Shown in pieces: positions 1-64,000 of a stretch of DNA of 64,000 bases. The DNA is from Veillonellaceae bacterium SB90 (GTDB taxonomy: Bacteria; Bacillota; Negativicutes; Selenomonadales; Selenomonadaceae). Numbering within the stretch: position 1 is the stretch's first letter; each line of letters begins with the position of its first letter. A model generated the notes under the pieces. That model was not told the origin of the DNA, did not search any database, and saw only the letters and a list, made by a program, of their open reading frames with translations. Made by a program: the position numbers and the translations under genes. The stretch is taken from contig CABJCJ010000001.1 in the NCBI GenBank assembly GCA_902364065.1, forward strand, positions 62,001 to 126,000, given 5' to 3'.

Positions 1-837
1 GAAACCGTTTATTCCCTGCTCGACCTGCTGCCGTTTGCCTTTCTCGGCAGCGATTTCATGAAGAATGCCTTCCTGGCCATCGTGCTCGTGACGCCTCTTT
101 TCGGCCTGCTCAGCACGATGGTCGTGTCAAACCGCATGGCCTTCTTCTCCGATTCGCTTGGACACGGAGCCTTCACGGGCATTGCCATCGGCGTGCTCCT
201 GGGCTCCGTATCGCCGCTTTTGTCGCTCGTCATCTTCTCCGTACTCTTCGCGCTCTTCATCACCTGGATCAAGAACAAGAGCACGGCCTCGACCGATACG
301 ATCATCGGCGTGTTCTCGTCGACGGCCATCGCACTGGGCCTCATGATCATGAGCCATGGCGGCGGCTTCAACAAATTCTCCTCGTATCTCATCGGCGACA
401 TCCTGAGCATCTCGCCTGACGATCTTATGGCGCTGGCCGTGGTCTTCATGCTCGTCGTGGCTGCATGGTGTCTGATCTTCAACCGTTTGCTGATCCTTTC
501 CATCAATCCGTCGTTTGCGCGGAGCCGCGGCATCCATTCGCTGCTGGTGGAGAGCCTGTTCGCCTCGCTGCTGGCCATCGTGGTGTCCATCAGCATCCAG
601 TGGGTCGGCATTCTCATCATCAACGCCTTGCTGGTCCTGCCGGCTGCGGCGGCGCGCAACGTCACGAACAATGTGAAGCAGTACCACGTCGTTTCCGTCC
701 TCGTCGCGATGTTCTCGGGCTTTGCGGGCCTCGTCATCGCCTATTACTGCAACATGGCTGCCGGTGCGACCATCGTCGTCATCGCCGCCATCCTGTTCTT
801 CATCACCCTGTTCCTCAAGCCGTTCTTTGCACGCTGA
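1..837 (+). CDS. Metal (Zn/Mn) ABC transporter permease, 5' end cut by window
   Basis: Membrane permease of the ABC-3 family (ZnuB/TroC/MntB type), which moves zinc, manganese or iron across the inner membrane with an ATPase and a binding protein. The reading frame is open from base 1, and residues before the first Met (TVYSLLDLLPFAFLGSDFM) already match the usual start of the family, so the true start lies outside. About eight hydrophobic segments follow, with the family signature FFSDSLGHGAFTGIAIG near residues 50-66. It ends at a strong terminator, so it is probably the last gene of its operon. The metal cannot be told from the permease alone. A binding lipoprotein of the same kind lies far away at 40247, with no evidence that the two work together. 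Confidence 0.9.
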   Translation, partial: ETVYSLLDLLPFAFLGSDFMKNAFLAIVLVTPLFGLLSTMVVSNRMAFFSDSLGHGAFTGIAIGVLLGSVSPLLSLVIFSVLFALFITWIKNKSTASTDTIIGVFSSTAIALGLMIMSHGGGFNKFSSYLIGDILSISPDDLMALAVVFMLVVAAWCLIFNRLLILSINPSFARSRGIHSLLVESLFASLLAIVVSISIQWVGILIINALLVLPAAAARNVTNNVKQYHVVSVLVAMFSGFAGLVIAYYCNMAAGATIVVIAAILFFITLFLKPFFAR

Positions 838-866
838 ACGGACTGGGCAGAAATATCGCCTGGCTG

Positions 867-897
867 GCCGGACAAGATTTCTCTTGTCCGGCTTTTC
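867..897 (+). terminator. Rho-independent terminator after the ABC permease
   Basis: Perfect 11-bp stem (GCCGGACAAGA / TCTTGTCCGGC) with a 4-base loop, followed by TTTT. It lies 30 bases after the permease stop. Confidence 0.85.
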
Positions 898-993
898 CGA
901 TTTCCAGGGTGATTTTACCAGTTGTTCAAGGGTGGCAGAAAAGGATTTCGCCTTGTTTTCGCGAATACTCCCTATATAAGGAGGGTGATTGAT

Positions 994-1416
994 ATGGAAT
1001 ACAAGAAACTCGATGAAACGCGCTGGCTGCTGCGCCTCGATCCCGATGATGAAATCATCGCTTCGCTGGGGAAGCTGGCAGCGGAAGAAGGCATCCGTCT
1101 CGCGATGGTGCAGGGCCTTGGTGCGGTCAAGAAAGTCGTCATGGGTGTTTACAATGTGCCGAAGCAGGCATACAAGGCCAATACGCTCACGGGAGCCTAC
1201 GAGATGCTCTCGCTTACGGGTACGCTTGACACGATGCAGGGCAAGCCTTACAGCCATCTGCACATCGCGGTTGGGGATGAGGAAGGCTATGCGCACGGCG
1301 GCCACCTCAATGAAGCCGTCATCAGCGCGACGGCTGAAATCATTGTGACGGTTCTGCCGGGTGAGATCGACCGGGTGCGCAGTGAGCAGACGGGCCTCAA
1401 CATCTGGAAATTCTGA
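994..1416 (+). CDS. PPC/DUF296 domain protein
   Basis: A 140-residue protein that is a single PPC (DUF296) domain, a fold found alone in bacteria and fused to AT-hook DNA-binding proteins in plants. The conserved core is visible as YSHLHIAVGDEEG followed by YAHGGHL, whose histidines form a likely metal site. The ATG at 994 was chosen because AAGGAGGGTG sits just upstream; the frame is open further 5' but without a ribosome site. The bacterial role is poorly defined (DNA binding or a small enzyme). It follows the permease terminator, so it has its own promoter that I could not place, and it is followed closely by the DUF2971 gene. Confidence 0.8.
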   Translation: MEYKKLDETRWLLRLDPDDEIIASLGKLAAEEGIRLAMVQGLGAVKKVVMGVYNVPKQAYKANTLTGAYEMLSLTGTLDTMQGKPYSHLHIAVGDEEGYAHGGHLNEAVISATAEIIVTVLPGEIDRVRSEQTGLNIWKF

Positions 1417-1427
1417 GGGAAGCGGGG

Positions 1428-2429
1428 ATGGTCATGACCCAGCAGAATCAGCCGGCTGCCGCCGGCCTTGAGAAGCGGTATGTGGAACTCGGGGAGTTCC
1501 TGGAGATCTTTCAGCCCATCTATGCCCGGCGGCTCAAGAAGACGCGGCTGGATACCATGCGCTTTGCCTACTATACGAGCGCCGGCACGGGAATCAATAT
1601 CCTCAAGGGGCATCAGCTCTGGATGCGGGCGGCAGCCTGCATGAATGACTATCGGGAAATCGATTACGGCATCCAGCTGCTCAACAAGACGATCTATGGC
1701 TCCGCTTACCGCCGCGAACGCATCCAGAAACTCGCGGCGCGTCTCGACTGGGGCGATAATGTGCTCGATTCCATGATGAGCGACCTCAACCGCAATGAGC
1801 AGCGCTACATCACGCATACGTATCTGGCCTGCGTGGCCGAGCAGCGCCCGCGCGAGAAGGGCAAGGGACGTCTCTCGATGTGGCGTGCCTATGGCAGGAA
1901 GACCGGCGTGGCTTTCGTGCTGAAGCCCAAGGCCATTTTTCGCCCGCTTGCTCCGCTGCCGCTGGTGCTGACACCCGTGGAATACCTGAGCCAGTCTCAG
2001 TTTACCGAAGGCTTTGACTGGATGCTCGACAATATCGAAGTACATCTCGATGCCCTGCAGCGCTATGAGCCGGCCAAGGTCCTCGAGTACTTCGTCAACA
2101 TGCTGATGATGTCGCTCTTTTCCATCAAGAATCCGGGCTTCGTGGAGGAACGCGAGTGGCGTTTTGTCTATCATGAGACGGCGAGCAGCCGCCTGCATCA
2201 CGATATCGTGGTCGTCGACGGCATCCCGCAGATCATCTACAAGCTGCCGTTCTGCGGCCCGGGAGATAAGGAGCCTGGCGTGCCGCTCGAGGAAGCTCTG
2301 GAAGAAATCATCATCGGCCCGAGCCAGTACGCCGATGTCATCCAGGCGGCCTTCGTGCGGATGCTCGAGGAGATCGGTATCAACAATGCCAGCGAACGCG
2401 TCAGCAAAAGCAACATCCCCCTGCGCTGA
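1428..2429 (+). CDS. DUF2971 family protein
   Basis: A 333-residue protein matching DUF2971: an N-terminal stretch with FAYYTSAGTGINILKGHQLW, then MNDYREIDYG, then a later SMWRAYGRKTGVAFVL block. The motifs are typical of this family, whose biochemical function is unknown; members are common in accessory regions and sometimes sit near defence genes. It starts 11 bases after the PPC gene and is probably co-transcribed with it. An alternative start is the ATG six bases further in (1434). No signal peptide or membrane segment is seen. Confidence 0.75.
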   Translation: MVMTQQNQPAAAGLEKRYVELGEFLEIFQPIYARRLKKTRLDTMRFAYYTSAGTGINILKGHQLWMRAAACMNDYREIDYGIQLLNKTIYGSAYRRERIQKLAARLDWGDNVLDSMMSDLNRNEQRYITHTYLACVAEQRPREKGKGRLSMWRAYGRKTGVAFVLKPKAIFRPLAPLPLVLTPVEYLSQSQFTEGFDWMLDNIEVHLDALQRYEPAKVLEYFVNMLMMSLFSIKNPGFVEEREWRFVYHETASSRLHHDIVVVDGIPQIIYKLPFCGPGDKEPGVPLEEALEEIIIGPSQYADVIQAAFVRMLEEIGINNASERVSKSNIPLR

Positions 2430-2442
2430 AGGCAGGGGGATG
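2414..2442. terminator. Hairpin between convergent genes
   Basis: An 11-bp perfect stem (CATCCCCCTGC / GCAGGGGGATG) overlapping the end of the DUF2971 gene and facing the 3' end of the minus-strand phosphoesterase. No clean U-tract follows on the plus strand; on the minus strand it is followed by TTGCTTTTG. It is probably a shared, weak terminator. Confidence 0.5.
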
Positions 2443-2454
2443 GAAGGTGCACGT

Positions 2455-3258
2455 TTATGTTGATGGTGCATCAGGCGGGATGCCCGGATGGCTCTGCCAG
2501 CACTGGAGCTTCCGTACGTCGATGCAGCTGACGCGCCCGTCCGGCAGGAAAGAACCCGTGTCGCAGTCGAGGATGTGATTCTTGAAGAGCAGCGGTGCGG
2601 TGTGTTCGGAGGAGAAGTACTGCACGGGTGTATGGCCGATGATGACGCGCGGCCTGCTAGCGTAGTCTTCGTAGAATTCCGTGCGCAGCCAGAGCATGTC
2701 GTCGACCTGCTCTTCATAAGACTGCTCGGGGTAAAAGCCGGCATGCGTGAAGATGAAGTCCGTGCCGGCGGCCGCGAGATGGTTGAGGGAGAGCAGGAAT
2801 TCGAGTACGGCGTGGTAGCGCCCGCAGTCCACTTCGTAAAGGCGGCGCAGCCCCCTGAAGGTGGGCTGCCCGCCGCTGCGAAGCCAGCCGTGTGAGAGAT
2901 CCATGGGCTCGCGGATGCTGTGATTCTGGAAATAGTGGAGCATCATGGCCTCATGGTTGCCGGTCAGCGCGATGATATGCGGGTGTTTCTCGATGAGCTC
3001 CATGACGAGCTGCAGGACCTCGGCACCGTGCGTGCCGCGGTCGATGTAGTCGCCGAGGAAGACGAGCAGATCGTCATCCTGATACTGTATCTGGGGCCAG
3101 AGCGAGAGCAGGCGGTGCCAGTTGCCATGGATGTCGCCGATGGCCAGCAGACGGCGGAACCGTTCTGGGGCTGGTATGAGGACGAGTCCGTCATCGTTTT
3201 GAATACGGCCGTCTTGTATGTGTTTCTGCTTTTGCCGGATTTCTTCTAAGATATTCAT
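2455..3258 (-). CDS. Metallophosphoesterase (calcineurin-like, PPP type)
   Basis: A 267-residue cytoplasmic metallophosphoesterase of the serine/threonine phosphatase (PrpA/ApaH-like) type. The metal-site motifs are in order: GDIHGN, GDYIDRG, GNHEA, then late histidines in THAGFYPEQ and IGHTPVQ. Substrates of such proteins include phosphoproteins and dinucleotide polyphosphates; the sequence does not decide. The ATG at 3258 is chosen because AATGAGG lies 11 bases before it, whereas the upstream TTG has only a 2-base gap. It is convergent with the DUF2971 gene. Confidence 0.88.
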   Translation of the reverse strand: MNILEEIRQKQKHIQDGRIQNDDGLVLIPAPERFRRLLAIGDIHGNWHRLLSLWPQIQYQDDDLLVFLGDYIDRGTHGAEVLQLVMELIEKHPHIIALTGNHEAMMLHYFQNHSIREPMDLSHGWLRSGGQPTFRGLRRLYEVDCGRYHAVLEFLLSLNHLAAAGTDFIFTHAGFYPEQSYEEQVDDMLWLRTEFYEDYASRPRVIIGHTPVQYFSSEHTAPLLFKNHILDCDTGSFLPDGRVSCIDVRKLQCWQSHPGIPPDAPST

Positions 3259-3267
3259 ATGCACCAA

Positions 3268-3592
3268 TACCTCATTCAGATCTTGTTATGTGTGCAATGA
3301 TACATGAGTTCAACTCATATTATAGCAAAAACTGGCAGAATCATCTATCAAAGCAGAGGAAAGGAACGAAAATACGGATATGTATTTTAAGCCAGAAAAA
3401 GCTCCGTGACCGCCGCGGCATCTTTTCAGGAAGATGCCGCAGAAGTCATGGAGCTGTCCGGGTAAAACTTGCGGCTGCGGCGATGACGAAATTCCTCGGC
3501 ATCAACTGCAGTGCGCTTTTGTGTGCGCTTGGTCAGAGTGGGGATGAAGGAGCCCTGCGCATCGAGGGACGCAGATACGGCCTTGCTTTTGC
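3268..3592. other. Intergenic stretch with one terminator
   Basis: About 325 bases without a convincing gene, between the start of the phosphoesterase and the end of the zinc-ribbon gene (both minus strand). It holds a long hairpin at 3395-3455. A plus-strand reading frame here (to about 3602) lacks a ribosome site and protein-like composition, and was not accepted. Confidence 0.6.
3395..3455 (-). terminator. Large two-part terminator hairpin (minus strand)
   Basis: The outer stem AGCTCCGTGAC / GTCATGGAGCT (11 bp, one G-T pair) encloses a 4x4 internal loop and a perfect 10-bp stem GCGGCATCTT / AAGATGCCGC with a 6-base loop. Read on the minus strand it ends in TTTTT, which fits termination of the zinc-ribbon gene about 140 bases upstream. 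Confidence 0.65.
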
Positions 3593-3817
3593 TCAGCCCT
3601 GATTCGGATTCCAGCTGCTGGCCCCCAATGGCTCAATCGGATGCGAGTCACTGAATGGAGCCCCGCAGTTTGGGCAGCCCTTTTCCTCACCGCAGCTGTC
3701 GCAGTAGAGCATGCCGCAATTGCTGCACTCATATAAGAGTTCCTTCTGTTCTTCCTTCTCCTGTGCGCCGCAGTAGCTGCAGTCATCCTGCAGAACAAAT
3801 GCATTCTTGTCAGCCAT
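3593..3817 (-). CDS. Small zinc-ribbon protein
   Basis: A 74-residue protein with three CxxC pairs (CSYC, CSNC, CDSC) and a fourth CPNC, enough for two treble-clef/zinc-ribbon sites. No family name is recognised. The start at 3817 has AGAAAGGA 11 bases upstream. The C-terminus (DSHPIEPLGASSWNPNQG) is polar and probably unstructured. Such proteins may bind nucleic acid or other proteins, but nothing here assigns a role. It appears to be a single-gene unit ending in the hairpin at 3395-3455. Confidence 0.65.
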   Translation of the reverse strand: MADKNAFVLQDDCSYCGAQEKEEQKELLYECSNCGMLYCDSCGEEKGCPNCGAPFSDSHPIEPLGASSWNPNQG

Positions 3818-3994
3818 GGTAATCACGTTCCTTTCTCTTGCTAGGGCTGTTCCTGTTTCTTTTTATCATTCATCTGTTGCCCAGGATTCTGGGAACGTTT
3901 GCCCTTTACAAGTATCAGTATACGGATTTGATGCTGCTGTTTCTGTAACGTTGGATACACAATCAGATTTCCTGAGACAAAACGGAGTGAATGC

Positions 3995-4023
3995 TTGAAA
4001 AAAACACATATTTAGAGGATAAT
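3995..4023 (+). promoter_or_regulatory. Sigma-A-type promoter for the GNAT operon
   Basis: TTGAAA, a 17-base spacer, then GATAAT; transcription would start near 4030, about 40 bases before the acetyltransferase ATG. The rest of 3818-4069 shows no gene. Confidence 0.65.
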
Positions 4024-4069
4024 ATTTTACAGCAGTTTAGGGTTCTTTCAGGATAAGGATTGTGATACG

Positions 4070-4669
4070 ATGGGAAACGAGATTGAGATCCGGGTCGCGA
4101 CACCGGATGATGCCGATGCCTTGCTGGCCGTTTATGCGCCGTACGTCACGGATACGGCCATCAGCTTTGAGTGTGAGGTGCCGACGGTTGAGGAATTCCG
4201 GCGCCGGATTGCCCGTACGCTTGAGCGTTATCCGTATCTCGTCGCCCTGCAGGACGGAAAGATTGCCGGCTATGCCTATGCCGGTCCGTTCGTCGGGCGC
4301 GCGGCTTATGACTGGTCGGTTGAGACATCCATCTATGTGGCGCGCCATGCCCGCCGTTCAGGCCTAGGACGCGCCCTCTACACGGCGCTTGAGAACATCC
4401 TGCGCGAGATGGGGGTCCTCAATCTCAATGCCTGCATCGGCTATCCGAAAAAGGAAGATGAATATCTGACGACGAACAGCGTCGATTACCATCGTCATCT
4501 CGGCTATGCCTGGGTGGGCCGTTTCCACGACAGCGGCTGCAAGTTCGGCCGCTGGTACGACATGGTCTGGATGGAGAAAATCATCGGCAATCATCCCGAT
4601 AATCCGGAACCGATTCGCCCGTTCCCGGAAGTGCGCGCCATCATCCGCGAATGTTATGGCATCGCGTGA
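4070..4669 (+). CDS. GNAT N-acetyltransferase, phosphinothricin-acetyltransferase type
   Basis: A 199-residue GNAT-fold enzyme transferring acetyl from acetyl-CoA. It resembles the PAT/YwnH group: IRVATPDDADALLAVYAPYV at the N-terminus, FECEVPTVEEF, then the acetyl-CoA binding motif RRSGLGRALY (motif A) and NSVDYHRHLGYAWVGRFHDSG. This group acts on phosphinothricin, methionine sulfoximine or other small amines; the natural substrate here is unknown. Promoter at 3995-4023. Two cysteine-peptidase-fold genes follow on the same strand. Confidence 0.88.
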   Translation: MGNEIEIRVATPDDADALLAVYAPYVTDTAISFECEVPTVEEFRRRIARTLERYPYLVALQDGKIAGYAYAGPFVGRAAYDWSVETSIYVARHARRSGLGRALYTALENILREMGVLNLNACIGYPKKEDEYLTTNSVDYHRHLGYAWVGRFHDSGCKFGRWYDMVWMEKIIGNHPDNPEPIRPFPEVRAIIRECYGIA

Positions 4670-4717
4670 AGCCTGCGCGTATGAAGTCAGGGACATGGAA
4701 CAAGGAGTGTTGATAAT

Positions 4718-6043
4718 ATGAGGATAAGAGCGGGAAAAGTCCTGCTGGCTGTTTTTCTGCTGGCGTTTTGCTGGCAGCTATCTTCGGCGGATGCTTCGCC
4801 GGAAATCTCGGATGAGCGGGCGACACCTGCCTACTGGGTAAGCCGTCATCCGGAAGGAGAGCGCGTCCTGCTCGATGCGGCCGGGGTCAAGAACGTCAAT
4901 GCCGTGCTCCGCCAGCACAATGAGATGCTCGTTGATCTTGCCGCCATGCCGGAGACCATCACCGGCAATGAAATCGAGCGGCGCATCGAGGCCGTACAGG
5001 CTCTTGGTGATTTTGACACGGCCAGCGTGCCTGGTCTCTACAAGAATGGTGCGGCACTCACGGCTTACAGCTATGGATTTGCGCGCAAGAACTGCAATCT
5101 TGCCTCCCTGCCGCAGGAGGAGCATCTGCGCTACGGCATCGTGACCGAGCGCGCCAACCTGCGCTTGCTACCGGAAGCCGCCGGCTGGTTTGAGTCGGCC
5201 GGTGACACGCATTACGACATGCTGCAGGCTACGGCACTCGACCCGGCGGAGCCTGTCGCCATCCTGGCGGACAGTTACGACGGCAAGTTCTTCTTTGTCG
5301 CCTCGCGCTATTACGACGGCTGGCTGGCGAAATCTTCACTTGGACTCACGGACCGCGATACTTGGCTCGGCTATGTCCAGCCGGCTGACTTTGCCGTGGT
5401 GACGGCGAACAAGAAGCAGATTGCAGCGCCGGGCGGCCGCAGTCTGCTCTTTCAGATGGGCGCGAAGATTCCCGTCAGGAGTGCAGAAAGCGGCCGCCTG
5501 CAGCTGCGCCTGCCCGGCGCAGAGGCGGGGAAATTACGCGAAGAGCTTGTTACGCTGCCGGCGGACGATACCCTGCATCATGGGTTCCTGCCCTGCACGG
5601 AGAACAATTTCATCCGTCAGGGGTTCCGCTTCCTCGGCGATGTCTACGGCTGGGGCGGCCTCGATGACAGCGTCGACTGTTCGGCTTTCGTGGCCGATGT
5701 TTACCGCAGCATGGGCGTGGAGATTCCGCGCGATGCCGATCAGCAGGCCAAATCCATGCCGGATGTCACGAATCTTTCCGGCATGAGCGAAGAAGAACGC
5801 CTCGCGGCGCTCTCCCGCTGCAGGCCCGGCACGCTGCTGGCGAACAACACGCACGTCATGATGTATCTCGGCGAGGATGCGGACGGCACGCCAATCGTCC
5901 TGCAGTCCATGAGCAGCTGGTTCAGCTTCGGCAGCGATTACGGCAAGCATTATCTGCGCAAGGTCATCGCGTCGACGACGACGTTCCTGAATGCCAGCGG
6001 CAATCCGTACATCGACGGTGTGCATTATCTCGGGTCCCTGTGA
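4718..6043 (+). CDS. Exported SH3-domain NlpC/P60 (C40) peptidase
   Basis: A 441-residue predicted cell-wall hydrolase. Residues 1-26 form a signal peptide ending near SSADA. Residues 30-130 are an N-terminal helical region, followed by bacterial SH3-type segments (about 135-290) and an NlpC/P60 domain (about 290-441). The catalytic Cys321 is in VDCSAF after YGWGG, and His379 is in NNTHVMMY; a third polar residue is less certain. Enzymes of this layout cut D-gamma-glutamyl-meso-diaminopimelate bonds in peptidoglycan peptides, here in the periplasm. A papain-fold gene begins 30 bases downstream, so the two are probably co-expressed. Confidence 0.88.
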   Translation: MRIRAGKVLLAVFLLAFCWQLSSADASPEISDERATPAYWVSRHPEGERVLLDAAGVKNVNAVLRQHNEMLVDLAAMPETITGNEIERRIEAVQALGDFDTASVPGLYKNGAALTAYSYGFARKNCNLASLPQEEHLRYGIVTERANLRLLPEAAGWFESAGDTHYDMLQATALDPAEPVAILADSYDGKFFFVASRYYDGWLAKSSLGLTDRDTWLGYVQPADFAVVTANKKQIAAPGGRSLLFQMGAKIPVRSAESGRLQLRLPGAEAGKLREELVTLPADDTLHHGFLPCTENNFIRQGFRFLGDVYGWGGLDDSVDCSAFVADVYRSMGVEIPRDADQQAKSMPDVTNLSGMSEEERLAALSRCRPGTLLANNTHVMMYLGEDADGTPIVLQSMSSWFSFGSDYGKHYLRKVIASTTTFLNASGNPYIDGVHYLGSL

Positions 6044-6073
6044 CCTGTCAAAAGATGGGAGTAACGAAAGTTC

Positions 6074-6703
6074 ATGAAAAGTCCTTTGCGCTATCAGTTT
6101 TCGGAGTATGACTGCGGTCCGACGACGATGCTCAATGCAGTCAGCTACCTGTTCGAGCGCGAAGAGATTCCGCCCGAGATCATCCGCAATGTCATGCTCT
6201 ACAGCCTCGACTGCTACAGCAATAAGGGGGAACCGGGCCGCGCCGGCACGAGCCGCATGGCGATGATGTTCCTCTCGAACTGGCTGGACGGGTTCGGCAG
6301 GGCGACGAACCTGCCGCTCTCGAGTCAATATCTTTCGGGCAAGGCCGTGTACATCGGACAGGAGAGCCTCGTCAACGACGCCCTGCACCGCGGCGGCGCC
6401 GTCGTCGTGCGCCTTTTTTACGAAGTGGAGCATTACGCTTTGCTGACCGGCGTACAGGCTGACGGCATCCGCATGTTCGACCCTTGGTATGTGCCGGAGG
6501 AAAGCAGGGAGTTTGACGGTACGGGCATTCGTCTGACGCTGGCTGCTCCGAAATCCTACAACCGCATCGTGCCGTTTTCCTGCTTCAACCGCGAGAGCAA
6601 TGAGCCCTACGCCCTGGGCCCCGTGGACGACCGCGAGGCTGTGCTGCTCTTCAACAAGCGCACGGAAAAGACGGCTCAGGATACCATCGAGTATTTTATC
6701 TGA
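6074..6703 (+). CDS. C39-like cysteine peptidase family protein
   Basis: A 209-residue protein with a C39-like papain fold. Cys14 lies in EYDCGPTT, His120 in EVEHYALLTG and Asp136 in MFDPW, so a Cys-His-Asp triad can be read directly. No signal peptide or membrane segment is present, unlike ABC-linked C39 domains that process bacteriocins. No peptide precursor with a double-glycine leader was found nearby. It may process or hydrolyse a peptide linked to the wall enzyme encoded upstream; that is inference from the 30-base spacing. Confidence 0.75.
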   Translation: MKSPLRYQFSEYDCGPTTMLNAVSYLFEREEIPPEIIRNVMLYSLDCYSNKGEPGRAGTSRMAMMFLSNWLDGFGRATNLPLSSQYLSGKAVYIGQESLVNDALHRGGAVVVRLFYEVEHYALLTGVQADGIRMFDPWYVPEESREFDGTGIRLTLAAPKSYNRIVPFSCFNRESNEPYALGPVDDREAVLLFNKRTEKTAQDTIEYFI

Positions 6704-6724
6704 CTTGTTTTTTGCCGTTTCTCC

Positions 6725-6753
6725 TTTACAAGGATGCGAAAATACGGTATAAT
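6725..6753 (+). promoter_or_regulatory. Promoter of tRNA-Pro
   Basis: TTTACA, 17 bases, TATAAT, placed 12 bases before the mature 5' end of the tRNA. Confidence 0.85.
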
Positions 6754-6765
6754 ATAATACGTTGT

Positions 6766-6842
6766 CGGGATATGGCGCAGTTTGGTAGCGCGCTTCCTTG
6801 GGGTGGAAGAGGTCGGGAGTTCAAATCTCCCTATTCCGACCA
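6766..6842 (+). tRNA. tRNA-Pro (GGG)
   Basis: A 77-nt cloverleaf. The acceptor stem pairs CGGGATA with TATTCCG (one G-T), the anticodon arm is CTTCC-TTGGGGT-GGAAG giving GGG, the T-arm is GGGAG-TTCAAAT-CTCCC, the discriminator is A, and CCA is encoded. Confidence 0.95.
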
Positions 6843-6854
6843 TTTAGCAAAATG

Positions 6855-6885
6855 AGTCCTCTATGTGATGTAGAGGGCTTTTTTA
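6855..6885 (+). terminator. Terminator of tRNA-Pro
   Basis: 9-bp stem AGTCCTCTA / TAGAGGGCT (one wobble) with a 7-base loop, followed by TTTTT. Confidence 0.8.
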
Positions 6886-6956
6886 TTGTTTCGTGATAAG
6901 ACAATATATGATATGCTATAGGCAGGTAATCTTTACTTTGAACGGAGGGGGCTGTG

Positions 6957-8219
6957 ATGCTGAAGAGAATGTCAGAATACTCTTATTACGCTGGCGCTTG
7001 CCTGCGGTTGTATCCAAGCCATCGTCAAAAGCGGCTGATCAAGAAGAACGCAGATGCTGCTCGTTTTGTATACAATGAAATGGTGGCCTGCAGTAAGGAA
7101 ATATCATCATTTGGCTCTTTAAATATTTACATCAAAGGAATCAGTGAACGCATTGCCTGCCTGCAGGAGAGAATGAAGTCCGTTACAGCGTTGAAGGCCC
7201 ATTTTTTGTGGATGGACGATCCGGAGCTTGATGCTAATATGATTGCCAATGCCAAGAAAAATTATGCTCATGCCTGGCATTGTTACCGACAGGGAGAAAC
7301 GACATCCCCTCCGGCTTTTCGACGCAGGACGTATGGACAGACGTATCAAACAAATCCGCATTATCATCCCAAAAGAGTGTTACGGGCTGAATTGACAAAC
7401 GGCAGTGCTGGCTTTCGTGATAAGCATCATGTTTATATACCGAAATTGGGATTGATGCGCTGCAAGGGATCACGCAAATGGATGGATAAGCTTTTTGATA
7501 TGAAAACGGTGCGTATCGGAACGATGACGATTCGCAGGGATGCCTGTGGCGATTATTTTTTGTCCATGCAGTTGGCATCAGATCAGCCATTTTTTGATGT
7601 TTTGTTCCATAAGGAGGACAGTCTGGGCATTGATTTGAATCTTTGCAACTTTTATACGGACTCCAATGGCGAGACGGTTGAAATGCCCGTACGGCAACAC
7701 TTGCTTGAGCGCTTGAAACGAGCGCGTCGTATTCTTTCGAGAAAAGCTGTGTCTTGTCGCAGGAAAAAAATCATGTTGAAAAATGGGAGAAATTATCAAA
7801 AACAGCGTCAGAGAGTGGCGCGTCTGTAACGACAGATCAAACGGCAGAGAATGGATTTCTTGCATATTCAGTCTTGGCATCTCATCAAGAACCACGGTGT
7901 GATTGTCGCTGAAAAACTTGATGTTCGTCATCTGCTTCATGTAAGTCGCAGCAGGCGGGTAATCCAACAGGCAGGATGGCAGTCATTCTTAAAGTTATTG
8001 GCCATGAAAGCAGATAACTACGGACGGATTTTTTTACAGGTTGAACCTGCTTATACGACACAGAGATGTTCTTCGTGCGGTCATATACTGCCTTTGAGAA
8101 AGCGGTTGAAACTTTCGCAGCGCATCTGGACGTGCCCGGTTTGTCATGTAAGCCACCAGCGTGACCATAATGCAGCACAAAATATCCTGCAGCGTGGCCA
8201 GATGCTGTTCCGTGTATAA
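6957..8219 (+). pseudogene. tnpB: TnpB (IS200/IS605-type OrfB) interrupted by one in-frame stop
   Basis: TnpB is the RNA-guided nuclease of IS200/IS605 elements. The gene starts at ATG 6957 after GGAGGGGG and would encode 420 residues, but codon 291 is TAA (7827-7829); the same frame then continues unbroken to 8219. All three RuvC acidic residues are present: Asp226 in LGIDLN, Glu319 in VAEKLD and Asp403 in RDHNAAQNI. The zinc finger CSSCG...CPVC is also intact. The stop falls in the bridge region (VARL-stop-RQIKRQRMDF) where relatives carry an aromatic or histidine residue, so a single base change from TAC is plausible. No tnpA is present. The region is distinctly AT-richer than its neighbours, a sign of transfer. 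Confidence 0.88.
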
Positions 8220-8412
8220 AATACTTGTCCGTTTGGCGGCTTGCGGACGATAAAGGGCTGGTCAATTGGTTTACTGCTGCATTTTCACGATGAAGCAGGC
8301 AAATTCTACCCAGTCAAACTCCAGCAGCATGCTTCCTGGAGGCCTATATGGCAGCCGACATCACGTCGTTCCGACTTTTTTAGAGAAACGATGGATTTCT
8401 AAACGAGTAAAG
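8220..8412 (+). other. Unassigned AT-rich tail after tnpB, possible element right end
   Basis: About 190 bases between the tnpB stop and a strong terminator. They contain a small hairpin (GTCCG ... CGGAC near 8229-8250). One frame stays open for about 60 codons to 8401 but shows no start signal or recognised family. In IS605-type elements the right end plus the 3' end of tnpB forms the guide (omega) RNA, so that RNA could lie here. I cannot define the element boundary. Confidence 0.35.
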
Positions 8413-8463
8413 AAAAGAACTGCTCATGAAATGAGGAAATGATTTTATGAGCAGTTCTTTTAT
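8413..8463. terminator. Strong 15-bp terminator hairpin
   Basis: Perfect 15-bp inverted repeat AAAAGAACTGCTCAT / ATGAGCAGTTCTTTT with a 19-base loop. The flanking A and T runs would allow termination on both strands. It separates the tnpB island from uvrB. A TATAAT at 8489-8494 is a likely uvrB -10 element with a poor -35. Confidence 0.8.
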
Positions 8464-8545
8464 TATGGATTTTTTTGTTTTAGGCGTATATAATGGAGGT
8501 ACGTATCGCTAATGGATAATGTTTTTTGATTATGGAGGGAACGTC

Positions 8546-10588
8546 ATGGGCATGGTGCCGAAACTCAATACGATGCATTTTGATAAAGAAACGCCATTTG
8601 AGGTAGTGGCACCGTTTGAACCGATGGGCGATCAGCCCGAAGCGATTGCTGAGCTGGCGGCCGGTGTGGAAGCGGGACAGAAAGCGCAGGTCCTGCTCGG
8701 CGCGACGGGCACGGGCAAGACGTACACGATCGCCAAGGTCATCGAGAAGGTGCAGAAGCCGACGCTCGTCATCGCGCACAACAAGACGCTGGCCGCGCAG
8801 CTTGCGAGTGAGTTCAAGGCGTTCTTCCCTCATAATTATGTAGGCTATTTCGTCAGCTACTACGATTTCTATCAGCCTGAGGCCTACATCGCTTCGACGG
8901 ACACGTACATCGAGAAGGACGCCTCCATCAATGACGAGATCGATGAGCTGCGTCACAGTGCGACGTGTTCGCTCTTTGAGCGCCGCGACGTCATCATCGT
9001 CGCGTCGGTTTCGTGCATCTATGGTCTGGGTTCACCGGAAAGCTACCACGAAATGGTGCTGTCGCTGCACAAGGGACAGGAGGTCGAGCGCGATGCCATT
9101 CTGCGCAAGCTCATTTCCATCCGCTATGAGCGCAATGACGTGGCGTTTGAGCGCGGCCAGTTCCGCGTGCGCGGCGACGTCATCGAGGTCTTTCCGGCCG
9201 GCTACAACAACCGCGCCGTGCGCATCGAGCTCTTTGGCGACGAAGTCGACCGCATCCTCGAGTTCGACGTCGTGACGGGAGAGGTCTATGGCGAGCGCAC
9301 GCATTCGATGATCTTCCCGGCTTCGCACTACGTCACGGAAGACGAGGACCTCAAGATTGCCATGAAGGACATCGAGGCGGAGATGGAGGAACAGGTCCGG
9401 AAATTCAAGGCCGATGGCAAGCTCCTCGAAGCGCAGCGCATCGAGGAACGCACGCGCTACGATCTCGAGATGATGCAGGAGGTCGGCTACTGCTCGGGCA
9501 TCGAGAACTATTCGCGCCATCTGACGCACCGCAAGGCCGGAGATGCGCCGTATACGCTGCTCGACTACTTCCCGGAAGATTTCCTGATTGTCATGGACGA
9601 GTCCCATGTGACGCTGCCACAGCTCCATGCGATGTATGCCGGCGACCGCAGCCGCAAGGTGTCGCTTGTAGAGAACGGCTTCCGCCTGCCCTCGGCCTTT
9701 GACAACCGCCCGTTGACCTTTGAGGAGTTTGCCGCCCGCATCAACCAGATCATCTATGTGTCGGCAACGCCCGGCAAGTACGAGCTCAGCCAGGCGCAGC
9801 AGGTGGCACAGCAGATCATCCGCCCGACGGGCCTGCTGGACCCCGAGATCGAGGTGCGGCCGCTCGAAGGGCAGATCGACGACCTGCTGGCGGAAATCAA
9901 GCTGCGCATCGAACGGCAGGAGCGCGTGCTCGTCACGACGCTGACGAAGAAGATGGCCGAGAACCTCACGGATTACTTCAAGGAAGTCGGCGTCAAGGTT
10001 CGTTACCTGCATTCGGATATCGCGACCATCGAGCGCGCGGAGATCATCCACGACCTGCGGGCCGGCGAATTCGATGTGCTCGTCGGCATCAACCTCCTGC
10101 GTGAGGGCCTCGACATGCCGGAGGTATCGCTGATCGCCATTCTCGATGCCGACAAGGAAGGCTTCCTGCGTTCCGATACGTCGCTCATCCAGATCATCGG
10201 CCGTGCTGCCCGCAATGCACATGGCCATGTCATCATGTACGCGGATCGTATTACGGATTCGATGCAGCGGGCCATCGACGAGACAGCCCGCCGCCGCGAG
10301 ATCCAGGACGCGTACAACAAGGCCCATGGCATCACGCCGAAGACCATCGTCAAGCCCATCAAACCGCTCATTGAGACGACGCTCGTCGCCGAGACGGGGG
10401 GCAGGTACGAGGTCAAGAAGGGCAGGAAGAAGCTGACGAAGAAGGATAAGGAAAAGCTCATCAAGACGCTGACGCGCGAGATGCAGCAGGCTTCGCGGGC
10501 CCTTGAATTTGAGCGGGCGGCGGAACTCCGCGATATGATCCTGGAGCTCGACGGCAGCCTGCCCGGCGCGAAACCGAAACAATCATGA
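8546..10588 (+). CDS. uvrB: Excinuclease ABC subunit B
   Basis: UvrB is the damage-verifying helicase-like subunit of nucleotide excision repair; it receives DNA from UvrA and recruits UvrC. The protein is 680 residues, the usual length. Walker A GATGTGKT is at residues 52-59, the DEAD-like motif is DESHVT, the helicase C-terminal block includes [10 protein letters not shown] and IGRAARN, and the UVR motif that binds UvrC is at the C-terminus ([14 protein letters not shown]). The start at 8546 follows GGAGGG with a 6-base gap; an in-frame ATG at 8519 has no ribosome site. The exporter gene that follows overlaps or nearly abuts its end. Confidence 0.97.
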
Positions 10589-10632
10589 CGCGTATCAGGA
10601 AACAGGTTACGATTTGGGAAAGGAAGATTCTT

Positions 10633-11820
10633 TTGCGATTGAGTCCAAGGCAGAAGTTGTTTTTGACGGTGTTTCTCGGCATCATGACGGCGATGGCACC
10701 GCTTTCGACGGATATGTATTTGCCGGCTTTGCCGGAACTCGGCGGGGATTTCGGAATATCGGCCTCGCTGACACAGCTGACCTTGACCATGACGATGCTC
10801 GGCATGGCCTTCGGGCAGATCTTCATGGGGCCGCTTTCCGACCGCTTTGGACGCAAGCTGCCCCTGCTGCTGGGCATGCTGGTCTTTACGGCCGCGAGTG
10901 CCGGCGCCTGCCTGTCCGAACACATCACGGCCTTCCTCGTATTCCGTTTCCTGCAGGGCTTCAGCGGCGCGAGCGGCATCGTCATCGCCCGGGCCATCGC
11001 GCGCGATGTGGCGGAGGGGCCGGAGCTCACGCGGTTCTTTGCCATTTTGATGCTCGTCAACGGACTGGCACCGATTGCAGCGCCGGTCGTCGGCGGCCAG
11101 ATCCTGCGCTTCACGAGCTGGCGCGGCATCTTTGCCATTCTCGTGCTCGTCGGCATCGCCCAGTTCGTTTCCACGGCGCTCTACCGCGAGACGCTCAAGC
11201 CGGCCGAACGGCTGCACAGCATCGGACAATCGTTTGCCAAATTCCCGCAGCTCCTGCGCGACCGTTATTTTCTCGGCCACTGCCTGCTGCAGCTCTTTTT
11301 CTTCGGTTCATTCTTTTCGTATATCGGCGGCAGTTCGTTCGTCTTCCAGAATGTTTACCACGTTTCGGCTCAGGCCTACAGCCTGATCTTTGGCGGCATC
11401 GGCGCGGGCCTGCTCGTGGCCGGCACCGTTCCCGCGCGTTTTGCCGGACGCGTGCCCGATGAAAAGCTTTTGGCAATCTCGCTGCGGATCCCGCTGATTG
11501 GTGCGGTTTTCCTGCTTGTGGGCTTCCTGTTCGGCGCGCCCATCTGGTATACGCTGCCCGTCCTGTTCGTGACGATCGTGCCGCTTTCCATCATGGGGAC
11601 GGCCAGCTTTTCGCTCGCACTTTCGCGCCAGGGCAGGAATGCCGGTTCGGCCAGTGCGCTGCTGGGCTTCAGCCAGATGATCCTGGGCGGCGTGATGATG
11701 CCGCTGACCGGTATTGCCGGCGACAGCAATCCGCTGCCGATGGCCATTTTGATGCTCGCCGGCTACCTGTTGAGCGAGCTCGTTTACCATTTGATGATCC
11801 GCCGCCATGCTGAGGCCTGA
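10633..11820 (+). CDS. Bcr/CflA-family MFS drug exporter
   Basis: A 12-helix major facilitator of the Bcr/CflA drug:H+ antiporter group, about 395 residues. Signature stretches are [14 protein letters not shown] after the first helix, [15 protein letters not shown] (loop 2-3) and [12 protein letters not shown]. The likely start is TTG 10633, preceded by GGAAAGGAAG with a 7-base gap. An ATG at 10585 would overlap the uvrB stop (ATGA) but lacks a ribosome site, and the extra 16 residues look untranslated. Substrates of the family include bicyclomycin, sulfonamides and chloramphenicol; none can be assigned here. It sits between uvrB and uvrA on the same strand. Confidence 0.9.
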
Positions 11821-11854
11821 GGGCGGACATGCAGATACATGAAGGAATATGATT

Positions 11855-14683
<2,829 letters not shown>

Positions 14684-14716
14684 ATGCGTTGGCATCGGCC
14701 ACTCGTCAGACGGTAC

Positions 14717-14744
14717 TTGACAAAGGCAAATATTCGTTCATAAT
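14717..14744 (+). promoter_or_regulatory. Promoter of the small membrane protein gene
   Basis: TTGACA, 16 bases, CATAAT; transcription would begin about 30 bases before the start codon. Confidence 0.7.
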
Positions 14745-14778
14745 AAGAAGAAAACAAGAGTTTTGGGGGGTGTGATTG

Positions 14779-15111
14779 ATGGATCTTTTGAAATCGCTTT
14801 TGGCGGCCTTTGCTGCCATCGGTGTGGCGGTGGGGGGCTCGCTCTTCATGCTGGCCATTGCCGTCATCGTCATCTGTCTGATCCTGACCGGTTTCGGCGC
14901 GATGCTGGGACTCTCTGTCGCGATCCTCTGGTTCATCATTCAGCTGGGCCTGGCTTATATCGTGGGCAGTATCATTCATTTCGTCGCAGAAAAGATACTG
15001 GCCTGGCTCTACGATACGACACAGGTGGGGTTCCTGGCGTATCCGTATCAGCGCCATCGCGTATCACTGGCCGTGGCCGTCATCGGCGTGCTCTGGATCT
15101 GGTTTGGCTGA
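14779..15111 (+). CDS. Small three-helix membrane protein, unknown function
   Basis: A 110-residue protein with two long hydrophobic stretches in residues 8-70 (probably two or three helices) and another at the C-terminus (VSLAVAVIGVLWIWFG). An amphipathic linker (HFVAEKILAWLYDTTQVGF) lies between them. I do not recognise a family. It has its own promoter (14717-14744), a strong ribosome site GGGGGGTG and its own terminator, so it is a single-gene unit and probably a real gene. Confidence 0.7.
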   Translation: MDLLKSLLAAFAAIGVAVGGSLFMLAIAVIVICLILTGFGAMLGLSVAILWFIIQLGLAYIVGSIIHFVAEKILAWLYDTTQVGFLAYPYQRHRVSLAVAVIGVLWIWFG

Positions 15112-15127
15112 GCACAGGCAGGACAGG

Positions 15128-15172
15128 ATGCCATCGTGGGAAGATTGTACCATCCCACGATGGCATTTTTTT
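15128..15172 (+). terminator. Rho-independent terminator
   Basis: Perfect 14-bp stem ATGCCATCGTGGGA / TCCCACGATGGCAT with an 11-base loop, followed by seven T. Confidence 0.92.
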
Positions 15173-15231
15173 CATCTCAAGCCTGTATCATGGTCATGCA
15201 GAAAAGGCATGAGCGATTTCCCGCTTCGTAA

Positions 15232-15260
15232 TTGACTATTCCCTGTCGTTGACCTAATAT
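15232..15260 (+). promoter_or_regulatory. Promoter of the SSS transporter
   Basis: TTGACT, 17 bases, TAATAT, about 75 bases before the transporter start. Confidence 0.6.
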
Positions 15261-15334
15261 ATGATATATATTTTCATTTCCCCTGTGTCTCGAGACGCCA
15301 GAGGAAGAATCTCTGGAATGAGGTGTATGTTTTC

Positions 15335-16783
15335 ATGGAAGTCTCGTTCATACAAATTGCCATCATCTGTGCAACGATTGCCGTGGTCCTCGGCTTCGGC
15401 ATCCGCGCCGCGCGCTCCGTCCATTCGACGAAGGGCTTCAGCGTCGGCGGGCGTTCGGCCGGCGTGCCGCTCGTCGCGGGCGGCATCGCAGGTACCTGTG
15501 TCGGCGGCGGCGCCACCGTCGGTACGGCGCAGCTGGCCGCGACGACCGGCCTTTCGGCTTGGTGGTTCACGATCGGCTCGGGCGTCGGCCTCATCATCAT
15601 GGGGCTCTTCTATGCCAAGCCCCTGCGGCGCACAGCGCTGGAAACGATTCCGCAGTTCCTGGCTCAGAATTTCGGTCTGACCTGCGGCGTGTTCTCGAGC
15701 ATCGTCTCGTCCATCGGCATCCTGTTCAGTGCCGTGGCCAGCTGCCTGCCGGCCATCTACATCATTTCGGTCCTGTTCGGCATTTCCTTTGTGCCGGCGA
15801 CCATCCTGCTCGTACTGGCCGTCGCGGCCTATGCGTTCTTCGGCGGCATGAAGAGTGCCGGCGTCGGCGGCATCCTCAAGATGATCGTCATCTGGGTCAC
15901 GATGGCCATTGCCGGTTTCATGGCCGGCCATGCGGTGCTGACGGATCCGGCCGTCTCGTCTTCCCTGCCTGCCGGCACGTTCAATCTGTTCCACGGGGAC
16001 ATCAGCCATATCCTGGCCAACTTTGCCTCGGTCGTCATCGGCATGCTCTGCACTCAGTCGTATATCCAGGCAATCTTCTCGGCATCGAACCCGCGCACGG
16101 CTTCGGTGGCCGCGTTCACGGCGGCGCTCATCAGCCTGCCGGTCGGCCTGCCCTGCGCGATGGTCGGCATCTACATGGGCGCCGTGCACCCGGAGGTCAC
16201 GCCGATCCTTTCGCTGCCGGTATACCTCCTGACGGAACAGCCGACGCTGCTCGGCGGCATCGCGATGGGCGGCATCATGCTCTCGCTGATCGGCTCGATT
16301 GCCGGCCTTTCGCTGGGCATCGGCACGATGCTCTCGCGCGATATCTTCCACCGCGCCCGCGTCACGCTGCGCGCCCGCAAGATCCATAAGCTGGCCGGGA
16401 ATCCCGAGCAGCAGGAGATCGACATCACGGAGATTCCCACGGTCAATCATCCGTACCATCTCTCAGAGCTTGCGGTCACGCGGCTCATCGTGCTGCTGAC
16501 GATTGCACTGGCGGCGTTCATCGCCCTGCTCAACGAGGGCTCGCAGGTCCTGTTCTGGAATTATCTCTCGATGGCGCTTCGGAGCGGCGGCATCTTCCTG
16601 CCGCTGAGCTTTGCGATTTTCGCTTCGGGCACGATCACGAACCTCAGCGCCACGCTCTCGATGGCATGTTCCACCGCCGCCGCACTGCTCGTCGTTTTCC
16701 TCGGTGCCGCCGGCAATCCGCTGTTTTTCGGCCTGGCCGTCAGCGCGCTGTTCCTCGTGCCGTGCTATCTGCGCCACCGGTAA
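15335..16783 (+). CDS. Sodium:solute symporter (SSS) family transporter
   Basis: A 482-residue integral membrane protein with about 13 hydrophobic segments, of the sodium:solute symporter family. The N-terminal signature HSTKGFSVGGRSAGVPLVAGG follows helix 1, and the unwound-helix region GTCVGGGATVGTAQLA supports the assignment. Family members import amino acids, sugars, pantothenate or organic acids with sodium; the substrate is not decided by sequence. ATG 15335 is taken as start, with GAATGAGG upstream; a GTG at 15323 is possible. It has its own promoter and lies ahead of the restriction operon. Confidence 0.88.
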   Translation: MEVSFIQIAIICATIAVVLGFGIRAARSVHSTKGFSVGGRSAGVPLVAGGIAGTCVGGGATVGTAQLAATTGLSAWWFTIGSGVGLIIMGLFYAKPLRRTALETIPQFLAQNFGLTCGVFSSIVSSIGILFSAVASCLPAIYIISVLFGISFVPATILLVLAVAAYAFFGGMKSAGVGGILKMIVIWVTMAIAGFMAGHAVLTDPAVSSSLPAGTFNLFHGDISHILANFASVVIGMLCTQSYIQAIFSASNPRTASVAAFTAALISLPVGLPCAMVGIYMGAVHPEVTPILSLPVYLLTEQPTLLGGIAMGGIMLSLIGSIAGLSLGIGTMLSRDIFHRARVTLRARKIHKLAGNPEQQEIDITEIPTVNHPYHLSELAVTRLIVLLTIALAAFIALLNEGSQVLFWNYLSMALRSGGIFLPLSFAIFASGTITNLSATLSMACSTAAALLVVFLGAAGNPLFFGLAVSALFLVPCYLRHR

Positions 16784-16874
16784 GAGCATACGTTTGTTTT
16801 GTGCATTACGGATGACCATACAGCAGGATTTTTCCTCCAGGCGTGGAATATTAAAATAGAATAAAGACGTTTGG

Positions 16875-16907
16875 CATCCCTGCTGTCTTTGGCGGCAGGG
16901 ATGTTTG
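16875..16907 (+). terminator. Probable terminator before the hsd operon
   Basis: 9-bp stem CATCCCTGC / GCAGGGATG followed by only TTTGAT, so termination may be weak. Confidence 0.5.
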
Positions 16908-16931
16908 ATACTTGGCATAGGGGGCGGCTTC

Positions 16932-19900
16932 ATGGAATCCAATTTTTTATTTCTGCTCGAACGGTTTCCCGTGCTGGCGCGCTTCGGGCAGCAGGCTGAG
17001 CGTTACTGGCAGTCGGACGCCAACGCGTGTCTCATGAAGCTGGGCATGATCGGGGAAACCATCGTCCAGCTCATCTACGACATCGATGCCATCGAGCATC
17101 CGGTGCCGGACGACGCCGTACACCGCATCCGCCGTCTTGAGCGCGAGGGCTACATCGCGCCGGATATTGCCGCCATTCTTCACACCCTGCGCAAGAAGCG
17201 CAACCTTGCCGTTCACGAAAGCTATGAATCGGTCGAGGACTGCAGGCTCCTGCTGCCGCTTGCCTATACGCTTACCGAATGGTTTTACGAGACGTATGGC
17301 GATTACCGCTATGAGCATCGCGACTTCGTGCCGCCGGAAGTCATGGAGGCGCGCGAATCCGCTGCCGAGCGCCGGAGGGAAGCGGCCCATGATGAAGAAG
17401 TGGCAGCAAAGGCTATTGAGACGGCAAAGGCCGAACGCCTGTCGCGCGCCAAACGCCAGCAGCGTGCCGGCCTCGCTGCCCTGCACCGTCACAAGAGCGA
17501 AGCGGAGACTCGCCTTGCCATCGACGAACAGCTGCGCCGCGTAGGCTGGGAGGCCGACACGCAAAAGCTGCGCCACAGCAGGGGCACGCGCCCGCAGAAG
17601 GGCAGGAACATGGCCATTGCGGAGTGGCCGACCAGCACGGGACCCGTTGACTACGCCCTGTTCTGCGGGGAGAAGATGGTTGCCGTCGTCGAGGCCAAGG
17701 CGGCGTACAAGGACGTCGCTTCTGTGCTCGACGGGCAGGGCAGGCGCTACGCCGTTGTCGCGGAAGACCAGGCTCCTTACGCCGCCGGCCGGTGGGGGGA
17801 CTATCAGGTCCCCTTCACCTTCGCGACGAACGGCCGCCCCTACATCGAACAGTACAAGGAGAAATCTGGCATCTGGTTCCAGGATCTGCGCGACCCGATG
17901 AACATCCCGCACGCCCTGCGCGGCTGGATGTCGCCCGACGGCATCCTGGCACTCCTGCAGCAGGACAAGGCAGCGGGGGAGAAGCGTCTCGCCGCCGAGC
18001 CCTACGATGAGCTGCGCGACCCGCAGGGCCTGAGCCTCAGGGACTATCAGGTCAGAGCCGTCGAAGCCGTTGAGCAGGCCCTCTCTGACGGCCAGACCTC
18101 GATGCTGCTCGCGATGGCGACCGGCACGGGCAAGACGCGCCTGATCCTCGCGCTTATCTACCGCTTCCTCAAGACTGACCGTTTCCGCCGCATCCTCTTT
18201 CTTGTCGACCGCAATGTCCTCGGCGCGCAGGCGGAGGATACCTTCCGCGAAGTCAAGCTCGCCGAGCTTCAGACGCTCACGCAGATCTACAATGTCCAGG
18301 GCATTGCCGACGATGCCGTCGTCGAACGCGAGACGAGCGTGCAGGTCGCGACGGTCCAGAGCCTCGTGCGCCGCATCCTCTATCACGAGGGCGAGGCGAT
18401 GCCGGCCGTCACGGACTTCGACCTCGTGATTATCGATGAGGCGCACCGCGGCTACATCCTCGACCGCGACATGAGTGAGGACGAGGTGCTCTATCGCGAC
18501 CAGCGCGACTATTTGAGCAAATACCGCAATGTCGTCGAGTACTTCGATGCCGTGAAGATCGCGCTGACGGCGACGCCCGCGCTGCATACGACGCAGATTT
18601 TCGGCACGCCGGTTTTCACGTATTCCTACCGTGAGGCCGTCGTCGACGGCTACCTCGTCGACCACAATGCCCCCATCCACATCGAGACCGAGCTTTCCAC
18701 CAGGGGCATCCACTATGAGCAGGGCGAGCAGGTCGTGATGCTCGACCCCGAGACGGGCGAACTCCTCAATGGCGCGCAGCTGGCGGACGAGCTCGACTTC
18801 GATGTCGACGACTTCAACCGCACGGTCATCACGGAGAATTTCAACCGGGCCGTGCTGAAGGAGATTGCCGACCGCTTTGATCCGGCCGAACGCTCACAAG
18901 GGAAAATGCTCATTTTCGCCGCCAACGACCAGCACGCCGACCTCATCGTGCGCCTGCTGCGCGAAATCTATGAGGGCATCGTGCCCGCGGGTGCCATCAG
19001 CAAGATCACGGGCACCATCGAGAACGGCAATCAGAAAAAGATACGCGAAGCCGTGCTGCACTTCAAGAATGAGCAGTATCCGAGCATCGTCGTGACGGTA
19101 GACCTGCTCTCGACGGGCATCGATGTCCCGGAGATCACGACGCTCGTCTTCCTGCGCCGCGTGAAGTCTCGCATCCTCTTTGAGCAGATGCTCGGCCGTG
19201 CGACGCGCCTGTGTCCGGCCATCCACAAGGAGGCCTTCGATATCTACGACCCGGTCGGCACGTATGCTGCTCTCGAAACCGTCAGCAATATGAAGCCCGT
19301 CGCCGCCAACCCGAAGGAGACGTTTGCCAAGATGCTCGACGGGCTCGAGCAGGAAGCGCTGGCAGCTGACGGGGACGATGACCGGGCGAGGCAGAAACGG
19401 CTCAGTGTCCGTCTCGACCGCTTCACGAGCCGCCTGCGCCGCAAGAGCAAATTGCTCGACAAGGCACAGGACAAAGAAGCGGCGGCCTCGCTGACCATTG
19501 CGGGAAAAGTGCCGGCCTCGCTGACGGATTTCATCAACCAGGTGCACGCACTGCCCAGCGAGCAGGCGCGCACCGTCCTGCTCGCAAACCGCGAGGCCGT
19601 TACGAAGCTGGAAGCCATTCACCGCACGCGCAGGGGCATTGTCATCGACAGCCACGAAGACCGTGTCATCAGCGTCCGCTCCGGCTACGGCGAAGGGGAG
19701 ACGCGGCCGGAGGACTACATCGAATCTTTCACCGCGTGGGTCCGTGAGAACCGTGACAAGGTCGAGGCGCTCAGAATCATCTGCACGCGGCCGCAGGACC
19801 TCACGATGCAGGAACTCAAGAGCCTGCGCAAGCAGCTCAGCGAGCTGCATTTCACCGAGCGCCAGCTGTCGGAGGCCATGGCGGGCGGCGATGGGGCAGC

Positions 19901-20240
19901 CGTCACGGCCGATATCATCAGCCTCATACGACGCGCGACCATCGGCACGCCGCTCAAGAGCCACGCGGAGCGCATTCACGATGCCGTCAGCCGGCTGATC
20001 GATGAACTGCACCGGCAGAATCAACTCACCAAGCCGCAGGAAAATGTTCTGCGCAAAATCGAGAAATACTTCCTGGCCGATGAGAATTACGTCATCGGCA
20101 TGCAGATGTTCAGCGAAGACCGCCGCTTCAAGATGGAGGGCGGTCTGCCGCGCCACGACAAAATCTTCCATGGTCATCTGGCGGAAGTCATCGACAAACT
20201 CAACAACTATCTCTATGACGATGGAGGAAAATCGGCATGA
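16932..20240 (+). CDS. hsdR: Type I restriction endonuclease, R subunit
   Basis: The motor and nuclease subunit of a type I restriction-modification complex, 1102 residues, EcoEI/EcoAI-like. Order of domains: an N-terminal HEPN-like/DUF4145 domain (about 1-125) carrying R90-N-L-A-V-H95, a coiled charged linker (about 140-200), a PD-(D/E)xK nuclease with Asp240 and Glu254-Ala-Lys256, an SF2 translocase with Walker A ATGTGKT (396-402) and IDEAH box, helicase C-terminal motifs (STGIDVPEI, LGRATRLC) and a C-terminal domain for binding the methylase. ATG 16932 follows GGGGGCGG. Its stop overlaps the hsdM start (ATGA), so translation is coupled. Confidence 0.95.
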   Translation: MESNFLFLLERFPVLARFGQQAERYWQSDANACLMKLGMIGETIVQLIYDIDAIEHPVPDDAVHRIRRLEREGYIAPDIAAILHTLRKKRNLAVHESYESVEDCRLLLPLAYTLTEWFYETYGDYRYEHRDFVPPEVMEARESAAERRREAAHDEEVAAKAIETAKAERLSRAKRQQRAGLAALHRHKSEAETRLAIDEQLRRVGWEADTQKLRHSRGTRPQKGRNMAIAEWPTSTGPVDYALFCGEKMVAVVEAKAAYKDVASVLDGQGRRYAVVAEDQAPYAAGRWGDYQVPFTFATNGRPYIEQYKEKSGIWFQDLRDPMNIPHALRGWMSPDGILALLQQDKAAGEKRLAAEPYDELRDPQGLSLRDYQVRAVEAVEQALSDGQTSMLLAMATGTGKTRLILALIYRFLKTDRFRRILFLVDRNVLGAQAEDTFREVKLAELQTLTQIYNVQGIADDAVVERETSVQVATVQSLVRRILYHEGEAMPAVTDFDLVIIDEAHRGYILDRDMSEDEVLYRDQRDYLSKYRNVVEYFDAVKIALTATPALHTTQIFGTPVFTYSYREAVVDGYLVDHNAPIHIETELSTRGIHYEQGEQVVMLDPETGELLNGAQLADELDFDVDDFNRTVITENFNRAVLKEIADRFDPAERSQGKMLIFAANDQHADLIVRLLREIYEGIVPAGAISKITGTIENGNQKKIREAVLHFKNEQYPSIVVTVDLLSTGIDVPEITTLVFLRRVKSRILFEQMLGRATRLCPAIHKEAFDIYDPVGTYAALETVSNMKPVAANPKETFAKMLDGLEQEALAADGDDDRARQKRLSVRLDRFTSRLRRKSKLLDKAQDKEAAASLTIAGKVPASLTDFINQVHALPSEQARTVLLANREAVTKLEAIHRTRRGIVIDSHEDRVISVRSGYGEGETRPEDYIESFTAWVRENRDKVEALRIICTRPQDLTMQELKSLRKQLSELHFTERQLSEAMAGGDGAAVTADIISLIRRATIGTPLKSHAERIHDAVSRLIDELHRQNQLTKPQENVLRKIEKYFLADENYVIGMQMFSEDRRFKMEGGLPRHDKIFHGHLAEVIDKLNNYLYDDGGKSA

Positions 20241-21652
20241 CCACACAAGAAATCGTAGCGAAACTCTGGAACCTCTGCAACGTCCTGCGCGATGACGGCA
20301 TCACCTATCATCAGTACGTGACCGAGCTGACCTACATCCTCTTCCTCAAGATGGCAAAGGAGACGGGCGCCGAGGACACGATACCTGAAGACTGCCGCTG
20401 GGATGCCCTCCGGGCCCTGAAGGGGCTTGAACTCAAGAACCGTTACAAGACCGTACTCGACAAGCTCGGTACGGAGACGCAGGGCCGCGTGCGCGAGATC
20501 TACGCCGGAGCCGCGACGAATATCGACGAGCCGAAGAACCTCGAGAAGATCATCGCGAGCATCGATGAACTCGACTGGTTCTCCGCGAAGGAAGAAGGGC
20601 TCGGCAGCCTCTACGAGGGCCTGCTCGAGAAAAACGCCAACGAGAAGAAATCCGGCGCGGGCCAGTACTTCACGCCGCGCGTGCTCATCGATGTCATGAC
20701 GCAGCTCGTGAAGCCGCAGCCCGGCGAACTTTGCAATGACCCCGCCTGCGGCACGTTCGGCTTCATGATCGCCGCCGCGCAGTACGTCAAGTCCCAGACG
20801 GATGACTACGCTGACCTCACGGCAGATATGGCGGACTTTGAGATAAAGGAGGCCTTCTCCGGCTGTGAGCTCGTTCACGACACGCACCGCCTCGCGCTCA
20901 TGAATGCCATGCTGCACGGCATCGAAGGACCAATCTTCCTTGGCGACACGCTTTCCAACTTCGGCAAGCGGTTCAAGGATTACGATGTCGTGCTGACGAA
21001 TCCGCCGTTTGGCACGAAGAAGGGCGGCGAGCGCGCGACGCGCGACGATTTCACCTACACGACGAGCAACAAGCAGCTCAACTTCCTCCAGCACATCTAT
21101 CGCAGCCTCAAGCCCGACGGCAAGGCGCGCGCCGCCGTCGTCCTGCCCGACAATGTGCTGTTCGCGGACGGCGATGGCCAGGCGATCCGCCGCGACCTCA
21201 TGGAGAAATGCGACCTGCACACCATCCTGCGCCTGCCGACGGGCATCTTCTACGCCCAGGGAGTCAAGACGAACGTGCTCTTCTTCACGCGCGGCGCAGC
21301 CGACCAGGGCAATACCAAAGAAGTCTGGTTCTACGATCTGCGCACGAACATGCCGTCCTTCGGCAAGACGCACCCGCTGCGCAAAGAGGACTTCGCCGAC
21401 TTCGTCAAGGCGTATGAGGCGGACGACCGCCGCAGCATCGCCGACGAGCGCTGGCACTGTTATACGCGCGAGGAGATTGCCGCGAAGGACGACAGCCTCG
21501 ACCTCGGCCTAATCAAGGACGACTCCATCATCGACTACGAAGATCTGCCCGATCCCGTCGAGAGCGCCGAGAGTGCCATCGCGAGTCTCAAGGACGCCGT
21601 GCAGCTCCTGCAGGAAGTCGCCGACGAACTGCGCGCGGCAAAGGAGAAGTGA
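20237..21652 (+). CDS. hsdM: Type I modification methylase, M subunit
   Basis: The N6-adenine methyltransferase subunit, 471 residues. An N-terminal helical HsdM_N domain is followed by the S-adenosylmethionine motif NDPACGTFGF and the catalytic motif NPPFGTKKG. It pairs with HsdS for host methylation and also with HsdR for restriction. GGAGGAAA lies 6 bases before the ATG, which overlaps the hsdR stop by four bases. hsdS starts two bases after its stop codon. Confidence 0.96.
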   Translation: MTTQEIVAKLWNLCNVLRDDGITYHQYVTELTYILFLKMAKETGAEDTIPEDCRWDALRALKGLELKNRYKTVLDKLGTETQGRVREIYAGAATNIDEPKNLEKIIASIDELDWFSAKEEGLGSLYEGLLEKNANEKKSGAGQYFTPRVLIDVMTQLVKPQPGELCNDPACGTFGFMIAAAQYVKSQTDDYADLTADMADFEIKEAFSGCELVHDTHRLALMNAMLHGIEGPIFLGDTLSNFGKRFKDYDVVLTNPPFGTKKGGERATRDDFTYTTSNKQLNFLQHIYRSLKPDGKARAAVVLPDNVLFADGDGQAIRRDLMEKCDLHTILRLPTGIFYAQGVKTNVLFFTRGAADQGNTKEVWFYDLRTNMPSFGKTHPLRKEDFADFVKAYEADDRRSIADERWHCYTREEIAAKDDSLDLGLIKDDSIIDYEDLPDPVESAESAIASLKDAVQLLQEVADELRAAKEK

Positions 21653-21654
21653 GC

Positions 21655-22965
21655 ATGGCCAAGAAAAAACAGGAAATGACACCAGAAGAACGCCTTGCCG
21701 CTGCCCTCGTACCCGGAGAGGAACAGCCGTATCAGCTGCCAGAGGGATGGAAGTGGGTGTATCTGGGAAAAATCACTACGATTGTTGGCGGTGGAACACC
21801 ATCATCCAGTCATCCAGAATATTACGATGGAGGAGAGGTCCCTTGGATTACTCCGGCAGATTTATCAAATTACCATGAAGTATATATTTCACGAGGTAAG
21901 AAAAATATTACGGAACAGGGACTGGCAAAGTCTTCGACGAAGTTAATGCCACCCAATACAGTGCTTCTGTCTTCCAGAGCGCCGATTGGCTATGTCGCGA
22001 TTGCTGAAAATGACATTTGTACAAATCAGGGATTCAAGAGTTTTCTTCCGTCCGTGCATTTTGAGCCTCGGTATTTATATTGGTTTTTTAAGGGGAATCA
22101 AACACTTCTGACCCAGTATGCAAGTGGAACGACTTTTTTGGAATTATCGGCAAGACGCGCAGGAGAAATAAAGTTTCCTATTGCTCCGATTTCCGAGCAG
22201 CAACGCCTTGTCGCACGCATCGAGTCCCTGTTTGCCAAGCTCGATGCTGCCAAGGAAAAGGTGCAGTCTGTTCTCGATGATCACGAAACGCGCAAAGCCG
22301 CCCTGCTGCATGATGCTTTTGCAGGAAAACTGACAGCGAAGTGGAGGAAAGAGTATGAGATAGATGCGCCTGCATATCGAAGTGTAGTATTGGCTGAAGT
22401 CTGTGACAGCATCTTTGACGGTGACCACATGCCGCCACCAAAATCGAGCAGTGGCATTCCGTTCTTGGTCATCTCGAATGTGAACACAGGCAAACTCAAT
22501 TTCTCGGATACACGATTTGTTCCGCAGGATTACTACGATGCGCTGACTGACACGCGCAAGCCGCAAAATGGTGATGTACTCTACACATTGGTCGGAACGT
22601 ATGGCATCCCTGTACTTGTCGATACCGACCGAGCTTTCTGCTTCCAGCGTCATATGGCACTGCTGAAGCTGAAGAAAGACGTTATATTGCAGAGGTATCT
22701 ATGGTATGCTCTGCAGGAGAAGAATTTTTATCGAAAAGCTACGAAAATCGCAAAGGGAACGGCACAGCTGACTGTTCCCATTAAGGGATTGCGTCAGTTG
22801 ACGATACCGATGGCGTCGCTTCTTGAACAGCAAGAGATTGTCCGGATCCTTGATCGACTGCTTGGCCGCGAGGAGCTGGTCCGACAGTCGGCGGAGTCGG
22901 TGCTGGAAACGATTGACCGCATGAAGCAGTCCATACTCGCGCGGGCATTCCGCGGCGAGCTTTGA
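21655..22965 (+). CDS. hsdS: Type I specificity subunit, S
   Basis: The DNA-recognition subunit, 436 residues, with two target-recognition domains: TRD1 about 33-180 and TRD2 about 235-395. They are separated and followed by the conserved helical repeats (SEQQRLVARIESLFAKLDAAKE; EQQEIVRILDRLL). Both TRDs are complete. Base composition drops sharply inside TRD1 and TRD2 (near 21760-22190 and 22350-22800), while the helical repeats keep the GC-rich style of hsdM, as expected for exchangeable TRD cassettes. ATG 21655 is chosen because AAGGAG is 8 bases upstream. No second hsdS or recombinase is adjacent. Confidence 0.94.
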   Translation: MAKKKQEMTPEERLAAALVPGEEQPYQLPEGWKWVYLGKITTIVGGGTPSSSHPEYYDGGEVPWITPADLSNYHEVYISRGKKNITEQGLAKSSTKLMPPNTVLLSSRAPIGYVAIAENDICTNQGFKSFLPSVHFEPRYLYWFFKGNQTLLTQYASGTTFLELSARRAGEIKFPIAPISEQQRLVARIESLFAKLDAAKEKVQSVLDDHETRKAALLHDAFAGKLTAKWRKEYEIDAPAYRSVVLAEVCDSIFDGDHMPPPKSSSGIPFLVISNVNTGKLNFSDTRFVPQDYYDALTDTRKPQNGDVLYTLVGTYGIPVLVDTDRAFCFQRHMALLKLKKDVILQRYLWYALQEKNFYRKATKIAKGTAQLTVPIKGLRQLTIPMASLLEQQEIVRILDRLLGREELVRQSAESVLETIDRMKQSILARAFRGEL

Positions 22966-22988
22966 GGGGCTGAGCTGGATCTTGCGTG

Positions 22989-24431
22989 ATGATTACTGAT
23001 AGGATGAATACGATGGAAAAAGATTGGATACCAGATATCTACAGCGATGTCCCGGTGGCGTATGTAGTCTATAAGCTGATCTTCGCCGAGGATGGCAAGA
23101 CCGTGCAGGACGCGCAGTACGTCTTTGTCAACAAGATTTACTGCGAGATGGCGGGGCTGACAAAAGAAGAGCTTTTGGGGAAGCGCTTCTTGGAGGCCTA
23201 CGAGAATGCGGACCTCGTCTGGATGACGTACTGCACGAGGGCGTATCAGGCGGGCAGGGCCATCCGTGACTGCATCTATGCGCCGGAGATCGATCATTGG
23301 CTGGATTTCACGATCATGCCGCTCGAGCAGCCGGGCTATGTCGCTTACACATTCATGAATGTCGATCTCGACCGTGCGCGGCAGCTGCAGATGAAGCGCG
23401 AGTACACGACGAACGACATCATCCTGCGCATCTCGAAGATTCTCAACGGCGAGGACGATTACGAGACGGCGATGAACCACGCGCTGCGGGAGCTCAGCCA
23501 TGTGCTGCACCCGGACCGTCTCTACATCCTCGAGACGGATGGAGAGACCGTCTCGAATACCTTTGAGTGGTGTGCGCCGGGGGTTCAGCCGGAGATGGAT
23601 ACGCTGCAGCATCTTGACTATCAGACGTACATTGGCGGCTGGGAGAAGTTCCTCGAGAAGGCGTCGAGCGTCATCATCGAGAATATCGAGGTTTTGAGGG
23701 ACGACGATCCCGTCGACTACTGGAACCTCAAGCGTCAGGGCATTGAGCGCATCATCGACGCGCCGTTCTATCACGCGGGCGAGCTCATCGGTTACCTCGG
23801 CGTCGACAACTATGAGAAGAGTGAACTTGTCAATACGGTCACGGTGCTCGAGACGGTGTCGTACTTCATCGCCTCGAAGATCACGAACCATCGCCTCATG
23901 GTGGAGCTCGAGCGTGCGAGCCGCTACGATGCGCTGACAGGGCTGCACAACCGCAACGCCTGTATCGAGAAGATTGACTTCCTGACGCAGCATTCGAGCT
24001 ATGCGGGCATCGTCTACGCGGACGTCAACGGCCTCAAGGAAATCAACGACACGCGTGGTCATCAGGCAGGAGATGAAGCGTTGAAGCGAGTGGCCCGGCT
24101 GCTCGCGAAGTGCTACGGCCTTGAGAACACCTACCGCATGGGCGGCGATGAATTCCTCGTGCTGATGCCGCTCGTCACAGCACTCGATTTCAAGAACAGC
24201 TTCCGCCGCCTGCGCGAGCTGGTCGGCCGTGAACAGGACTTGTCCATTGCCCTCGGCAGCGACTGGGTATCCGATACCGCGCACCTGAACGAAGCCATCT
24301 GTCGCACCGACCAGCGCATGTACAGCGACAAGGTCGAGTATTACAACCGCCACGGCAAAAAAATCCACGACCGCCACATCCCGCACGAGTTCCGTCAATC
24401 CACCGAAACAGAATCACCTGTTTCCGACTAA
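22989..24431 (+). CDS. PAS-GAF-GGDEF protein, probable diguanylate cyclase
   Basis: About 480 residues: an N-terminal PAS-like domain (10-125), a GAF-like domain (about 140-295) and a GGDEF domain (about 310-460). The active-site loop RMGGDEF is intact, as are YADVNGLKEIND and GHQAGDEAL, so it probably makes cyclic di-GMP. The inhibitory RxxD site five residues before GGDEF is absent (the stretch reads YGLENTYRM), so product inhibition through it is unlikely. No membrane segment is seen. The gene starts about 23 bases after hsdS and ends in a terminator. The start is uncertain: ATG 22989, 23004 and 23013 are all in frame. Confidence 0.88.
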   Translation: MITDRMNTMEKDWIPDIYSDVPVAYVVYKLIFAEDGKTVQDAQYVFVNKIYCEMAGLTKEELLGKRFLEAYENADLVWMTYCTRAYQAGRAIRDCIYAPEIDHWLDFTIMPLEQPGYVAYTFMNVDLDRARQLQMKREYTTNDIILRISKILNGEDDYETAMNHALRELSHVLHPDRLYILETDGETVSNTFEWCAPGVQPEMDTLQHLDYQTYIGGWEKFLEKASSVIIENIEVLRDDDPVDYWNLKRQGIERIIDAPFYHAGELIGYLGVDNYEKSELVNTVTVLETVSYFIASKITNHRLMVELERASRYDALTGLHNRNACIEKIDFLTQHSSYAGIVYADVNGLKEINDTRGHQAGDEALKRVARLLAKCYGLENTYRMGGDEFLVLMPLVTALDFKNSFRRLRELVGREQDLSIALGSDWVSDTAHLNEAICRTDQRMYSDKVEYYNRHGKKIHDRHIPHEFRQSTETESPVSD

Positions 24432-24454
24432 CGGCATGGAACATCCGCACAAGA

Positions 24455-24485
24455 GCCTTGGAACGCACCGTTTTCCAGGGTTTTT
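24455..24485 (+). terminator. Terminator after the hsd-GGDEF operon
   Basis: 8-bp stem CCTTGGAA / TTCCAGGG (one G-T) with a TTTTT tail. Confidence 0.65.
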
Positions 24486-24571
24486 ATGTTTTTTTAGTGG
24501 CAAAGTTTCTTTTATGAGATCAGGTCTTTTCCTGAGATAAGCCGGATATACTTTTACCGAAGACATGCTGG

Positions 24572-24600
24572 TTGCAATTTTTTTTTGCATGTGATAAGAT
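24572..24600 (+). promoter_or_regulatory. Promoter of the valS T-box leader
   Basis: TTGCAA, 17 bases, TAAGAT; the transcript would start near 24607. Confidence 0.7.
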
Positions 24601-24606
24601 GATTTC

Positions 24607-24851
24607 CATATAAAGCAAAGACGATGAGGAAGAAGAGTACGCGCCTGGCCTGGTGCAGAGAGGGGACGGCTGGTGAGAGTCCCGGCAGGAGGGTGCGGAA
24701 GGTAGCTTCGGAGTTTTCCGGCTGAACGTCAGTAGGCGGGGACGTGGGCGGCGTTAACGCGAGAGTCATGCGGCCGTGGCTGCATGAGAAGATTGGTGGT
24801 ACCACGAAGGCAGGCGCTTTCGTCCTTTTGGACGGAGGCGCTTTATTTTTT
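24607..24851 (+). promoter_or_regulatory. T-box riboswitch (valine) controlling valS
   Basis: The leader has T-box landmarks in order: an AGTA bulge on the 5' side of stem I (24645-24648), AGAGAG and the apical GGTGAGA, then GAAGGTAG on the 3' side of stem I. GTA (24702-24704) sits in the specifier position opposite the AGTA bulge, a Val codon. The T-box sequence TGGTGGTACCACG is at 24794-24806 and the terminator stem GGCGCTTTCGTCC / GGACGGAGGCGC with a T-run is at 24812-24851. Uncharged tRNA-Val would stabilise the antiterminator and let valS be transcribed. The specifier was placed by hand folding. Confidence 0.9.
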
Positions 24852-24865
24852 TGAGGAGGATTCGT

Positions 24866-27544
24866 ATGCCAGAGAAAGAAGAGCTCGGGAACAACATCCC
24901 GAAGGTTTATGACCCGCAGTCGTTTGAGAAGAAATGGTATGAGTTCTGGGAGAAGAACAAGTTCTTCCATGCCGAGGTCGACAAGAGCAAGAAGCCGTAC
25001 AGCATGGTCATCCCGCCGCCAAATGTCACGGGCCAGCTGCACATGGGCCATGCGCTCGACAATACGCTGCAGGATATCCTGATCCGCTACCATCGCATGC
25101 AGGGCTACAACACGGTCTGGATCCCGGGCTGTGACCACGCCGGCATCGCGACGCAGGCCAAGGTTGAGGCCGCTCTGCGCAAAGAAGGCACGAACCGCTA
25201 TGAACTCGGCCGCGAGAAATTCCTCGAGCGCGTCTGGGACTGGAAGGAGAAGTTCGGCAGCCGCATCATGTTCCAGCTGCGTTCGCTCGGCTCTTCGCTT
25301 GACTGGGACCGCGAGCGCTTCACGATGGACGAGGGCTGCAGCCGCGCCGTCCGCGAGGTCTTCGTCAGCCTCTACGAAAAAGGACTCATCTATCAGGGCA
25401 CGCGCATCACGAACTGGTGCCCGTCGTGCAACACGGCCATCTCGGACATCGAGGTCGAGCACGAGACGGAGCAGGGCCACCTCTGGCATCTGCGCTATGA
25501 GGTAGAGGGAGAGCCGGACAAGTATGTCGAGATCGCGACGACGCGTCCGGAGACGATGTTCGGCGATACGGGCGTCGCCGTCCATCCGGATGACGAGCGC
25601 TACAAAGATCTCGTCGGCAAGACGCTGATCCTGCCGGTCGTCGGCCGCCGCATCCCGCTGTTCGCCGATGAATACGTCGACAAGAACTTCGGCACGGGCG
25701 CCGTCAAGGTTACGCCGGCGCACGATCCGAACGACTTCGAGATGGGCCAGCGCCATCACCTCGAGGAAATCAAGGTCATTGGCAACACGGGCAAGATGCT
25801 CGAGGGTGCCGGCAAGTATGCGGGCATGGACCGCTATGAATGCCGCAAGGCTCTCGTCAAGGAGCTCGAGGAGACGGGCGTGCTCGTCTCGGTCGAGGAT
25901 CATGAGCATTCCGTCGGCCATTGCTCGCGCTGCCATTCGACGATTGAGCCGCTCGTCTCGAAGCAGTGGTTCGTCAAGATGGAGGGCCTCGCAAAACCGG
26001 CCATCGAGGCGGTAAAGGACGGACGCATCCAGTTCGTGCCGGAACGCTTCACGAAGACGTACATCAACTGGCTCGAGAACATCCGCGACTGGTGCATCTC
26101 GCGTCAGCTCTGGTGGGGCCACCGCATCCCGGCCTGGTACTGCGATGACTGCGGCGAGACGAGCGTTTCGCGCACGGATCTCACGGAGTGCCCGCACTGT
26201 CACAGCAAGCATATCCATCAGGATGAGGACGTGCTCGACACATGGTTCAGCTCGGGCCTCTGGCCGTTCGAGACGTTCGGCTGGCCGGACAAGACGCCGG
26301 AGCTCGAGCAGTTCTACCCGACGGCGACGCTCGTCACGGGCTATGACATCATCTTCTTCTGGGTCGCACGCATGGTCATGATGGGCCTGGAGTTCGGCAA
26401 GGACATCCCGTTCCATCACGTCTTCATTCACGGCCTCGTGCGCGACAGCCAGGGCCGCAAGATGAGCAAGTCGCTCGGCAACGGCATCGATCCTGTCGAG
26501 GTCGTCGAGAAGTACGGCGCCGATACGCTGCGCTTCATGCTGATTACGGGCAACACGCCGGGCAACGATATGCGCTTCTACTGGGAGCGCGTCGAGAGTG
26601 CGCGCAACTTCGCCAACAAGATCTGGAATGCGTCGCGCTACATGCTCATGAACCTCGAGGGCTTCGATAAGAGCTTCAAGCCGGAGGAGAACGACTTCAC
26701 GCTTGCCGACAAGTGGATCCTCTCGCGCTATGCCAAGACGGCGGAAGGCGTCACGAAGAGTCTCGATAACTTCGAGCTCGGCGAGGCCGGCCGCATGATC
26801 TACGAGTTCATCTGGAATGAGTTCTGCGACTGGTACATCGAGCTCACGAAGGCCCGTCTCTACGACAAGGAAAATGTGCGCGCCAAGAATACGGCGCTCT
26901 ATGTCCTTTCCTATGTCCTCGAGCATACGCTGCGCCTGCTGCATCCGTTCATGCCGTTCCTCACGGAGGAGATCTGGCAGAAGGTGCCGCATGACGAGAC
27001 GTTCAAGAGCATCATGATCGCGGACTGGCCGACGGAGAGCGATGCGCTCGTCAACGATGCAGCCGAAGCACAGATGACGGCCATCATGGAGACGATCAAG
27101 ACGGTGCGCAATCTGCGTGCCGAGGTCGGTGCGGCTCCGGGCCACAAGAGCGAGGTCATGCTCCACTTCACGGAAAGCGGCCTGCGTGAGGTCTTCGCCG
27201 AGAATGAGGGCTACCTCAAGGCGCTCGCTGCGGCTGAGCCGGTCACGCTGCTCGCGGACGATGCCGAGAAGCCGGAGAACGCCATGGCCGGTGTCGTCGA
27301 TGGTGTCGAGATATACCTGCCGCTCAAGGGCCTCATCGATGTCGAGAAGGAAACGGCCCGCCTGCAGAAGGAACTAGACAAGCTCGAGAAGGAGATCAAG
27401 CGCCTCACGGGCAAGCTCAGCAACGAGGGCTTCCTCAAGAAGGCCCCGGAGGCTGTCGTCGCCAAGGAGCGCGAGAAGCTCGCCGGCTATGAGGAGAAGA
27501 AGCAGGCTGTCGAGGGACGTATCCAGGATCTTGCCAAGCTTTGA
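24866..27544 (+). CDS. valS: Valyl-tRNA synthetase
   Basis: Charges tRNA-Val; a class I synthetase of 892 residues. HMGH (the HIGH motif) is at 59-62 within [13 protein letters not shown], and KMSKS is at 532-536. A CP1 editing domain lies between them ([11 protein letters not shown]...), with zinc-ligand pairs CPSC and CDDC...CPHC. The C-terminal coiled coil typical of ValRS is seen at about 825-892. ATG 24866 follows GAGGAGG. It is the first gene after the T-box leader and is followed by folC after 18 bases. Confidence 0.98.
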
Positions 27545-27562
27545 GAAATGGAGCGACGTGAT

Positions 27563-28867
27563 ATGAATTATCAGGAAGCCATTTCCTATCTGGAAGGGCT
27601 GAAGATTTTTGGCATCCGGCTCGGACTCAGCCGCATCACCAGGCTGCTGGAGCTACTGGGGGAGCCGCAGGACCGTTACCGCACGATCCATGTGACGGGA
27701 ACGAATGGCAAGGGTTCTGTCTCGGCCATGCTCGAAGGCATCCTGCGCCGCAGCGGCATCCATACGGGCTTTTACAGTTCGCCGCATCTTGTCTCCTATA
27801 CGGAGCGCATCCGCGTGGACGGTCAGGCCATCAGCGAGCAGGAGTTTGCTGACGGCGTGGCGCTCATCCGTGAGAAGGCGGAGCAGATGACGGCGGAAGG
27901 CGGTGAGTATCCGACGCAGTTCGAGGTCCTGACGGCCCTGGGCTTTTACTATTTCGCCAAGTGCCAGGTCGAATACGCTGTCATCGAGGTGGGCCTCGGC
28001 GGCACGCTCGATTCGACGAATGTCATCACGCCGGAGGTATCGGTCATCACGAATGTCACGTTTGAGCACGCGGATAAGCTGGGCGGTACGCTTGCAAGCA
28101 TCGCGGAGAACAAGGCGGGCATCATCAAGGAGGGCGTGCCGGTGGTCACGGCGGCCACGGGCGAGCCGCTCGCCATCATCCGCAGCCGGGCTGAGGAAAA
28201 GAATGCCGATATCTTCGTGGCCGGTGAGGATTTCTCCTCGCGTTTCCTGTCCTGTGACGGGCGCACGCAGAAGCTGGAATTTACCTCCGAGCTGCTGGGG
28301 GTCGACAAGGAGCCGTATGAACTCCATCTGCTGGGTCGCCATCAGGTGGAGAACAGTTCGCTCGCTGTCATGACCTGCACGCTCCTGCACAACATCGATG
28401 AACGCATCACGATCACGCATGTCCGCGAGGCCCTGCGCATCGTGAGCTGGCCGGCACGCTTTGAGTTCATCGAGCTTTCCGGGCAGAAGGTCCTCATTGA
28501 CGGTGCTCATAATCCGGCCGGCATGCGCGTGCTGCGCCAGAGCCTCGATGATATTTTCCCCGCTGAGCAGCGCGTGCTGCTGCTCGGCATCCTGAAGGAC
28601 AAGGACATCGACACGATGCTCGATATCCTTTTGCGCCCAACGGATACCGTCGTCGTGACCATGCCGCAGTCAGAACGCGCGGACAGCGCGGACGATCTGC
28701 TGCGCCGCGTGGCACCGGCCGTCCAGCATGTCGAGTCCTTCGCGGATAACCGCGAGGCCTTGCGGCGTGCCCTGGAACTGGCGAATAAGGAGCGCCTCCT
28801 CGTCATTGCGGGGTCTCTGTACCTCGTCGGCGGAGTGCGCCAGATGCTGCTCGCACGAAAGGATTGA
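27563..28867 (+). CDS. folC: Folylpolyglutamate / dihydrofolate synthase
   Basis: A Mur-ligase-fold enzyme adding glutamate to folates (and probably to dihydropteroate), 434 residues. The P-loop TGTNGKGS is at 45-52, followed by FYSSPHLVSYTERIR, GLGGTLDSTN and NVTFEHADKLGGT. The C-terminal domain carries IDGAHNPAGM. ATG 27563 follows GGAG by 9 bases; the ATG at 27548 lacks a ribosome site. valS-folC pairs are common in Firmicutes, and here the gene would be under the Val T-box. Confidence 0.95.
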   Translation: MNYQEAISYLEGLKIFGIRLGLSRITRLLELLGEPQDRYRTIHVTGTNGKGSVSAMLEGILRRSGIHTGFYSSPHLVSYTERIRVDGQAISEQEFADGVALIREKAEQMTAEGGEYPTQFEVLTALGFYYFAKCQVEYAVIEVGLGGTLDSTNVITPEVSVITNVTFEHADKLGGTLASIAENKAGIIKEGVPVVTAATGEPLAIIRSRAEEKNADIFVAGEDFSSRFLSCDGRTQKLEFTSELLGVDKEPYELHLLGRHQVENSSLAVMTCTLLHNIDERITITHVREALRIVSWPARFEFIELSGQKVLIDGAHNPAGMRVLRQSLDDIFPAEQRVLLLGILKDKDIDTMLDILLRPTDTVVVTMPQSERADSADDLLRRVAPAVQHVESFADNREALRRALELANKERLLVIAGSLYLVGGVRQMLLARKD

Positions 28868-28871
28868 GGTC

Positions 28872-30761
28872 ATGGAGGATAATCAGACATCGGTACATAT
28901 CCGTCAGAAACGCCGGGCCATCATGCGTGAGCGGCGGCGCCGCCGCATCCGGGCGATTGCCTGGTATGGCCTGCTCGCTGAGGTATTCCTGCTGCCGCTT
29001 TCGCCGGGCGCGGCGACGGCAGCTCTCCTGATCGCGAGCATCGCGACGGGGCTCCGTCTCTGGAAGGATGAGGAATTCCATTTCCGTCATCTGCCCTTTG
29101 ACGTGCCGGCTATGCTCTTCGTGGTCATCAGCGCCCTGTCGGTGCTGGCTTCGCCAAACCGGGCGTTCAGTTTCTACAATTACTACAATCTTGTCGGCGT
29201 ATACGTGCTGACGTATCTTTTAATCGGGCAGAATGTCCGGCAGCCGCAGCAGATGAAAATCATGCTGCGCGTGGCCGGCGTTTCTGCCGTACTGGTCATC
29301 CTTTACGGATATTACCAGTTCCTGTTCGGCATCGATATCAGTTCGATGAAATGGGTCGATGGCGACGCCTTCCCGGAACTCCGGAAGCGCGTGTTCTCGA
29401 CCTGGGAGAACCCCAACATCCTGGCGGGGTATCTCGATATCGTCATCTGTCTGGCTTTCGGCCTCTTCATGCATGCCGGGGAGCGGAAGATGCGCACGAT
29501 ATTCGGCGTCTTCATGCTGGCGGCTGCGGCCTGCCTGGCCATGACGTATGCGCGCGGTGCCTGCCTGGTCATCGCGGTGATTCTCGCGGGCTACGGCGCT
29601 TTGAAGGACCGTCGCGTGCTGCTCGCCTGCGTGGTTGTCGGCGCACTGCTGCTCGCTGCTGATCCGGTGCTCTACGAGCGGCTGACCTCTGTGTTCACGA
29701 AGGTCGATACGTCGACGGAGATGCGCCTGGCTTTCTGGGAGAGCACAGTGGCCATGATCCAGGACCATCCCTTCCTCGGCATTGGCTGGGGAGCCTACTG
29801 GATGGTTTATCCGGAATACGATTTCTATCTGCAGGGCGCGGATATCCTCATTGTCCATGCGCATAACATCTACCTGAATTACATGGCGGAGATCGGTATT
29901 CCCGGCGCAGTGGCGTTCTTCTGGTTCTTCTTCGGCACGATGTTCCTGGCCCTGCACCAGCCGTTCGGCGGCAGGGAGAAGGAGGGGGAGCAGCGCCTGC
30001 TGCGCGGTCTGTCCCTCGGCCTGGGGCTTGCCGTCTTGTCGGTGGCGCTCAATGGCCTGACGGATGACCTGCTCTTCAACATCCCGTCGTCGATGGTGCT
30101 CTGGATGATTGCCGCTCTGATCGGTGCGCTCTCCTTCCTGAGTCGGCCGGCTGCCGATGAGGAGAAGCAGGCCCTGCCGTTCGGCCTGGATGAGGAGAAG
30201 CTGCGTGCCATCGGTACGCGTGTATCCTCTCTGTGGCAGGCGCATGGGCCGTCCACGGAAGAATTTGTGGCGGAAAAAGATGCAAATTCAGAAAATACAA
30301 CGGCACCTGAAACAAAAACCGAGGCTGCTTCGGAGAAAACCGAGGCACCGCAGGAACAAGCTGGCAAAAAGCCGGCTGACGACGGCCATGTGACCATCTC
30401 GGCCGAAGACATTGCCGCCATCATCGAGGAGGCTTCGGTAAAGAAGTCTGACGCGCAGGAAACGGCTGATGCGCAGGACCCGGCTGCGCCGCAGCCCAGC
30501 GACACGGCTGACGGCGATGCGGCTGCGCAGGCAGAGGAACAGGCTGCCGAGGACAAAACCGACACAGCCGATAAAGCCGACAAAGCAGCCAAAGACGGTG
30601 CAGATGATGCAGATGCTGTGGCTGATGCGGCCGATGCCGAAGAGACAGCCAGTTCACCGGATGCAGAAGAAGCATCAGATGAGCAGGCAGATGCGCCTGA
30701 AACGCAAGAGAAGGAGGATGCGCATGAAGGAACAGACAAGCATATCCAAGGCGACCATTGA
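28872..30761 (+). CDS. O-antigen ligase family membrane protein with long acidic tail
   Basis: A 629-residue protein: a short basic N-terminus (RRAIMRERRRRRIRAIAW), about ten to twelve membrane segments (residues 30-420) and a Wzy_C/O-antigen-ligase block with a large extracytoplasmic loop holding GIGWGAYWMVYPEYDFY and VHAHNIYLNYMAEIGIPG. Such proteins join polysaccharides to lipid A core or other acceptors. The last 170-200 residues are low-complexity, rich in Ala, Asp, Glu and Lys, and probably disordered, which is unusual for the family. Its 3' end overlaps the rex start by 38 bases. It begins 4 bases after folC. Confidence 0.85.
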   Translation: MEDNQTSVHIRQKRRAIMRERRRRRIRAIAWYGLLAEVFLLPLSPGAATAALLIASIATGLRLWKDEEFHFRHLPFDVPAMLFVVISALSVLASPNRAFSFYNYYNLVGVYVLTYLLIGQNVRQPQQMKIMLRVAGVSAVLVILYGYYQFLFGIDISSMKWVDGDAFPELRKRVFSTWENPNILAGYLDIVICLAFGLFMHAGERKMRTIFGVFMLAAAACLAMTYARGACLVIAVILAGYGALKDRRVLLACVVVGALLLAADPVLYERLTSVFTKVDTSTEMRLAFWESTVAMIQDHPFLGIGWGAYWMVYPEYDFYLQGADILIVHAHNIYLNYMAEIGIPGAVAFFWFFFGTMFLALHQPFGGREKEGEQRLLRGLSLGLGLAVLSVALNGLTDDLLFNIPSSMVLWMIAALIGALSFLSRPAADEEKQALPFGLDEEKLRAIGTRVSSLWQAHGPSTEEFVAEKDANSENTTAPETKTEAASEKTEAPQEQAGKKPADDGHVTISAEDIAAIIEEASVKKSDAQETADAQDPAAPQPSDTADGDAAAQAEEQAAEDKTDTADKADKAAKDGADDADAVADAADAEETASSPDAEEASDEQADAPETQEKEDAHEGTDKHIQGDH

Positions 30762-31353
30762 CCGCCTGCCGTTATATTTCCGCACCCTGCGGCTCGTGCA
30801 GGACGAGGGGCGGGATATCATTTCTTCCGAGGATCTCGGACGCCGTCTCGGCATCACGCCGGAGCAGATCCGCAAGGATCTCGCTTCCTTCGGCCAGTTC
30901 GGCAAGAAGGGCGTCGGGTACTACGTCAATGAGCTCAAGCGCAATGTGGGCGAGATACTGGGCCTCAACAACCATTGGAATATCGCGGTTGTCGGCATCG
31001 GTCATCTCGGCGCGGCGCTCGCCAACTACCAGAATTTCGTAACGCTGGGCTTCAATCTCGTGGCCCTTTTCGATCAGGACCCGAATGTCATCGGCACGAT
31101 CGTCAACCATGTCAAGGTGGAGGATATCCGCAATCTCAAGAGGGTTGTCAAGGAACGCAATATCCAGATCGGCATTATCGCCGTTCCGGCTGCTTTTGCA
31201 CAGGGCGTGGCCGACCAGCTTGTCGCTGCCGGTGTCAAGGGCATCTGGAATTTTGCCCCCATCAAGATGAAGGTCCCCGAAACGATGCATATCGTCAATG
31301 AAGATCTGTCCATCGGGCTCAGCAGCCTTTCGTACCACATTACGAGAAAGTGA
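30724..31353 (+). CDS. rex: Redox-sensing transcriptional repressor Rex
   Basis: A homodimeric repressor that senses the NADH/NAD+ ratio, 209 residues. An N-terminal winged helix (about 1-80, with SSEDLGRRLGITPEQIRKDL) is followed by a Rossmann domain with GIGHLG at 91-96, FDQDP after strand 2, and a C-terminal domain-swapped helix. AAGGAGG lies 6 bases before ATG 30724. The start is inside the 3' end of the O-antigen-ligase-like gene in another frame. Rex usually controls fermentation genes, and the propionate block follows directly downstream. Confidence 0.96.
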   Translation: MKEQTSISKATIDRLPLYFRTLRLVQDEGRDIISSEDLGRRLGITPEQIRKDLASFGQFGKKGVGYYVNELKRNVGEILGLNNHWNIAVVGIGHLGAALANYQNFVTLGFNLVALFDQDPNVIGTIVNHVKVEDIRNLKRVVKERNIQIGIIAVPAAFAQGVADQLVAAGVKGIWNFAPIKMKVPETMHIVNEDLSIGLSSLSYHITRK

Positions 31354-31372
31354 ATATCGTCACGTACTCACG

Positions 31373-31413
31373 GACGTGCCGTCAATCAGACTGTATTGAC
31401 GGCACGTCTTTTT
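31373..31413 (+). terminator. Terminator of the valS-folC-ligase-rex operon
   Basis: Perfect 14-bp stem GACGTGCCGTCAAT / ATTGACGGCACGTC with an 8-base loop, then TTTTT. Confidence 0.93.
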
Positions 31414-31440
31414 CGTGGTATTCTTAGGCATGAGGCATAA

Positions 31441-31470
31441 TTGATACATAACAATACGATAACCTATGAT
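31441..31470 (+). promoter_or_regulatory. Candidate promoter of the CoA-transferase gene
   Basis: TTGATA, 18 bases, TATGAT. It overlaps a repeated element (31455-31504) described separately. A TATAAT at 31500-31505 is an alternative -10 without a good -35. Confidence 0.55.
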
Positions 31471-31504
31471 TATAGACTATCGTTATGATAACCTTGTGTT
31501 ATAA
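31455..31504. repeat. Paired direct repeat upstream of the propionate block
   Basis: Two copies of a TAnGATAACCT-N4-TTATA element, with identical GATAACCT cores at 31458-31465 and 31487-31494, 29 bases apart (near three helical turns). An inverted ACGATA / TATCGT pair (31456-31461, 31478-31483) overlaps them. The site covers the promoter region, so it may bind a regulator; which one is unknown. Confidence 0.5.
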
Positions 31505-31620
31505 TTTTCTCAAACTCTCGTTTGTGAAGCACGGGGGCGAAGACCATTGTTGTATCGTATCCATGCTTTTACTGTTTTTTTACGAAGGGGAATCCCGATA
31601 TCGATGGGGGAGGTTTTCTG

Positions 31621-33120
31621 ATGATTGATATTCTCGATCGCGTGCGTAACAAGTCCCTGCAGGAGAAGATTGTGACTGCCGAAGAAGCTGCCGCATTCAT
31701 CAAACCTGGCATGAATGTTGCGACGAGCGGATTCACAGCTTCTGCTTATCCAAAAGCTGTGCCGATTGCTCTGGCAGAGCGCATGAAGAAAGAACCGTTT
31801 ACGATTAATCTGTGGACGGGTGCATCGACGGGCCCGGAGCTCGATGATGTCCTGGCTTCCGTACACGGCATCAAGAAACGTCTGCCGTATCAGACGGACA
31901 AGGTGCTCCGCAGTGAGATCAACGATGGCTCGGTCGATTATCTCGACCTGCATCTTTCGGAATCGGCTCAGCTGAGCCGCTGCGGCTATCTCGGCAAGAT
32001 CGATGTAGCCATCGTCGAGGCATGTGCCATCACGGAAGAGGGCAACATCATCCCGACGACGTCTCTCGGCAACGCCGCTTCCTACGTGCAGTCGGCCGAT
32101 ACCGTCATCGTTGAGGTCAACGTATCTCAGCCGCTCGAGCTCGAGGGCATGCACGATGTCTACATCCCGCTCGACCCGCCAAACCGTCTGCCAATCCCAA
32201 TCGTCAAGGCAGATGACCGCGTCGGCACGCCGTACATCCCGTGCACGCCGGAGAAGATCAAGTACATCGTTCCCTGCGATATCAAGGATCACACGCGTTC
32301 CCTGTCGGCCATCGACGAGAACTCCAAGAAGATGTCGGCCTTTACGCTCGACTTCCTGCAGAAGGAGATCGATGCGGGCCGCATGCCGAAGAACCTGCTG
32401 CCGCTGCAGTCGGGTGTCGGCAATGTCGCCAATGCCGTCATCGCAGGTTTCGTCGATTCGGACCTCAAGGATCTGACTGTTTACACCGAAGTCATCCAGG
32501 ACGGCATGCTCGACCTCATCGATGCGGGCAAGCTGAATTTCGCTTCCGGCACGGCCTTCTCGCCGTCGCCTGAGGGCCTGGCACGCTTCTACAAAGATGT
32601 GGCAAAGTACAAGAAATATCTGCTGCTGCGCCCGGAGGAAATCTCCAACAGTCCGGAAGTCGTCCATCGTCTCGGCGTCATCGCCATGAATACGGCCATC
32701 GAGGTCGATATCTACGGCAACGTCAACTCGACCCATATCACGGGCACGAAGATGATGAACGGCATCGGCGGCAGCGGCGATTTCGCACGCAATGCTTACC
32801 TGACCATCTTCTACACGCCGTCGGTAGCCAAGGATGGCAAGATCTCCTCGGTTGTCCCGTTCTGCTCGCACATCGACCACACGGAACACGATGTCGATAT
32901 CATCGTCACGGAGCAGGGCATTGCTGACCTGCGCGGCAAGGCTCCGCGCGAGCGTGCGCTTGAGATCATCAACAACTGTGCTCATCCGGATTACCGTCCA
33001 CAGCTGCTCGATTACTTCCAGCGTGCAGATGCCGCCACGAAGCACAATCATACGCCGCATATCCTCGAGGAAGCATTCTCGTTCCACGAGAAATTCCTGA
33101 AGGACGGCACGATGAAATAA
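31621..33120 (+). CDS. Succinate/acetyl-CoA CoA-transferase (acetyl-CoA hydrolase family)
   Basis: Moves CoA between acyl groups, here most likely from propionyl-CoA (or acetyl-CoA) to succinate, feeding succinyl-CoA to the mutase downstream. It is 499 residues long, of the Cat1/ScpC class, with the catalytic glutamate predicted at Glu290 in VYTEVIQDG and glycine loops such as GVGNVANA and [20 protein letters not shown] precedes the ATG by 6 bases. It is the first gene of the propionate block. The exact acyl donor cannot be set from sequence. Confidence 0.92.
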
Positions 33121-33184
33121 GCCATCAATCTCAAGATACATTTACATAGAGAATGACTGGAATGAAGTCAGGAGGATTTCCACT

Positions 33185-34834
33185 ATGAGCAATGAAAAAA
33201 TCCAGGCTGAGCTTGAAAAATACAAAGCCAGCGTCGAAAAAGCAATCGCCCGCTTCCCGGAGCGTCCGCATCTTCCGGAGCAGCGCCTCTATACGCCGCT
33301 CGACATCAAGGATGAGGACTATGCAGAGGAACTCAGCTTCCCAGGCGTTTATCCGTATACGCGCGGCGTACAGCCGACGATGTACCGCGGCCGCTTCTGG
33401 ACGATGCGCATGTACGCAGGTTTCTCGACGGCTGAGGAATCCAACAAGCGCTACCGCATGCTGATTGAGAATGGCGCCACGGGCCTTTCCTGCGCCTTCG
33501 ACCTGCCGACGCAGATCGGTTACGATTCCACGGACCCGATTGCAGAGGGCGAGGTCGGCAAGGTCGGTGTTGCCATCGATTCGCTGGCTGATATGGAGAC
33601 GCTGTTCGACAAGATCGATCTGGGCAAGGTTTCCACGTCCATGACGATCAATGCACCGGCTTCGGTCCTGCTCGCCATGTACATCGCTGTTGCTGAGAAG
33701 CAGGGTGTTCCGGCTGACCAGCTGCGCGGCACGATTCAGAACGATATCCTCAAGGAGTATTCGGCCCGCGGCACGTACATCTTCCCGCCGCGTCCGTCGA
33801 TGCGTCTGATCACGAATATCTTTGAATATTGCTCGAAATACGTACCGAAATGGAATACAATCTCCATTTCCGGCTACCATATCCGTGAGGCTGGTTCGAC
33901 GGCTGCACAGGAAATCGCCTTCACGATTGCCGATGGTATCGCTTACTGCGAGGCAGCTCTCAAGGCTGGCCTGCACATCGACGATTTCGCCGGCCGTCTG
34001 TCCTTCTTCTGGAATGCACACAACAATGTGCTGGAAGAAGTTGCGAAGTTCCGTGCGTCCCGCCGTATCTGGGCCAAGGTCATGAAAGAGCGCTTCCATG
34101 CTCAGAAGGACAAGTCCATGAAGCTGCGCTTCCATACTCAGACGGCTGGTTCCATGCTGACGGCTCAGCAGCCGAACAACAACATCGTCCGCGTTGCTCT
34201 GCAGACGGCCGCTGCTGTTATGGGCGGCACGCAGTCCCTGCACACGAACTCCCGCGATGAAGCACTTGCTCTGCCGACGCAGGAATCCGTCACGATCGCT
34301 CTGCGCACGCAGCAGATCGTCGCTTACGAAAGCGGCCTGGCCGATGTCATCGATCCGCTGGCTGGCTCCTACTATGTCGAGGCCATGACGAACAAGATCG
34401 AGGCTGAGGCTTGGGACTACATTAAGAAGATTGACGAGATGGGCGGCGCCGTTGCTGCCATCGAGAAGGGCTACATCCAGAAGGAAATCCAGGACAGCGC
34501 TTACAAGTGGCAGATGGACGTTGAGTCCGGTGCCCGCACGATTGTCGGCGTCAACAAGTTCCAGATGGAAAACGAAGAACCTCCAAAAGACCTGCTGAAG
34601 GTTGATGAAGCTGTCGGCGAGCGCCAGAAGGCCAAAGTCGAGGCCATGAAGGCAAAACGCGACAACGAAGCAGTCAAGGCTGCACTGGCTGACCTCAAGG
34701 CTGCCTGCGAGGACGAGCATGAAAACCTCATGCCGCATATCCTGGCTGCTGTCAAGACGTATGCAACCCTCGGCGAGATCTGCAACGTCATGCGTGAAGT
34801 ATTCGGTGAATACGAGGCACATGTCAGCCTTTAA
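33185..34834 (+). CDS. Methylmalonyl-CoA mutase, catalytic chain
   Basis: The B12-dependent mutase interconverts succinyl-CoA and (R)-methylmalonyl-CoA. This chain (549 residues) is the TIM-barrel substrate-binding part only; the B12-binding domain is the next gene. Recognisable stretches are [48 protein letters not shown], and [29 protein letters not shown]. The split into two chains is normal in many anaerobes and archaea. AGGAGG lies before the ATG. It is 64 bases after the CoA-transferase gene. Confidence 0.95.
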
Positions 34835-34900
34835 GCTGTCATCTGCCGCAGGAATCTTGCGTACACGTATCGCCTTGTGCGATAGTTTGGAGGAATCGAA

Positions 34901-35296
34901 ATGGAAAAGAAAATCAGAGTATTAGTTGCAAAACCGGGCCTTGACGGCCATGACCGCGGTGCAAAGGTCGTTGCCCGCGCGCTGCGTGATGCTGGCTTCG
35001 AGGTCATCTATACGGGCCTGCGCCAGACGCCGGAACAGATTGCTGAAGCTGCCCTGCAGGAAGATGTCAACGTCATTGCGATGAGCATCCTCTCCGGTGC
35101 ACACGGCCATCTCTTCCCGAAAGTCGTCGACCTCGTCCGCAAGGAAGGCATGAACGATGTCCTGATCATCGGCGGCGGCGTCATTCCTGAGGCTGATATC
35201 CCGGCCCTCAAGGAAGCCGGCATTGCCGAGGTCTTCACGCCGGGCACGCCGACGGGCGACGTTGTCAACTTCATCAAAGAACATGTAAAAGCGTAA
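34901..35296 (+). CDS. Methylmalonyl-CoA mutase, B12-binding chain
   Basis: A 131-residue stand-alone cobalamin-binding domain. The DxHxxG motif (Asp15, His17, Gly20 in [11 protein letters not shown]) provides the lower axial histidine, and SILSGAH and IGGGVIP mark the nucleotide-tail pocket. It would assemble with the catalytic chain encoded 66 bases upstream. GGAGG lies before the ATG. Confidence 0.95.
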
Positions 35297-35301
35297 GCAT
35301 A

Positions 35302-35359
35302 AGTGTTGGGAGCCTGGGGCCGATGGGAATCTTGGCCCCTTGCTGCCAGCACTATTTTA
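35302..35359 (+). terminator. Imperfect terminator or attenuator after the mutase
   Basis: Nested stems AGTGTTGG / CCAGCACT and GGGGCC / GGCCCC, followed by ATTTTATT. The internal mismatches suggest only partial termination before meaB. Confidence 0.55.
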
Positions 35360-35428
35360 TTGCAGCCATCTGTAAACGACAGGCGTTTGGATGGTTGACG
35401 ATTGAATCATGAGAAAGGTGGTGAGGTC

Positions 35429-36445
35429 TTGGATATAGCAAAGGAGCTTTTGGCGGGCAACCGTCTGGCGCTTTCCCGTGCCATCACGGCCATCGAGAAT
35501 GAATACGAGGAAGCGACGGATATCATGAAGGAGATCTATCCGCACACGGGCCATGCTTATGTCCTGGGCATTACCGGCCCTCCTGGTGCCGGCAAGAGCA
35601 CATTGACCGATAAGATTGCCAGGGCGTATCGCTCACAGGGCAAGACGGTGGGTATCATCGCCGTGGATCCGACGAGCCCGTTCACGGGCGGTGCCATTCT
35701 CGGCGACCGCATCCGCATGAACGGCCTGACGCTTGATGCGGGTGTATTCATCCGCAGCATGGGCACGCGCGGCAGCCTCGGCGGACTGTCCCATAAGACG
35801 GCCGATGCCGTCAAGGCCATGGATGCCTTCGGCAAGGATATCATCATCGTCGAGACGGTCGGTGTCGGCCAGTCCGAGGTCGATATCGTCAAGGCCGCTG
35901 ATACGACGGTAGTCGTGCTGATCCCCGGCATGGGCGATGACATTCAGGCCATCAAGGCCGGTATCCTCGAAATCGGCGACGTGTTCTGCGTCAACAAGGC
36001 CGATCACGACGGAGCCGACAAGCTCGTGCGTGAGCTCAACATGATGCTCGATCTCGATGCGAATACCATGATGACTTCGGATGAGACGAAGAAGGCCCTG
36101 CAGGATCAGTTCCATCATCTGTCGGCCGCCATCATGGCACCGACGACGGGCTGGCGTCCGTCCATCGACAAAGTGGTCGCCAATCAGAATGAGGGCATTG
36201 ATGTACTGCTTGAAAGCATCCACAAGCATCGCGTCCATATCGAAGGCGACGGCGAACTTTCCTGGCGCCGCACGAAGCGCACGCGCGATGAAATGCTCGA
36301 TATCCTCGAGAGCAGTATCGGACGCTACGTCAAGAACAAGATTGTCGCGACGGGCAGGCTTGATGGCTACGTCGAGAAGATCAAGCATCATGAGACAGAC
36401 CCGTACTCCGTAGTCGGGGAGCTGCTTCAGGAAATGCTGAAATAA
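35429..36445 (+). CDS. meaB: MeaB/ArgK-type GTPase, mutase chaperone
   Basis: A G3E-family GTPase that loads and protects B12 in methylmalonyl-CoA mutase, 338 residues. Walker A GPPGAGKS is at 50-57, followed by VDPTSPFTGGAILGDRIRM, ETVGVGQSE and the base-recognition NKAD. TTG 35429 is taken as the start because GGTGG lies about 8 bases before it; an upstream in-frame TTG at 35402 has none. Its place directly after the mutase genes is the usual arrangement. Confidence 0.93.
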   Translation: MDIAKELLAGNRLALSRAITAIENEYEEATDIMKEIYPHTGHAYVLGITGPPGAGKSTLTDKIARAYRSQGKTVGIIAVDPTSPFTGGAILGDRIRMNGLTLDAGVFIRSMGTRGSLGGLSHKTADAVKAMDAFGKDIIIVETVGVGQSEVDIVKAADTTVVVLIPGMGDDIQAIKAGILEIGDVFCVNKADHDGADKLVRELNMMLDLDANTMMTSDETKKALQDQFHHLSAAIMAPTTGWRPSIDKVVANQNEGIDVLLESIHKHRVHIEGDGELSWRRTKRTRDEMLDILESSIGRYVKNKIVATGRLDGYVEKIKHHETDPYSVVGELLQEMLK

Positions 36446-36479
36446 CGAGAGTTTAGTGATTTTGGAGGAGGAAACCATT

Positions 36480-36896
36480 ATGTTCAAGGTTTTAGGTGTC
36501 GACCATATCGGTATTGCTGTCACGGATCTCAAGGAAGTCGGTGCATTCTGGACGGAAGCACTTGGCCTGCCGGCCAACGGCGAAGAGACGGTTGCGGAGC
36601 AGAAGGTCACGACGGGCTTCTTCCCGACGCCGAATGGCAGCGAGATCGAGCTGCTGGCTGCTACGGATGAGGAATCCCCAATCGCGAAATTCATCGAGAA
36701 GAACAAGGGACGCGGCGGCATTCAGCACATCGCTCTGCGCGTCGATGACCTCGAGGCTGCTCTGGCAGATCTCAAGGAGAAGGGCGTACGCCTTATCGAT
36801 GAGAAGCCGCGCAAGGGTGCAGGCGGTGCCAAGATCGCATTTGTTCATCCGAAAGCTTCCCACGGCGTCCTCCTCGAGCTCTGCCAGCGCGACTAA
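36480..36896 (+). CDS. mce: Methylmalonyl-CoA epimerase
   Basis: Interconverts (R)- and (S)-methylmalonyl-CoA, linking mutase to decarboxylase. It is a 138-residue vicinal-oxygen-chelate protein with two beta-alpha-beta modules. The metal ligands expected in the family are visible: His9 in GVDHIGIAV, a central His in GIQHIALRV and a late Glu in VLLELCQ. GGAGGAGG lies before ATG 36480. It begins 34 bases after meaB. Confidence 0.93.
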   Translation: MFKVLGVDHIGIAVTDLKEVGAFWTEALGLPANGEETVAEQKVTTGFFPTPNGSEIELLAATDEESPIAKFIEKNKGRGGIQHIALRVDDLEAALADLKEKGVRLIDEKPRKGAGGAKIAFVHPKASHGVLLELCQRD

Positions 36897-36898
36897 GT

Positions 36899-36948
36899 TT
36901 TATCACTTGGTGATAAATCCTTGCATTTTTCACGTAAATCGTGCAAAA
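36899..36948. promoter_or_regulatory. Promoter with two inverted repeats ahead of mmdA
   Basis: A perfect inverted repeat TTTATCAC-TTG-GTGATAAA (36899-36917) starts three bases after the epimerase stop. A second, TTTTTCACG-TAAAT-CGTGCAAAA with one mismatch (36926-36948), overlaps a promoter TTGCAT, 17 bases, CAAAAT (36921-36949). Both repeats share a TTTnTCAC...GTGnnAAA shape, suggesting two sites for one dimeric regulator. This is inference. Confidence 0.5.
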
Positions 36949-36996
36949 TAGAACTTGCAAGAACAAAGCGATATGCTTTACATTAGGAGGTATATA

Positions 36997-38526
36997 ATGG
37001 CTACTGTTCAGGAAAAAATTGACCTGATGAATGCGAAAAAAGCACACATCAGATTGGGTGGCGGTCAGGCTCGCATTGACAAGCAGCATCAAAAGGGCAA
37101 ACTGACGGCTCGTGAACGCATCAACATGCTGTTCGATGAGGGCACGTTTGTTGAACTCGATATGTTCATGAAGCATCGCTGCACGAACTTCGGCATGGAG
37201 AAAAAGGAAATGCCTGGTGAAGGTGTTGTCACGGGCTACGGCACGATCGACGGACGCCTCGTCTATGCTTATGCACAGGACTTCACGGTTTCGGGCGGTT
37301 CGCTCGGCGAGAAGCACGCGCATAAGATCTGGAAAGTCCAGGATCTGGCTCTCAAGATGGGCGCACCCTGCATCGGCATCAACGATTCCGGCGGTGCCCG
37401 CATCCAGGAAGCAGTCGATGCCCTCTCGGGCTTTGGCGGCATTTTCTACCGCAATACGGCTTCTTCGGGCGTCATCCCGCAGATCTCCGTCATCATGGGA
37501 CCGTGCGCCGGCGGTGCTGTTTACAGCCCGGCCATCACAGATTTCATCTACATGGTCAAGAACACGAGCCAGATGTTCATCACGGGCCCGGCCGTCATCA
37601 AATCCGTTACGGCTGAGGAAGTCACGGCAGAGCAGCTCGGCGGTGCGATGACGCACAACACGAGAAGCGGTGTCGCTCACTTCGCGGCAGAGAACGAAGA
37701 GGACTGCATCAAGCAGATCCGTTACCTGCTGTCCTTCCTGCCGAGCAACAACATGGAAGATGCACCGGTCGTCGAGACGGGTGATGATCCGGACCGCCAG
37801 GATGAGAGCCTCAACACCATCATCCCGGACAATCCGAACATGCCGTACGATATGAAGGATGTCATCCGTTCGCTCGTCGATAACGGTGAATTCTACGAAG
37901 TGCATGAGCATTTCGCCACGAACATCATCTGCTGCTTCGCACGCTTCGACGGCCGCAGCGTTGGTATCATCGCCAACCAGCCGAACGTCATGGCCGGCTG
38001 CCTCGATGTCGATGCATCCGATAAGGCGGCACGCTTCATCCGCTTCTGCGATGCCTTCAACATCCCGCTCGTCAACCTCGTCGATGTACCGGGCTTCCTG
38101 CCGGGTGTCGATCAGGAGCACAACGGCATCATCCGCCACGGCGCCAAGATGCTCTACGCGTACAGCGAGGCGACGGTGCCGAAGGTCACGGTCATCACGC
38201 GCAAGGCATACGGCGGCTCCTACATCGCCATGTGCTGCCGCGAGCTCGGTGCTGATCAGGTCATGGCATGGCCGACGGCTGAGATCGCTGTCATGGGTCC
38301 GGCTGGTGCAGCCAACATCATCTTCCGCAAGGATCCGGACAAGGAAGCAAAGACGAAGGAATACGTCGAGAACTTTGCTACGCCGTACGTTGCGGCTGAG
38401 CGCGGCTACGTCGATATGGTCATCGAGCCGAAGGAGACGCGCCCCTGCATCATCACGGCCCTCAACGCCCTTGCCAGCAAGCGTGAGGTCGGCCCTGCCA
38501 AGAAGCACGGCAATATTCCGCTTTGA
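36997..38526 (+). CDS. mmdA: Methylmalonyl-CoA decarboxylase, alpha (carboxyltransferase) chain
   Basis: Transfers the carboxyl group from (S)-methylmalonyl-CoA to biotin on the carrier protein, giving propionyl-CoA. It is 509 residues long, a carboxyltransferase with two crotonase-like halves. Landmarks are [52 protein letters not shown] and the C-terminal AYGGSYIAM. The protein is nearly identical in layout to propionyl-CoA carboxylase beta chains and transcarboxylase 12S; the MmdE-like gene next to it favours the sodium-pumping decarboxylase. AGGAGG precedes ATG 36997. Confidence 0.93.
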
Positions 38527-38542
38527 TTGAGGGGTGAGCAAC

Positions 38543-38692
38543 TTGAAAATTGATGCAAAAGAGGTCAGCCCGGAAGTCGTTGCTGCGATTTCGGCTGCTG
38601 TCCAGATGATGACCGGCAATCGTGTCATCGCCGTCCGCATCAAGCGCACGAGCAACGCCTGGGCCCTGGCTGCCCGCGGCGGCCGCCGCTGA
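38543..38692 (+). CDS. mmdE: MmdE-like small subunit (49 residues)
   Basis: A tiny gene with TTG start at 38543 after GAGGGGTG, between mmdA and mmdC. The product ends in SNAWALAARGGRR and contains SPEVVAAISAAVQMM. This resembles the C-terminal part of the delta (MmdD/OadG) and epsilon (MmdE) chains of Veillonella methylmalonyl-CoA decarboxylase, known from that system to stabilise the complex. There is no membrane anchor. The assignment rests on the motif and the position; the short length makes it less certain. Confidence 0.7.
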   Translation: MKIDAKEVSPEVVAAISAAVQMMTGNRVIAVRIKRTSNAWALAARGGRR

Positions 38693-38742
38693 AGCTGATG
38701 CGTCATCCATGATGGATTACAGATAACTTGGAGGAAAGTTCA

Positions 38743-39129
38743 ATGAAAAAGTTCAATATCACGGTAAATGGCACGTCCTATGAAGTAGAAGTAGAAGAAG
38801 TAAAGGCTGCTCCGGCTGCTGCTCCGAAAGCAGCTGCACCGAAGGCTGCTCCGGCTCCGAAAGCTCCGGCTGCACCGGCTGCACCGGCCAAGGCTGCTGT
38901 CGCTGCCGGCGCTGGTGAGCATTCCATCGATGCTCCGATGCCGGGCAAGATCGTCAAGCTCGTCGCTCAGGAAGGCCAGGCTGTCAAGGCCGGCGATGTC
39001 CTGCTGATCCTCGAGGCCATGAAGATGCAGAATGAGATCACGGCTGACACGGACGGCACGGTCAAGACGTTCAACGTCACGGCTGGCCAGAGCGTCAAGG
39101 TTCACGATTCTCTCGTCATCCTCGGCTGA
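38743..39129 (+). CDS. mmdC: Biotin carboxyl carrier protein of the decarboxylase
   Basis: Carries biotin between the carboxyltransferase and its partner. It is 128 residues: a short N-terminal strand region ([20 protein letters not shown]), a flexible Ala/Pro/Lys linker (about 21-57) and a lipoyl/biotinyl domain with EAMKMQNE, the biotin site being Lys94. GGAGG lies before ATG 38743. It is the last gene of the block and is followed by a terminator. Confidence 0.94.
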
Positions 39130-39141
39130 TCGCTATAGCAT

Positions 39142-39186
39142 GGGGCTGCCGCATCGGGCAAATACCGGGTGCCGGCAGCCCTTTTT
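39142..39186 (+). terminator. Terminator of the propionate block
   Basis: 9-bp stem GGGCTGCCG / CGGCAGCCC with a further paired interior and TTTTT after it. Confidence 0.85.
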
Positions 39187-39227
39187 CGTATCCATTTATA
39201 CAAGTCATTCACATAAGGAGGCTTATC

Positions 39228-40172
39228 ATGGCGACACGTTTGACTGAACTTCTGGGGATCCGCTATCCCATCATCCAGGGCGGCATGGCCTGGATCTCGG
39301 ATGCAGGCCTGGCTGCGGCCGTATCGAATGCGGGCGGTGCCGGCATCATCTCGACGGGCGGACGCACAACGGAATATACGGAGCAGGAGATTCGCCGCTG
39401 CCGGACGCTCACGGACAAGCCGTTTGGCGTCAATGTCATGCTCATGGCTCCGAACAAAGAGGAGATTGTCGAGGTCATCTGCCGGGAGAAGCCGGCTTTC
39501 GTGACCCTCGGTGCCGGCAACCCCGTGCCGTATTTTGATAAACTGCACGAAGCGGGTGTCAAGGTCATTCCCGTGGTGCCGAATCTGCGCCTGGCAAAGC
39601 GCGTCGAGGCGAAGGGGGCTGACGCAATCGTCGTCGAGGGCATGGAGGCCGGCGGCCACATCGGCACGCTCTGCACGCTGCCGCTCATGACGCAGGTCAT
39701 CCCCGAAATGCATATCCCCGTCATCATGGCGGGCGGCTTTGCCGATGGCCGCGGCCTGGCTGCGGCGCTCTTGATGGGCGCAGCGGGCGTGCAGATGGGC
39801 ACGCGCTTCCTCGTGGCGCAGGAATGCCCCGCACATCCGAATATGAAGCAGAAACTGCTCGAGGCGACGGATACCGACAGCATCGTGACGGGCCTGACCA
39901 TCGGCGGCGCCGTGCGCGGCCTGCGCAATCTTTTCGCGGAGCATTTTGTCGAGCTGGAGCTCGCCGGAGAAACGGATAAGGATACGCTCCTCAAGATGGC
40001 CACGGGCACGAACCGGCTGGCAGCCGTCGACGGCGATGTGGAGCACGGCATGATGCAGGCCGGTCAGAGCCTGACACCGCTCACCGCCATTGAGCCGGCG
40101 GCCGTGATCATCGAGCGGATCATCCGGCAGGCACGCGAAACGCTTGACAAAGCTGCTACAATAAAAATATAA
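39228..40172 (+). CDS. fabK: FabK-type enoyl-ACP reductase (FMN, nitronate-monooxygenase fold)
   Basis: A 314-residue flavoprotein of the FabK/nitronate monooxygenase superfamily. The start RLTELLGIRYPIIQGGMAW, then PFGVNVMLM, TLGAGNP, GMEAGGHIG, MAGGFADGRG and GTRFLVAQE, match FabK of Streptococcus closely. FabK reduces enoyl-ACP in fatty acid synthesis with FMN and NADH. No other fab genes are adjacent, so a nitronate monooxygenase or related oxidoreductase cannot be excluded. AAGGAGG lies before the ATG. Confidence 0.82.
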   Translation: MATRLTELLGIRYPIIQGGMAWISDAGLAAAVSNAGGAGIISTGGRTTEYTEQEIRRCRTLTDKPFGVNVMLMAPNKEEIVEVICREKPAFVTLGAGNPVPYFDKLHEAGVKVIPVVPNLRLAKRVEAKGADAIVVEGMEAGGHIGTLCTLPLMTQVIPEMHIPVIMAGGFADGRGLAAALLMGAAGVQMGTRFLVAQECPAHPNMKQKLLEATDTDSIVTGLTIGGAVRGLRNLFAEHFVELELAGETDKDTLLKMATGTNRLAAVDGDVEHGMMQAGQSLTPLTAIEPAAVIIERIIRQARETLDKAATIKI

Positions 40173-40173
40173 T
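40144..40173 (+). promoter_or_regulatory. Consensus promoter over the fabK stop codon
   Basis: TTGACA, 18 bases, TATAAT; transcription would start near 40180 and drive the binding-lipoprotein gene. Confidence 0.75.
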
Positions 40174-40189
40174 TGAGATGGAATTTCAA

Positions 40190-40225
40190 GAGCGCAGGCA
40201 AGAGCATTGCCGGCGCTCCTCTTTT
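40190..40225 (+). terminator. Terminator/attenuator in the leader of the binding-lipoprotein gene
   Basis: 12-bp stem GAGCGCAGGCAA / TTGCCGGCGCTC (one mismatch) followed by CTCTTTT. It lies just after the predicted transcription start and before the ribosome site, so it may end fabK transcripts or attenuate the next gene. Confidence 0.6.
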
Positions 40226-40246
40226 ACAAAAGAAGGGAGAATTTTT

Positions 40247-41146
40247 TTGAAACGAATCATGAGCCTGGTCCTCTGCCTGCTGCTCGTCGTCCTCGTGGCG
40301 GGCTGCGGCAGCACGAAGCAGGGGGGCAGCGACAAGAAGGCGTTCCGCATTGTCACGTCGTTCTATCCGATGTATATCGATGTCATCAACATCACGAAGG
40401 GCGTGGATGGCGTCGAGGTCGTCAACATGACGAAGCCGCAGACGGGCTGCCTGCACGATTACCAGCTGACGACGGAAGACATGAAGACGCTTGAGAAGGC
40501 CGATGCTTTCGTCGTCAACGGCGCCGGCATGGAGAGCTTCCTCGACAAGGTCGTCAAGCAGCAGAAGAATCTCAAGATCATCGATGCCTCGAAGTCAGAT
40601 GAGATTAACCTGCTCAAGGATGGCGATGAGGAGAATCCGCATGTCTGGCTCAGCGTGACGTACAGCATTGAGCAGGTCAAGGCCATCACGAGCCAGCTCT
40701 GCGAGGCAGACCCGGCACATGCTGATGCTTACCGTAAGAATGCGCTCGATTACGTGACAAAGCTCGACAAGCTGCGCACGCAGATGCACGAGGAGCTCGA
40801 CAACCTGCCGCACAAGGATATCGTGACGTTCCACGAGGCTTTCCCGTACCTGGCCAAGGAATTCAAGCTCAACGTGGTCAGCGTGATTGAGCGCGAGCCG
40901 GGGACGGAGCCGACGCCTCAGGAACTTGAGGAAACCATCCGCCAGGTGAATGCGCTGCCGGTCAAGGTGCTCTTTACGGAGCCGCAGTATTCGCCGTCAG
41001 CGGCGAAGACGATTGCCGCTGAGACGGGCGCAAAGGTCTATCAGCTTGATCCCGTGGTGACGGGAGAGGCGAACGAGCAGGCGATGGATGCCTATATCGA
41101 TGCGATGAAGAAGAATATGGAAGTCCTCAAAGAGGCACTCCAGTAA
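40247..41146 (+). CDS. Metal ABC transporter binding lipoprotein (ZnuA/TroA type)
   Basis: A 299-residue periplasmic/anchored metal-binding protein of the cluster A-I family. A lipobox LVAGC with Cys20 ends the signal peptide. The metal ligands are expected among the histidines in HDYQL, HVWLS and FHEAFPYLA and a late acidic residue; the His-rich loop of high-affinity zinc proteins is short or missing. TTG 40247 follows AGAAGGGAGA. No permease or ATPase gene is adjacent; the permease at the left edge of the window is a possible but unproven partner. Confidence 0.88.
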   Translation: MKRIMSLVLCLLLVVLVAGCGSTKQGGSDKKAFRIVTSFYPMYIDVINITKGVDGVEVVNMTKPQTGCLHDYQLTTEDMKTLEKADAFVVNGAGMESFLDKVVKQQKNLKIIDASKSDEINLLKDGDEENPHVWLSVTYSIEQVKAITSQLCEADPAHADAYRKNALDYVTKLDKLRTQMHEELDNLPHKDIVTFHEAFPYLAKEFKLNVVSVIEREPGTEPTPQELEETIRQVNALPVKVLFTEPQYSPSAAKTIAAETGAKVYQLDPVVTGEANEQAMDAYIDAMKKNMEVLKEALQ

Positions 41147-41153
41147 GGATTTC

Positions 41154-41190
41154 AGCCGCATGAGCAGAGTGTTGCTCATGCGGCTTTTTT
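41154..41190 (+). terminator. Terminator after the binding-lipoprotein gene
   Basis: Perfect 12-bp stem GCCGCATGAGCA / TGCTCATGCGGC, 6-base loop, six T. Confidence 0.93.
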
Positions 41191-41208
41191 CACGCATGTA
41201 TTTTCTAC

Positions 41209-41237
41209 TTGCAGAAAGTCAAAAAATCAAATATAAT
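41209..41237 (+). promoter_or_regulatory. ctsR: Promoter of the ctsR operon
   Basis: TTGCAG, 17 bases, TATAAT. The spacer contains one CtsR-type repeat pair and the early transcribed region a second. Confidence 0.8.
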
Positions 41238-41265
41238 ATAGGAAACTAATAGTCAAATAGTCAAT
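41217..41265. promoter_or_regulatory. Two CtsR-box-like repeat pairs
   Basis: Heptads AGTCAAA/AATCAAA at 41217-41223 and 41225-41231, and AGTCAAA/AGTCAAT at 41251-41257 and 41259-41265. They match the CtsR heptad, but within each pair they are 1 base apart instead of the 3 bases of the Bacillus consensus. They flank the -10 element, fitting autorepression. Confidence 0.65.
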
Positions 41266-41285
41266 TGCAAGTGAAGGTGATTATC

Positions 41286-41738
41286 GTGAGTAATATTGCA
41301 GATTTGATTGAAGCGTATATCTTGCGTCAGCTTGCGACGAAGCAGGACGGCAAGGTGGAGCTGCGGCGCACGGATATCGCGGACGAGATTTCCTGTGCTC
41401 CGTCCCAGATCAGTTATGTGCTGTCCACGCGCTTCACGCCGGCAAAGGGCTTTGTCGTAGAGTCGCGCCGCGGTCTCGGCGGCTATATCCGCATCGTGCA
41501 GGTGCCTCTGAAGAATCTCGTCTATCAGGATATGATAGAGAAGATTAAGGAGGATACGGATTACCAGACGGTGCAGTCGATGGTCCGGTATCTTCTGCAG
41601 CACGAGATGATCACGAACCGCGAGGCAGCGCTGATGATGCAGGTCGTGACGTCGGTGTATCAGTCGGAGGGCATGTCTGCCAAGGAGCGCGTTCATCTGC
41701 TCAAGGCCATGCTGATGACGGTGGAGAATTTTTCGTAG
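41286..41738 (+). CDS. ctsR: Heat-shock repressor CtsR
   Basis: Represses clp genes at normal temperature. It is 150 residues with a winged-helix DNA-binding half (DIADEISCAPSQISYVL, then the wing RRGLGGYIRI with its thermosensing glycine-rich tip) and a helical dimerisation half. The start is GTG 41286 after GAAGGTGAT. It is the first gene of the classical ctsR-mcsA-mcsB-clpC operon. Confidence 0.95.
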   Translation: MSNIADLIEAYILRQLATKQDGKVELRRTDIADEISCAPSQISYVLSTRFTPAKGFVVESRRGLGGYIRIVQVPLKNLVYQDMIEKIKEDTDYQTVQSMVRYLLQHEMITNREAALMMQVVTSVYQSEGMSAKERVHLLKAMLMTVENFS

Positions 41739-41795
41739 ATCGCGATTTCCCGTAGGATATCGTAGCAGAGAGAATACCTGGTAAAGGGGGAACGC

Positions 41796-42347
41796 ATGAT
41801 GTTATGCGATGATTGCGGCCGTAACCGGGCCGTTGTCCATATTACGCAGATCGGCCCGAATGGCCGTGTCGAGAAGAATCTTTGTGAGGAATGCGCGGCG
41901 AATTACAGCGAATTCCTCGTGGAACCGCAGCGCAGGAAGAACGTATCGATGAATGACTTCCTCAAGGGCGTTTTCAGCGCCGATACGGGCGCCGCGGAGC
42001 GCACAAAGGAACAGGTGACGGAACTGGTCTGCCCGAACTGTGGCATGAGTTACCGCGATTTCCAGCAGACGGGCAAGATCGGCTGCAGCGTCTGTTACAG
42101 TACGTTCCGCCGTCAGCTGGAGCCGCTGCTGCGCCGCATTCACGGCTCGAGCACGCACAGCGGCAAGATCCCGCACCGCAGCGGCGGCCGCCTCGAGAAG
42201 AAACATGAGATCGAGACGCTGCGCCGGGCGCTCAAGGAGTGCGTCGCGCAGGAAGAGTATGAGAAAGCCGCAGAGCTGCGCGACCGCGTGCGGCTGCTCG
42301 AGAAGGAACTGGAGGAGAAGGAAGGGGGCCGTGCCGATGTCCGTTAA
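41796..42347 (+). CDS. mcsA: McsA, activator of the McsB arginine kinase
   Basis: A 183-residue protein with zinc sites in two pairs (CDDCG...CEEC and CPNCG...CSVC) and a C-terminal UVR motif (EEYEKAAELRDRVRLLE). In Bacillus it binds zinc and activates the kinase McsB. AAAGGGGG precedes the start; an ATG one codon later is equally possible. Its end overlaps the mcsB start by 11 bases. Confidence 0.92.
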   Translation: MMLCDDCGRNRAVVHITQIGPNGRVEKNLCEECAANYSEFLVEPQRRKNVSMNDFLKGVFSADTGAAERTKEQVTELVCPNCGMSYRDFQQTGKIGCSVCYSTFRRQLEPLLRRIHGSSTHSGKIPHRSGGRLEKKHEIETLRRALKECVAQEEYEKAAELRDRVRLLEKELEEKEGGRADVR

Positions 42348-43425
42348 TACGCTTTTGCGCGACAGCAGCCTTTCCTGGCTGGCCGCTGAGGGCAGGGAGA
42401 GCGATGTCGTGCTCGCAAGCCGGATCCGCTTGGCCCGCAACTTCCGTCAGGTGCCGTTCCCGAACCGGGCGGATTTCAACCAGCTCGCCGAGGTGCGCCT
42501 GCAGGTCGAGAAGATCCTGCCGGGCATTGCCGCGGATCTGCAGCAGGATTTTGATTTGCTCGATATGGAGCGCCTGAGTCCGCTGCAGCGCGATGTGCTC
42601 GTGGAGAAGCAGCTCATCAGCAACAACTTCATCCAGAATCCGCAGCATCGCGTGGCGTTCATCACCGAAGACTGCCGCACGAGCATCATGATCAATGAGG
42701 AGGATCACCTGCGCATCCAGTGCATGGCGCCGGGGCTCGACCTCGATACGCCGTTTGCCAAGGCCTCGCATATCGATGATATGATTGAAGACAAGCTCGA
42801 TATTGCCTTTGATGAGAAGATGGGCTATTTGACCTCGTGCCCGACGAACCTCGGCACGGGTCTGCGCGCGTCAGTGCTGCTGCATCTGCCGGGACTCGTC
42901 TTCACGCACAATATCGAGAGTATCGTCAACATCTCGCCGCAGCTTGGCCTGGCCATCCGCAGCGTGTACGGTGACGAGAAAGAACGTTTCGGCAATCTGT
43001 TCCAGATTTCCAATCAGCTGACGCTGGGCTTCTCGGAGAATGAGATCATCGAGAACCTCAAGACGGCTGTCATGGAGATCGTTTCCCATGAGCGCCAGGC
43101 GCGCAAGGCCCTGGCCCTCTACATGAAGGAACGCCTCGAAGATGAGGTATGGCGTGCCTATGGCACGCTGCGCTACGCGCGCCTGCTGTCGGAACAGGAG
43201 GTCTTGGAACTCTTATCGAAGGTGCGCCTTGGCATCGATCTCAAGCTCATCAACGAGGTCGCGGCCGATTGCTTCGCCGAGATCCTCATCAGCAGCCGCA
43301 CGAGCTACCTGCAGAATGTTGCAGAGAATGAGAATTTATCCAAACATGAAATAGACAGGCTGCGGGCCAATCATGTGCGCCAGGCACTTCTGGCACATGC
43401 CCGCGGCCAGGAGGCTCCAAAATGA
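42337..43425 (+). CDS. mcsB: McsB protein arginine kinase
   Basis: A phosphagen-kinase-fold enzyme that phosphorylates arginines and marks proteins for ClpCP. It is 362 residues long. The family signature VVLASRIRLARN is near the N-terminus, with CPTNLGTGLRASV at the catalytic cysteine region, a hallmark of guanidino kinases. The ATG at 42337 follows GGGGG. The stop overlaps the clpC start (ATGA). Confidence 0.95.
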   Translation: MSVNTLLRDSSLSWLAAEGRESDVVLASRIRLARNFRQVPFPNRADFNQLAEVRLQVEKILPGIAADLQQDFDLLDMERLSPLQRDVLVEKQLISNNFIQNPQHRVAFITEDCRTSIMINEEDHLRIQCMAPGLDLDTPFAKASHIDDMIEDKLDIAFDEKMGYLTSCPTNLGTGLRASVLLHLPGLVFTHNIESIVNISPQLGLAIRSVYGDEKERFGNLFQISNQLTLGFSENEIIENLKTAVMEIVSHERQARKALALYMKERLEDEVWRAYGTLRYARLLSEQEVLELLSKVRLGIDLKLINEVAADCFAEILISSRTSYLQNVAENENLSKHEIDRLRANHVRQALLAHARGQEAPK

Positions 43426-45938
43426 ATTATCGCAATCATTTTACCAGCCGTGCCATCAAGGCCATCGAATTCGCGCAGTACGTGTCGCGCAATCTCGAAC
43501 AGGACTACATCGGCACGGAGCATATCCTGCTGGGCCTCCTGCATGAGGAGGGCAGCGTGGCCTATGAGGCGCTGTCAGCAGTCGGACTGAACTTCGACAC
43601 CGTCATGCAGAGGGTAGAGGCAATGGTGTCCGGCGAGACGGATTATCCGTCGGACAATCCCTACTATACGCCGCGGGCCAAGCGCGTCATGGAAGGGGCC
43701 GTCGAGGAGGCACAGAGCCTTCGCCATAATTACATCGGCACGGAACATATCCTGCTGGCCCTGCTCGAGGAAACGGAGGGAGCGGCGACGGAACTCCTCA
43801 TCAGCCTGGGCGTGGATTTCGACGCCCTGCAGGATGAGGTGCTGGCGCGCATCGACAGCCCGCATCCTGAAGGCGACGGCGAGGCCTCAGCCGGCCGCGG
43901 TGAGGCGCGCGGCCGCACGCATCAGCCGATGATGGTGGAGCGCTTCGGCCGCAACCTCAACGATGTGGCCAAAGAGGGCCATATGGACCCCGTCATCGGC
44001 CGCGACAAGGAAATCCAGCGCGTCGTTCAGATTCTTTCGCGTCGCACGAAGAACAATCCCATCCTCATCGGCGAGCCGGGCGTCGGCAAGACGGCCATCG
44101 CTGAGGGGCTGGCGCAGCGCATTGTGGAAGGCACCGTCCCGTACATGCTGCGCGACAAGAAAGTCATCTCGCTCTCGATGGCTTCGCTCGTGGCTGGTGC
44201 CAAGTATCGTGGTGAGTTTGAGGAACGCCTCAAGGGGCTCATCGACGAGATCCGTAAGGATGGCAGCATCATCCTGTTCATCGATGAGATGCACACGCTC
44301 ATCGGCGCCGGTGCGGCGGAGGGCGCACTCGATGCGGCCAATATCCTGAAGCCGGCGCTCTCGCGCGGCGAGATTCAGATCATCGGTGCAACGACGCTTG
44401 ACGAATACAAGAAGCATCTGGAAAAGGATGCAGCCCTTTCCAGAAGGTTCCAGACCATCATGGTCGAGGAGCCCGATGAGGAAGATGCCAAGAAGATTTT
44501 GTATGGCCTGCGTCCCAAGTATGAGGATTTCCACCGTGCGCATATCGAGGACGAGGCCATTGATGCGGCCGTGCGCCTTTCGCAGCGGTACATCACGGAC
44601 CGCTTTCTGCCGGATAAGGCCATCGACCTTATGGATGAAGCCGCTTCCAAGGTCCGCATGAAGCAGGTGGCTCAGCCGGATCACCTGAAGGACGTGCGTG
44701 CCAGACTCGACAAGCTGCAGAGTGATAAAGAGGCAGCCATTGCCGCGCAGGATTACGAGCGCGCGGCGAAGCTTCGCGACAAGGCCCAACTTGTGAAAGA
44801 TGAGCTTGATGAAGCCAAGCGCAAGCTCGAGAAACGCGGCACGAGCCGCATTGTCGTGCGGGCTGACGACATTGCCGATGTCGTGGCGCAGTGGACGGGC
44901 GTGCCCGTCAGGCAGATTGCGGCCAAGGAATCCGACCGGCTGCTGCATATGGAGAAGATCCTTGCGCGCCGCGTCGTCGGCCAGCAGGAAGCGGTGGAAG
45001 CCGTTTCCAAGGCGGTGCGCCGCGCGCGGGCGGGGCTCAAGGATCCGAAGCGTCCCATCGGCTCGTTCCTGTTCCTCGGACCGACGGGCGTCGGCAAGAC
45101 GGAGCTTGCCAAGGCGCTGTCGGAAGCCCTGTTCGGCACGGAAGATGCCATCATCCGCTTCGATATGTCCGAGTACATGGAAAAGTATGCAGTTTCCCGC
45201 ATGGTCGGTGCGCCTCCGGGCTACGTGGGCTATGAGGAAGGCGGTCAGCTCACGGATGCCGTGCGCCGCAAGCCGTATTCCATTATCCTGCTCGACGAGA
45301 TCGAGAAGGCGCATCCCGATGTCTTCAACATCCTGCTGCAGGTCCTCGACGATGGCCGCCTGACGGATGGCAAGGGCAGGACCGTGGATTTCCGCAATAC
45401 GGTCATCATCATGACGAGCAATGCGGGCGCCGATCTCCTGCGCCGCACGGGCGGTTCACTTGGCTTTGCCGTAGGCGGCGACGACGGAGACAACGGAGAA
45501 GAAGCCGGGAGAAAACGCGTGCTGCAGTCCATCCGCCATGTGTTCAAACCGGAATTCCTCAACCGCATCGATGAGCTCATCGTCTTCCATCCACTCGGCC
45601 GCGCCGAGCTCGAGCGCATCGTGGATATCCTGCTGCGGGATGTCCGCAAGCGCCTGCAGGAACGTGACATCCGCCTCGACATCAGCCCGGCGGCCAAGAA
45701 CAAACTCGTGGAACAGGGCACGGATTTCAAATACGGTGCCCGTCCCCTGAAGCGGGCCATCCAGAAGCTCGTCGAGGACCGCATCGCCGAGCGGCTGCTC
45801 GCACGCGAATTCCGTTCCGGCGATACCATCCTCGTGCGCAAGAGCGGCGATGAGCTGACGTTTGCGCGCAGGGAGGACAAGGATGAAACGGACGAAAAAG
45901 CGGCTCAGCCGGCAGGGGGCGTCCATGCCAAGGAATAA
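43422..45938 (+). CDS. clpC: AAA+ unfoldase ClpC
   Basis: The regulatory ATPase of the ClpCP protease, 838 residues. It contains two Clp_N repeats (1-145), the first AAA module with GEPGVGKT (near 217-224), a middle UVR-containing coiled coil ([19 protein letters not shown]), the second AAA module with GPTGVGKT (near 553) and a C-terminal D2-small domain. It is translationally coupled to mcsB. clpP is not in the window. Confidence 0.97.
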
Positions 45939-46062
45939 GCTGCTGCCGGAAGGATATGGGGCAAGGTTCTGGAACTTCTGCCAGAATCTCATCTGGGCGG
46001 TCGTCTGGCTCGGCCGCTGGACCATCCGCCTCGTGCGGAAGTTGCTGACAAGAGAGAAGTGA
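45925..46062 (+). CDS. Small single-helix membrane protein between clpC and radA
   Basis: A 45-residue product with one hydrophobic helix (FWNFCQNLIWAVVWLGRW) followed by basic residues (RLVRKLLTREK). CAGGGGG lies 6 bases before ATG 45925. The gene overlaps the clpC end in another frame and stops 10 bases before radA. A longer reading from an ATG at 45883 is possible. No family is recognised; tight packing in the operon and a ribosome site support a real gene. Confidence 0.5.
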   Translation: MPRNKLLPEGYGARFWNFCQNLIWAVVWLGRWTIRLVRKLLTREK

Positions 46063-46072
46063 GGTGTCGCGA

Positions 46073-47449
46073 TTGCCCAAGAAAAAGAAGACCGTCTATG
46101 TCTGCCAGGAATGCGGGTACGATACGCCGAAGTGGCTCGGCCGCTGTCCGGGCTGTGGTGCCTGGAATACCATGGTCGAGGAAACGGTGACGCCGGAACC
46201 GGCGTCGGGAGGCCTGCGCCTCGGGCTCTCCGATGCGCGCAAGCCACAGCCGATTGCCGAGGTTCGCATTGAGGATCTGCCGCGCTTTGCGACGGGCTCG
46301 GGCGAACTTGACCGCGTGCTCGGCGGCGGCGTCATTCCGGGCTCCATGGTGCTCATCGTCGGCGATCCCGGCGTCGGCAAATCGAGTCTGACGCTGCGCG
46401 TCTGTGCCGAGGTGGCGCGGGGCGGCCGCAAGGTGCTTTACGTGACCGGTGAGGAGAGCACGCGGCAGGTGCGCATGCGGGCCGACCGTCTGCACGCGCT
46501 GGCGGATTCCCTGCTCGTCGTCAGCGAGACGAATCTCGAGACGATTGAGCAGCACATCCTTGCCGAAAAGCCGAAGCTTCTGGTCATCGATTCCATCCAG
46601 ACCATATTCAAGCCCGATGTGCAGAGTGCGCCGGGCTCCGTCTCCCAGGTGCGCGAATGCTCCGTCGATTTATTGCGCATTGCCAAGACGAATGGCATCG
46701 CGGCGTTTATCATCGGCCATGTCACGAAGGATGGCACGCTCGCGGGACCGCGCGTCCTCGAGCATATCGTCGATACGGTGCTCTACTTCGAGGGGGAGCG
46801 CAATGCGGAGTATCGTGTGCTGCGCGCGGTCAAGAACCGCTTTGGCAGCACGAACGAGCTCGGTCTGTTCGAGATGCGCGATGTGGGGCTCGTCGATGTA
46901 CCCGATGCTTCGAAACTCTTTTTGTCGGACCGCGAGCAGGACTCCGGCACGGTCATCGTGCCGACCGTCGAGGGCACGCGGCCGCTGCTCGTGGAGCTTC
47001 AGGCCCTCGTGGCGCCCACGCCGTATGTGCCGCCGCGCCGCACGGCTGATTCCGTCGACGTCAAGAGGATCCAGCTTCTGCTGGCCGTGCTCGAGAAGCG
47101 CGTCCATCTTTCAATCGGCGCCTGCGATGTTTACGTCAAGGTGGCCGGCGGCATCCGCATCGATGAGCCGGCGGCTGATCTCGGCCTCTGCGTGGCCATG
47201 GCTTCGAGCTTTGCCAACCGGCTGCTGCGGCCCAAGACCATCGTCTTCGGCGAGGTCGGGCTCTCCGGCGAAGTCCGGGCTGTCAGCCAGGCGGACCTGC
47301 GCATCCATGAAGCCAAACGCCTGGGCTTCCAGCACGTCGTCCTGCCTATGAAGAATTACCGCCAGCTTAAGGATACGATTGAAGGGATTTCGCTCTATGG
47401 GGCGGAAACCATCGGCGATGCGCTGCGCCTGGCCATGCCGAAGGCATAG
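46073..47449 (+). CDS. radA: DNA repair protein RadA (Sms)
   Basis: A RecA-like helicase that helps branch migration in recombination, 458 residues. The N-terminal zinc finger has CxxC pairs at 11/14 and 25/28 (CQECG, CPGCG). The Walker A GDPGVGKSS, the RadA-specific KNRFGS motif and a C-terminal Lon-like domain are present. TTG 46073 after GAGGTG is preferred; a GTG at 46064 is possible. It closes the ctsR-mcsA-mcsB-clpC operon, an arrangement common in Firmicutes. Confidence 0.95.
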   Translation: MPKKKKTVYVCQECGYDTPKWLGRCPGCGAWNTMVEETVTPEPASGGLRLGLSDARKPQPIAEVRIEDLPRFATGSGELDRVLGGGVIPGSMVLIVGDPGVGKSSLTLRVCAEVARGGRKVLYVTGEESTRQVRMRADRLHALADSLLVVSETNLETIEQHILAEKPKLLVIDSIQTIFKPDVQSAPGSVSQVRECSVDLLRIAKTNGIAAFIIGHVTKDGTLAGPRVLEHIVDTVLYFEGERNAEYRVLRAVKNRFGSTNELGLFEMRDVGLVDVPDASKLFLSDREQDSGTVIVPTVEGTRPLLVELQALVAPTPYVPPRRTADSVDVKRIQLLLAVLEKRVHLSIGACDVYVKVAGGIRIDEPAADLGLCVAMASSFANRLLRPKTIVFGEVGLSGEVRAVSQADLRIHEAKRLGFQHVVLPMKNYRQLKDTIEGISLYGAETIGDALRLAMPKA

Positions 47450-47474
47450 ACAGGACGCCGTGACGTGTTATAAT
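47447..47474 (+). promoter_or_regulatory. Possible promoter at the end of radA
   Basis: TAGACA, 16 bases, TATAAT, overlapping the radA stop. The hairpin at 47489-47518 lies just after the predicted start, so this may instead be chance sequence. Confidence 0.4.
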
Positions 47475-47488
47475 AGAATCATCCGCAG

Positions 47489-47518
47489 AAAACCTTCCTC
47501 GGCTGGGGAAGGTTTTTC
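47489..47518 (+). terminator. Terminator after radA
   Basis: 10-bp stem AAAACCTTCC / GGAAGGTTTT with an 8-base loop and a T-rich tail. Confidence 0.8.
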
Positions 47519-47554
47519 TTGTGAAGAAAAAAACGACTTCTGGGAGGGTATGAT

Positions 47555-48724
47555 ATGCCTCGATTATGTGATAGGGCGGGCTGCGTCAGGCGGGCCGGCC
47601 TGCTCGTCTTTTTCCTGTTGTTCCTGTTGCTGCCGGCCTCGCTGGCGCAGGCGGAAGAGCCTGAGGTTACGGCGGATGCGGCCATCCTCATCGATGCGCA
47701 GACGGGCCGCGTGCTCTGGTCGAAGCATGGTGAGGAGCGCCATTATCCGGCCAGCATGACGAAGATGATGACCTGCATTCTGGGCATGAACAGCCTGACG
47801 CCCGACAGCCTCGTGAAGATTTCGCCGCTCGCGGCGCAGACCGAGGATACGCCGCTGCAAATCGCAGCGGGCGATACGATGCGCTTTGAGGAAATCCTGC
47901 GCGGCATGATGATGGCATCGGACAACGGGGCGGCGGTGGCCATTGCGGAAGCAGCGGACGGCAGCGTCCCCGACTTTGTCGCGCGCATGAATGAAAAAGC
48001 GGCGGAGCTCGGCATGACCGGCACGCATTTCGCGAATCCGAACGGGTTGACGGATGAAGACCACTATTCGACGCCTCACGATATGGCACGGCTGGCACAG
48101 TATGCCATGCGGAATCCCGTGTTCCGCGATATCGTGCGCCAGCAGCAGCGCACGATCCGCTGGGAAGAGCCTGCAGGCAAGCAGCTGCTCGTGGAGAACA
48201 CGAATGAGCTCCTGGGCCGCTATGAGGGCATCACGGGCATCAAGACGGGCTGGACGAAGGCGGCCGGCGGCTGCCTGGCCGCTTCGGCGGAACGCGGCGA
48301 TGTCAGGCTCATCGCCGTGGTCATGCATGCGGCGAGCGAAGAGGACCGCTTCAAGGATATGCGGCGCATCCTGGATTACGGCTTTGCTGAGACGACTATG
48401 GCTGCCGGGCCGACGGCCTCCGCATGCAAGCGTCACGTCTGGGTCAAGGGCGGCGTTCATTCGCGGACCAAGGTGGTTCCGGCGGGGGATATCTATTATC
48501 CGCTGCTGCCGGGAGAATCTGCCGAGCATTATACGATTTCGTATGACCTGCCGAAGGTCATTGCCGCGCCCATCGAGCCCGGCGAAGCCGTCGGCAAACT
48601 CATCCTGTCATACGACGGGCAGCCGGTCGGCAGCGTCGACCTCATCGCCAATCCGGTGGAGCCGGGATTCTCGCTCGGTTCCTGGCTCGTGGGCGTCTTC
48701 GAGGGCGTGCTGACGTGGCTTTGA
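47555..48724 (+). CDS. D-alanyl-D-alanine carboxypeptidase (DacF/PBP5 type)
   Basis: A penicillin-binding protein that trims the last D-alanine of peptidoglycan peptides in the periplasm, 389 residues. The signal peptide covers residues 1-33 (ends SLAQA). The active-site motifs are Ser67-Met-Thr-Lys70, Ser122-Asp-Asn124 and Lys230-Thr-Gly. The C-terminal PBP5 beta domain is followed by a hydrophobic/amphipathic end (GSWLVGVFEGVLTWL) that probably holds the membrane. GGGAGGGT lies before the ATG. Confidence 0.93.
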   Translation: MPRLCDRAGCVRRAGLLVFFLLFLLLPASLAQAEEPEVTADAAILIDAQTGRVLWSKHGEERHYPASMTKMMTCILGMNSLTPDSLVKISPLAAQTEDTPLQIAAGDTMRFEEILRGMMMASDNGAAVAIAEAADGSVPDFVARMNEKAAELGMTGTHFANPNGLTDEDHYSTPHDMARLAQYAMRNPVFRDIVRQQQRTIRWEEPAGKQLLVENTNELLGRYEGITGIKTGWTKAAGGCLAASAERGDVRLIAVVMHAASEEDRFKDMRRILDYGFAETTMAAGPTASACKRHVWVKGGVHSRTKVVPAGDIYYPLLPGESAEHYTISYDLPKVIAAPIEPGEAVGKLILSYDGQPVGSVDLIANPVEPGFSLGSWLVGVFEGVLTWL

Positions 48725-48751
48725 TGCCTGTTTCCTGCGCCTGGCATGCGG

Positions 48752-48781
48752 TTGACAGTGGCAAGACGATTATATTATAAT
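48752..48781 (+). promoter_or_regulatory. Consensus promoter of tRNA-Leu
   Basis: TTGACA, 18 bases, TATAAT, ending 8 bases before the tRNA. Confidence 0.9.
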
Positions 48782-48789
48782 GTCCCTAT

Positions 48790-48874
<85 letters not shown>

Positions 48875-48884
48875 GAGCAAAGTT

Positions 48885-48932
48885 CGGGGTTGTCACACGG
48901 AGGAAACTCGGTGGGGGCAGCCCCGTTTTATT
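48885..48932 (+). terminator. Probable terminator of tRNA-Leu
   Basis: 7-bp stem CGGGGTT / AGCCCCG (one wobble) with a 27-base loop, then TTTTATT. Confidence 0.5.
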
Positions 48933-48952
48933 ATGAAAGGATTTCCATTACC

Positions 48953-50284
48953 ATGAATATCTTGCACGGCCTGCGCCGGCTCTCGTCCTTCCAGCTCATC
49001 GTGCTGAGCTTCCTGCTGCTCATTGCCATGGGCACCATGCTGCTCATGACGCCGCTGGCGACGAGCGACGGGCGCGGTACTAGCTTCCTGTCGGCCTCCT
49101 TCACTGCCGTTTCGGCTTCGTGCGTGACGGGACTGACCGTGGAGGATACGGCTTCCTACTGGTCGTTCTTCGGCCAGCTCGTCATCCTCATCCTCATACA
49201 GATTGGCGGCCTTGGCGTCGTGACCATGGCCGTGGCCGTCACGATGGCCTCGGGGCAGCGCGTGGGCCTCATGCAGCGCCATACGATGCAGGAGGCGCTC
49301 TCCGCGCAGCAGCTCGGCGGCATCGTCCGCCTCCTGCGCTTCATCCTCAAATTTACGATTGGGGTGGAGTTTCTCGGAGCCTGCCTGCTCGCGCCGGTCT
49401 TTATCCGCGATTATGGCTGGCAGCACGGTATCTGGATGGCGTTCTTTCACGCCATCTCGGCCTTCTGCAACGCGGGCTTTGATCTTCTGGGGAGCCGCGG
49501 CGGCGGTTCCCTGATGGCCTATGCCGCTGATCCTCTGGTCAATCTGACGATCATGGGGCTCATCGTGGCCGGTGGCCTGGGCTTTCTGACCTGGGCTGAT
49601 CTCATCACGCACCGCCATCACGTCAGTCACTGGACGTTCCAGACGCGCATCATCATGATCATGACGGCTGTGCTCATTTTCCTGCCGGCCCTTTTCTTCT
49701 TCACGCAGGAGCTGGCGGGCACGGATGCCTTCACGCGGTTCTGGCAGGCACTGTTTCAATCCGTCACGCCGCGCACGGCCGGCTTCAATACGATGAACAT
49801 CGAGGATCTGAGCGAGGCCGGGCGCTGCCTGATGGTGCTCCTGATGCTGACGGGCGGCGCCCCAGGGTCGACCGCAGGCGGCATCAAGGTCACGACGGCC
49901 TTCACGCTCTTCATGGCCATGATTTCGGCCCTGACGATGAAGCGCGATGTCGAATGCCTGTCGAGGCGCATGCCGATGGAGGCGCTGCAGCATGCGCTGG
50001 CCATCTTCATGATGTACTTGTTCCTGTTCATGGGCATCAGCATCTTCATCAGTGTCTTTGACCATGCAACCATGATTGACTGCATGCTGGAAACGTCATC
50101 GGCCATCGGCACGGTCGGCCTTTCCATCGGCCTGACGGAGAAATTGTCGCCGCTGTCTCAGGGGCTCTTGATGTTCCTGATGTATTTCGGACGCGTCGGC
50201 GCCCTGACCATGATTTACGCCCTGCACAGCAGGAAGAGCGCGGCGCGGCGCCGCCTGCCAGAGGGCAAGATTACCATCGGCTGA
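48953..50284 (+). CDS. ktrB: TrkH/KtrB-type potassium channel subunit
   Basis: The membrane subunit of a potassium (sodium-linked) uptake system, 443 residues with about eight to ten helices and four P-loop repeats. Selectivity-filter-like stretches are SASCVTGLTV, HAISAFCNAGFD, SVTPRTAGFNT and SAIGTVGLSIGL. The KtrB-length protein and the small KtrA partner downstream support Ktr over Trk. ATG 48953 follows GAAAGGA. The partner gene starts 22 bases after its stop. Confidence 0.92.
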   Translation: MNILHGLRRLSSFQLIVLSFLLLIAMGTMLLMTPLATSDGRGTSFLSASFTAVSASCVTGLTVEDTASYWSFFGQLVILILIQIGGLGVVTMAVAVTMASGQRVGLMQRHTMQEALSAQQLGGIVRLLRFILKFTIGVEFLGACLLAPVFIRDYGWQHGIWMAFFHAISAFCNAGFDLLGSRGGGSLMAYAADPLVNLTIMGLIVAGGLGFLTWADLITHRHHVSHWTFQTRIIMIMTAVLIFLPALFFFTQELAGTDAFTRFWQALFQSVTPRTAGFNTMNIEDLSEAGRCLMVLLMLTGGAPGSTAGGIKVTTAFTLFMAMISALTMKRDVECLSRRMPMEALQHALAIFMMYLFLFMGISIFISVFDHATMIDCMLETSSAIGTVGLSIGLTEKLSPLSQGLLMFLMYFGRVGALTMIYALHSRKSAARRRLPEGKITIG

Positions 50285-50306
50285 CGATGGCAGTGAGGTG
50301 TAAAAA

Positions 50307-50954
50307 ATGAAATCCATATTACTGATCGGGCTTGGCCGCTATGGCCGCCACGTGGCCCGCAAGCTGCATGCCATGCATCACGAGATTTTGGCCATCGACA
50401 AAAACGAGGACCTCGTCAATCAGGTGCTGGCTTATACGAACAATGCCCTGATTGCCGACACGACCGACAGGCATTTTCTTGAGTCGCTCGGCGTCAGCAA
50501 TTTCGATACGTGCATCGTAGCAATCGGCGACGATTTCCAGAGTTCTCTGGAGACGACACTGCAGCTGCGAGAGCTCGGTGCGCGCTATATCGTAGCCCGT
50601 GCGTCAAGCAGCATCCATGAGCGCTTCCTGCGCCGCAACGGTGCCGATGAGGTCGTCTATCCGGAGAAGCAGCTGGCTCTCTGGACGGCCATCCGCTACG
50701 GCTCCAACCACTTGCTCGATTACTTCGAGCTTAGTCCCGGCTATGCGGTCTACGAGATCTCGATGCCGGCCGTTTGGGCGGGACACACCATCGGGGAGCT
50801 CGATATCCGCCGCAATTACCATGTCAATGTGCTCGGCATCAAGGTTGGGGGCAGCCTGACGGTGGAGATCACGCCTCAGACGATGCTGCGGGCGGAGGAT
50901 TCCATCCTGGTCCTCGGCAAGCAGGAGGACATGGAGCGTTTCGTGAAATTCTGA
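50307..50954 (+). CDS. ktrA: KtrA/TrkA-type regulatory subunit
   Basis: A 215-residue cytoplasmic subunit with one RCK_N domain (Rossmann, LIGLGRYGRHVARKL, with AIDKNE closing strand 2) and one RCK_C domain. It would form the nucleotide-gated ring under KtrB and respond to ATP/ADP or cyclic di-AMP; which ligand is not visible. GAGGTG lies before the ATG. Confidence 0.93.
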   Translation: MKSILLIGLGRYGRHVARKLHAMHHEILAIDKNEDLVNQVLAYTNNALIADTTDRHFLESLGVSNFDTCIVAIGDDFQSSLETTLQLRELGARYIVARASSSIHERFLRRNGADEVVYPEKQLALWTAIRYGSNHLLDYFELSPGYAVYEISMPAVWAGHTIGELDIRRNYHVNVLGIKVGGSLTVEITPQTMLRAEDSILVLGKQEDMERFVKF

Positions 50955-51040
50955 GCATCGCGCAAAGACGCTGTATCCGGTGCTGCCGGCAGGAAAATCG
51001 GCCCGCCTGTTGAATACCTGTAGAAAAGGAGTGTTGCAGT

Positions 51041-52243
51041 TTGAAGACCAAAAAATTATTTGAAGAGAATGTCATGCTGCAGTCCTGTGAGGCAACGGTG
51101 CAGGCTTGTGAGCCAGCCAAAGACGGCTACCGGATTGTCCTGGATCAGACGGTCTTTTTCCCGGAGGGCGGCGGACAGCTCAGCGACCGCGGCGTGCTCA
51201 GGAACGGCAGAGATGCCATCGAGGTCCTGCATGCTTCGGAACGGGACGGCGTCATTTATCATAAGACGAAGCAGCCGCTTGCTGCAGGCATGCTCGTGAC
51301 CTGTCAGCTCAACTGGCAGGAACGCTTTGATCACATGCAGCAGCACTGCGGGGAACACATGCTGTCCTATGCGTTCTGGAAGCTCTACGGGGCGGATAAT
51401 GTGGGCTTCCACATGCACCCTGACATGGTTTCCATCGATATCAGCCGCGAGGTGGATTATGAGGAGGCCATGGCAGCTGAAGCCATGACGAATCAGGCCA
51501 TCGAGGAAGACCGGCCCATCCATGTGGAGCTCGTGCCCGCAGAACATGCGGCCAAGCGGCCGCTGCGCAAATTCAACGACAAGCTCAAGGGGCTCCTGCG
51601 CATCGTTTCCGTCGAGGGCAACGATTCCTGCACCTGCTGCGGCACGCATCCGCCGACGACCGGCATGGTGGGGCTCGTCAAGGTCCTCAAGGTGGAGCGC
51701 CATAAGGGCGGTTCGCGCATCAGTTTCCTCTGTGGCCGCGAGGCCCTGCAGAAGATGGATGTCTGGATGCGGGCGGCACAGGACGTTTCCAATCGTCTCT
51801 CGGTCAAGGAAGAAGAGATCGCTGCGGGGGTCGAGCGCCTCGAGGAAGAAAAGAAGGCACTCGGCGCGCAGGTCACAGCCCTTACGGACCGGCTGCTCGA
51901 CTACGAGCTGCGCGAGATGGACGCCAAGCCGGTATTTGATCAGGCGGGCCATCGCAAGCTCGTCTTTATCCGCGAGGATCTGACGCCGTCACAGGCCAAG
52001 GCCCTTGCCAAGAAAGCACTCGAACGGGAGCATGCCGTGGTGGCCGTCTTCTACCGGAACGGCGCGCGCATCAATTACATCCTGTCTGCCGCGTCAGATG
52101 ATGTGAACTGCCAGCAGAAGCTCAAGGAAGTCAACGACCGCTTCAAGGGACGCGGCGGCGGACGGCCGGATGCCTGCCAGGGCAGCGCCGCCTGTGTTGA
52201 GGGCTGGCAGCAGATGGCAGCGGACCTTGCCGCCGCCTGGTAA
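51041..52243 (+). CDS. Alanyl-tRNA editing protein, AlaX-L type
   Basis: A free-standing editing protein that removes serine or glycine wrongly attached to tRNA-Ala. It is 400 residues: an AlaRS second-additional-domain fold with the zinc site HMQQHCGEH plus CTCCGTH, then a coiled coil (NRLSVKEEEIAAGVERLEEE) and a C-terminal DHHA1 domain ending in GRGGGRPDACQGS. The DHHA1 part marks the long AlaX class. The start is TTG 51041 after AAAGGAG. Confidence 0.9.
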   Translation: MKTKKLFEENVMLQSCEATVQACEPAKDGYRIVLDQTVFFPEGGGQLSDRGVLRNGRDAIEVLHASERDGVIYHKTKQPLAAGMLVTCQLNWQERFDHMQQHCGEHMLSYAFWKLYGADNVGFHMHPDMVSIDISREVDYEEAMAAEAMTNQAIEEDRPIHVELVPAEHAAKRPLRKFNDKLKGLLRIVSVEGNDSCTCCGTHPPTTGMVGLVKVLKVERHKGGSRISFLCGREALQKMDVWMRAAQDVSNRLSVKEEEIAAGVERLEEEKKALGAQVTALTDRLLDYELREMDAKPVFDQAGHRKLVFIREDLTPSQAKALAKKALEREHAVVAVFYRNGARINYILSAASDDVNCQQKLKEVNDRFKGRGGGRPDACQGSAACVEGWQQMAADLAAAW

Positions 52244-52283
52244 GAACTGTTTTGGAATACTGTCGGAAAAGAGGAAGATTTTC

Positions 52284-52961
52284 ATGAAGTTGTTGCTGGA
52301 TTGTGCCGATATGGCAGAAATCAAAGAGGCATACGGGATATTCCCGCTCGATGGTGTGACGACGAATCCGAGTATCCTCGCGCGCACGGGCAGGCCGCCG
52401 TATGAGGTACTCGGCGAGATCCGGGATTTCATCGGTTCGGAAGCAGAGCTGCACGTGCAGGTCGTGTCCGAAGATGCCGCCGGCATGATTAAGGAAGCCG
52501 ACCGCATCGGCGATGAACTCGGTTCCTCGACGTACGTCAAGATTCCAGTGACGTCCGAGGGGCTGCGCGCGATGAAGAAGCTCCACAAGGACGGCGTGCG
52601 CATCACGGGCACGGCCGTCTACACGGCGATGCAGGCCTTTCTCGCGGCGAAGGCCGGTGCTTCCTATGTGGCGCCGTATGTCAACCGCATCGATAATCTG
52701 GGCTCCGATGGCATCGTGACCGCCCGGAATATCCAGACCATCCTCACGCAGAACGACTGCCATGCCGAGATCCTGGCGGCCAGTTTCAAGAATGCCCAGC
52801 AGGTGCTCGCACTCTGCACCTGCGGCATCGGCGCGGCTACGCTCGCGCCCTCCGTGCTCAAAAGCCTCGTGCAGCTCGATGCCGTCACGATGGCAGTCAA
52901 GACCTTCCGCACGGATTTTGAGACGCTCTGCGGCCAGGGCAGGGATATGAGCAATATCTGA
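52284..52961 (+). CDS. Fructose-6-phosphate aldolase / transaldolase-family enzyme
   Basis: A 225-residue TIM-barrel enzyme of the short transaldolase family (FSA/TalC). MKLLLDCADMAEIKEAY and GVTTNPSIL mark the N-terminus and the Schiff-base lysine is Lys86 in STYVKIPV. Short members are either transaldolase or fructose-6-phosphate aldolase; sequence alone does not settle which. AGAGGAAG precedes the ATG. A Gfo/Idh gene follows. Confidence 0.85.
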   Translation: MKLLLDCADMAEIKEAYGIFPLDGVTTNPSILARTGRPPYEVLGEIRDFIGSEAELHVQVVSEDAAGMIKEADRIGDELGSSTYVKIPVTSEGLRAMKKLHKDGVRITGTAVYTAMQAFLAAKAGASYVAPYVNRIDNLGSDGIVTARNIQTILTQNDCHAEILAASFKNAQQVLALCTCGIGAATLAPSVLKSLVQLDAVTMAVKTFRTDFETLCGQGRDMSNI

Positions 52962-53020
52962 TTTTGCCAGATATGCAAAAATACGTTGTGTCCGTACAGG
53001 ACGGGACAGGGGGAATCATC

Positions 53021-53998
53021 ATGGCAGTACAGTATCGCTGGGCCACGCTTGGCTGCGGCGTCATCGGGCATCAGCTGGCCGAGGCCATGCAGAAGCTTGG
53101 CGGCAATCTCTACAGCGTGGGAAACCGGACGTATGAGAAGGGCCTGGCCTTTGCGGCAGAATACGGCATCCCAAAAGTCTATCGCACGCCGGAGGAAATC
53201 TTTGCCGACGACGATGTCGATATCGTCTACATCTCGACGCCGCACAACACGCATATCAAATACCTGCGCCAGGCTCTGGCCGCCGGCAAGCATGTGCTGT
53301 GCGAAAAATCCATCACGCTCAATGCGGCGGAGCTCGCGGAGGCCGTGCAGCTGGCGAGAGAACACCATGTGGTGCTGGCGGAAGCGCAGACCATCTACCA
53401 TATGCCCATCTATCGCGTGCTCAAGGAACGCATGGAAAAGGGCGAGTTCGGCCCCCTGCGCCTGCTGCAGATGAATTTCGGCAGCTACAAGGAATACAAC
53501 ATGAAGAACCGTTTCTTCAACCGCAGTCTGGCGGGCGGCGCTATGCTGGATATCGGCGTCTACGCACTGTCGTTCGTGCGCTGGTTCATGAGCTCGTGTC
53601 CGCATGAGATCCTCTCCCAGGTCAAGTATGCGCCGACGGGCGTCGATGAACAGGCGAGCATCCTCTTGAAGAATGAGCAGGAGGAGATGGCGACGGTTAT
53701 CCTGTCCCTGCACGCCAAGCAGCCAAAGCGCGGCACAATCTCCTTTGACAAGGCCTATATCGAGCTTTACGAGTATCCGCGCGGCGACAAGGCCGTCATC
53801 ACCTGGACGGAGGACGGCCGTAAGGAAGAAGTGACAGCGCGTGATACGGCCGATGCCCTGACTTATGAAGTGCGAGATATGGAGCAGGCCGTAAGCGGGG
53901 CTGAGAATACCATGCACCTTGATTATACGGTCGATGTCATGGATATCATGACGAAGATTCGTCAGGACTGGGGCATGAAGTATCCCGAAGAAAAATAA
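53021..53998 (+). CDS. Gfo/Idh/MocA-family oxidoreductase
   Basis: A 325-residue NAD(P)-dependent oxidoreductase probably acting on a sugar, inositol or dihydrodiol. The Rossmann motif GCGVIGHQLAEAM is at the start, and the catalytic lysine lies in CEKSITLN, where the usual EKP has become EKS. The C-terminal substrate domain has GGAMLDIGVYAL. CAGGGGGAA precedes ATG 53021. It ends at a terminator facing the ribokinase gene. Confidence 0.87.
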   Translation: MAVQYRWATLGCGVIGHQLAEAMQKLGGNLYSVGNRTYEKGLAFAAEYGIPKVYRTPEEIFADDDVDIVYISTPHNTHIKYLRQALAAGKHVLCEKSITLNAAELAEAVQLAREHHVVLAEAQTIYHMPIYRVLKERMEKGEFGPLRLLQMNFGSYKEYNMKNRFFNRSLAGGAMLDIGVYALSFVRWFMSSCPHEILSQVKYAPTGVDEQASILLKNEQEEMATVILSLHAKQPKRGTISFDKAYIELYEYPRGDKAVITWTEDGRKEEVTARDTADALTYEVRDMEQAVSGAENTMHLDYTVDVMDIMTKIRQDWGMKYPEEK

Positions 53999-54014
53999 AC
54001 ACGATATAGAGACA

Positions 54015-54052
54015 AAAAAGTCCTCGCAGACGGCAATCCGCGAGGACTTTTT
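54015..54052. terminator. Bidirectional terminator
   Basis: Perfect 13-bp inverted repeat AAAAAGTCCTCGC / GCGAGGACTTTTT with a 12-base loop, between convergent genes. Each strand reads a T-run after the stem. Confidence 0.93.
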
Positions 54053-54053
54053 A

Positions 54054-54968
54054 TCAGGAATGAGAAAATTTTTGACGGACTTCTTCATAATCGGGGATGG
54101 AGGATTGCGCACCGGGACGCGTTACGGCAATGGAGGCTGCTTTGGCGCCAAAATCGATGGCCGGTGCGAAATCCCTGCCATCAAACTGACTGATGAACGA
54201 AGCGAGGAAACAGTCTCCGGCGGCCGTCGTATCGACCGCTTTTACCGGATAAGCCGGGAATTCCCGCATGCCGCTCTCCTGAAGGAGAAGCGTGCCTTGC
54301 CCCCCAAGGGTCACCATGACATTCCGGACGCCCAGCGCATGGAGCTTCTGTGCCGCCCGTATGATTTCCTCCCGGCTGCCCGTGGGCATGCCAGTCAGAA
54401 CAGACAGTTCGGTTTCATTGGGCTTGGCGATATCGACGAGCGGAAAGAAATCGGCCGGTATGTCCCGCATGGCTGGCGCAGGGTCCAGGATGAAGAGCTT
54501 TCCCTTCTGACGGCAGAGCTTTGCGGCCTGCTGGACAATGGGGAAGGGAATCTCCAGCTGCATGACGACGGCATCGGCCTGCTCAAAGAGATCGATGTGG
54601 TCGAGCAGCAGGGATTCATCGAGATCGTGATTGGCACCGGCAATCACCGTGATGTAATTCTGTCCCTGCCCGTCAATCTCGATGAAGGCTTTGCCGGTTT
54701 CCCGGTCAGACAGGCGGATGCCGCTCGTGTTCACGCCGGCTGTTTTGAGGTTTTGCACGAGCATCCTGCCGAACGGATCATCGCCGACAGCGCCGATCAT
54801 GGACGTCTTTACCTTCATTCGGGCCAGTGCGTAGGCCTGATTGGCACCTTTGCCGCCAGGGACCATTTTCATGCTTTGTCCCATGACGGTTTCGCCAGCC
54901 GCCGGACGGCGGCTGGTATAGACGTCAAAATCCATGTTGAGACTGCCGATGACCAGTACATTATTCAT
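54054..54968 (-). CDS. rbsK: Ribokinase
   Basis: A PfkB-family kinase, 304 residues, phosphorylating ribose or a similar sugar. Motif 1 is GGKGANQAYALARM and motif 2 is DTTAAGDCF with the catalytic Asp; NMDFDV and NYITVIAGAN also fit ribokinase. AAGGAGG lies 8 bases before the ATG. The start overlaps the end of the regulator-kinase fusion gene by 8 bases, so the two are co-translated. No ribose transporter gene is in the window. Confidence 0.9.
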   Translation of the reverse strand: MNNVLVIGSLNMDFDVYTSRRPAAGETVMGQSMKMVPGGKGANQAYALARMKVKTSMIGAVGDDPFGRMLVQNLKTAGVNTSGIRLSDRETGKAFIEIDGQGQNYITVIAGANHDLDESLLLDHIDLFEQADAVVMQLEIPFPIVQQAAKLCRQKGKLFILDPAPAMRDIPADFFPLVDIAKPNETELSVLTGMPTGSREEIIRAAQKLHALGVRNVMVTLGGQGTLLLQESGMREFPAYPVKAVDTTAAGDCFLASFISQFDGRDFAPAIDFGAKAASIAVTRPGAQSSIPDYEEVRQKFSHS

Positions 54969-56868
54969 GATGGATTCCTCCTTTTTCCATAAAGCGAATC
55001 TGAATCTCTTCGCGGTATGATTCCAGCAGATTCCGCTGGGGCAGTGAGGGCTGAACGCCGGGACCCGCGATGCAGAGACCGGCACTGTAGGTACCGAAGC
55101 CGATGGCCGTTTCTATGGACATGCCCTCGCTGAGACAGACGGCCAGTGCGCTGATGAAGGCATCGGCACCGCCTGTCGTGTCGACTGGCTGGATGTCCAT
55201 GGCAGGGAAGTATTGATGTCCCCCCTGGTGGCAGAACAGGCAGCCATCGGCTCCCAGTGTGATGATGACATGTTTCACACCGGCCTGCAGGAAGTACAGT
55301 GCTTTTTCCTCCAGCGAGGACGGTCCCGGTATTAGTGTCTCGATTTCCCGGCGGCTGGGGATGAGATACGTAATGACGGGCAGCAGCGCGGCGGGAAGAC
55401 TGCGGATATTCGCCGGCTTGACGAGAACCGGGACGCTTTTTCGCTGGCAGATCTGCAGGGTTTCTTCGATAGCTGACATGGGGATTTCCGTGGACAGCAG
55501 GCAATAATGCGCACCGTCAAAAAGCGTTTCCTGTGCCGCGATGTGTTCCCGGGTCAGCAGGCTGTTGGCACCTGGGTAGATGACAATGCTGCTATCGCCT
55601 TTGGCCGTGACGTTGATATAGGCCGTGCCGGTATCGAGTGCGGCATCGAAGGAAACACCCGTACAGCCGACATGATTTTTCTGCAGCTCATTGAAAATCG
55701 TTTGGGAGGCGGCATCCTTTCCCATCATGCCGATGAGACAGGTTTCCGCACCGAGTCTTGCGGCTCCGACTGCCTGATTGGCCCCCTTGCCGCCAGGAGC
55801 CTGCACGACTTTTGACGCCATCAGGTTTTCTCCGGCGGCAGGAAGATGCGGAAGGAAGATATTGCGGTCCATGTTGATGCTGCCGACAACGATGAGCTTC
55901 CTGCCAAGGCCCTTTTGAGGCGGTGCGGCGGTACTGCCGCATGGCAGGAGCTGTATCATTTGTTCATCATCTGCGGGTACATCTTCGGCACGGACGCCCA
56001 GCTGCTCCAGAAGATCGCGGCTTATCTTCGCCGCATAAGCCGTCCAGTCCATCCAGGCCATGGTGATTCTGGCAGCTTCCTTGTCAGCTTTTTCCACGCC
56101 GCTGAGACAGGCCAGCGAGATATCCTGCGGCACGCGCAGCCCGTGGCTGCGCAGCACTTCCCGTACCAGGACGGCCGTTTCAAGGTCGGAGCAGAGGATG
56201 GCTGTACATTCCTTGGGCAGCCAGAACGTCAGGGCGTTTTTGAGGACCTCGGAGGAAAGGACTGTTCCTGCCTGCTGATGCGCTTCCCGGAAGGCCTGCT
56301 CATACCCTTTTTGCCAGAGACTGGTACCGTCCCGGGCAAGGCCGAGAATGTGATGATGCCCGAGTGCGAGCAGGTATTTGGTCATGCGGTAAGCTGCCTG
56401 TTCTTTGATTGATGGCAGGGAAATCATCGTGGGATCTTTTTCGCCTGCCAGCCAGAAAACAGGAAGGCCGGATTCGGCAAGCGGCTTGAGCAGCAGCGGA
56501 GGGTCCTTGGTCAGTGCGAGGACCGCTTCGGCATGCTGCTTTTTTATGTTGTCCGTGAGAGGCGTTTGATAATCCGGATGATAGGGAAACACCATAAGGG
56601 AGTAGCCGGTCTGCATGAAGGCCTTTGTTAGGGCCGACAGGAAACGCATGGTGTCTGTGCTGCTGATATCGGTTGCGACGCCGATGATCCTGCTTTGGCG
56701 TTCATGTTCCTGGAGAATCTTTTTATAGGGCTGATACTGATATTTTTCGATGACGGCCAGGACGTTCTGCCGGGTGATGTCGCGTATGCCGCTGTCTTTG
56801 TGATGGATGACCTTGGATACAGTAGCTGGTGATACGCCGGCTAGTTCAGCAATATCCTTGATGTTCAA
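54961..56868 (-). CDS. LacI-family repressor fused to a PfkB sugar kinase
   Basis: A 635-residue fusion. Residues 1-25 are a LacI helix-turn-helix (IKDIAELAGVSPATVSKVI), about 60-310 a periplasmic-binding-protein-like sensor domain (IIGVATDISSTDTMRF...SDLETAVLVREVL), and about 322-635 a complete PfkB/ribokinase domain. The kinase has KLIVVGSINMDRN, GGKGANQAVGAARLG and a catalytic loop DTTGGADAF (about 563-571), where the usual G-A-G-D is G-G-A-D but the catalytic Asp remains. One open frame covers all domains with no sign of a frameshift. The start is TTG 56868 after AAAGGAG. It is followed by a separate ribokinase gene. The kinase half may act as enzyme or as sugar sensor; this is inference. 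Confidence 0.9.
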   Translation of the reverse strand: MNIKDIAELAGVSPATVSKVIHHKDSGIRDITRQNVLAVIEKYQYQPYKKILQEHERQSRIIGVATDISSTDTMRFLSALTKAFMQTGYSLMVFPYHPDYQTPLTDNIKKQHAEAVLALTKDPPLLLKPLAESGLPVFWLAGEKDPTMISLPSIKEQAAYRMTKYLLALGHHHILGLARDGTSLWQKGYEQAFREAHQQAGTVLSSEVLKNALTFWLPKECTAILCSDLETAVLVREVLRSHGLRVPQDISLACLSGVEKADKEAARITMAWMDWTAYAAKISRDLLEQLGVRAEDVPADDEQMIQLLPCGSTAAPPQKGLGRKLIVVGSINMDRNIFLPHLPAAGENLMASKVVQAPGGKGANQAVGAARLGAETCLIGMMGKDAASQTIFNELQKNHVGCTGVSFDAALDTGTAYINVTAKGDSSIVIYPGANSLLTREHIAAQETLFDGAHYCLLSTEIPMSAIEETLQICQRKSVPVLVKPANIRSLPAALLPVITYLIPSRREIETLIPGPSSLEEKALYFLQAGVKHVIITLGADGCLFCHQGGHQYFPAMDIQPVDTTGGADAFISALAVCLSEGMSIETAIGFGTYSAGLCIAGPGVQPSLPQRNLLESYREEIQIRFMEKGGIHHE

Positions 56869-56895
56869 ACTCTCACGCTCCTTTCTTTTTATTTT

Positions 56896-56930
56896 TTTGA
56901 GAAATAGTTTTCGTAAAACTGTTTCTCAAA
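56896..56930. promoter_or_regulatory. Large palindromic operator of the fusion gene
   Basis: Arms TTGAGAAATAGTTTT and AAAACTGTTTCTCAA (one mismatch) around CGT, extendable by a base pair on each side. It lies between the promoter and the start codon, covering about +5 to +39 of the transcript. Each arm holds a GAAA-nn-GTTT-like half, in keeping with LacI-type operators. Autorepression is likely. Confidence 0.75.
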
Positions 56931-56941
56931 GTGATGATATT

Positions 56942-56970
56942 ATTATATAACCGTATTCGTGTTCTGTCAA
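56942..56970 (-). promoter_or_regulatory. Consensus promoter of the fusion-rbsK operon
   Basis: On the minus strand: TTGACA (56965-56970), 17 bases, TATAAT (56942-56947). A perfect match to the sigma-A consensus. Confidence 0.9.
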
Positions 56971-57010
56971 TTCTTTATTATTGATTGTATTTATTTTTTC
57001 TTATACAAAT

Positions 57011-57046
57011 AAAAAGCCCCCATGAACCGGCTGGCTCATGAGGGCT
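57011..57046 (-). terminator. Terminator of the biotin carboxylase gene
   Basis: Minus-strand stem AGCCCTCATGA / TCATGGGGGCT (one mismatch) with TTTTT after it, about 20 bases past the stop. Confidence 0.85.
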
Positions 57047-57065
57047 CGTTCAAACGTATGGGAGA

Positions 57066-58475
57066 TCACGCGTAATACATGCTGGCGCTGATGGAGTTGG
57101 CAAGCTCTTCCTTGCTCATATCCTTGAGGTTTTTCTTTTCCTGCTCGTAGGAGCGGATGCGGTTCTTGATGAACTGCGTATCGATGTTGCCCGTGCGGAA
57201 ATAGATATCCTTGAGGATCTTCTTGTGCAGGGATACCGTCGTCTTGACGCCGTCGATGCGGAATTCGTTGAGCGCGCGCTGCATGATCTTGATGGCGTCG
57301 CCGCGCGTGCGGCCGTGCACGATGATCTTGGCAATCATGGAATCGTAATACGGCTCGATGGCAAGACCGGCCGTCACGCCGCTGTCGAAGCGGACACGCG
57401 GGCCGCTCGGCTCATGCATGAAGTTGATCTGGCCCGGCGACGGCATGAAATTGTTGTCCGGGTCTTCGGCGTTGATGCGGCATTCGATGGCATGACCGCT
57501 GAAATGCACATCGCGCTGGACGAAGTCGAGCGGCTCGCCGGCGGCGATGCGGATCTGCGTGCGCACGAGATCGACGCCCGTGACGGCTTCCGTGATGCCA
57601 TGCTCCACCTGGATACGCGGATTGATCTCCATGAAGTAGAATTCGTTGTTCGAGAGGTCGAGCAGGAATTCCACCGTGCCGATGTTGGAGTAATGGACGC
57701 TCTTGGCGGCTTTGACCGCGAGGCTGCCGACGCGCTCGCGCATGTCCTGCGTCAGGGCGATGGACGGCGATTCCTCGAGGAGCTTCTGGTTGCGGCGCTG
57801 GATGGAGCATTCGCGTTCGCCGAGATGCAGCACTTCGCCGTAGTTGTCGGCGACGATCTGCACTTCGATGTGGCGGGAGCGTTCGATGTAATGCTCGAAG
57901 TAGTACTTCGTCTTCGTGACATCGACGAGATAATCGAGGATGTTGCGAAGATCTTTTTCGTCATGGGCGACACACATGCCCTTGCCGCCACCGCCGGCTA
58001 CCGGCTTTAAAATGACGGGGTAGCCGACCTCGGCTGCTGCCTCGATGGCCTCCTCCTTGCTTGTGAGCGGATCGCTGCCCTTGGCCATCGGGATGCCCGA
58101 AGGCGCGATGGAGGCGCGTGCCACGTCCTTGTCACCGACAAGACGGATGGTTTCCGGCATCGGGCCAATCCAGGTCAGGCCGATGCTCGTGACCTGCTCG
58201 GCAAAATCGGCATCTTCCGACAGGAAGCCGTAGCCCGGATGGATGGCGTCAGCATCCATATCGATGGCGGCGCGCAGGATGGCGGTTTTGTTGAGGTAGC
58301 TGTCCGCGGCGTCCGCACCGCCGACACAGACCTTGTGGTCGGCCAGCTGCACGTGCAGGGCGTTTGCATCCGCTTCCGAGTAAATGGCGATGGTTTCGAT
58401 GTCGAGTTCCTGGCAGGCGCGAATAATGCGAACGGCAATTTCTCCGCGGTTCGCAATAAGAATGCGTTTGAACAT
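57066..58475 (-). CDS. accC: Biotin carboxylase (AccC/PycA type)
   Basis: Carboxylates biotin on a carrier protein with bicarbonate and ATP. It is 469 residues with the ATP-grasp order complete: ANRGEIAVRIIRACQ, GYGFLSE, GGGGKGM, HIEVQI, EMNP-like MEINPRIQVEHGITE. The usual AccC is about 450 residues; here a charged tail (RSYEQEKKNLKDMSKEELANSI) is added. No carrier gene is adjacent, so it could serve acetyl-CoA carboxylase or a two-part pyruvate carboxylase. GGGAGG lies before ATG 58475. Confidence 0.9.
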   Translation of the reverse strand: MFKRILIANRGEIAVRIIRACQELDIETIAIYSEADANALHVQLADHKVCVGGADAADSYLNKTAILRAAIDMDADAIHPGYGFLSEDADFAEQVTSIGLTWIGPMPETIRLVGDKDVARASIAPSGIPMAKGSDPLTSKEEAIEAAAEVGYPVILKPVAGGGGKGMCVAHDEKDLRNILDYLVDVTKTKYYFEHYIERSRHIEVQIVADNYGEVLHLGERECSIQRRNQKLLEESPSIALTQDMRERVGSLAVKAAKSVHYSNIGTVEFLLDLSNNEFYFMEINPRIQVEHGITEAVTGVDLVRTQIRIAAGEPLDFVQRDVHFSGHAIECRINAEDPDNNFMPSPGQINFMHEPSGPRVRFDSGVTAGLAIEPYYDSMIAKIIVHGRTRGDAIKIMQRALNEFRIDGVKTTVSLHKKILKDIYFRTGNIDTQFIKNRIRSYEQEKKNLKDMSKEELANSISASMYYA

Positions 58476-58582
58476 GGAATGACCTCCCTTGGTTTACAAT
58501 ATATCATCATTTCGTCATATTTCATCGTTATTCGTTAAATATCAGATGTTATAACCTGCTGCTAATTTACGAACATGAATAG

Positions 58583-58611
58583 ATTCTAGCATATGTGTCT
58601 GAGAATTGCAA
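58583..58611 (-). promoter_or_regulatory. Promoter of the biotin carboxylase gene
   Basis: Minus strand: TTGCAA (58606-58611), 17 bases, TAGAAT (58583-58588). It gives a leader of about 100 bases. The facing uvrC gene has a TATAAT at 58702-58707 with a weak -35. Confidence 0.65.
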
Positions 58612-58743
58612 TGATAACTTTTGTATATTGGTGTAATGCCATGAAAGAATAATTAATACATGTATACAAAGCGCAGATGGCAGGTACAAAGCATTCAATG
58701 GTATAATGAAAGCAGCATTTCTTTTTGAACACGGAGGAAGATC

Positions 58744-60579
58744 ATGACCGATATCGTAGCGGAAAAGCTCAAGCTGCTGCCGGACAGTCCCGGCGTTTAC
58801 ATCATGAAGGACGATCACGGGCGCATCATCTATGTGGGCAAAGCAATCGTGCTCAAGAACCGCGTGCGGCAGTATTTCCAGAATAACCGCAGCCATACGC
58901 CGAAGGTCCGGGCCATGGTTTCCCATGTTGCGGATTTTGAGATCATCATGACGCATTCCGAGGTCGAGGCACTGATCCTCGAGTGCAATCTCATCAAGAA
59001 GCACCGTCCACGCTATAATATCAGCCTTAAGGACGACAAGAGCTATCCGTATGTCAAAGTCACGGTGAATGAGGAATATCCGCGCGTCTTCCTGACGCAT
59101 CGCGTGCAGAAGGACGGGGCCCGTTACTTTGGGCCGTATACGAACGTCACGGCCGTGCATGAGAGCCTGAAGCTGCTGCGCCGCCTGTTCCCGCTGCGCA
59201 CCTGCCGCCATCTGCAGGAGCGGCCGTGCCTGGAGTACCATATCCGCCGCTGCCTGGCGCCGTGTGCGGGCAAGGTAACGAAGGAAGAATACGCGGCGAT
59301 GATCCGCGCCGTGCTGCTCTTCCTGGAGGGACGCACGGAGGATGTGGAACGCGAGCTCTCGCAGCGTATGGCCAAGGCGGCAGAGGCGTATCACTTCGAA
59401 GTGGCCGCGCGCCTGCGCGACCAGCTGCAGGCCGTGCGCAAGGTCGCGGAAAAACAGAATATCGTCACGGGCTCGGGCAATCAGGATGCCGTCGGCATGG
59501 CCCGTTCGGAGGTCGGCGTCTGCGTGCAGATCTTTTTCATCCGTGCCGGCAAGATGATCGGGCGCGAGCATTTCCTGCTGCAGGGCAGCGAGGAGGAGAG
59601 CGACGAGGATATTCTCACGGCCTTTCTGCAGCAGTATTACCACCGCGCGACATTCATCCCGCAGGAAGTCCTGCTGCCGCTTGAGCTGCCGGCAGCGGAA
59701 CGCGAGCTGCTCGAAGCCTTCCTGCAGGAGAAAAAGCGGCAGGGCAGGGTCAGCCTGCTCTGCCCGAAGCGCGGCACGAAGCACGATATCGTGGCGATGG
59801 CTGCCGGCAATGCTGAAAAGTATCTGTCAGATGAGGCCGCACGCATCAAGCGGGCCAATGAACAGACCCTGGGGGCCGTGGAGGAGCTCGGGCGTTACCT
59901 CGGCCTCAAGACGCCGCCCAATCGCATGGAATGCTTCGATATCTCACACATCCAGGGCTCGGAGACCGTGGCCTCGATGGTCGTCTTTGAGGGCGGGCTG
60001 CCGAAGAAATCGGATTACCGGCGGTTCAAGATCCGCAGCACCGAGGGCAAGCCGGATGACTTTCTGTCGATGCGCGAAGTGACGACACGCCGGTATGTCG
60101 GTCTGCCCGAGGATGAGCTGCCGGACCTCATCGTCATCGATGGCGGCAAGGGACAGCTTTCGTCGGCGCTCGAGATCATTCGCGGCGCCGGTCACAAGGA
60201 TGTGCCGGTCGTGGGCCTTGCCAAACAGTTTGAGCTTGTCTTTACCGAGGGCAATCCCGAGCCCGTCGTTCTGCCGCGCCACAGCCAGGCGCTCTATCTC
60301 ATCCAGCGCATCCGCGACGAGGCGCACCGCTTTGCCATCACGTATCACCGCAAGCTGCGCGGCAAGCGCAATCTCGTCTCGGTCCTCGACCATATCGTCG
60401 GCATTGGTCCGAAGCGGCGGCAGGCTCTGCGCGCGCATTTCGGCTCGCTCGCGCGCATCAAGGAAGCCGGTGTGGAGGAACTGGCCGCGGTGGAGGGCAT
60501 GAATAAGCCGGCGGCCGAAGCTGTCTATCAGTTCTTCCAGACCCAGAAGGAATGGCGCGGCGGCCATGTGACGTTATAA
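58744..60579 (+). CDS. uvrC: Excinuclease ABC subunit C
   Basis: The dual-incision nuclease of nucleotide excision repair, 611 residues. An N-terminal GIY-YIG nuclease (PGVYIMKDDHGRIIYVGKA), a UVR motif (EAYHFEVAARLRDQLQAV), an RNase-H-like C-terminal nuclease (IDGGKGQLSSAL) and a final double helix-hairpin-helix (VGIGPKRRQAL ... VEGMNKPAAEAVY) are all present. GGAGGAAG precedes the ATG. It lies apart from uvrA and uvrB, as usual. Confidence 0.97.
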   Translation: MTDIVAEKLKLLPDSPGVYIMKDDHGRIIYVGKAIVLKNRVRQYFQNNRSHTPKVRAMVSHVADFEIIMTHSEVEALILECNLIKKHRPRYNISLKDDKSYPYVKVTVNEEYPRVFLTHRVQKDGARYFGPYTNVTAVHESLKLLRRLFPLRTCRHLQERPCLEYHIRRCLAPCAGKVTKEEYAAMIRAVLLFLEGRTEDVERELSQRMAKAAEAYHFEVAARLRDQLQAVRKVAEKQNIVTGSGNQDAVGMARSEVGVCVQIFFIRAGKMIGREHFLLQGSEEESDEDILTAFLQQYYHRATFIPQEVLLPLELPAAERELLEAFLQEKKRQGRVSLLCPKRGTKHDIVAMAAGNAEKYLSDEAARIKRANEQTLGAVEELGRYLGLKTPPNRMECFDISHIQGSETVASMVVFEGGLPKKSDYRRFKIRSTEGKPDDFLSMREVTTRRYVGLPEDELPDLIVIDGGKGQLSSALEIIRGAGHKDVPVVGLAKQFELVFTEGNPEPVVLPRHSQALYLIQRIRDEAHRFAITYHRKLRGKRNLVSVLDHIVGIGPKRRQALRAHFGSLARIKEAGVEELAAVEGMNKPAAEAVYQFFQTQKEWRGGHVTL

Positions 60580-60607
60580 TCTGCCAAAATGTGGAGGTGT
60601 GCATGAT

Positions 60608-61516
60608 ATGATCGATGAACATGAATGGCGCAGCGTCCTGCAGGTCGTGGAAGACGGGACGTTTTCCGCAGCAGCCCGCCATCTCTTTATTTCACAGCCC
60701 TCGCTTTCACAGTGCATCAAGAAGATTGAGGGCGAGCTGGGACAGCCCATCTTTGACCGCAGCCAGACGCCGCTAGCGCTGACCGAAGCCGGGCGCATCT
60801 ACGTGCGGGAGGCCCGCCGCCTGGCTGCCGTGGCGCGGGACATGAAGAAGGCCGTGGAAGATTTGTCGGCCCTGCAGACGGGACGGCTGGTCATCGGCAG
60901 TTCGCATACGCGGTCTTTCTGTTATCTCGCGCCGCATCTCGTGGCTTTTCACCGCATGTTCCCGGGCATCGACCTGGAGGTGCTGGAAGGCAGCGTGGTG
61001 CAGCTCAAGGAATACGTGCGGCAGGGCAAGGTGGACTTTGCCCTGCTCTATGCGCCTTTGCCGGAACGGGAATTCTCCTTTCTGCCGCTGCTCGATGAGC
61101 ACGTGTGCCTGGCGATTCCCCAAAATCATCCTTTGGCAGCGCCTTACCACGGGAAACAGCCGCTGACGCGTCCGGTGATATCGTTTTCTGCACTTCAGGG
61201 CCTGCCATTCATTCCGCTGAAGCCGCATCGTCAGATGGCATCTGTTTACGAGCAGCTCTGCAGGCAGACGGGGACGCAGCCCCAGGAGGTCTTTGTGGCC
61301 GATACGATCATCGGTGCCATGCGGCTGGCCTCACTCGGCATGGGGGCGACACTCGTCACCGATATGATGATGGAGAGGCAGGAGGATCATGAACATCTTT
61401 TGTATGTTTCTCTGGCGGAATACGTGGAGCCGCGTCATCTGCTGGCCGGCTATGGCAGCCGTCAGCCGCTTTCGCAGGCGGCACGCGAATTCATACGGCG
61501 GCTGCAGGAATCCTGA
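60608..61516 (+). CDS. LysR-family transcriptional regulator
   Basis: A 302-residue regulator: winged helix-turn-helix (1-60; TFSAAARHLFISQPSLSQCIKKIE), linker helix and a two-lobed effector-binding domain (LVIGSSHTRSFCYLAPHLV onwards). GGAGGTG is 8 bases before ATG 60608. It is 28 bases after uvrC and on the same strand as the fumarate reductase operon 208 bases downstream. A palindrome at 61575-61611 lies between them, so control of that operon is plausible but unproven. Confidence 0.92.
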   Translation: MIDEHEWRSVLQVVEDGTFSAAARHLFISQPSLSQCIKKIEGELGQPIFDRSQTPLALTEAGRIYVREARRLAAVARDMKKAVEDLSALQTGRLVIGSSHTRSFCYLAPHLVAFHRMFPGIDLEVLEGSVVQLKEYVRQGKVDFALLYAPLPEREFSFLPLLDEHVCLAIPQNHPLAAPYHGKQPLTRPVISFSALQGLPFIPLKPHRQMASVYEQLCRQTGTQPQEVFVADTIIGAMRLASLGMGATLVTDMMMERQEDHEHLLYVSLAEYVEPRHLLAGYGSRQPLSQAAREFIRRLQES

Positions 61517-61574
61517 AGGATTTGCCTAATTTTTCCTATTGATAGCTCGTGTTTTTGCAATTGTATACGGCCAT

Positions 61575-61611
61575 TTATAAGGGGTATTGGAAATTCCAAT
61601 ACCCCTTATAA
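61575..61611. repeat. Perfect 37-bp palindrome between the LysR gene and the fumarate reductase operon
   Basis: Arms 61575-61592 (TTATAAGGGGTATTGGAA) and 61594-61611 are exact reverse complements of 18 bases around one central base (A). There is no T-run typical of a terminator. Its position about 113 bases before the flavoprotein start codon suggests a protein-binding site. Nothing else was found in 61517-61724. Confidence 0.85.
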
Positions 61612-61724
61612 GCATGTTGTATTTTTCGATAGTTTTTCTTAATGGTAAAATATCCTATAGCAAACAGGGATTCATCGGAACGCGCTGTGTTTGTTTTGCG
61701 ATGAGAAGCTTAGGAGGAAGAGGC

Positions 61725-63575
61725 ATGTCAAAAGAGATTTCAAGACGTACCTTCATCAAGGGGGCTGCGGCAGCCGGTGTCGTGCTCGCGGCCGGCAGCT
61801 ATTTCACCTGGAATGGCCGCAATATCCCCGAGAAGGTACAGCAGGGCAATGTGACGTATGATGTATTGATCATCGGCAGCGGCGGTGCCGGGATGCGCGC
61901 TGCCTTGGCCGCGGCCGAGGACAAGAACTTGAAGGTGGCGGTGATGACGAAGCTCATCCCGACGCGTTCGGCTTCGACCATGGCGCAGGGCGGCATGAAC
62001 GGCGTCACGGGGGTCACGGATCCGGCTGATTCCGTGGAATCGCATGTATTTGACACGGTCAAGGGCGGTGATTATCTCAGCGACCAGGATGCCGTGGAAT
62101 ACTTTGCCGAGCGGGCCGGTGCCAATATCTACGAGATGGATTACATGGGGTATCCCTACAACCGTCAGGCAGACGGTTCGTTCCATCAGCGCAAGATGGG
62201 CGGCTCATCGCATGCGCGTGCGGCGTATTTCGAGGACCGGGCCGGCCACGCGATGGTGCACACCTTGTTCGAGCAGTGCCTGGCGCACGATATTGATTTC
62301 ATCTCGGAATGCCAGATGCTGGAGATCTCGATGGGCGGCGAAGACAGGAAACAGCTCAATGGCGTCATTGCCATGGATATGCGGACCGGCAACATCATGG
62401 GCATTCCCGCCAAGACCGTTTTGATCGCGACTGGTGGCTATGGCCGTGCCTATTGGATCCGCACGTCCAATCCATACAGTTCCACGGGCGATGGCATCGT
62501 GGCCGGCATGAAAGTGGGCATTCCCTTCAAGGATCCTGAGATGGTGCAGTTCCACCCGACCGGCCTGGCCGCCAATGGCGTGCTGCTGTCGGAGTCCAGC
62601 CGCGCCGAGGGCGCGCTGCTCATCAACAAGGATGGAGAACGCTTCATGAAGAAGTATGCGCCGGAGCGCATGGAACTTGCCACGCGCGATATCGTCGCCC
62701 GCGGCATCGCGACAGAGATCGAGGAGGGACGCGGCATCGGCGAGGGCATTCATGCCGGCGTTTATCTCGATTTCACGAAAATCCCGCCTGAACGCATCCG
62801 TGAACGCCTCGGCCAGGTCTATGATCTCGCGCGCCGCTTTGCCGGTGTCGACATCACGAAGGAACCGGTGCTCATCAGTCCGACCTGCCATTATTCGATG
62901 GGCGGCCTTGAGATGGCGGATTTCCATACGGGAGAGTCACGCGTGCCGGGCATCTATGTGGCTGGTGAATGCAGCTGCGTTTCCATCCATGGCGCCAACC
63001 GCCTCGGTGCCAACTCGCTCTCGGAGGTGCTGGTCTTTGGTCATACGGCTGGCGATGGCGCAGCGGCTTATGCGAGGGAGCATGCGTACGCGGGTTCTCA
63101 GCAGGATCTGCAGGCAGGTTGCCAGAAATGGCTCAATCACTTCGACGAAGTCACGCACCGCGCTCATCTCGGCAATTACACCGTGCCGGAGCTGCGCGAT
63201 GCCATGGTCAATACCATGTGGTTCAAGGTCGGCGTGTTCCGGGATGAGCAGCATCTGCAGGAAGCGGCCCGGGAGCTGGAAGCGCTGGAGCAGGCATATC
63301 AGTCCGTGTATGTGGGGGACACGTCGCATGTCTACAATACGGCGTTTGAACAGTATGTGGAACTCGGCAATCTGCTTCAGGTCTCTCATGCCATCGTGCA
63401 GGGTGCCATCGCCCGCAAGGAAAGCCGCGGCGGTCATTCGCGCCGTGACTATCCGCAGCGCAACGACAAGGATTTCCTCAAGCATACCCTGATCTTCAAG
63501 GACGAAAATGGCTGGCGCACGGAATACAAGGACGTAGTCATCACGAAGTATCCGCCGAAAGAAAGGAAGTACTGA
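61725..63575 (+). CDS. Fumarate reductase/succinate dehydrogenase flavoprotein with Tat signal
   Basis: A 616-residue FAD enzyme interconverting fumarate and succinate. The N-terminus is a Tat signal peptide (SRRTFIKG with Arg7-Arg8, then a hydrophobic stretch), followed by the FAD-binding DVLIIGSGGAGMRAAL, STMAQGGMNGV at the covalent-flavin region, FHPTGL, RAEGALLIN, and the catalytic HGANRLGANSL. Ordinary FrdA/SdhA act in the cytoplasm without such a signal; the known Tat-exported type is the 8-methylmenaquinol:fumarate reductase MfrA. AGGAGG lies before ATG 61725. The Fe-S gene follows after 1 base. Confidence 0.92.
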   Translation: MSKEISRRTFIKGAAAAGVVLAAGSYFTWNGRNIPEKVQQGNVTYDVLIIGSGGAGMRAALAAAEDKNLKVAVMTKLIPTRSASTMAQGGMNGVTGVTDPADSVESHVFDTVKGGDYLSDQDAVEYFAERAGANIYEMDYMGYPYNRQADGSFHQRKMGGSSHARAAYFEDRAGHAMVHTLFEQCLAHDIDFISECQMLEISMGGEDRKQLNGVIAMDMRTGNIMGIPAKTVLIATGGYGRAYWIRTSNPYSSTGDGIVAGMKVGIPFKDPEMVQFHPTGLAANGVLLSESSRAEGALLINKDGERFMKKYAPERMELATRDIVARGIATEIEEGRGIGEGIHAGVYLDFTKIPPERIRERLGQVYDLARRFAGVDITKEPVLISPTCHYSMGGLEMADFHTGESRVPGIYVAGECSCVSIHGANRLGANSLSEVLVFGHTAGDGAAAYAREHAYAGSQQDLQAGCQKWLNHFDEVTHRAHLGNYTVPELRDAMVNTMWFKVGVFRDEQHLQEAARELEALEQAYQSVYVGDTSHVYNTAFEQYVELGNLLQVSHAIVQGAIARKESRGGHSRRDYPQRNDKDFLKHTLIFKDENGWRTEYKDVVITKYPPKERKY

Positions 63576-63576
63576 T

Positions 63577-64000
63577 ATGGACGCCAAACTCAGAATCCAT
63601 CGTTTTGTCGAGGGGCGCAAATGGGTCCAGGATTATACGGTCACGGTCCGGACGGGCATGACCATCCTGGAAGCCCTGACGGAAATCAAGGAACATCAGG
63701 ACCCGACGCTTTCCTTTACGTGCTCCTGCCGCTCGAGCATCTGCGGGGCCTGCGCCGTACGCGTCAACGGCAATGCGGAGCTTTCCTGCGAGATCCTTGT
63801 GGAGAAGCTTTTGGAACGCTATGAGACGGATACGCTGACTGTGGAACCTTTGGGGAATTTCCGCGTCATCCGCGACCTCATCGTCGACTGGGATCCCAAG
63901 TACGCCCGTTTGAAGAAGGTCCATCCGACGCTGCAGCCCAAGCCTGAATTCACGGCGGAGACGGGATGCAAACAGTCGCCAGCTGATTTTGACAAATACA
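63577..64000 (+). CDS. Fumarate reductase iron-sulfur subunit, 3' end cut by window
   Basis: The first 141 residues of a succinate dehydrogenase/fumarate reductase Fe-S subunit. The plant-type 2Fe-2S cysteines are visible as Cys51, Cys56, Cys59 (in CRSSICGAC) and Cys71, and VIRDLIVDWDPKYARL is the typical linker region. The 3Fe-4S and 4Fe-4S domain lies outside the window. GAAAGGAAG precedes ATG 63577, one base after the flavoprotein stop. The membrane or Cys-rich third subunit should follow outside the window. Confidence 0.92.
   Translation, partial: MDAKLRIHRFVEGRKWVQDYTVTVRTGMTILEALTEIKEHQDPTLSFTCSCRSSICGACAVRVNGNAELSCEILVEKLLERYETDTLTVEPLGNFRVIRDLIVDWDPKYARLKKVHPTLQPKPEFTAETGCKQSPADFDKY

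What the first reader, a model, noticed from the sequence alone, without database searches (positions are those of the whole stretch)
54961..56868. LacI-type repressor and PfkB sugar kinase in one polypeptide, next to a second ribokinase
The frame is open from helix-turn-helix through sensor domain to a full PfkB kinase with substrate and catalytic motifs. A single protein could both phosphorylate a sugar and read it, or use the kinase fold as a second ligand pocket. The catalytic loop is DTTGGADAF rather than DTTGAGD, so its activity is open. The separate rbsK overlapping its end would then be the working enzyme. LacI and PfkB families are established; the combined mechanism is inference.
Basis: partly seen in the sequence, partly recalled or inferred. 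Interest (0 to 1): 0.7.

Follow-up and report, generated by a model that had tools for sequence, protein, structure and literature searches.

The report
Repressor that senses ribose with ribokinase
This bacterial gene encodes a DNA-binding repressor fused to a ribose kinase; its original sugar-sensing part looks worn out while the kinase pocket is kept, so the kinase fold probably acts as the switch that senses ribose from nucleosides.

Summary
The fusion is real: one open frame, 54961-56868 (-), 635 aa, LacI HTH + periplasmic-binding-like module + PfkB kinase. It is not a join error: the architecture recurs in Mitsuokella, Lachnospiraceae, Enterococcus and Treponema, and 55 fused kinases tested form one side of one branch of a ribokinase tree.

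(1) The LacI-type ligand pocket is gone: pocket Arg in 0 of 114 fused sensors (46 of 47 separate regulators), pocket Asp in 0 of 114 (46 of 47). (2) The kinase keeps its ribose-site residues and, in 137 of 138, the catalytic Asp, but its anion-hole Gly is Ala/Ser/Cys in 134 of 138, against Gly in 97 of 97 separate ribokinases. (3) A 31-bp palindromic operator is predicted in promoters of 21 of 27 held-out loci; in the window it follows a perfect sigma-70 promoter. (4) Common neighbours are ribokinase and nucleoside uptake or hydrolysis genes.

Best reading: an autoregulated repressor of ribose/nucleoside catabolism whose effector site has moved into the kinase fold. No assay was found or run; whether the kinase still turns over is open.

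The parts
54961..56868 (-). LacI-PfkB fusion gene, 635 aa
   Evidence: single open frame, Pfam domains
56728..56865 (-). LacI-type helix-turn-helix (residues 2-47), conserved across the family
   Evidence: PF00356; mean pairwise identity 0.635 in 38 fusions
55933..56688 (-). LacI/periplasmic-binding-like sensor module (residues 61-312), ligand pocket residues replaced
55036..55899 (-). ribokinase-like PfkB module (residues 324-611) with the ribose-site residues; Asn187 (E. coli RbsK numbering) is Ser here
   Evidence: active-site table; model matches E. coli ribokinase with ribose and ADP
55162..55182 (-). DTTGGAD anion-hole/catalytic loop (residues 563-569); Ala568 replaces the Gly before catalytic Asp569
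54054..54968 (-). separate ribokinase rbsK, canonical loop DTTAAGD, overlaps fusion stop by 8 nt (probably one transcription unit)
56898..56928 (.). 31-bp palindromic operator (predicted), motif shared by the family
   Evidence: unique in window, 0 expected
56942..56970 (-). sigma-70-type promoter TTGACA-17-TATAAT, 12 of 12
   Evidence: promoters of 11 of 12 and 12 of 12 upstream of the fusion in L146 and L147
57014..57047 (-). terminator-like hairpin that would close the upstream accC-like gene
   Evidence: number of terminator-like sites in the region not above shuffles

Best explanation
The protein is an autoregulated repressor of ribose/nucleoside catabolism that binds DNA with a LacI-type HTH and senses its sugar with a ribokinase fold. 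Shown by computation: one polypeptide; a shared operator motif in its own and catabolic promoters; loss of the LacI-type pocket and hinge residues; retention of the ribose-site residues in the kinase half and, almost always, the catalytic Asp; replacement of the anion-hole Gly in most members; a separate ribokinase-like frame in the genomes checked. Inferred: without ribose the dimer (or two dimers on the double palindrome) sits just past the -10 box and blocks the fusion-rbsK operon; ribose, released from nucleosides by hydrolases, enters the kinase half (probably with ATP), closes its lid and shifts the arrangement of the HTH pairs, releasing DNA. The altered anion hole would slow phosphoryl transfer so that the sensor does not quickly consume its signal, and the adjacent RbsK does the bulk catalysis. 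The old periplasmic-binding module remains as a dimerising spacer.
Against: No binding or kinase data. The catalytic Asp is kept in 137 of 138, so turnover is possible; 4 of 138 fused halves keep Gly (P0087, P0095, L142, L148). In 5 of the 15 genomes (G003, G115, G130, G152, G295) the fused half is the best-scoring ribokinase match, and a separate frame passes the curated cut-off in only 9 of 15 (in G250 with a TGA inside the match). All 55 fused kinases tested lie on one branch, so the loop change and sensor loss may each be one ancient event. In the window's protein, Asn187 (recalled nucleotide contact) is Ser. The sensor might bind a different, fast-changing ligand. The 563-aa forms look like one lineage. 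No operator over 12 bits was found in the promoter regions of 6 of 27 loci (L002, L125, L126, L130, L133, L149), and in L147 it lies upstream of the -35 box. Test loci include relatives of the training loci, and the five training palindromes were picked by eye. The nucleoside-gene association had no formal background control; five of 33 loci hold none of these genes. Pocket-residue roles are recalled from PurR/LacI structures.
Confidence: 0.58

Rival explanations
1. Bifunctional trigger enzyme: the kinase half is a fully working ribokinase and the protein reports flux, for example by binding DNA only when the active site is empty or by sensing its own product.
For: Catalytic Asp in 137 of 138 usable halves; Lys43 and E143 in 137 of 137, E190 and T223 in 136 each; four fused members keep GAGD; in 5 of 15 genomes the fused half is the best ribokinase match, and the Treponema one reaches the curated cut-off. 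A ribokinase-family enzyme, FruK, binds the LacI-family regulator Cra (PMC11157272, passages).
Against: Gly254 replaced in 134/138 and catalytic Asp replaced in L130; a separate ribokinase-like frame in 15/15 genomes checked and 24/33 neighbourhoods; the window's fused half scores below the TIGR02152 cut-off while rbsK scores above it.
Confidence: 0.25
2. The LacI-type module still senses, but a different ligand (a nucleobase, nucleoside or sugar phosphate) with a rebuilt pocket; the kinase is a passenger or an independent enzyme.
For: The module is retained and Pfam still recognises it; replacement residues at PurR position 196 are mostly hydrophobic (I54, V23 of 114).
Against: No conserved new pocket seen: the sensor's mean identity is 0.21-0.27 while the kinase's is 0.525, the only invariant sensor positions in 38 fusions are H171, I174, P247, S251, and a lineage with a 75-residue sensor deletion keeps HTH and kinase. 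A passenger kinase would not be expected to keep the ribose site throughout.
Confidence: 0.13
3. Sequencing or assembly join of two adjacent genes (rbsR and rbsK).
For: Unfused rbsR-rbsK pairs on one strand with gaps of -31 to 52 nt exist elsewhere (22 pairs).
Against: Full-length homologues in many assemblies at 95% down to 33% identity; fused kinases make one branch, support 100; single frames in 23 of 299 genomes of the family of Clostridium porci.
Confidence: 0.01

Closest known systems
RbsR, LacI-family ribose repressor (E. coli, Bacillus-type rbsR-rbsK pairs)
   Same: HTH type, likely ribose/nucleoside target genes, palindromic operator, rbsR-rbsK adjacency in many genomes
   Different: Fusion lacks the conserved pocket Arg and Asp and the hinge Leu; operator is a 31-bp double palindrome without a fixed central CG, while 7 of 22 unfused rbsR promoters here show palindromes with a CG centre (by eye); carries a kinase
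Ribokinase (RbsK, PfkB family)
   Same: Fold, ribose-site residues, most ATP-site residues, catalytic Asp
   Different: Gly before the catalytic Asp replaced by Ala; Asn187 replaced by Ser in this member; fused to a DNA-binding protein; below the TIGR02152 cut-off
BzdR (XRE HTH + shikimate-kinase-like effector domain; PMC3602430, abstract and passages)
   Same: Kinase-derived effector domain on a DNA-binding protein; the paper reports no detectable kinase activity for that domain and calls its loss essential to the evolution of BzdR
   Different: Unrelated HTH and kinase folds; here an older sensor module is still present but decayed, and the catalytic base is kept
Cra-FruK complex of E. coli (PMC11157272, passages)
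   Same: A LacI-family regulator paired with a ribokinase-family kinase (direct binding, Kd 2.0 nM)
   Different: Two separate proteins; Cra keeps its own effector site; here the pair is one chain
ROK regulators (NagC, Mlc) and NadR (recalled)
   Same: Regulators that use sugar- or nucleoside-kinase folds
   Different: Different kinase superfamilies and HTH types

Membership tests
LacI-family transcription factor | N-terminal PF00356 HTH | tested here: met
   53.3 bits against cut-off 27
LacI-family transcription factor | C-terminal PBP-like effector domain (PF13377/PF00532) | tested here: met
   46.6 and 26.5 bits, over both cut-offs
LacI-family transcription factor | conserved effector-pocket Arg and Asp | tested here: not met
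   Trp and Ser in the window protein; 0/114 fused for both, separate regulators 46/47 for both
LacI-family transcription factor | hinge-helix Leu at PurR position 54 | tested here: not met
   window protein has Glu; L/I/V in 10/114 fused, L/I/M in 46/47 separate
LacI-family transcription factor | palindromic operator near promoter | tested here: met
   predicted only; no fixed central CG; binding not tested
Ribokinase (TIGR02152) | score over curated cut-off 299.65 | tested here: not met
   258.8 bits for the fused half
Ribokinase / PfkB | PfkB fold and ribose-binding residues | tested here: met
Ribokinase / PfkB | G/A-x-G-D anion-hole motif | tested here: not met
   GGAD in the window; Gly254 replaced in 134/138 usable fused halves
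Ribokinase / PfkB | ATP-dependent phosphorylation of ribose | not testable with these tools
   needs an assay
ROK family | ROK domain (PF00480, number recalled) | tested here: not met
   not among Pfam matches at E up to 0.1

The most novel reading that the evidence does not exclude
A repressor that reads ribose and ATP together with a stalled ribokinase: the closed ribose-ATP complex is the induced state, and slow phosphoryl transfer through the altered anion hole acts as a built-in timer that resets repression, while the decayed LacI module serves only as scaffold. This would be a transfer of the effector site from one complete sensor module to another inside a single protein family, with the old sensor still visible.
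Probability: 0.2. Interest if true: 0.82.

Novelty: new variant of a known kind. Interest (0 to 1): 0.63.

Why it matters
If right, it catches a sensor swap in one of the best studied repressor families: the classic sugar pocket worn away and an enzyme fold in charge, in common gut bacteria. It would make testable how an enzyme becomes a regulator and how ligand binding in one module controls a different module's grip on DNA. It offers a one-chain counterpart to the Cra-FruK kinase-repressor complex, and a predicted operator (31-bp motif) to look for nucleoside/ribose regulons in Lachnospiraceae and relatives. Where a source names these proteins, it calls them carbohydrate kinases, ribokinases or substrate-binding proteins.

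Tried and rejected
Join error: rejected. Recent duplication of rbsK into the fusion: rejected; the window's fused kinase and rbsK lie in different branches. 'GGAD is a private mutation of this gene': rejected. 'Invariant GGKG': my first table required that motif, so I went back to the three fused frames it had dropped (L142, L143, L148); they read GGKC, and two of them keep GAGD. They and the distant L006 also lack the pocket Arg and Asp, and adding them (and leaving out the garbled P0008) still gives one branch, 55 fused rows, SH-aLRT 100 (first tree 52 rows, 99). Both trees are quick-method trees with a midpoint root; L006 is a long branch, so its place is unsure.

Rows dropped and biases. 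Kinase table: 151 gathered, 137 distinct, of which 15 are 563-aa near-copies; P0008 (frame garbled in the loop) and L129 (gap) are not usable at position 254; with the three added, 138 usable: Ala 128, Ser 3, Cys 3, Gly 4. Thinned to under 90% identity, without the three and without P0008: Ala 92, Ser 3, Cys 3, Gly 2, gap 1 of 101; separate ribokinases Gly 97 of 97. The separate sets were gathered by similarity to E. coli RbsK and RbsR, the ribokinase one also from the neighbour cluster c0. Sensor table: forms under 600 aa, and frames without the HTH or GG[KR]G anchor, left out. L006 (646 aa, loop GTND) was found as a fusion but lost because my greedy gene picker preferred an overlapping frame; it is in no count except the 55-row tree. 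Of the 26 of 299 genomes over threshold, three hold no single-frame fusion (L108-L110), leaving 23; of 11 of 350, nine hold none (L116-L124). Operator test: five training loci and L030 (same genome as L148) left out. In the 300 b upstream of the fusion alone, 23 of 33 loci had a site at p below 0.05 and 10 did not (five of the 33 are training loci, each scored without its own site). Gene clusters were named from one Pfam-scanned member each; c0 was named by its match to the fusion profile and E. coli RbsK, and c14 was not scanned.

Led nowhere: order of G001, 0 of 63; phrase search for 'ribokinase domain' with LacI, 0 papers. VIA-align and Foldseek rows shown cover the kinase half only, so the LacI half was not tested by fold; monomer pTM 0.59 leaves domain arrangement unsure. 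Dimer or tetramer geometry was not modelled.

Print status: ten searches listed no paper that I could recognise from title and abstract as describing this fusion; I saw passages of five papers, no whole text. The LacI-family survey PMC4052901 has no word starting with 'fus' in its main text. Papers outside the open-licence library and preprints are not covered.

Full report
Observation. The window carries one open frame of 635 aa, 54961-56868 on the minus strand, TTG start. Pfam finds a LacI HTH (2-47), a periplasmic-binding-like module (164-299) and a PfkB kinase (324-611). A separate ribokinase, 54054-54968, overlaps its stop by 8 nt; it scores over the curated ribokinase cut-off (327.1 against 299.65 bits) and the fused half does not (258.8).

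A real family. A search of the protein collection gave 154 clusters at E up to 1e-3 among the 7997 candidates scored; 120 were listed, most of them full-length with the same domains. The closest is 95% identical and named for an uncultured Mitsuokella. Single-frame fusions occur in 23 of 299 genomes drawn from the family of Clostridium porci (26 over the threshold, three without a single-frame fusion), 2 of 350 drawn from the class of G001 and 2 of 189 of the family of G527, and in Treponema parvum and an Enterococcus raffinosus plasmid (L084; two such records match). In a tree of 139 kinase halves and ribokinases all 55 fused rows lie on one side of one branch, SH-aLRT 100: one origin fits, with patchy spread. 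Unfused rbsR-rbsK pairs on one strand (22 pairs) are a natural source for such a fusion (inference).

The LacI sensor has decayed. I compared 114 distinct fused sensors with 47 separate LacI-type regulators from the fetched loci. The pocket Arg (PurR 196, LacI 197) is present in none of the 114 and in 46 of 47 (Lys in the other); the pocket Asp (PurR 275) in none of 114 and 46 of 47. The hinge Leu position is L/I/V in 10 of 114 and L/I/M in 46 of 47. Thinning to under 90% identity does not change the picture. That these residues contact ligand or operator is recalled from LacI and PurR structures. At kinase identity 0.45-0.60 the sensor keeps 0.23 identity in fusions (mean kinase 0.52) against 0.39 in unfused pairs (0.481); at 0.60-0.75, 0.367 (0.649) against 0.616 (0.682; only 10 comparisons). 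The HTH in the same bands is 0.63 against 0.561 and 0.737 against 0.754. A group of 563-aa forms (23 of the 120 listed) lacks about 75 residues of the sensor with HTH and kinase intact; the six printed share one breakpoint, so I count it as one event.

It has a predicted operator. A palindrome search upstream of the fusion genes showed a long palindrome in several loci. A matrix built from five of them, picked by eye, and run over 27 other loci (484,893 b) gave 35 sites above 12 bits: 29 in promoter regions of the fusion or of gene clusters c0, c2, c4, c7, c9, c13 and c14 (ribokinase, nucleoside hydrolases, Bmp, solute-binding and ECF-type neighbours; 8.6% of the bases), in 21 of 27 loci, and 6 elsewhere; ten block shuffles gave 2-6 in all. 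Some test loci are relatives of training loci. The consensus is about TAAGAAAATATTTTCCTAAAACATTTTCTTA, two AAA-N4-TTT palindromes with centres 13 bp apart. In the window it occurs once (56898-56928; none expected), starting 13 b past the -10 box of a 12-of-12 sigma-70 promoter (56970-56942). That position suits repression of fusion and rbsK together (inference). L146 has nearly the same layout; in L147 the operator lies upstream of the promoter. By eye, 7 of 22 unfused rbsR promoters have palindromes with a CG centre, and one of these, L077, has two AAACGTTT boxes 13 bp apart, so the double layout may be older than the fusion.

Physiology. Among 33 loci, within 7.5 kb, a separate ribokinase occurs in 24, an inosine-uridine-type nucleoside hydrolase in 22, and a Bmp nucleoside-type binding protein in 11; five loci hold none of these. 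In a near relative (L147) the order is fusion, rbsK, DcuC-like permease, nucleoside hydrolase; the window keeps fusion and rbsK only. All 15 fusion genomes searched hold a separate ribokinase-like frame under 360 aa; it passes the curated cut-off in 9 of 15, and in 5 of 15 the fused half is the best match. Four of those five carry Ser or Cys at position 254 (L005, L140, L141, L149), and the fifth is L130, with Asn for the catalytic Asp. So members may differ in how much enzyme they still are.

Mechanism. Most likely the protein represses ribose/nucleoside genes and lets go when ribose fills the kinase pocket. Shown by computation: architecture, single branch, pocket loss in the sensor, pocket retention in the kinase, operator motif, neighbourhood. 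Inferred: ribose as effector, repression as sign, slow or absent catalysis, lid closure as the switch, and one or two dimers on the operator. Rivals: a working bifunctional enzyme (0.25) and a sensor re-tuned to another ligand (0.13).

Comparison. It works like BzdR, where a kinase-derived domain became the effector site (PMC3602430), and resembles in one chain the Cra-FruK pair (PMC11157272). It is a LacI-family protein by HTH and domain match, but fails the pocket and hinge features; it is a ribokinase-fold protein that fails the anion-hole motif and the curated score. I file it as a new variant of a known kind: an enzyme-derived one-component regulator. In ten literature searches I recognised no description of this fusion from titles and abstracts.

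Noticed in passing
L130 (G152:C1:2999747-3001657): Fusion whose loop reads DTTGAAN: the catalytic Asp itself is Asn while the frame is complete, a candidate for a fully non-catalytic sensor.
   Followed up: partly
L077 (Alkalithermobacter paradoxus), upstream of an unfused rbsR-rbsK pair: Operator-like double palindrome of two AAACGTTT boxes with centres 13 bp apart, the same spacing as in the fusion operator, suggesting an older double-site ribose operator.
   Followed up: partly
L112 (G216:C2:108681-109982): A 466-aa frame matching profile positions 192-632, i.e. part of the sensor plus kinase without HTH, about 10 kb from a complete fusion in the same genome.
   Followed up: no
L006 4061-6001 (Oscillospiraceae): Distant LacI-PfkB fusion with loop GTND and Asp in place of the ribose-site Glu.
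   Followed up: partly
L142, L143, L148: Subgroup of fusions with GGKC in place of GGKG in the substrate motif; two of the three keep GAGD.
   Followed up: partly
window 52278-52961 (+) and 53018-53998 (+): Fructose-6-phosphate-aldolase/transaldolase-like gene and a Gfo/Idh/MocA oxidoreductase, convergent with rbsK; the DcuC-like permease that follows rbsK in L146 and L147 is not seen here.
   Followed up: no
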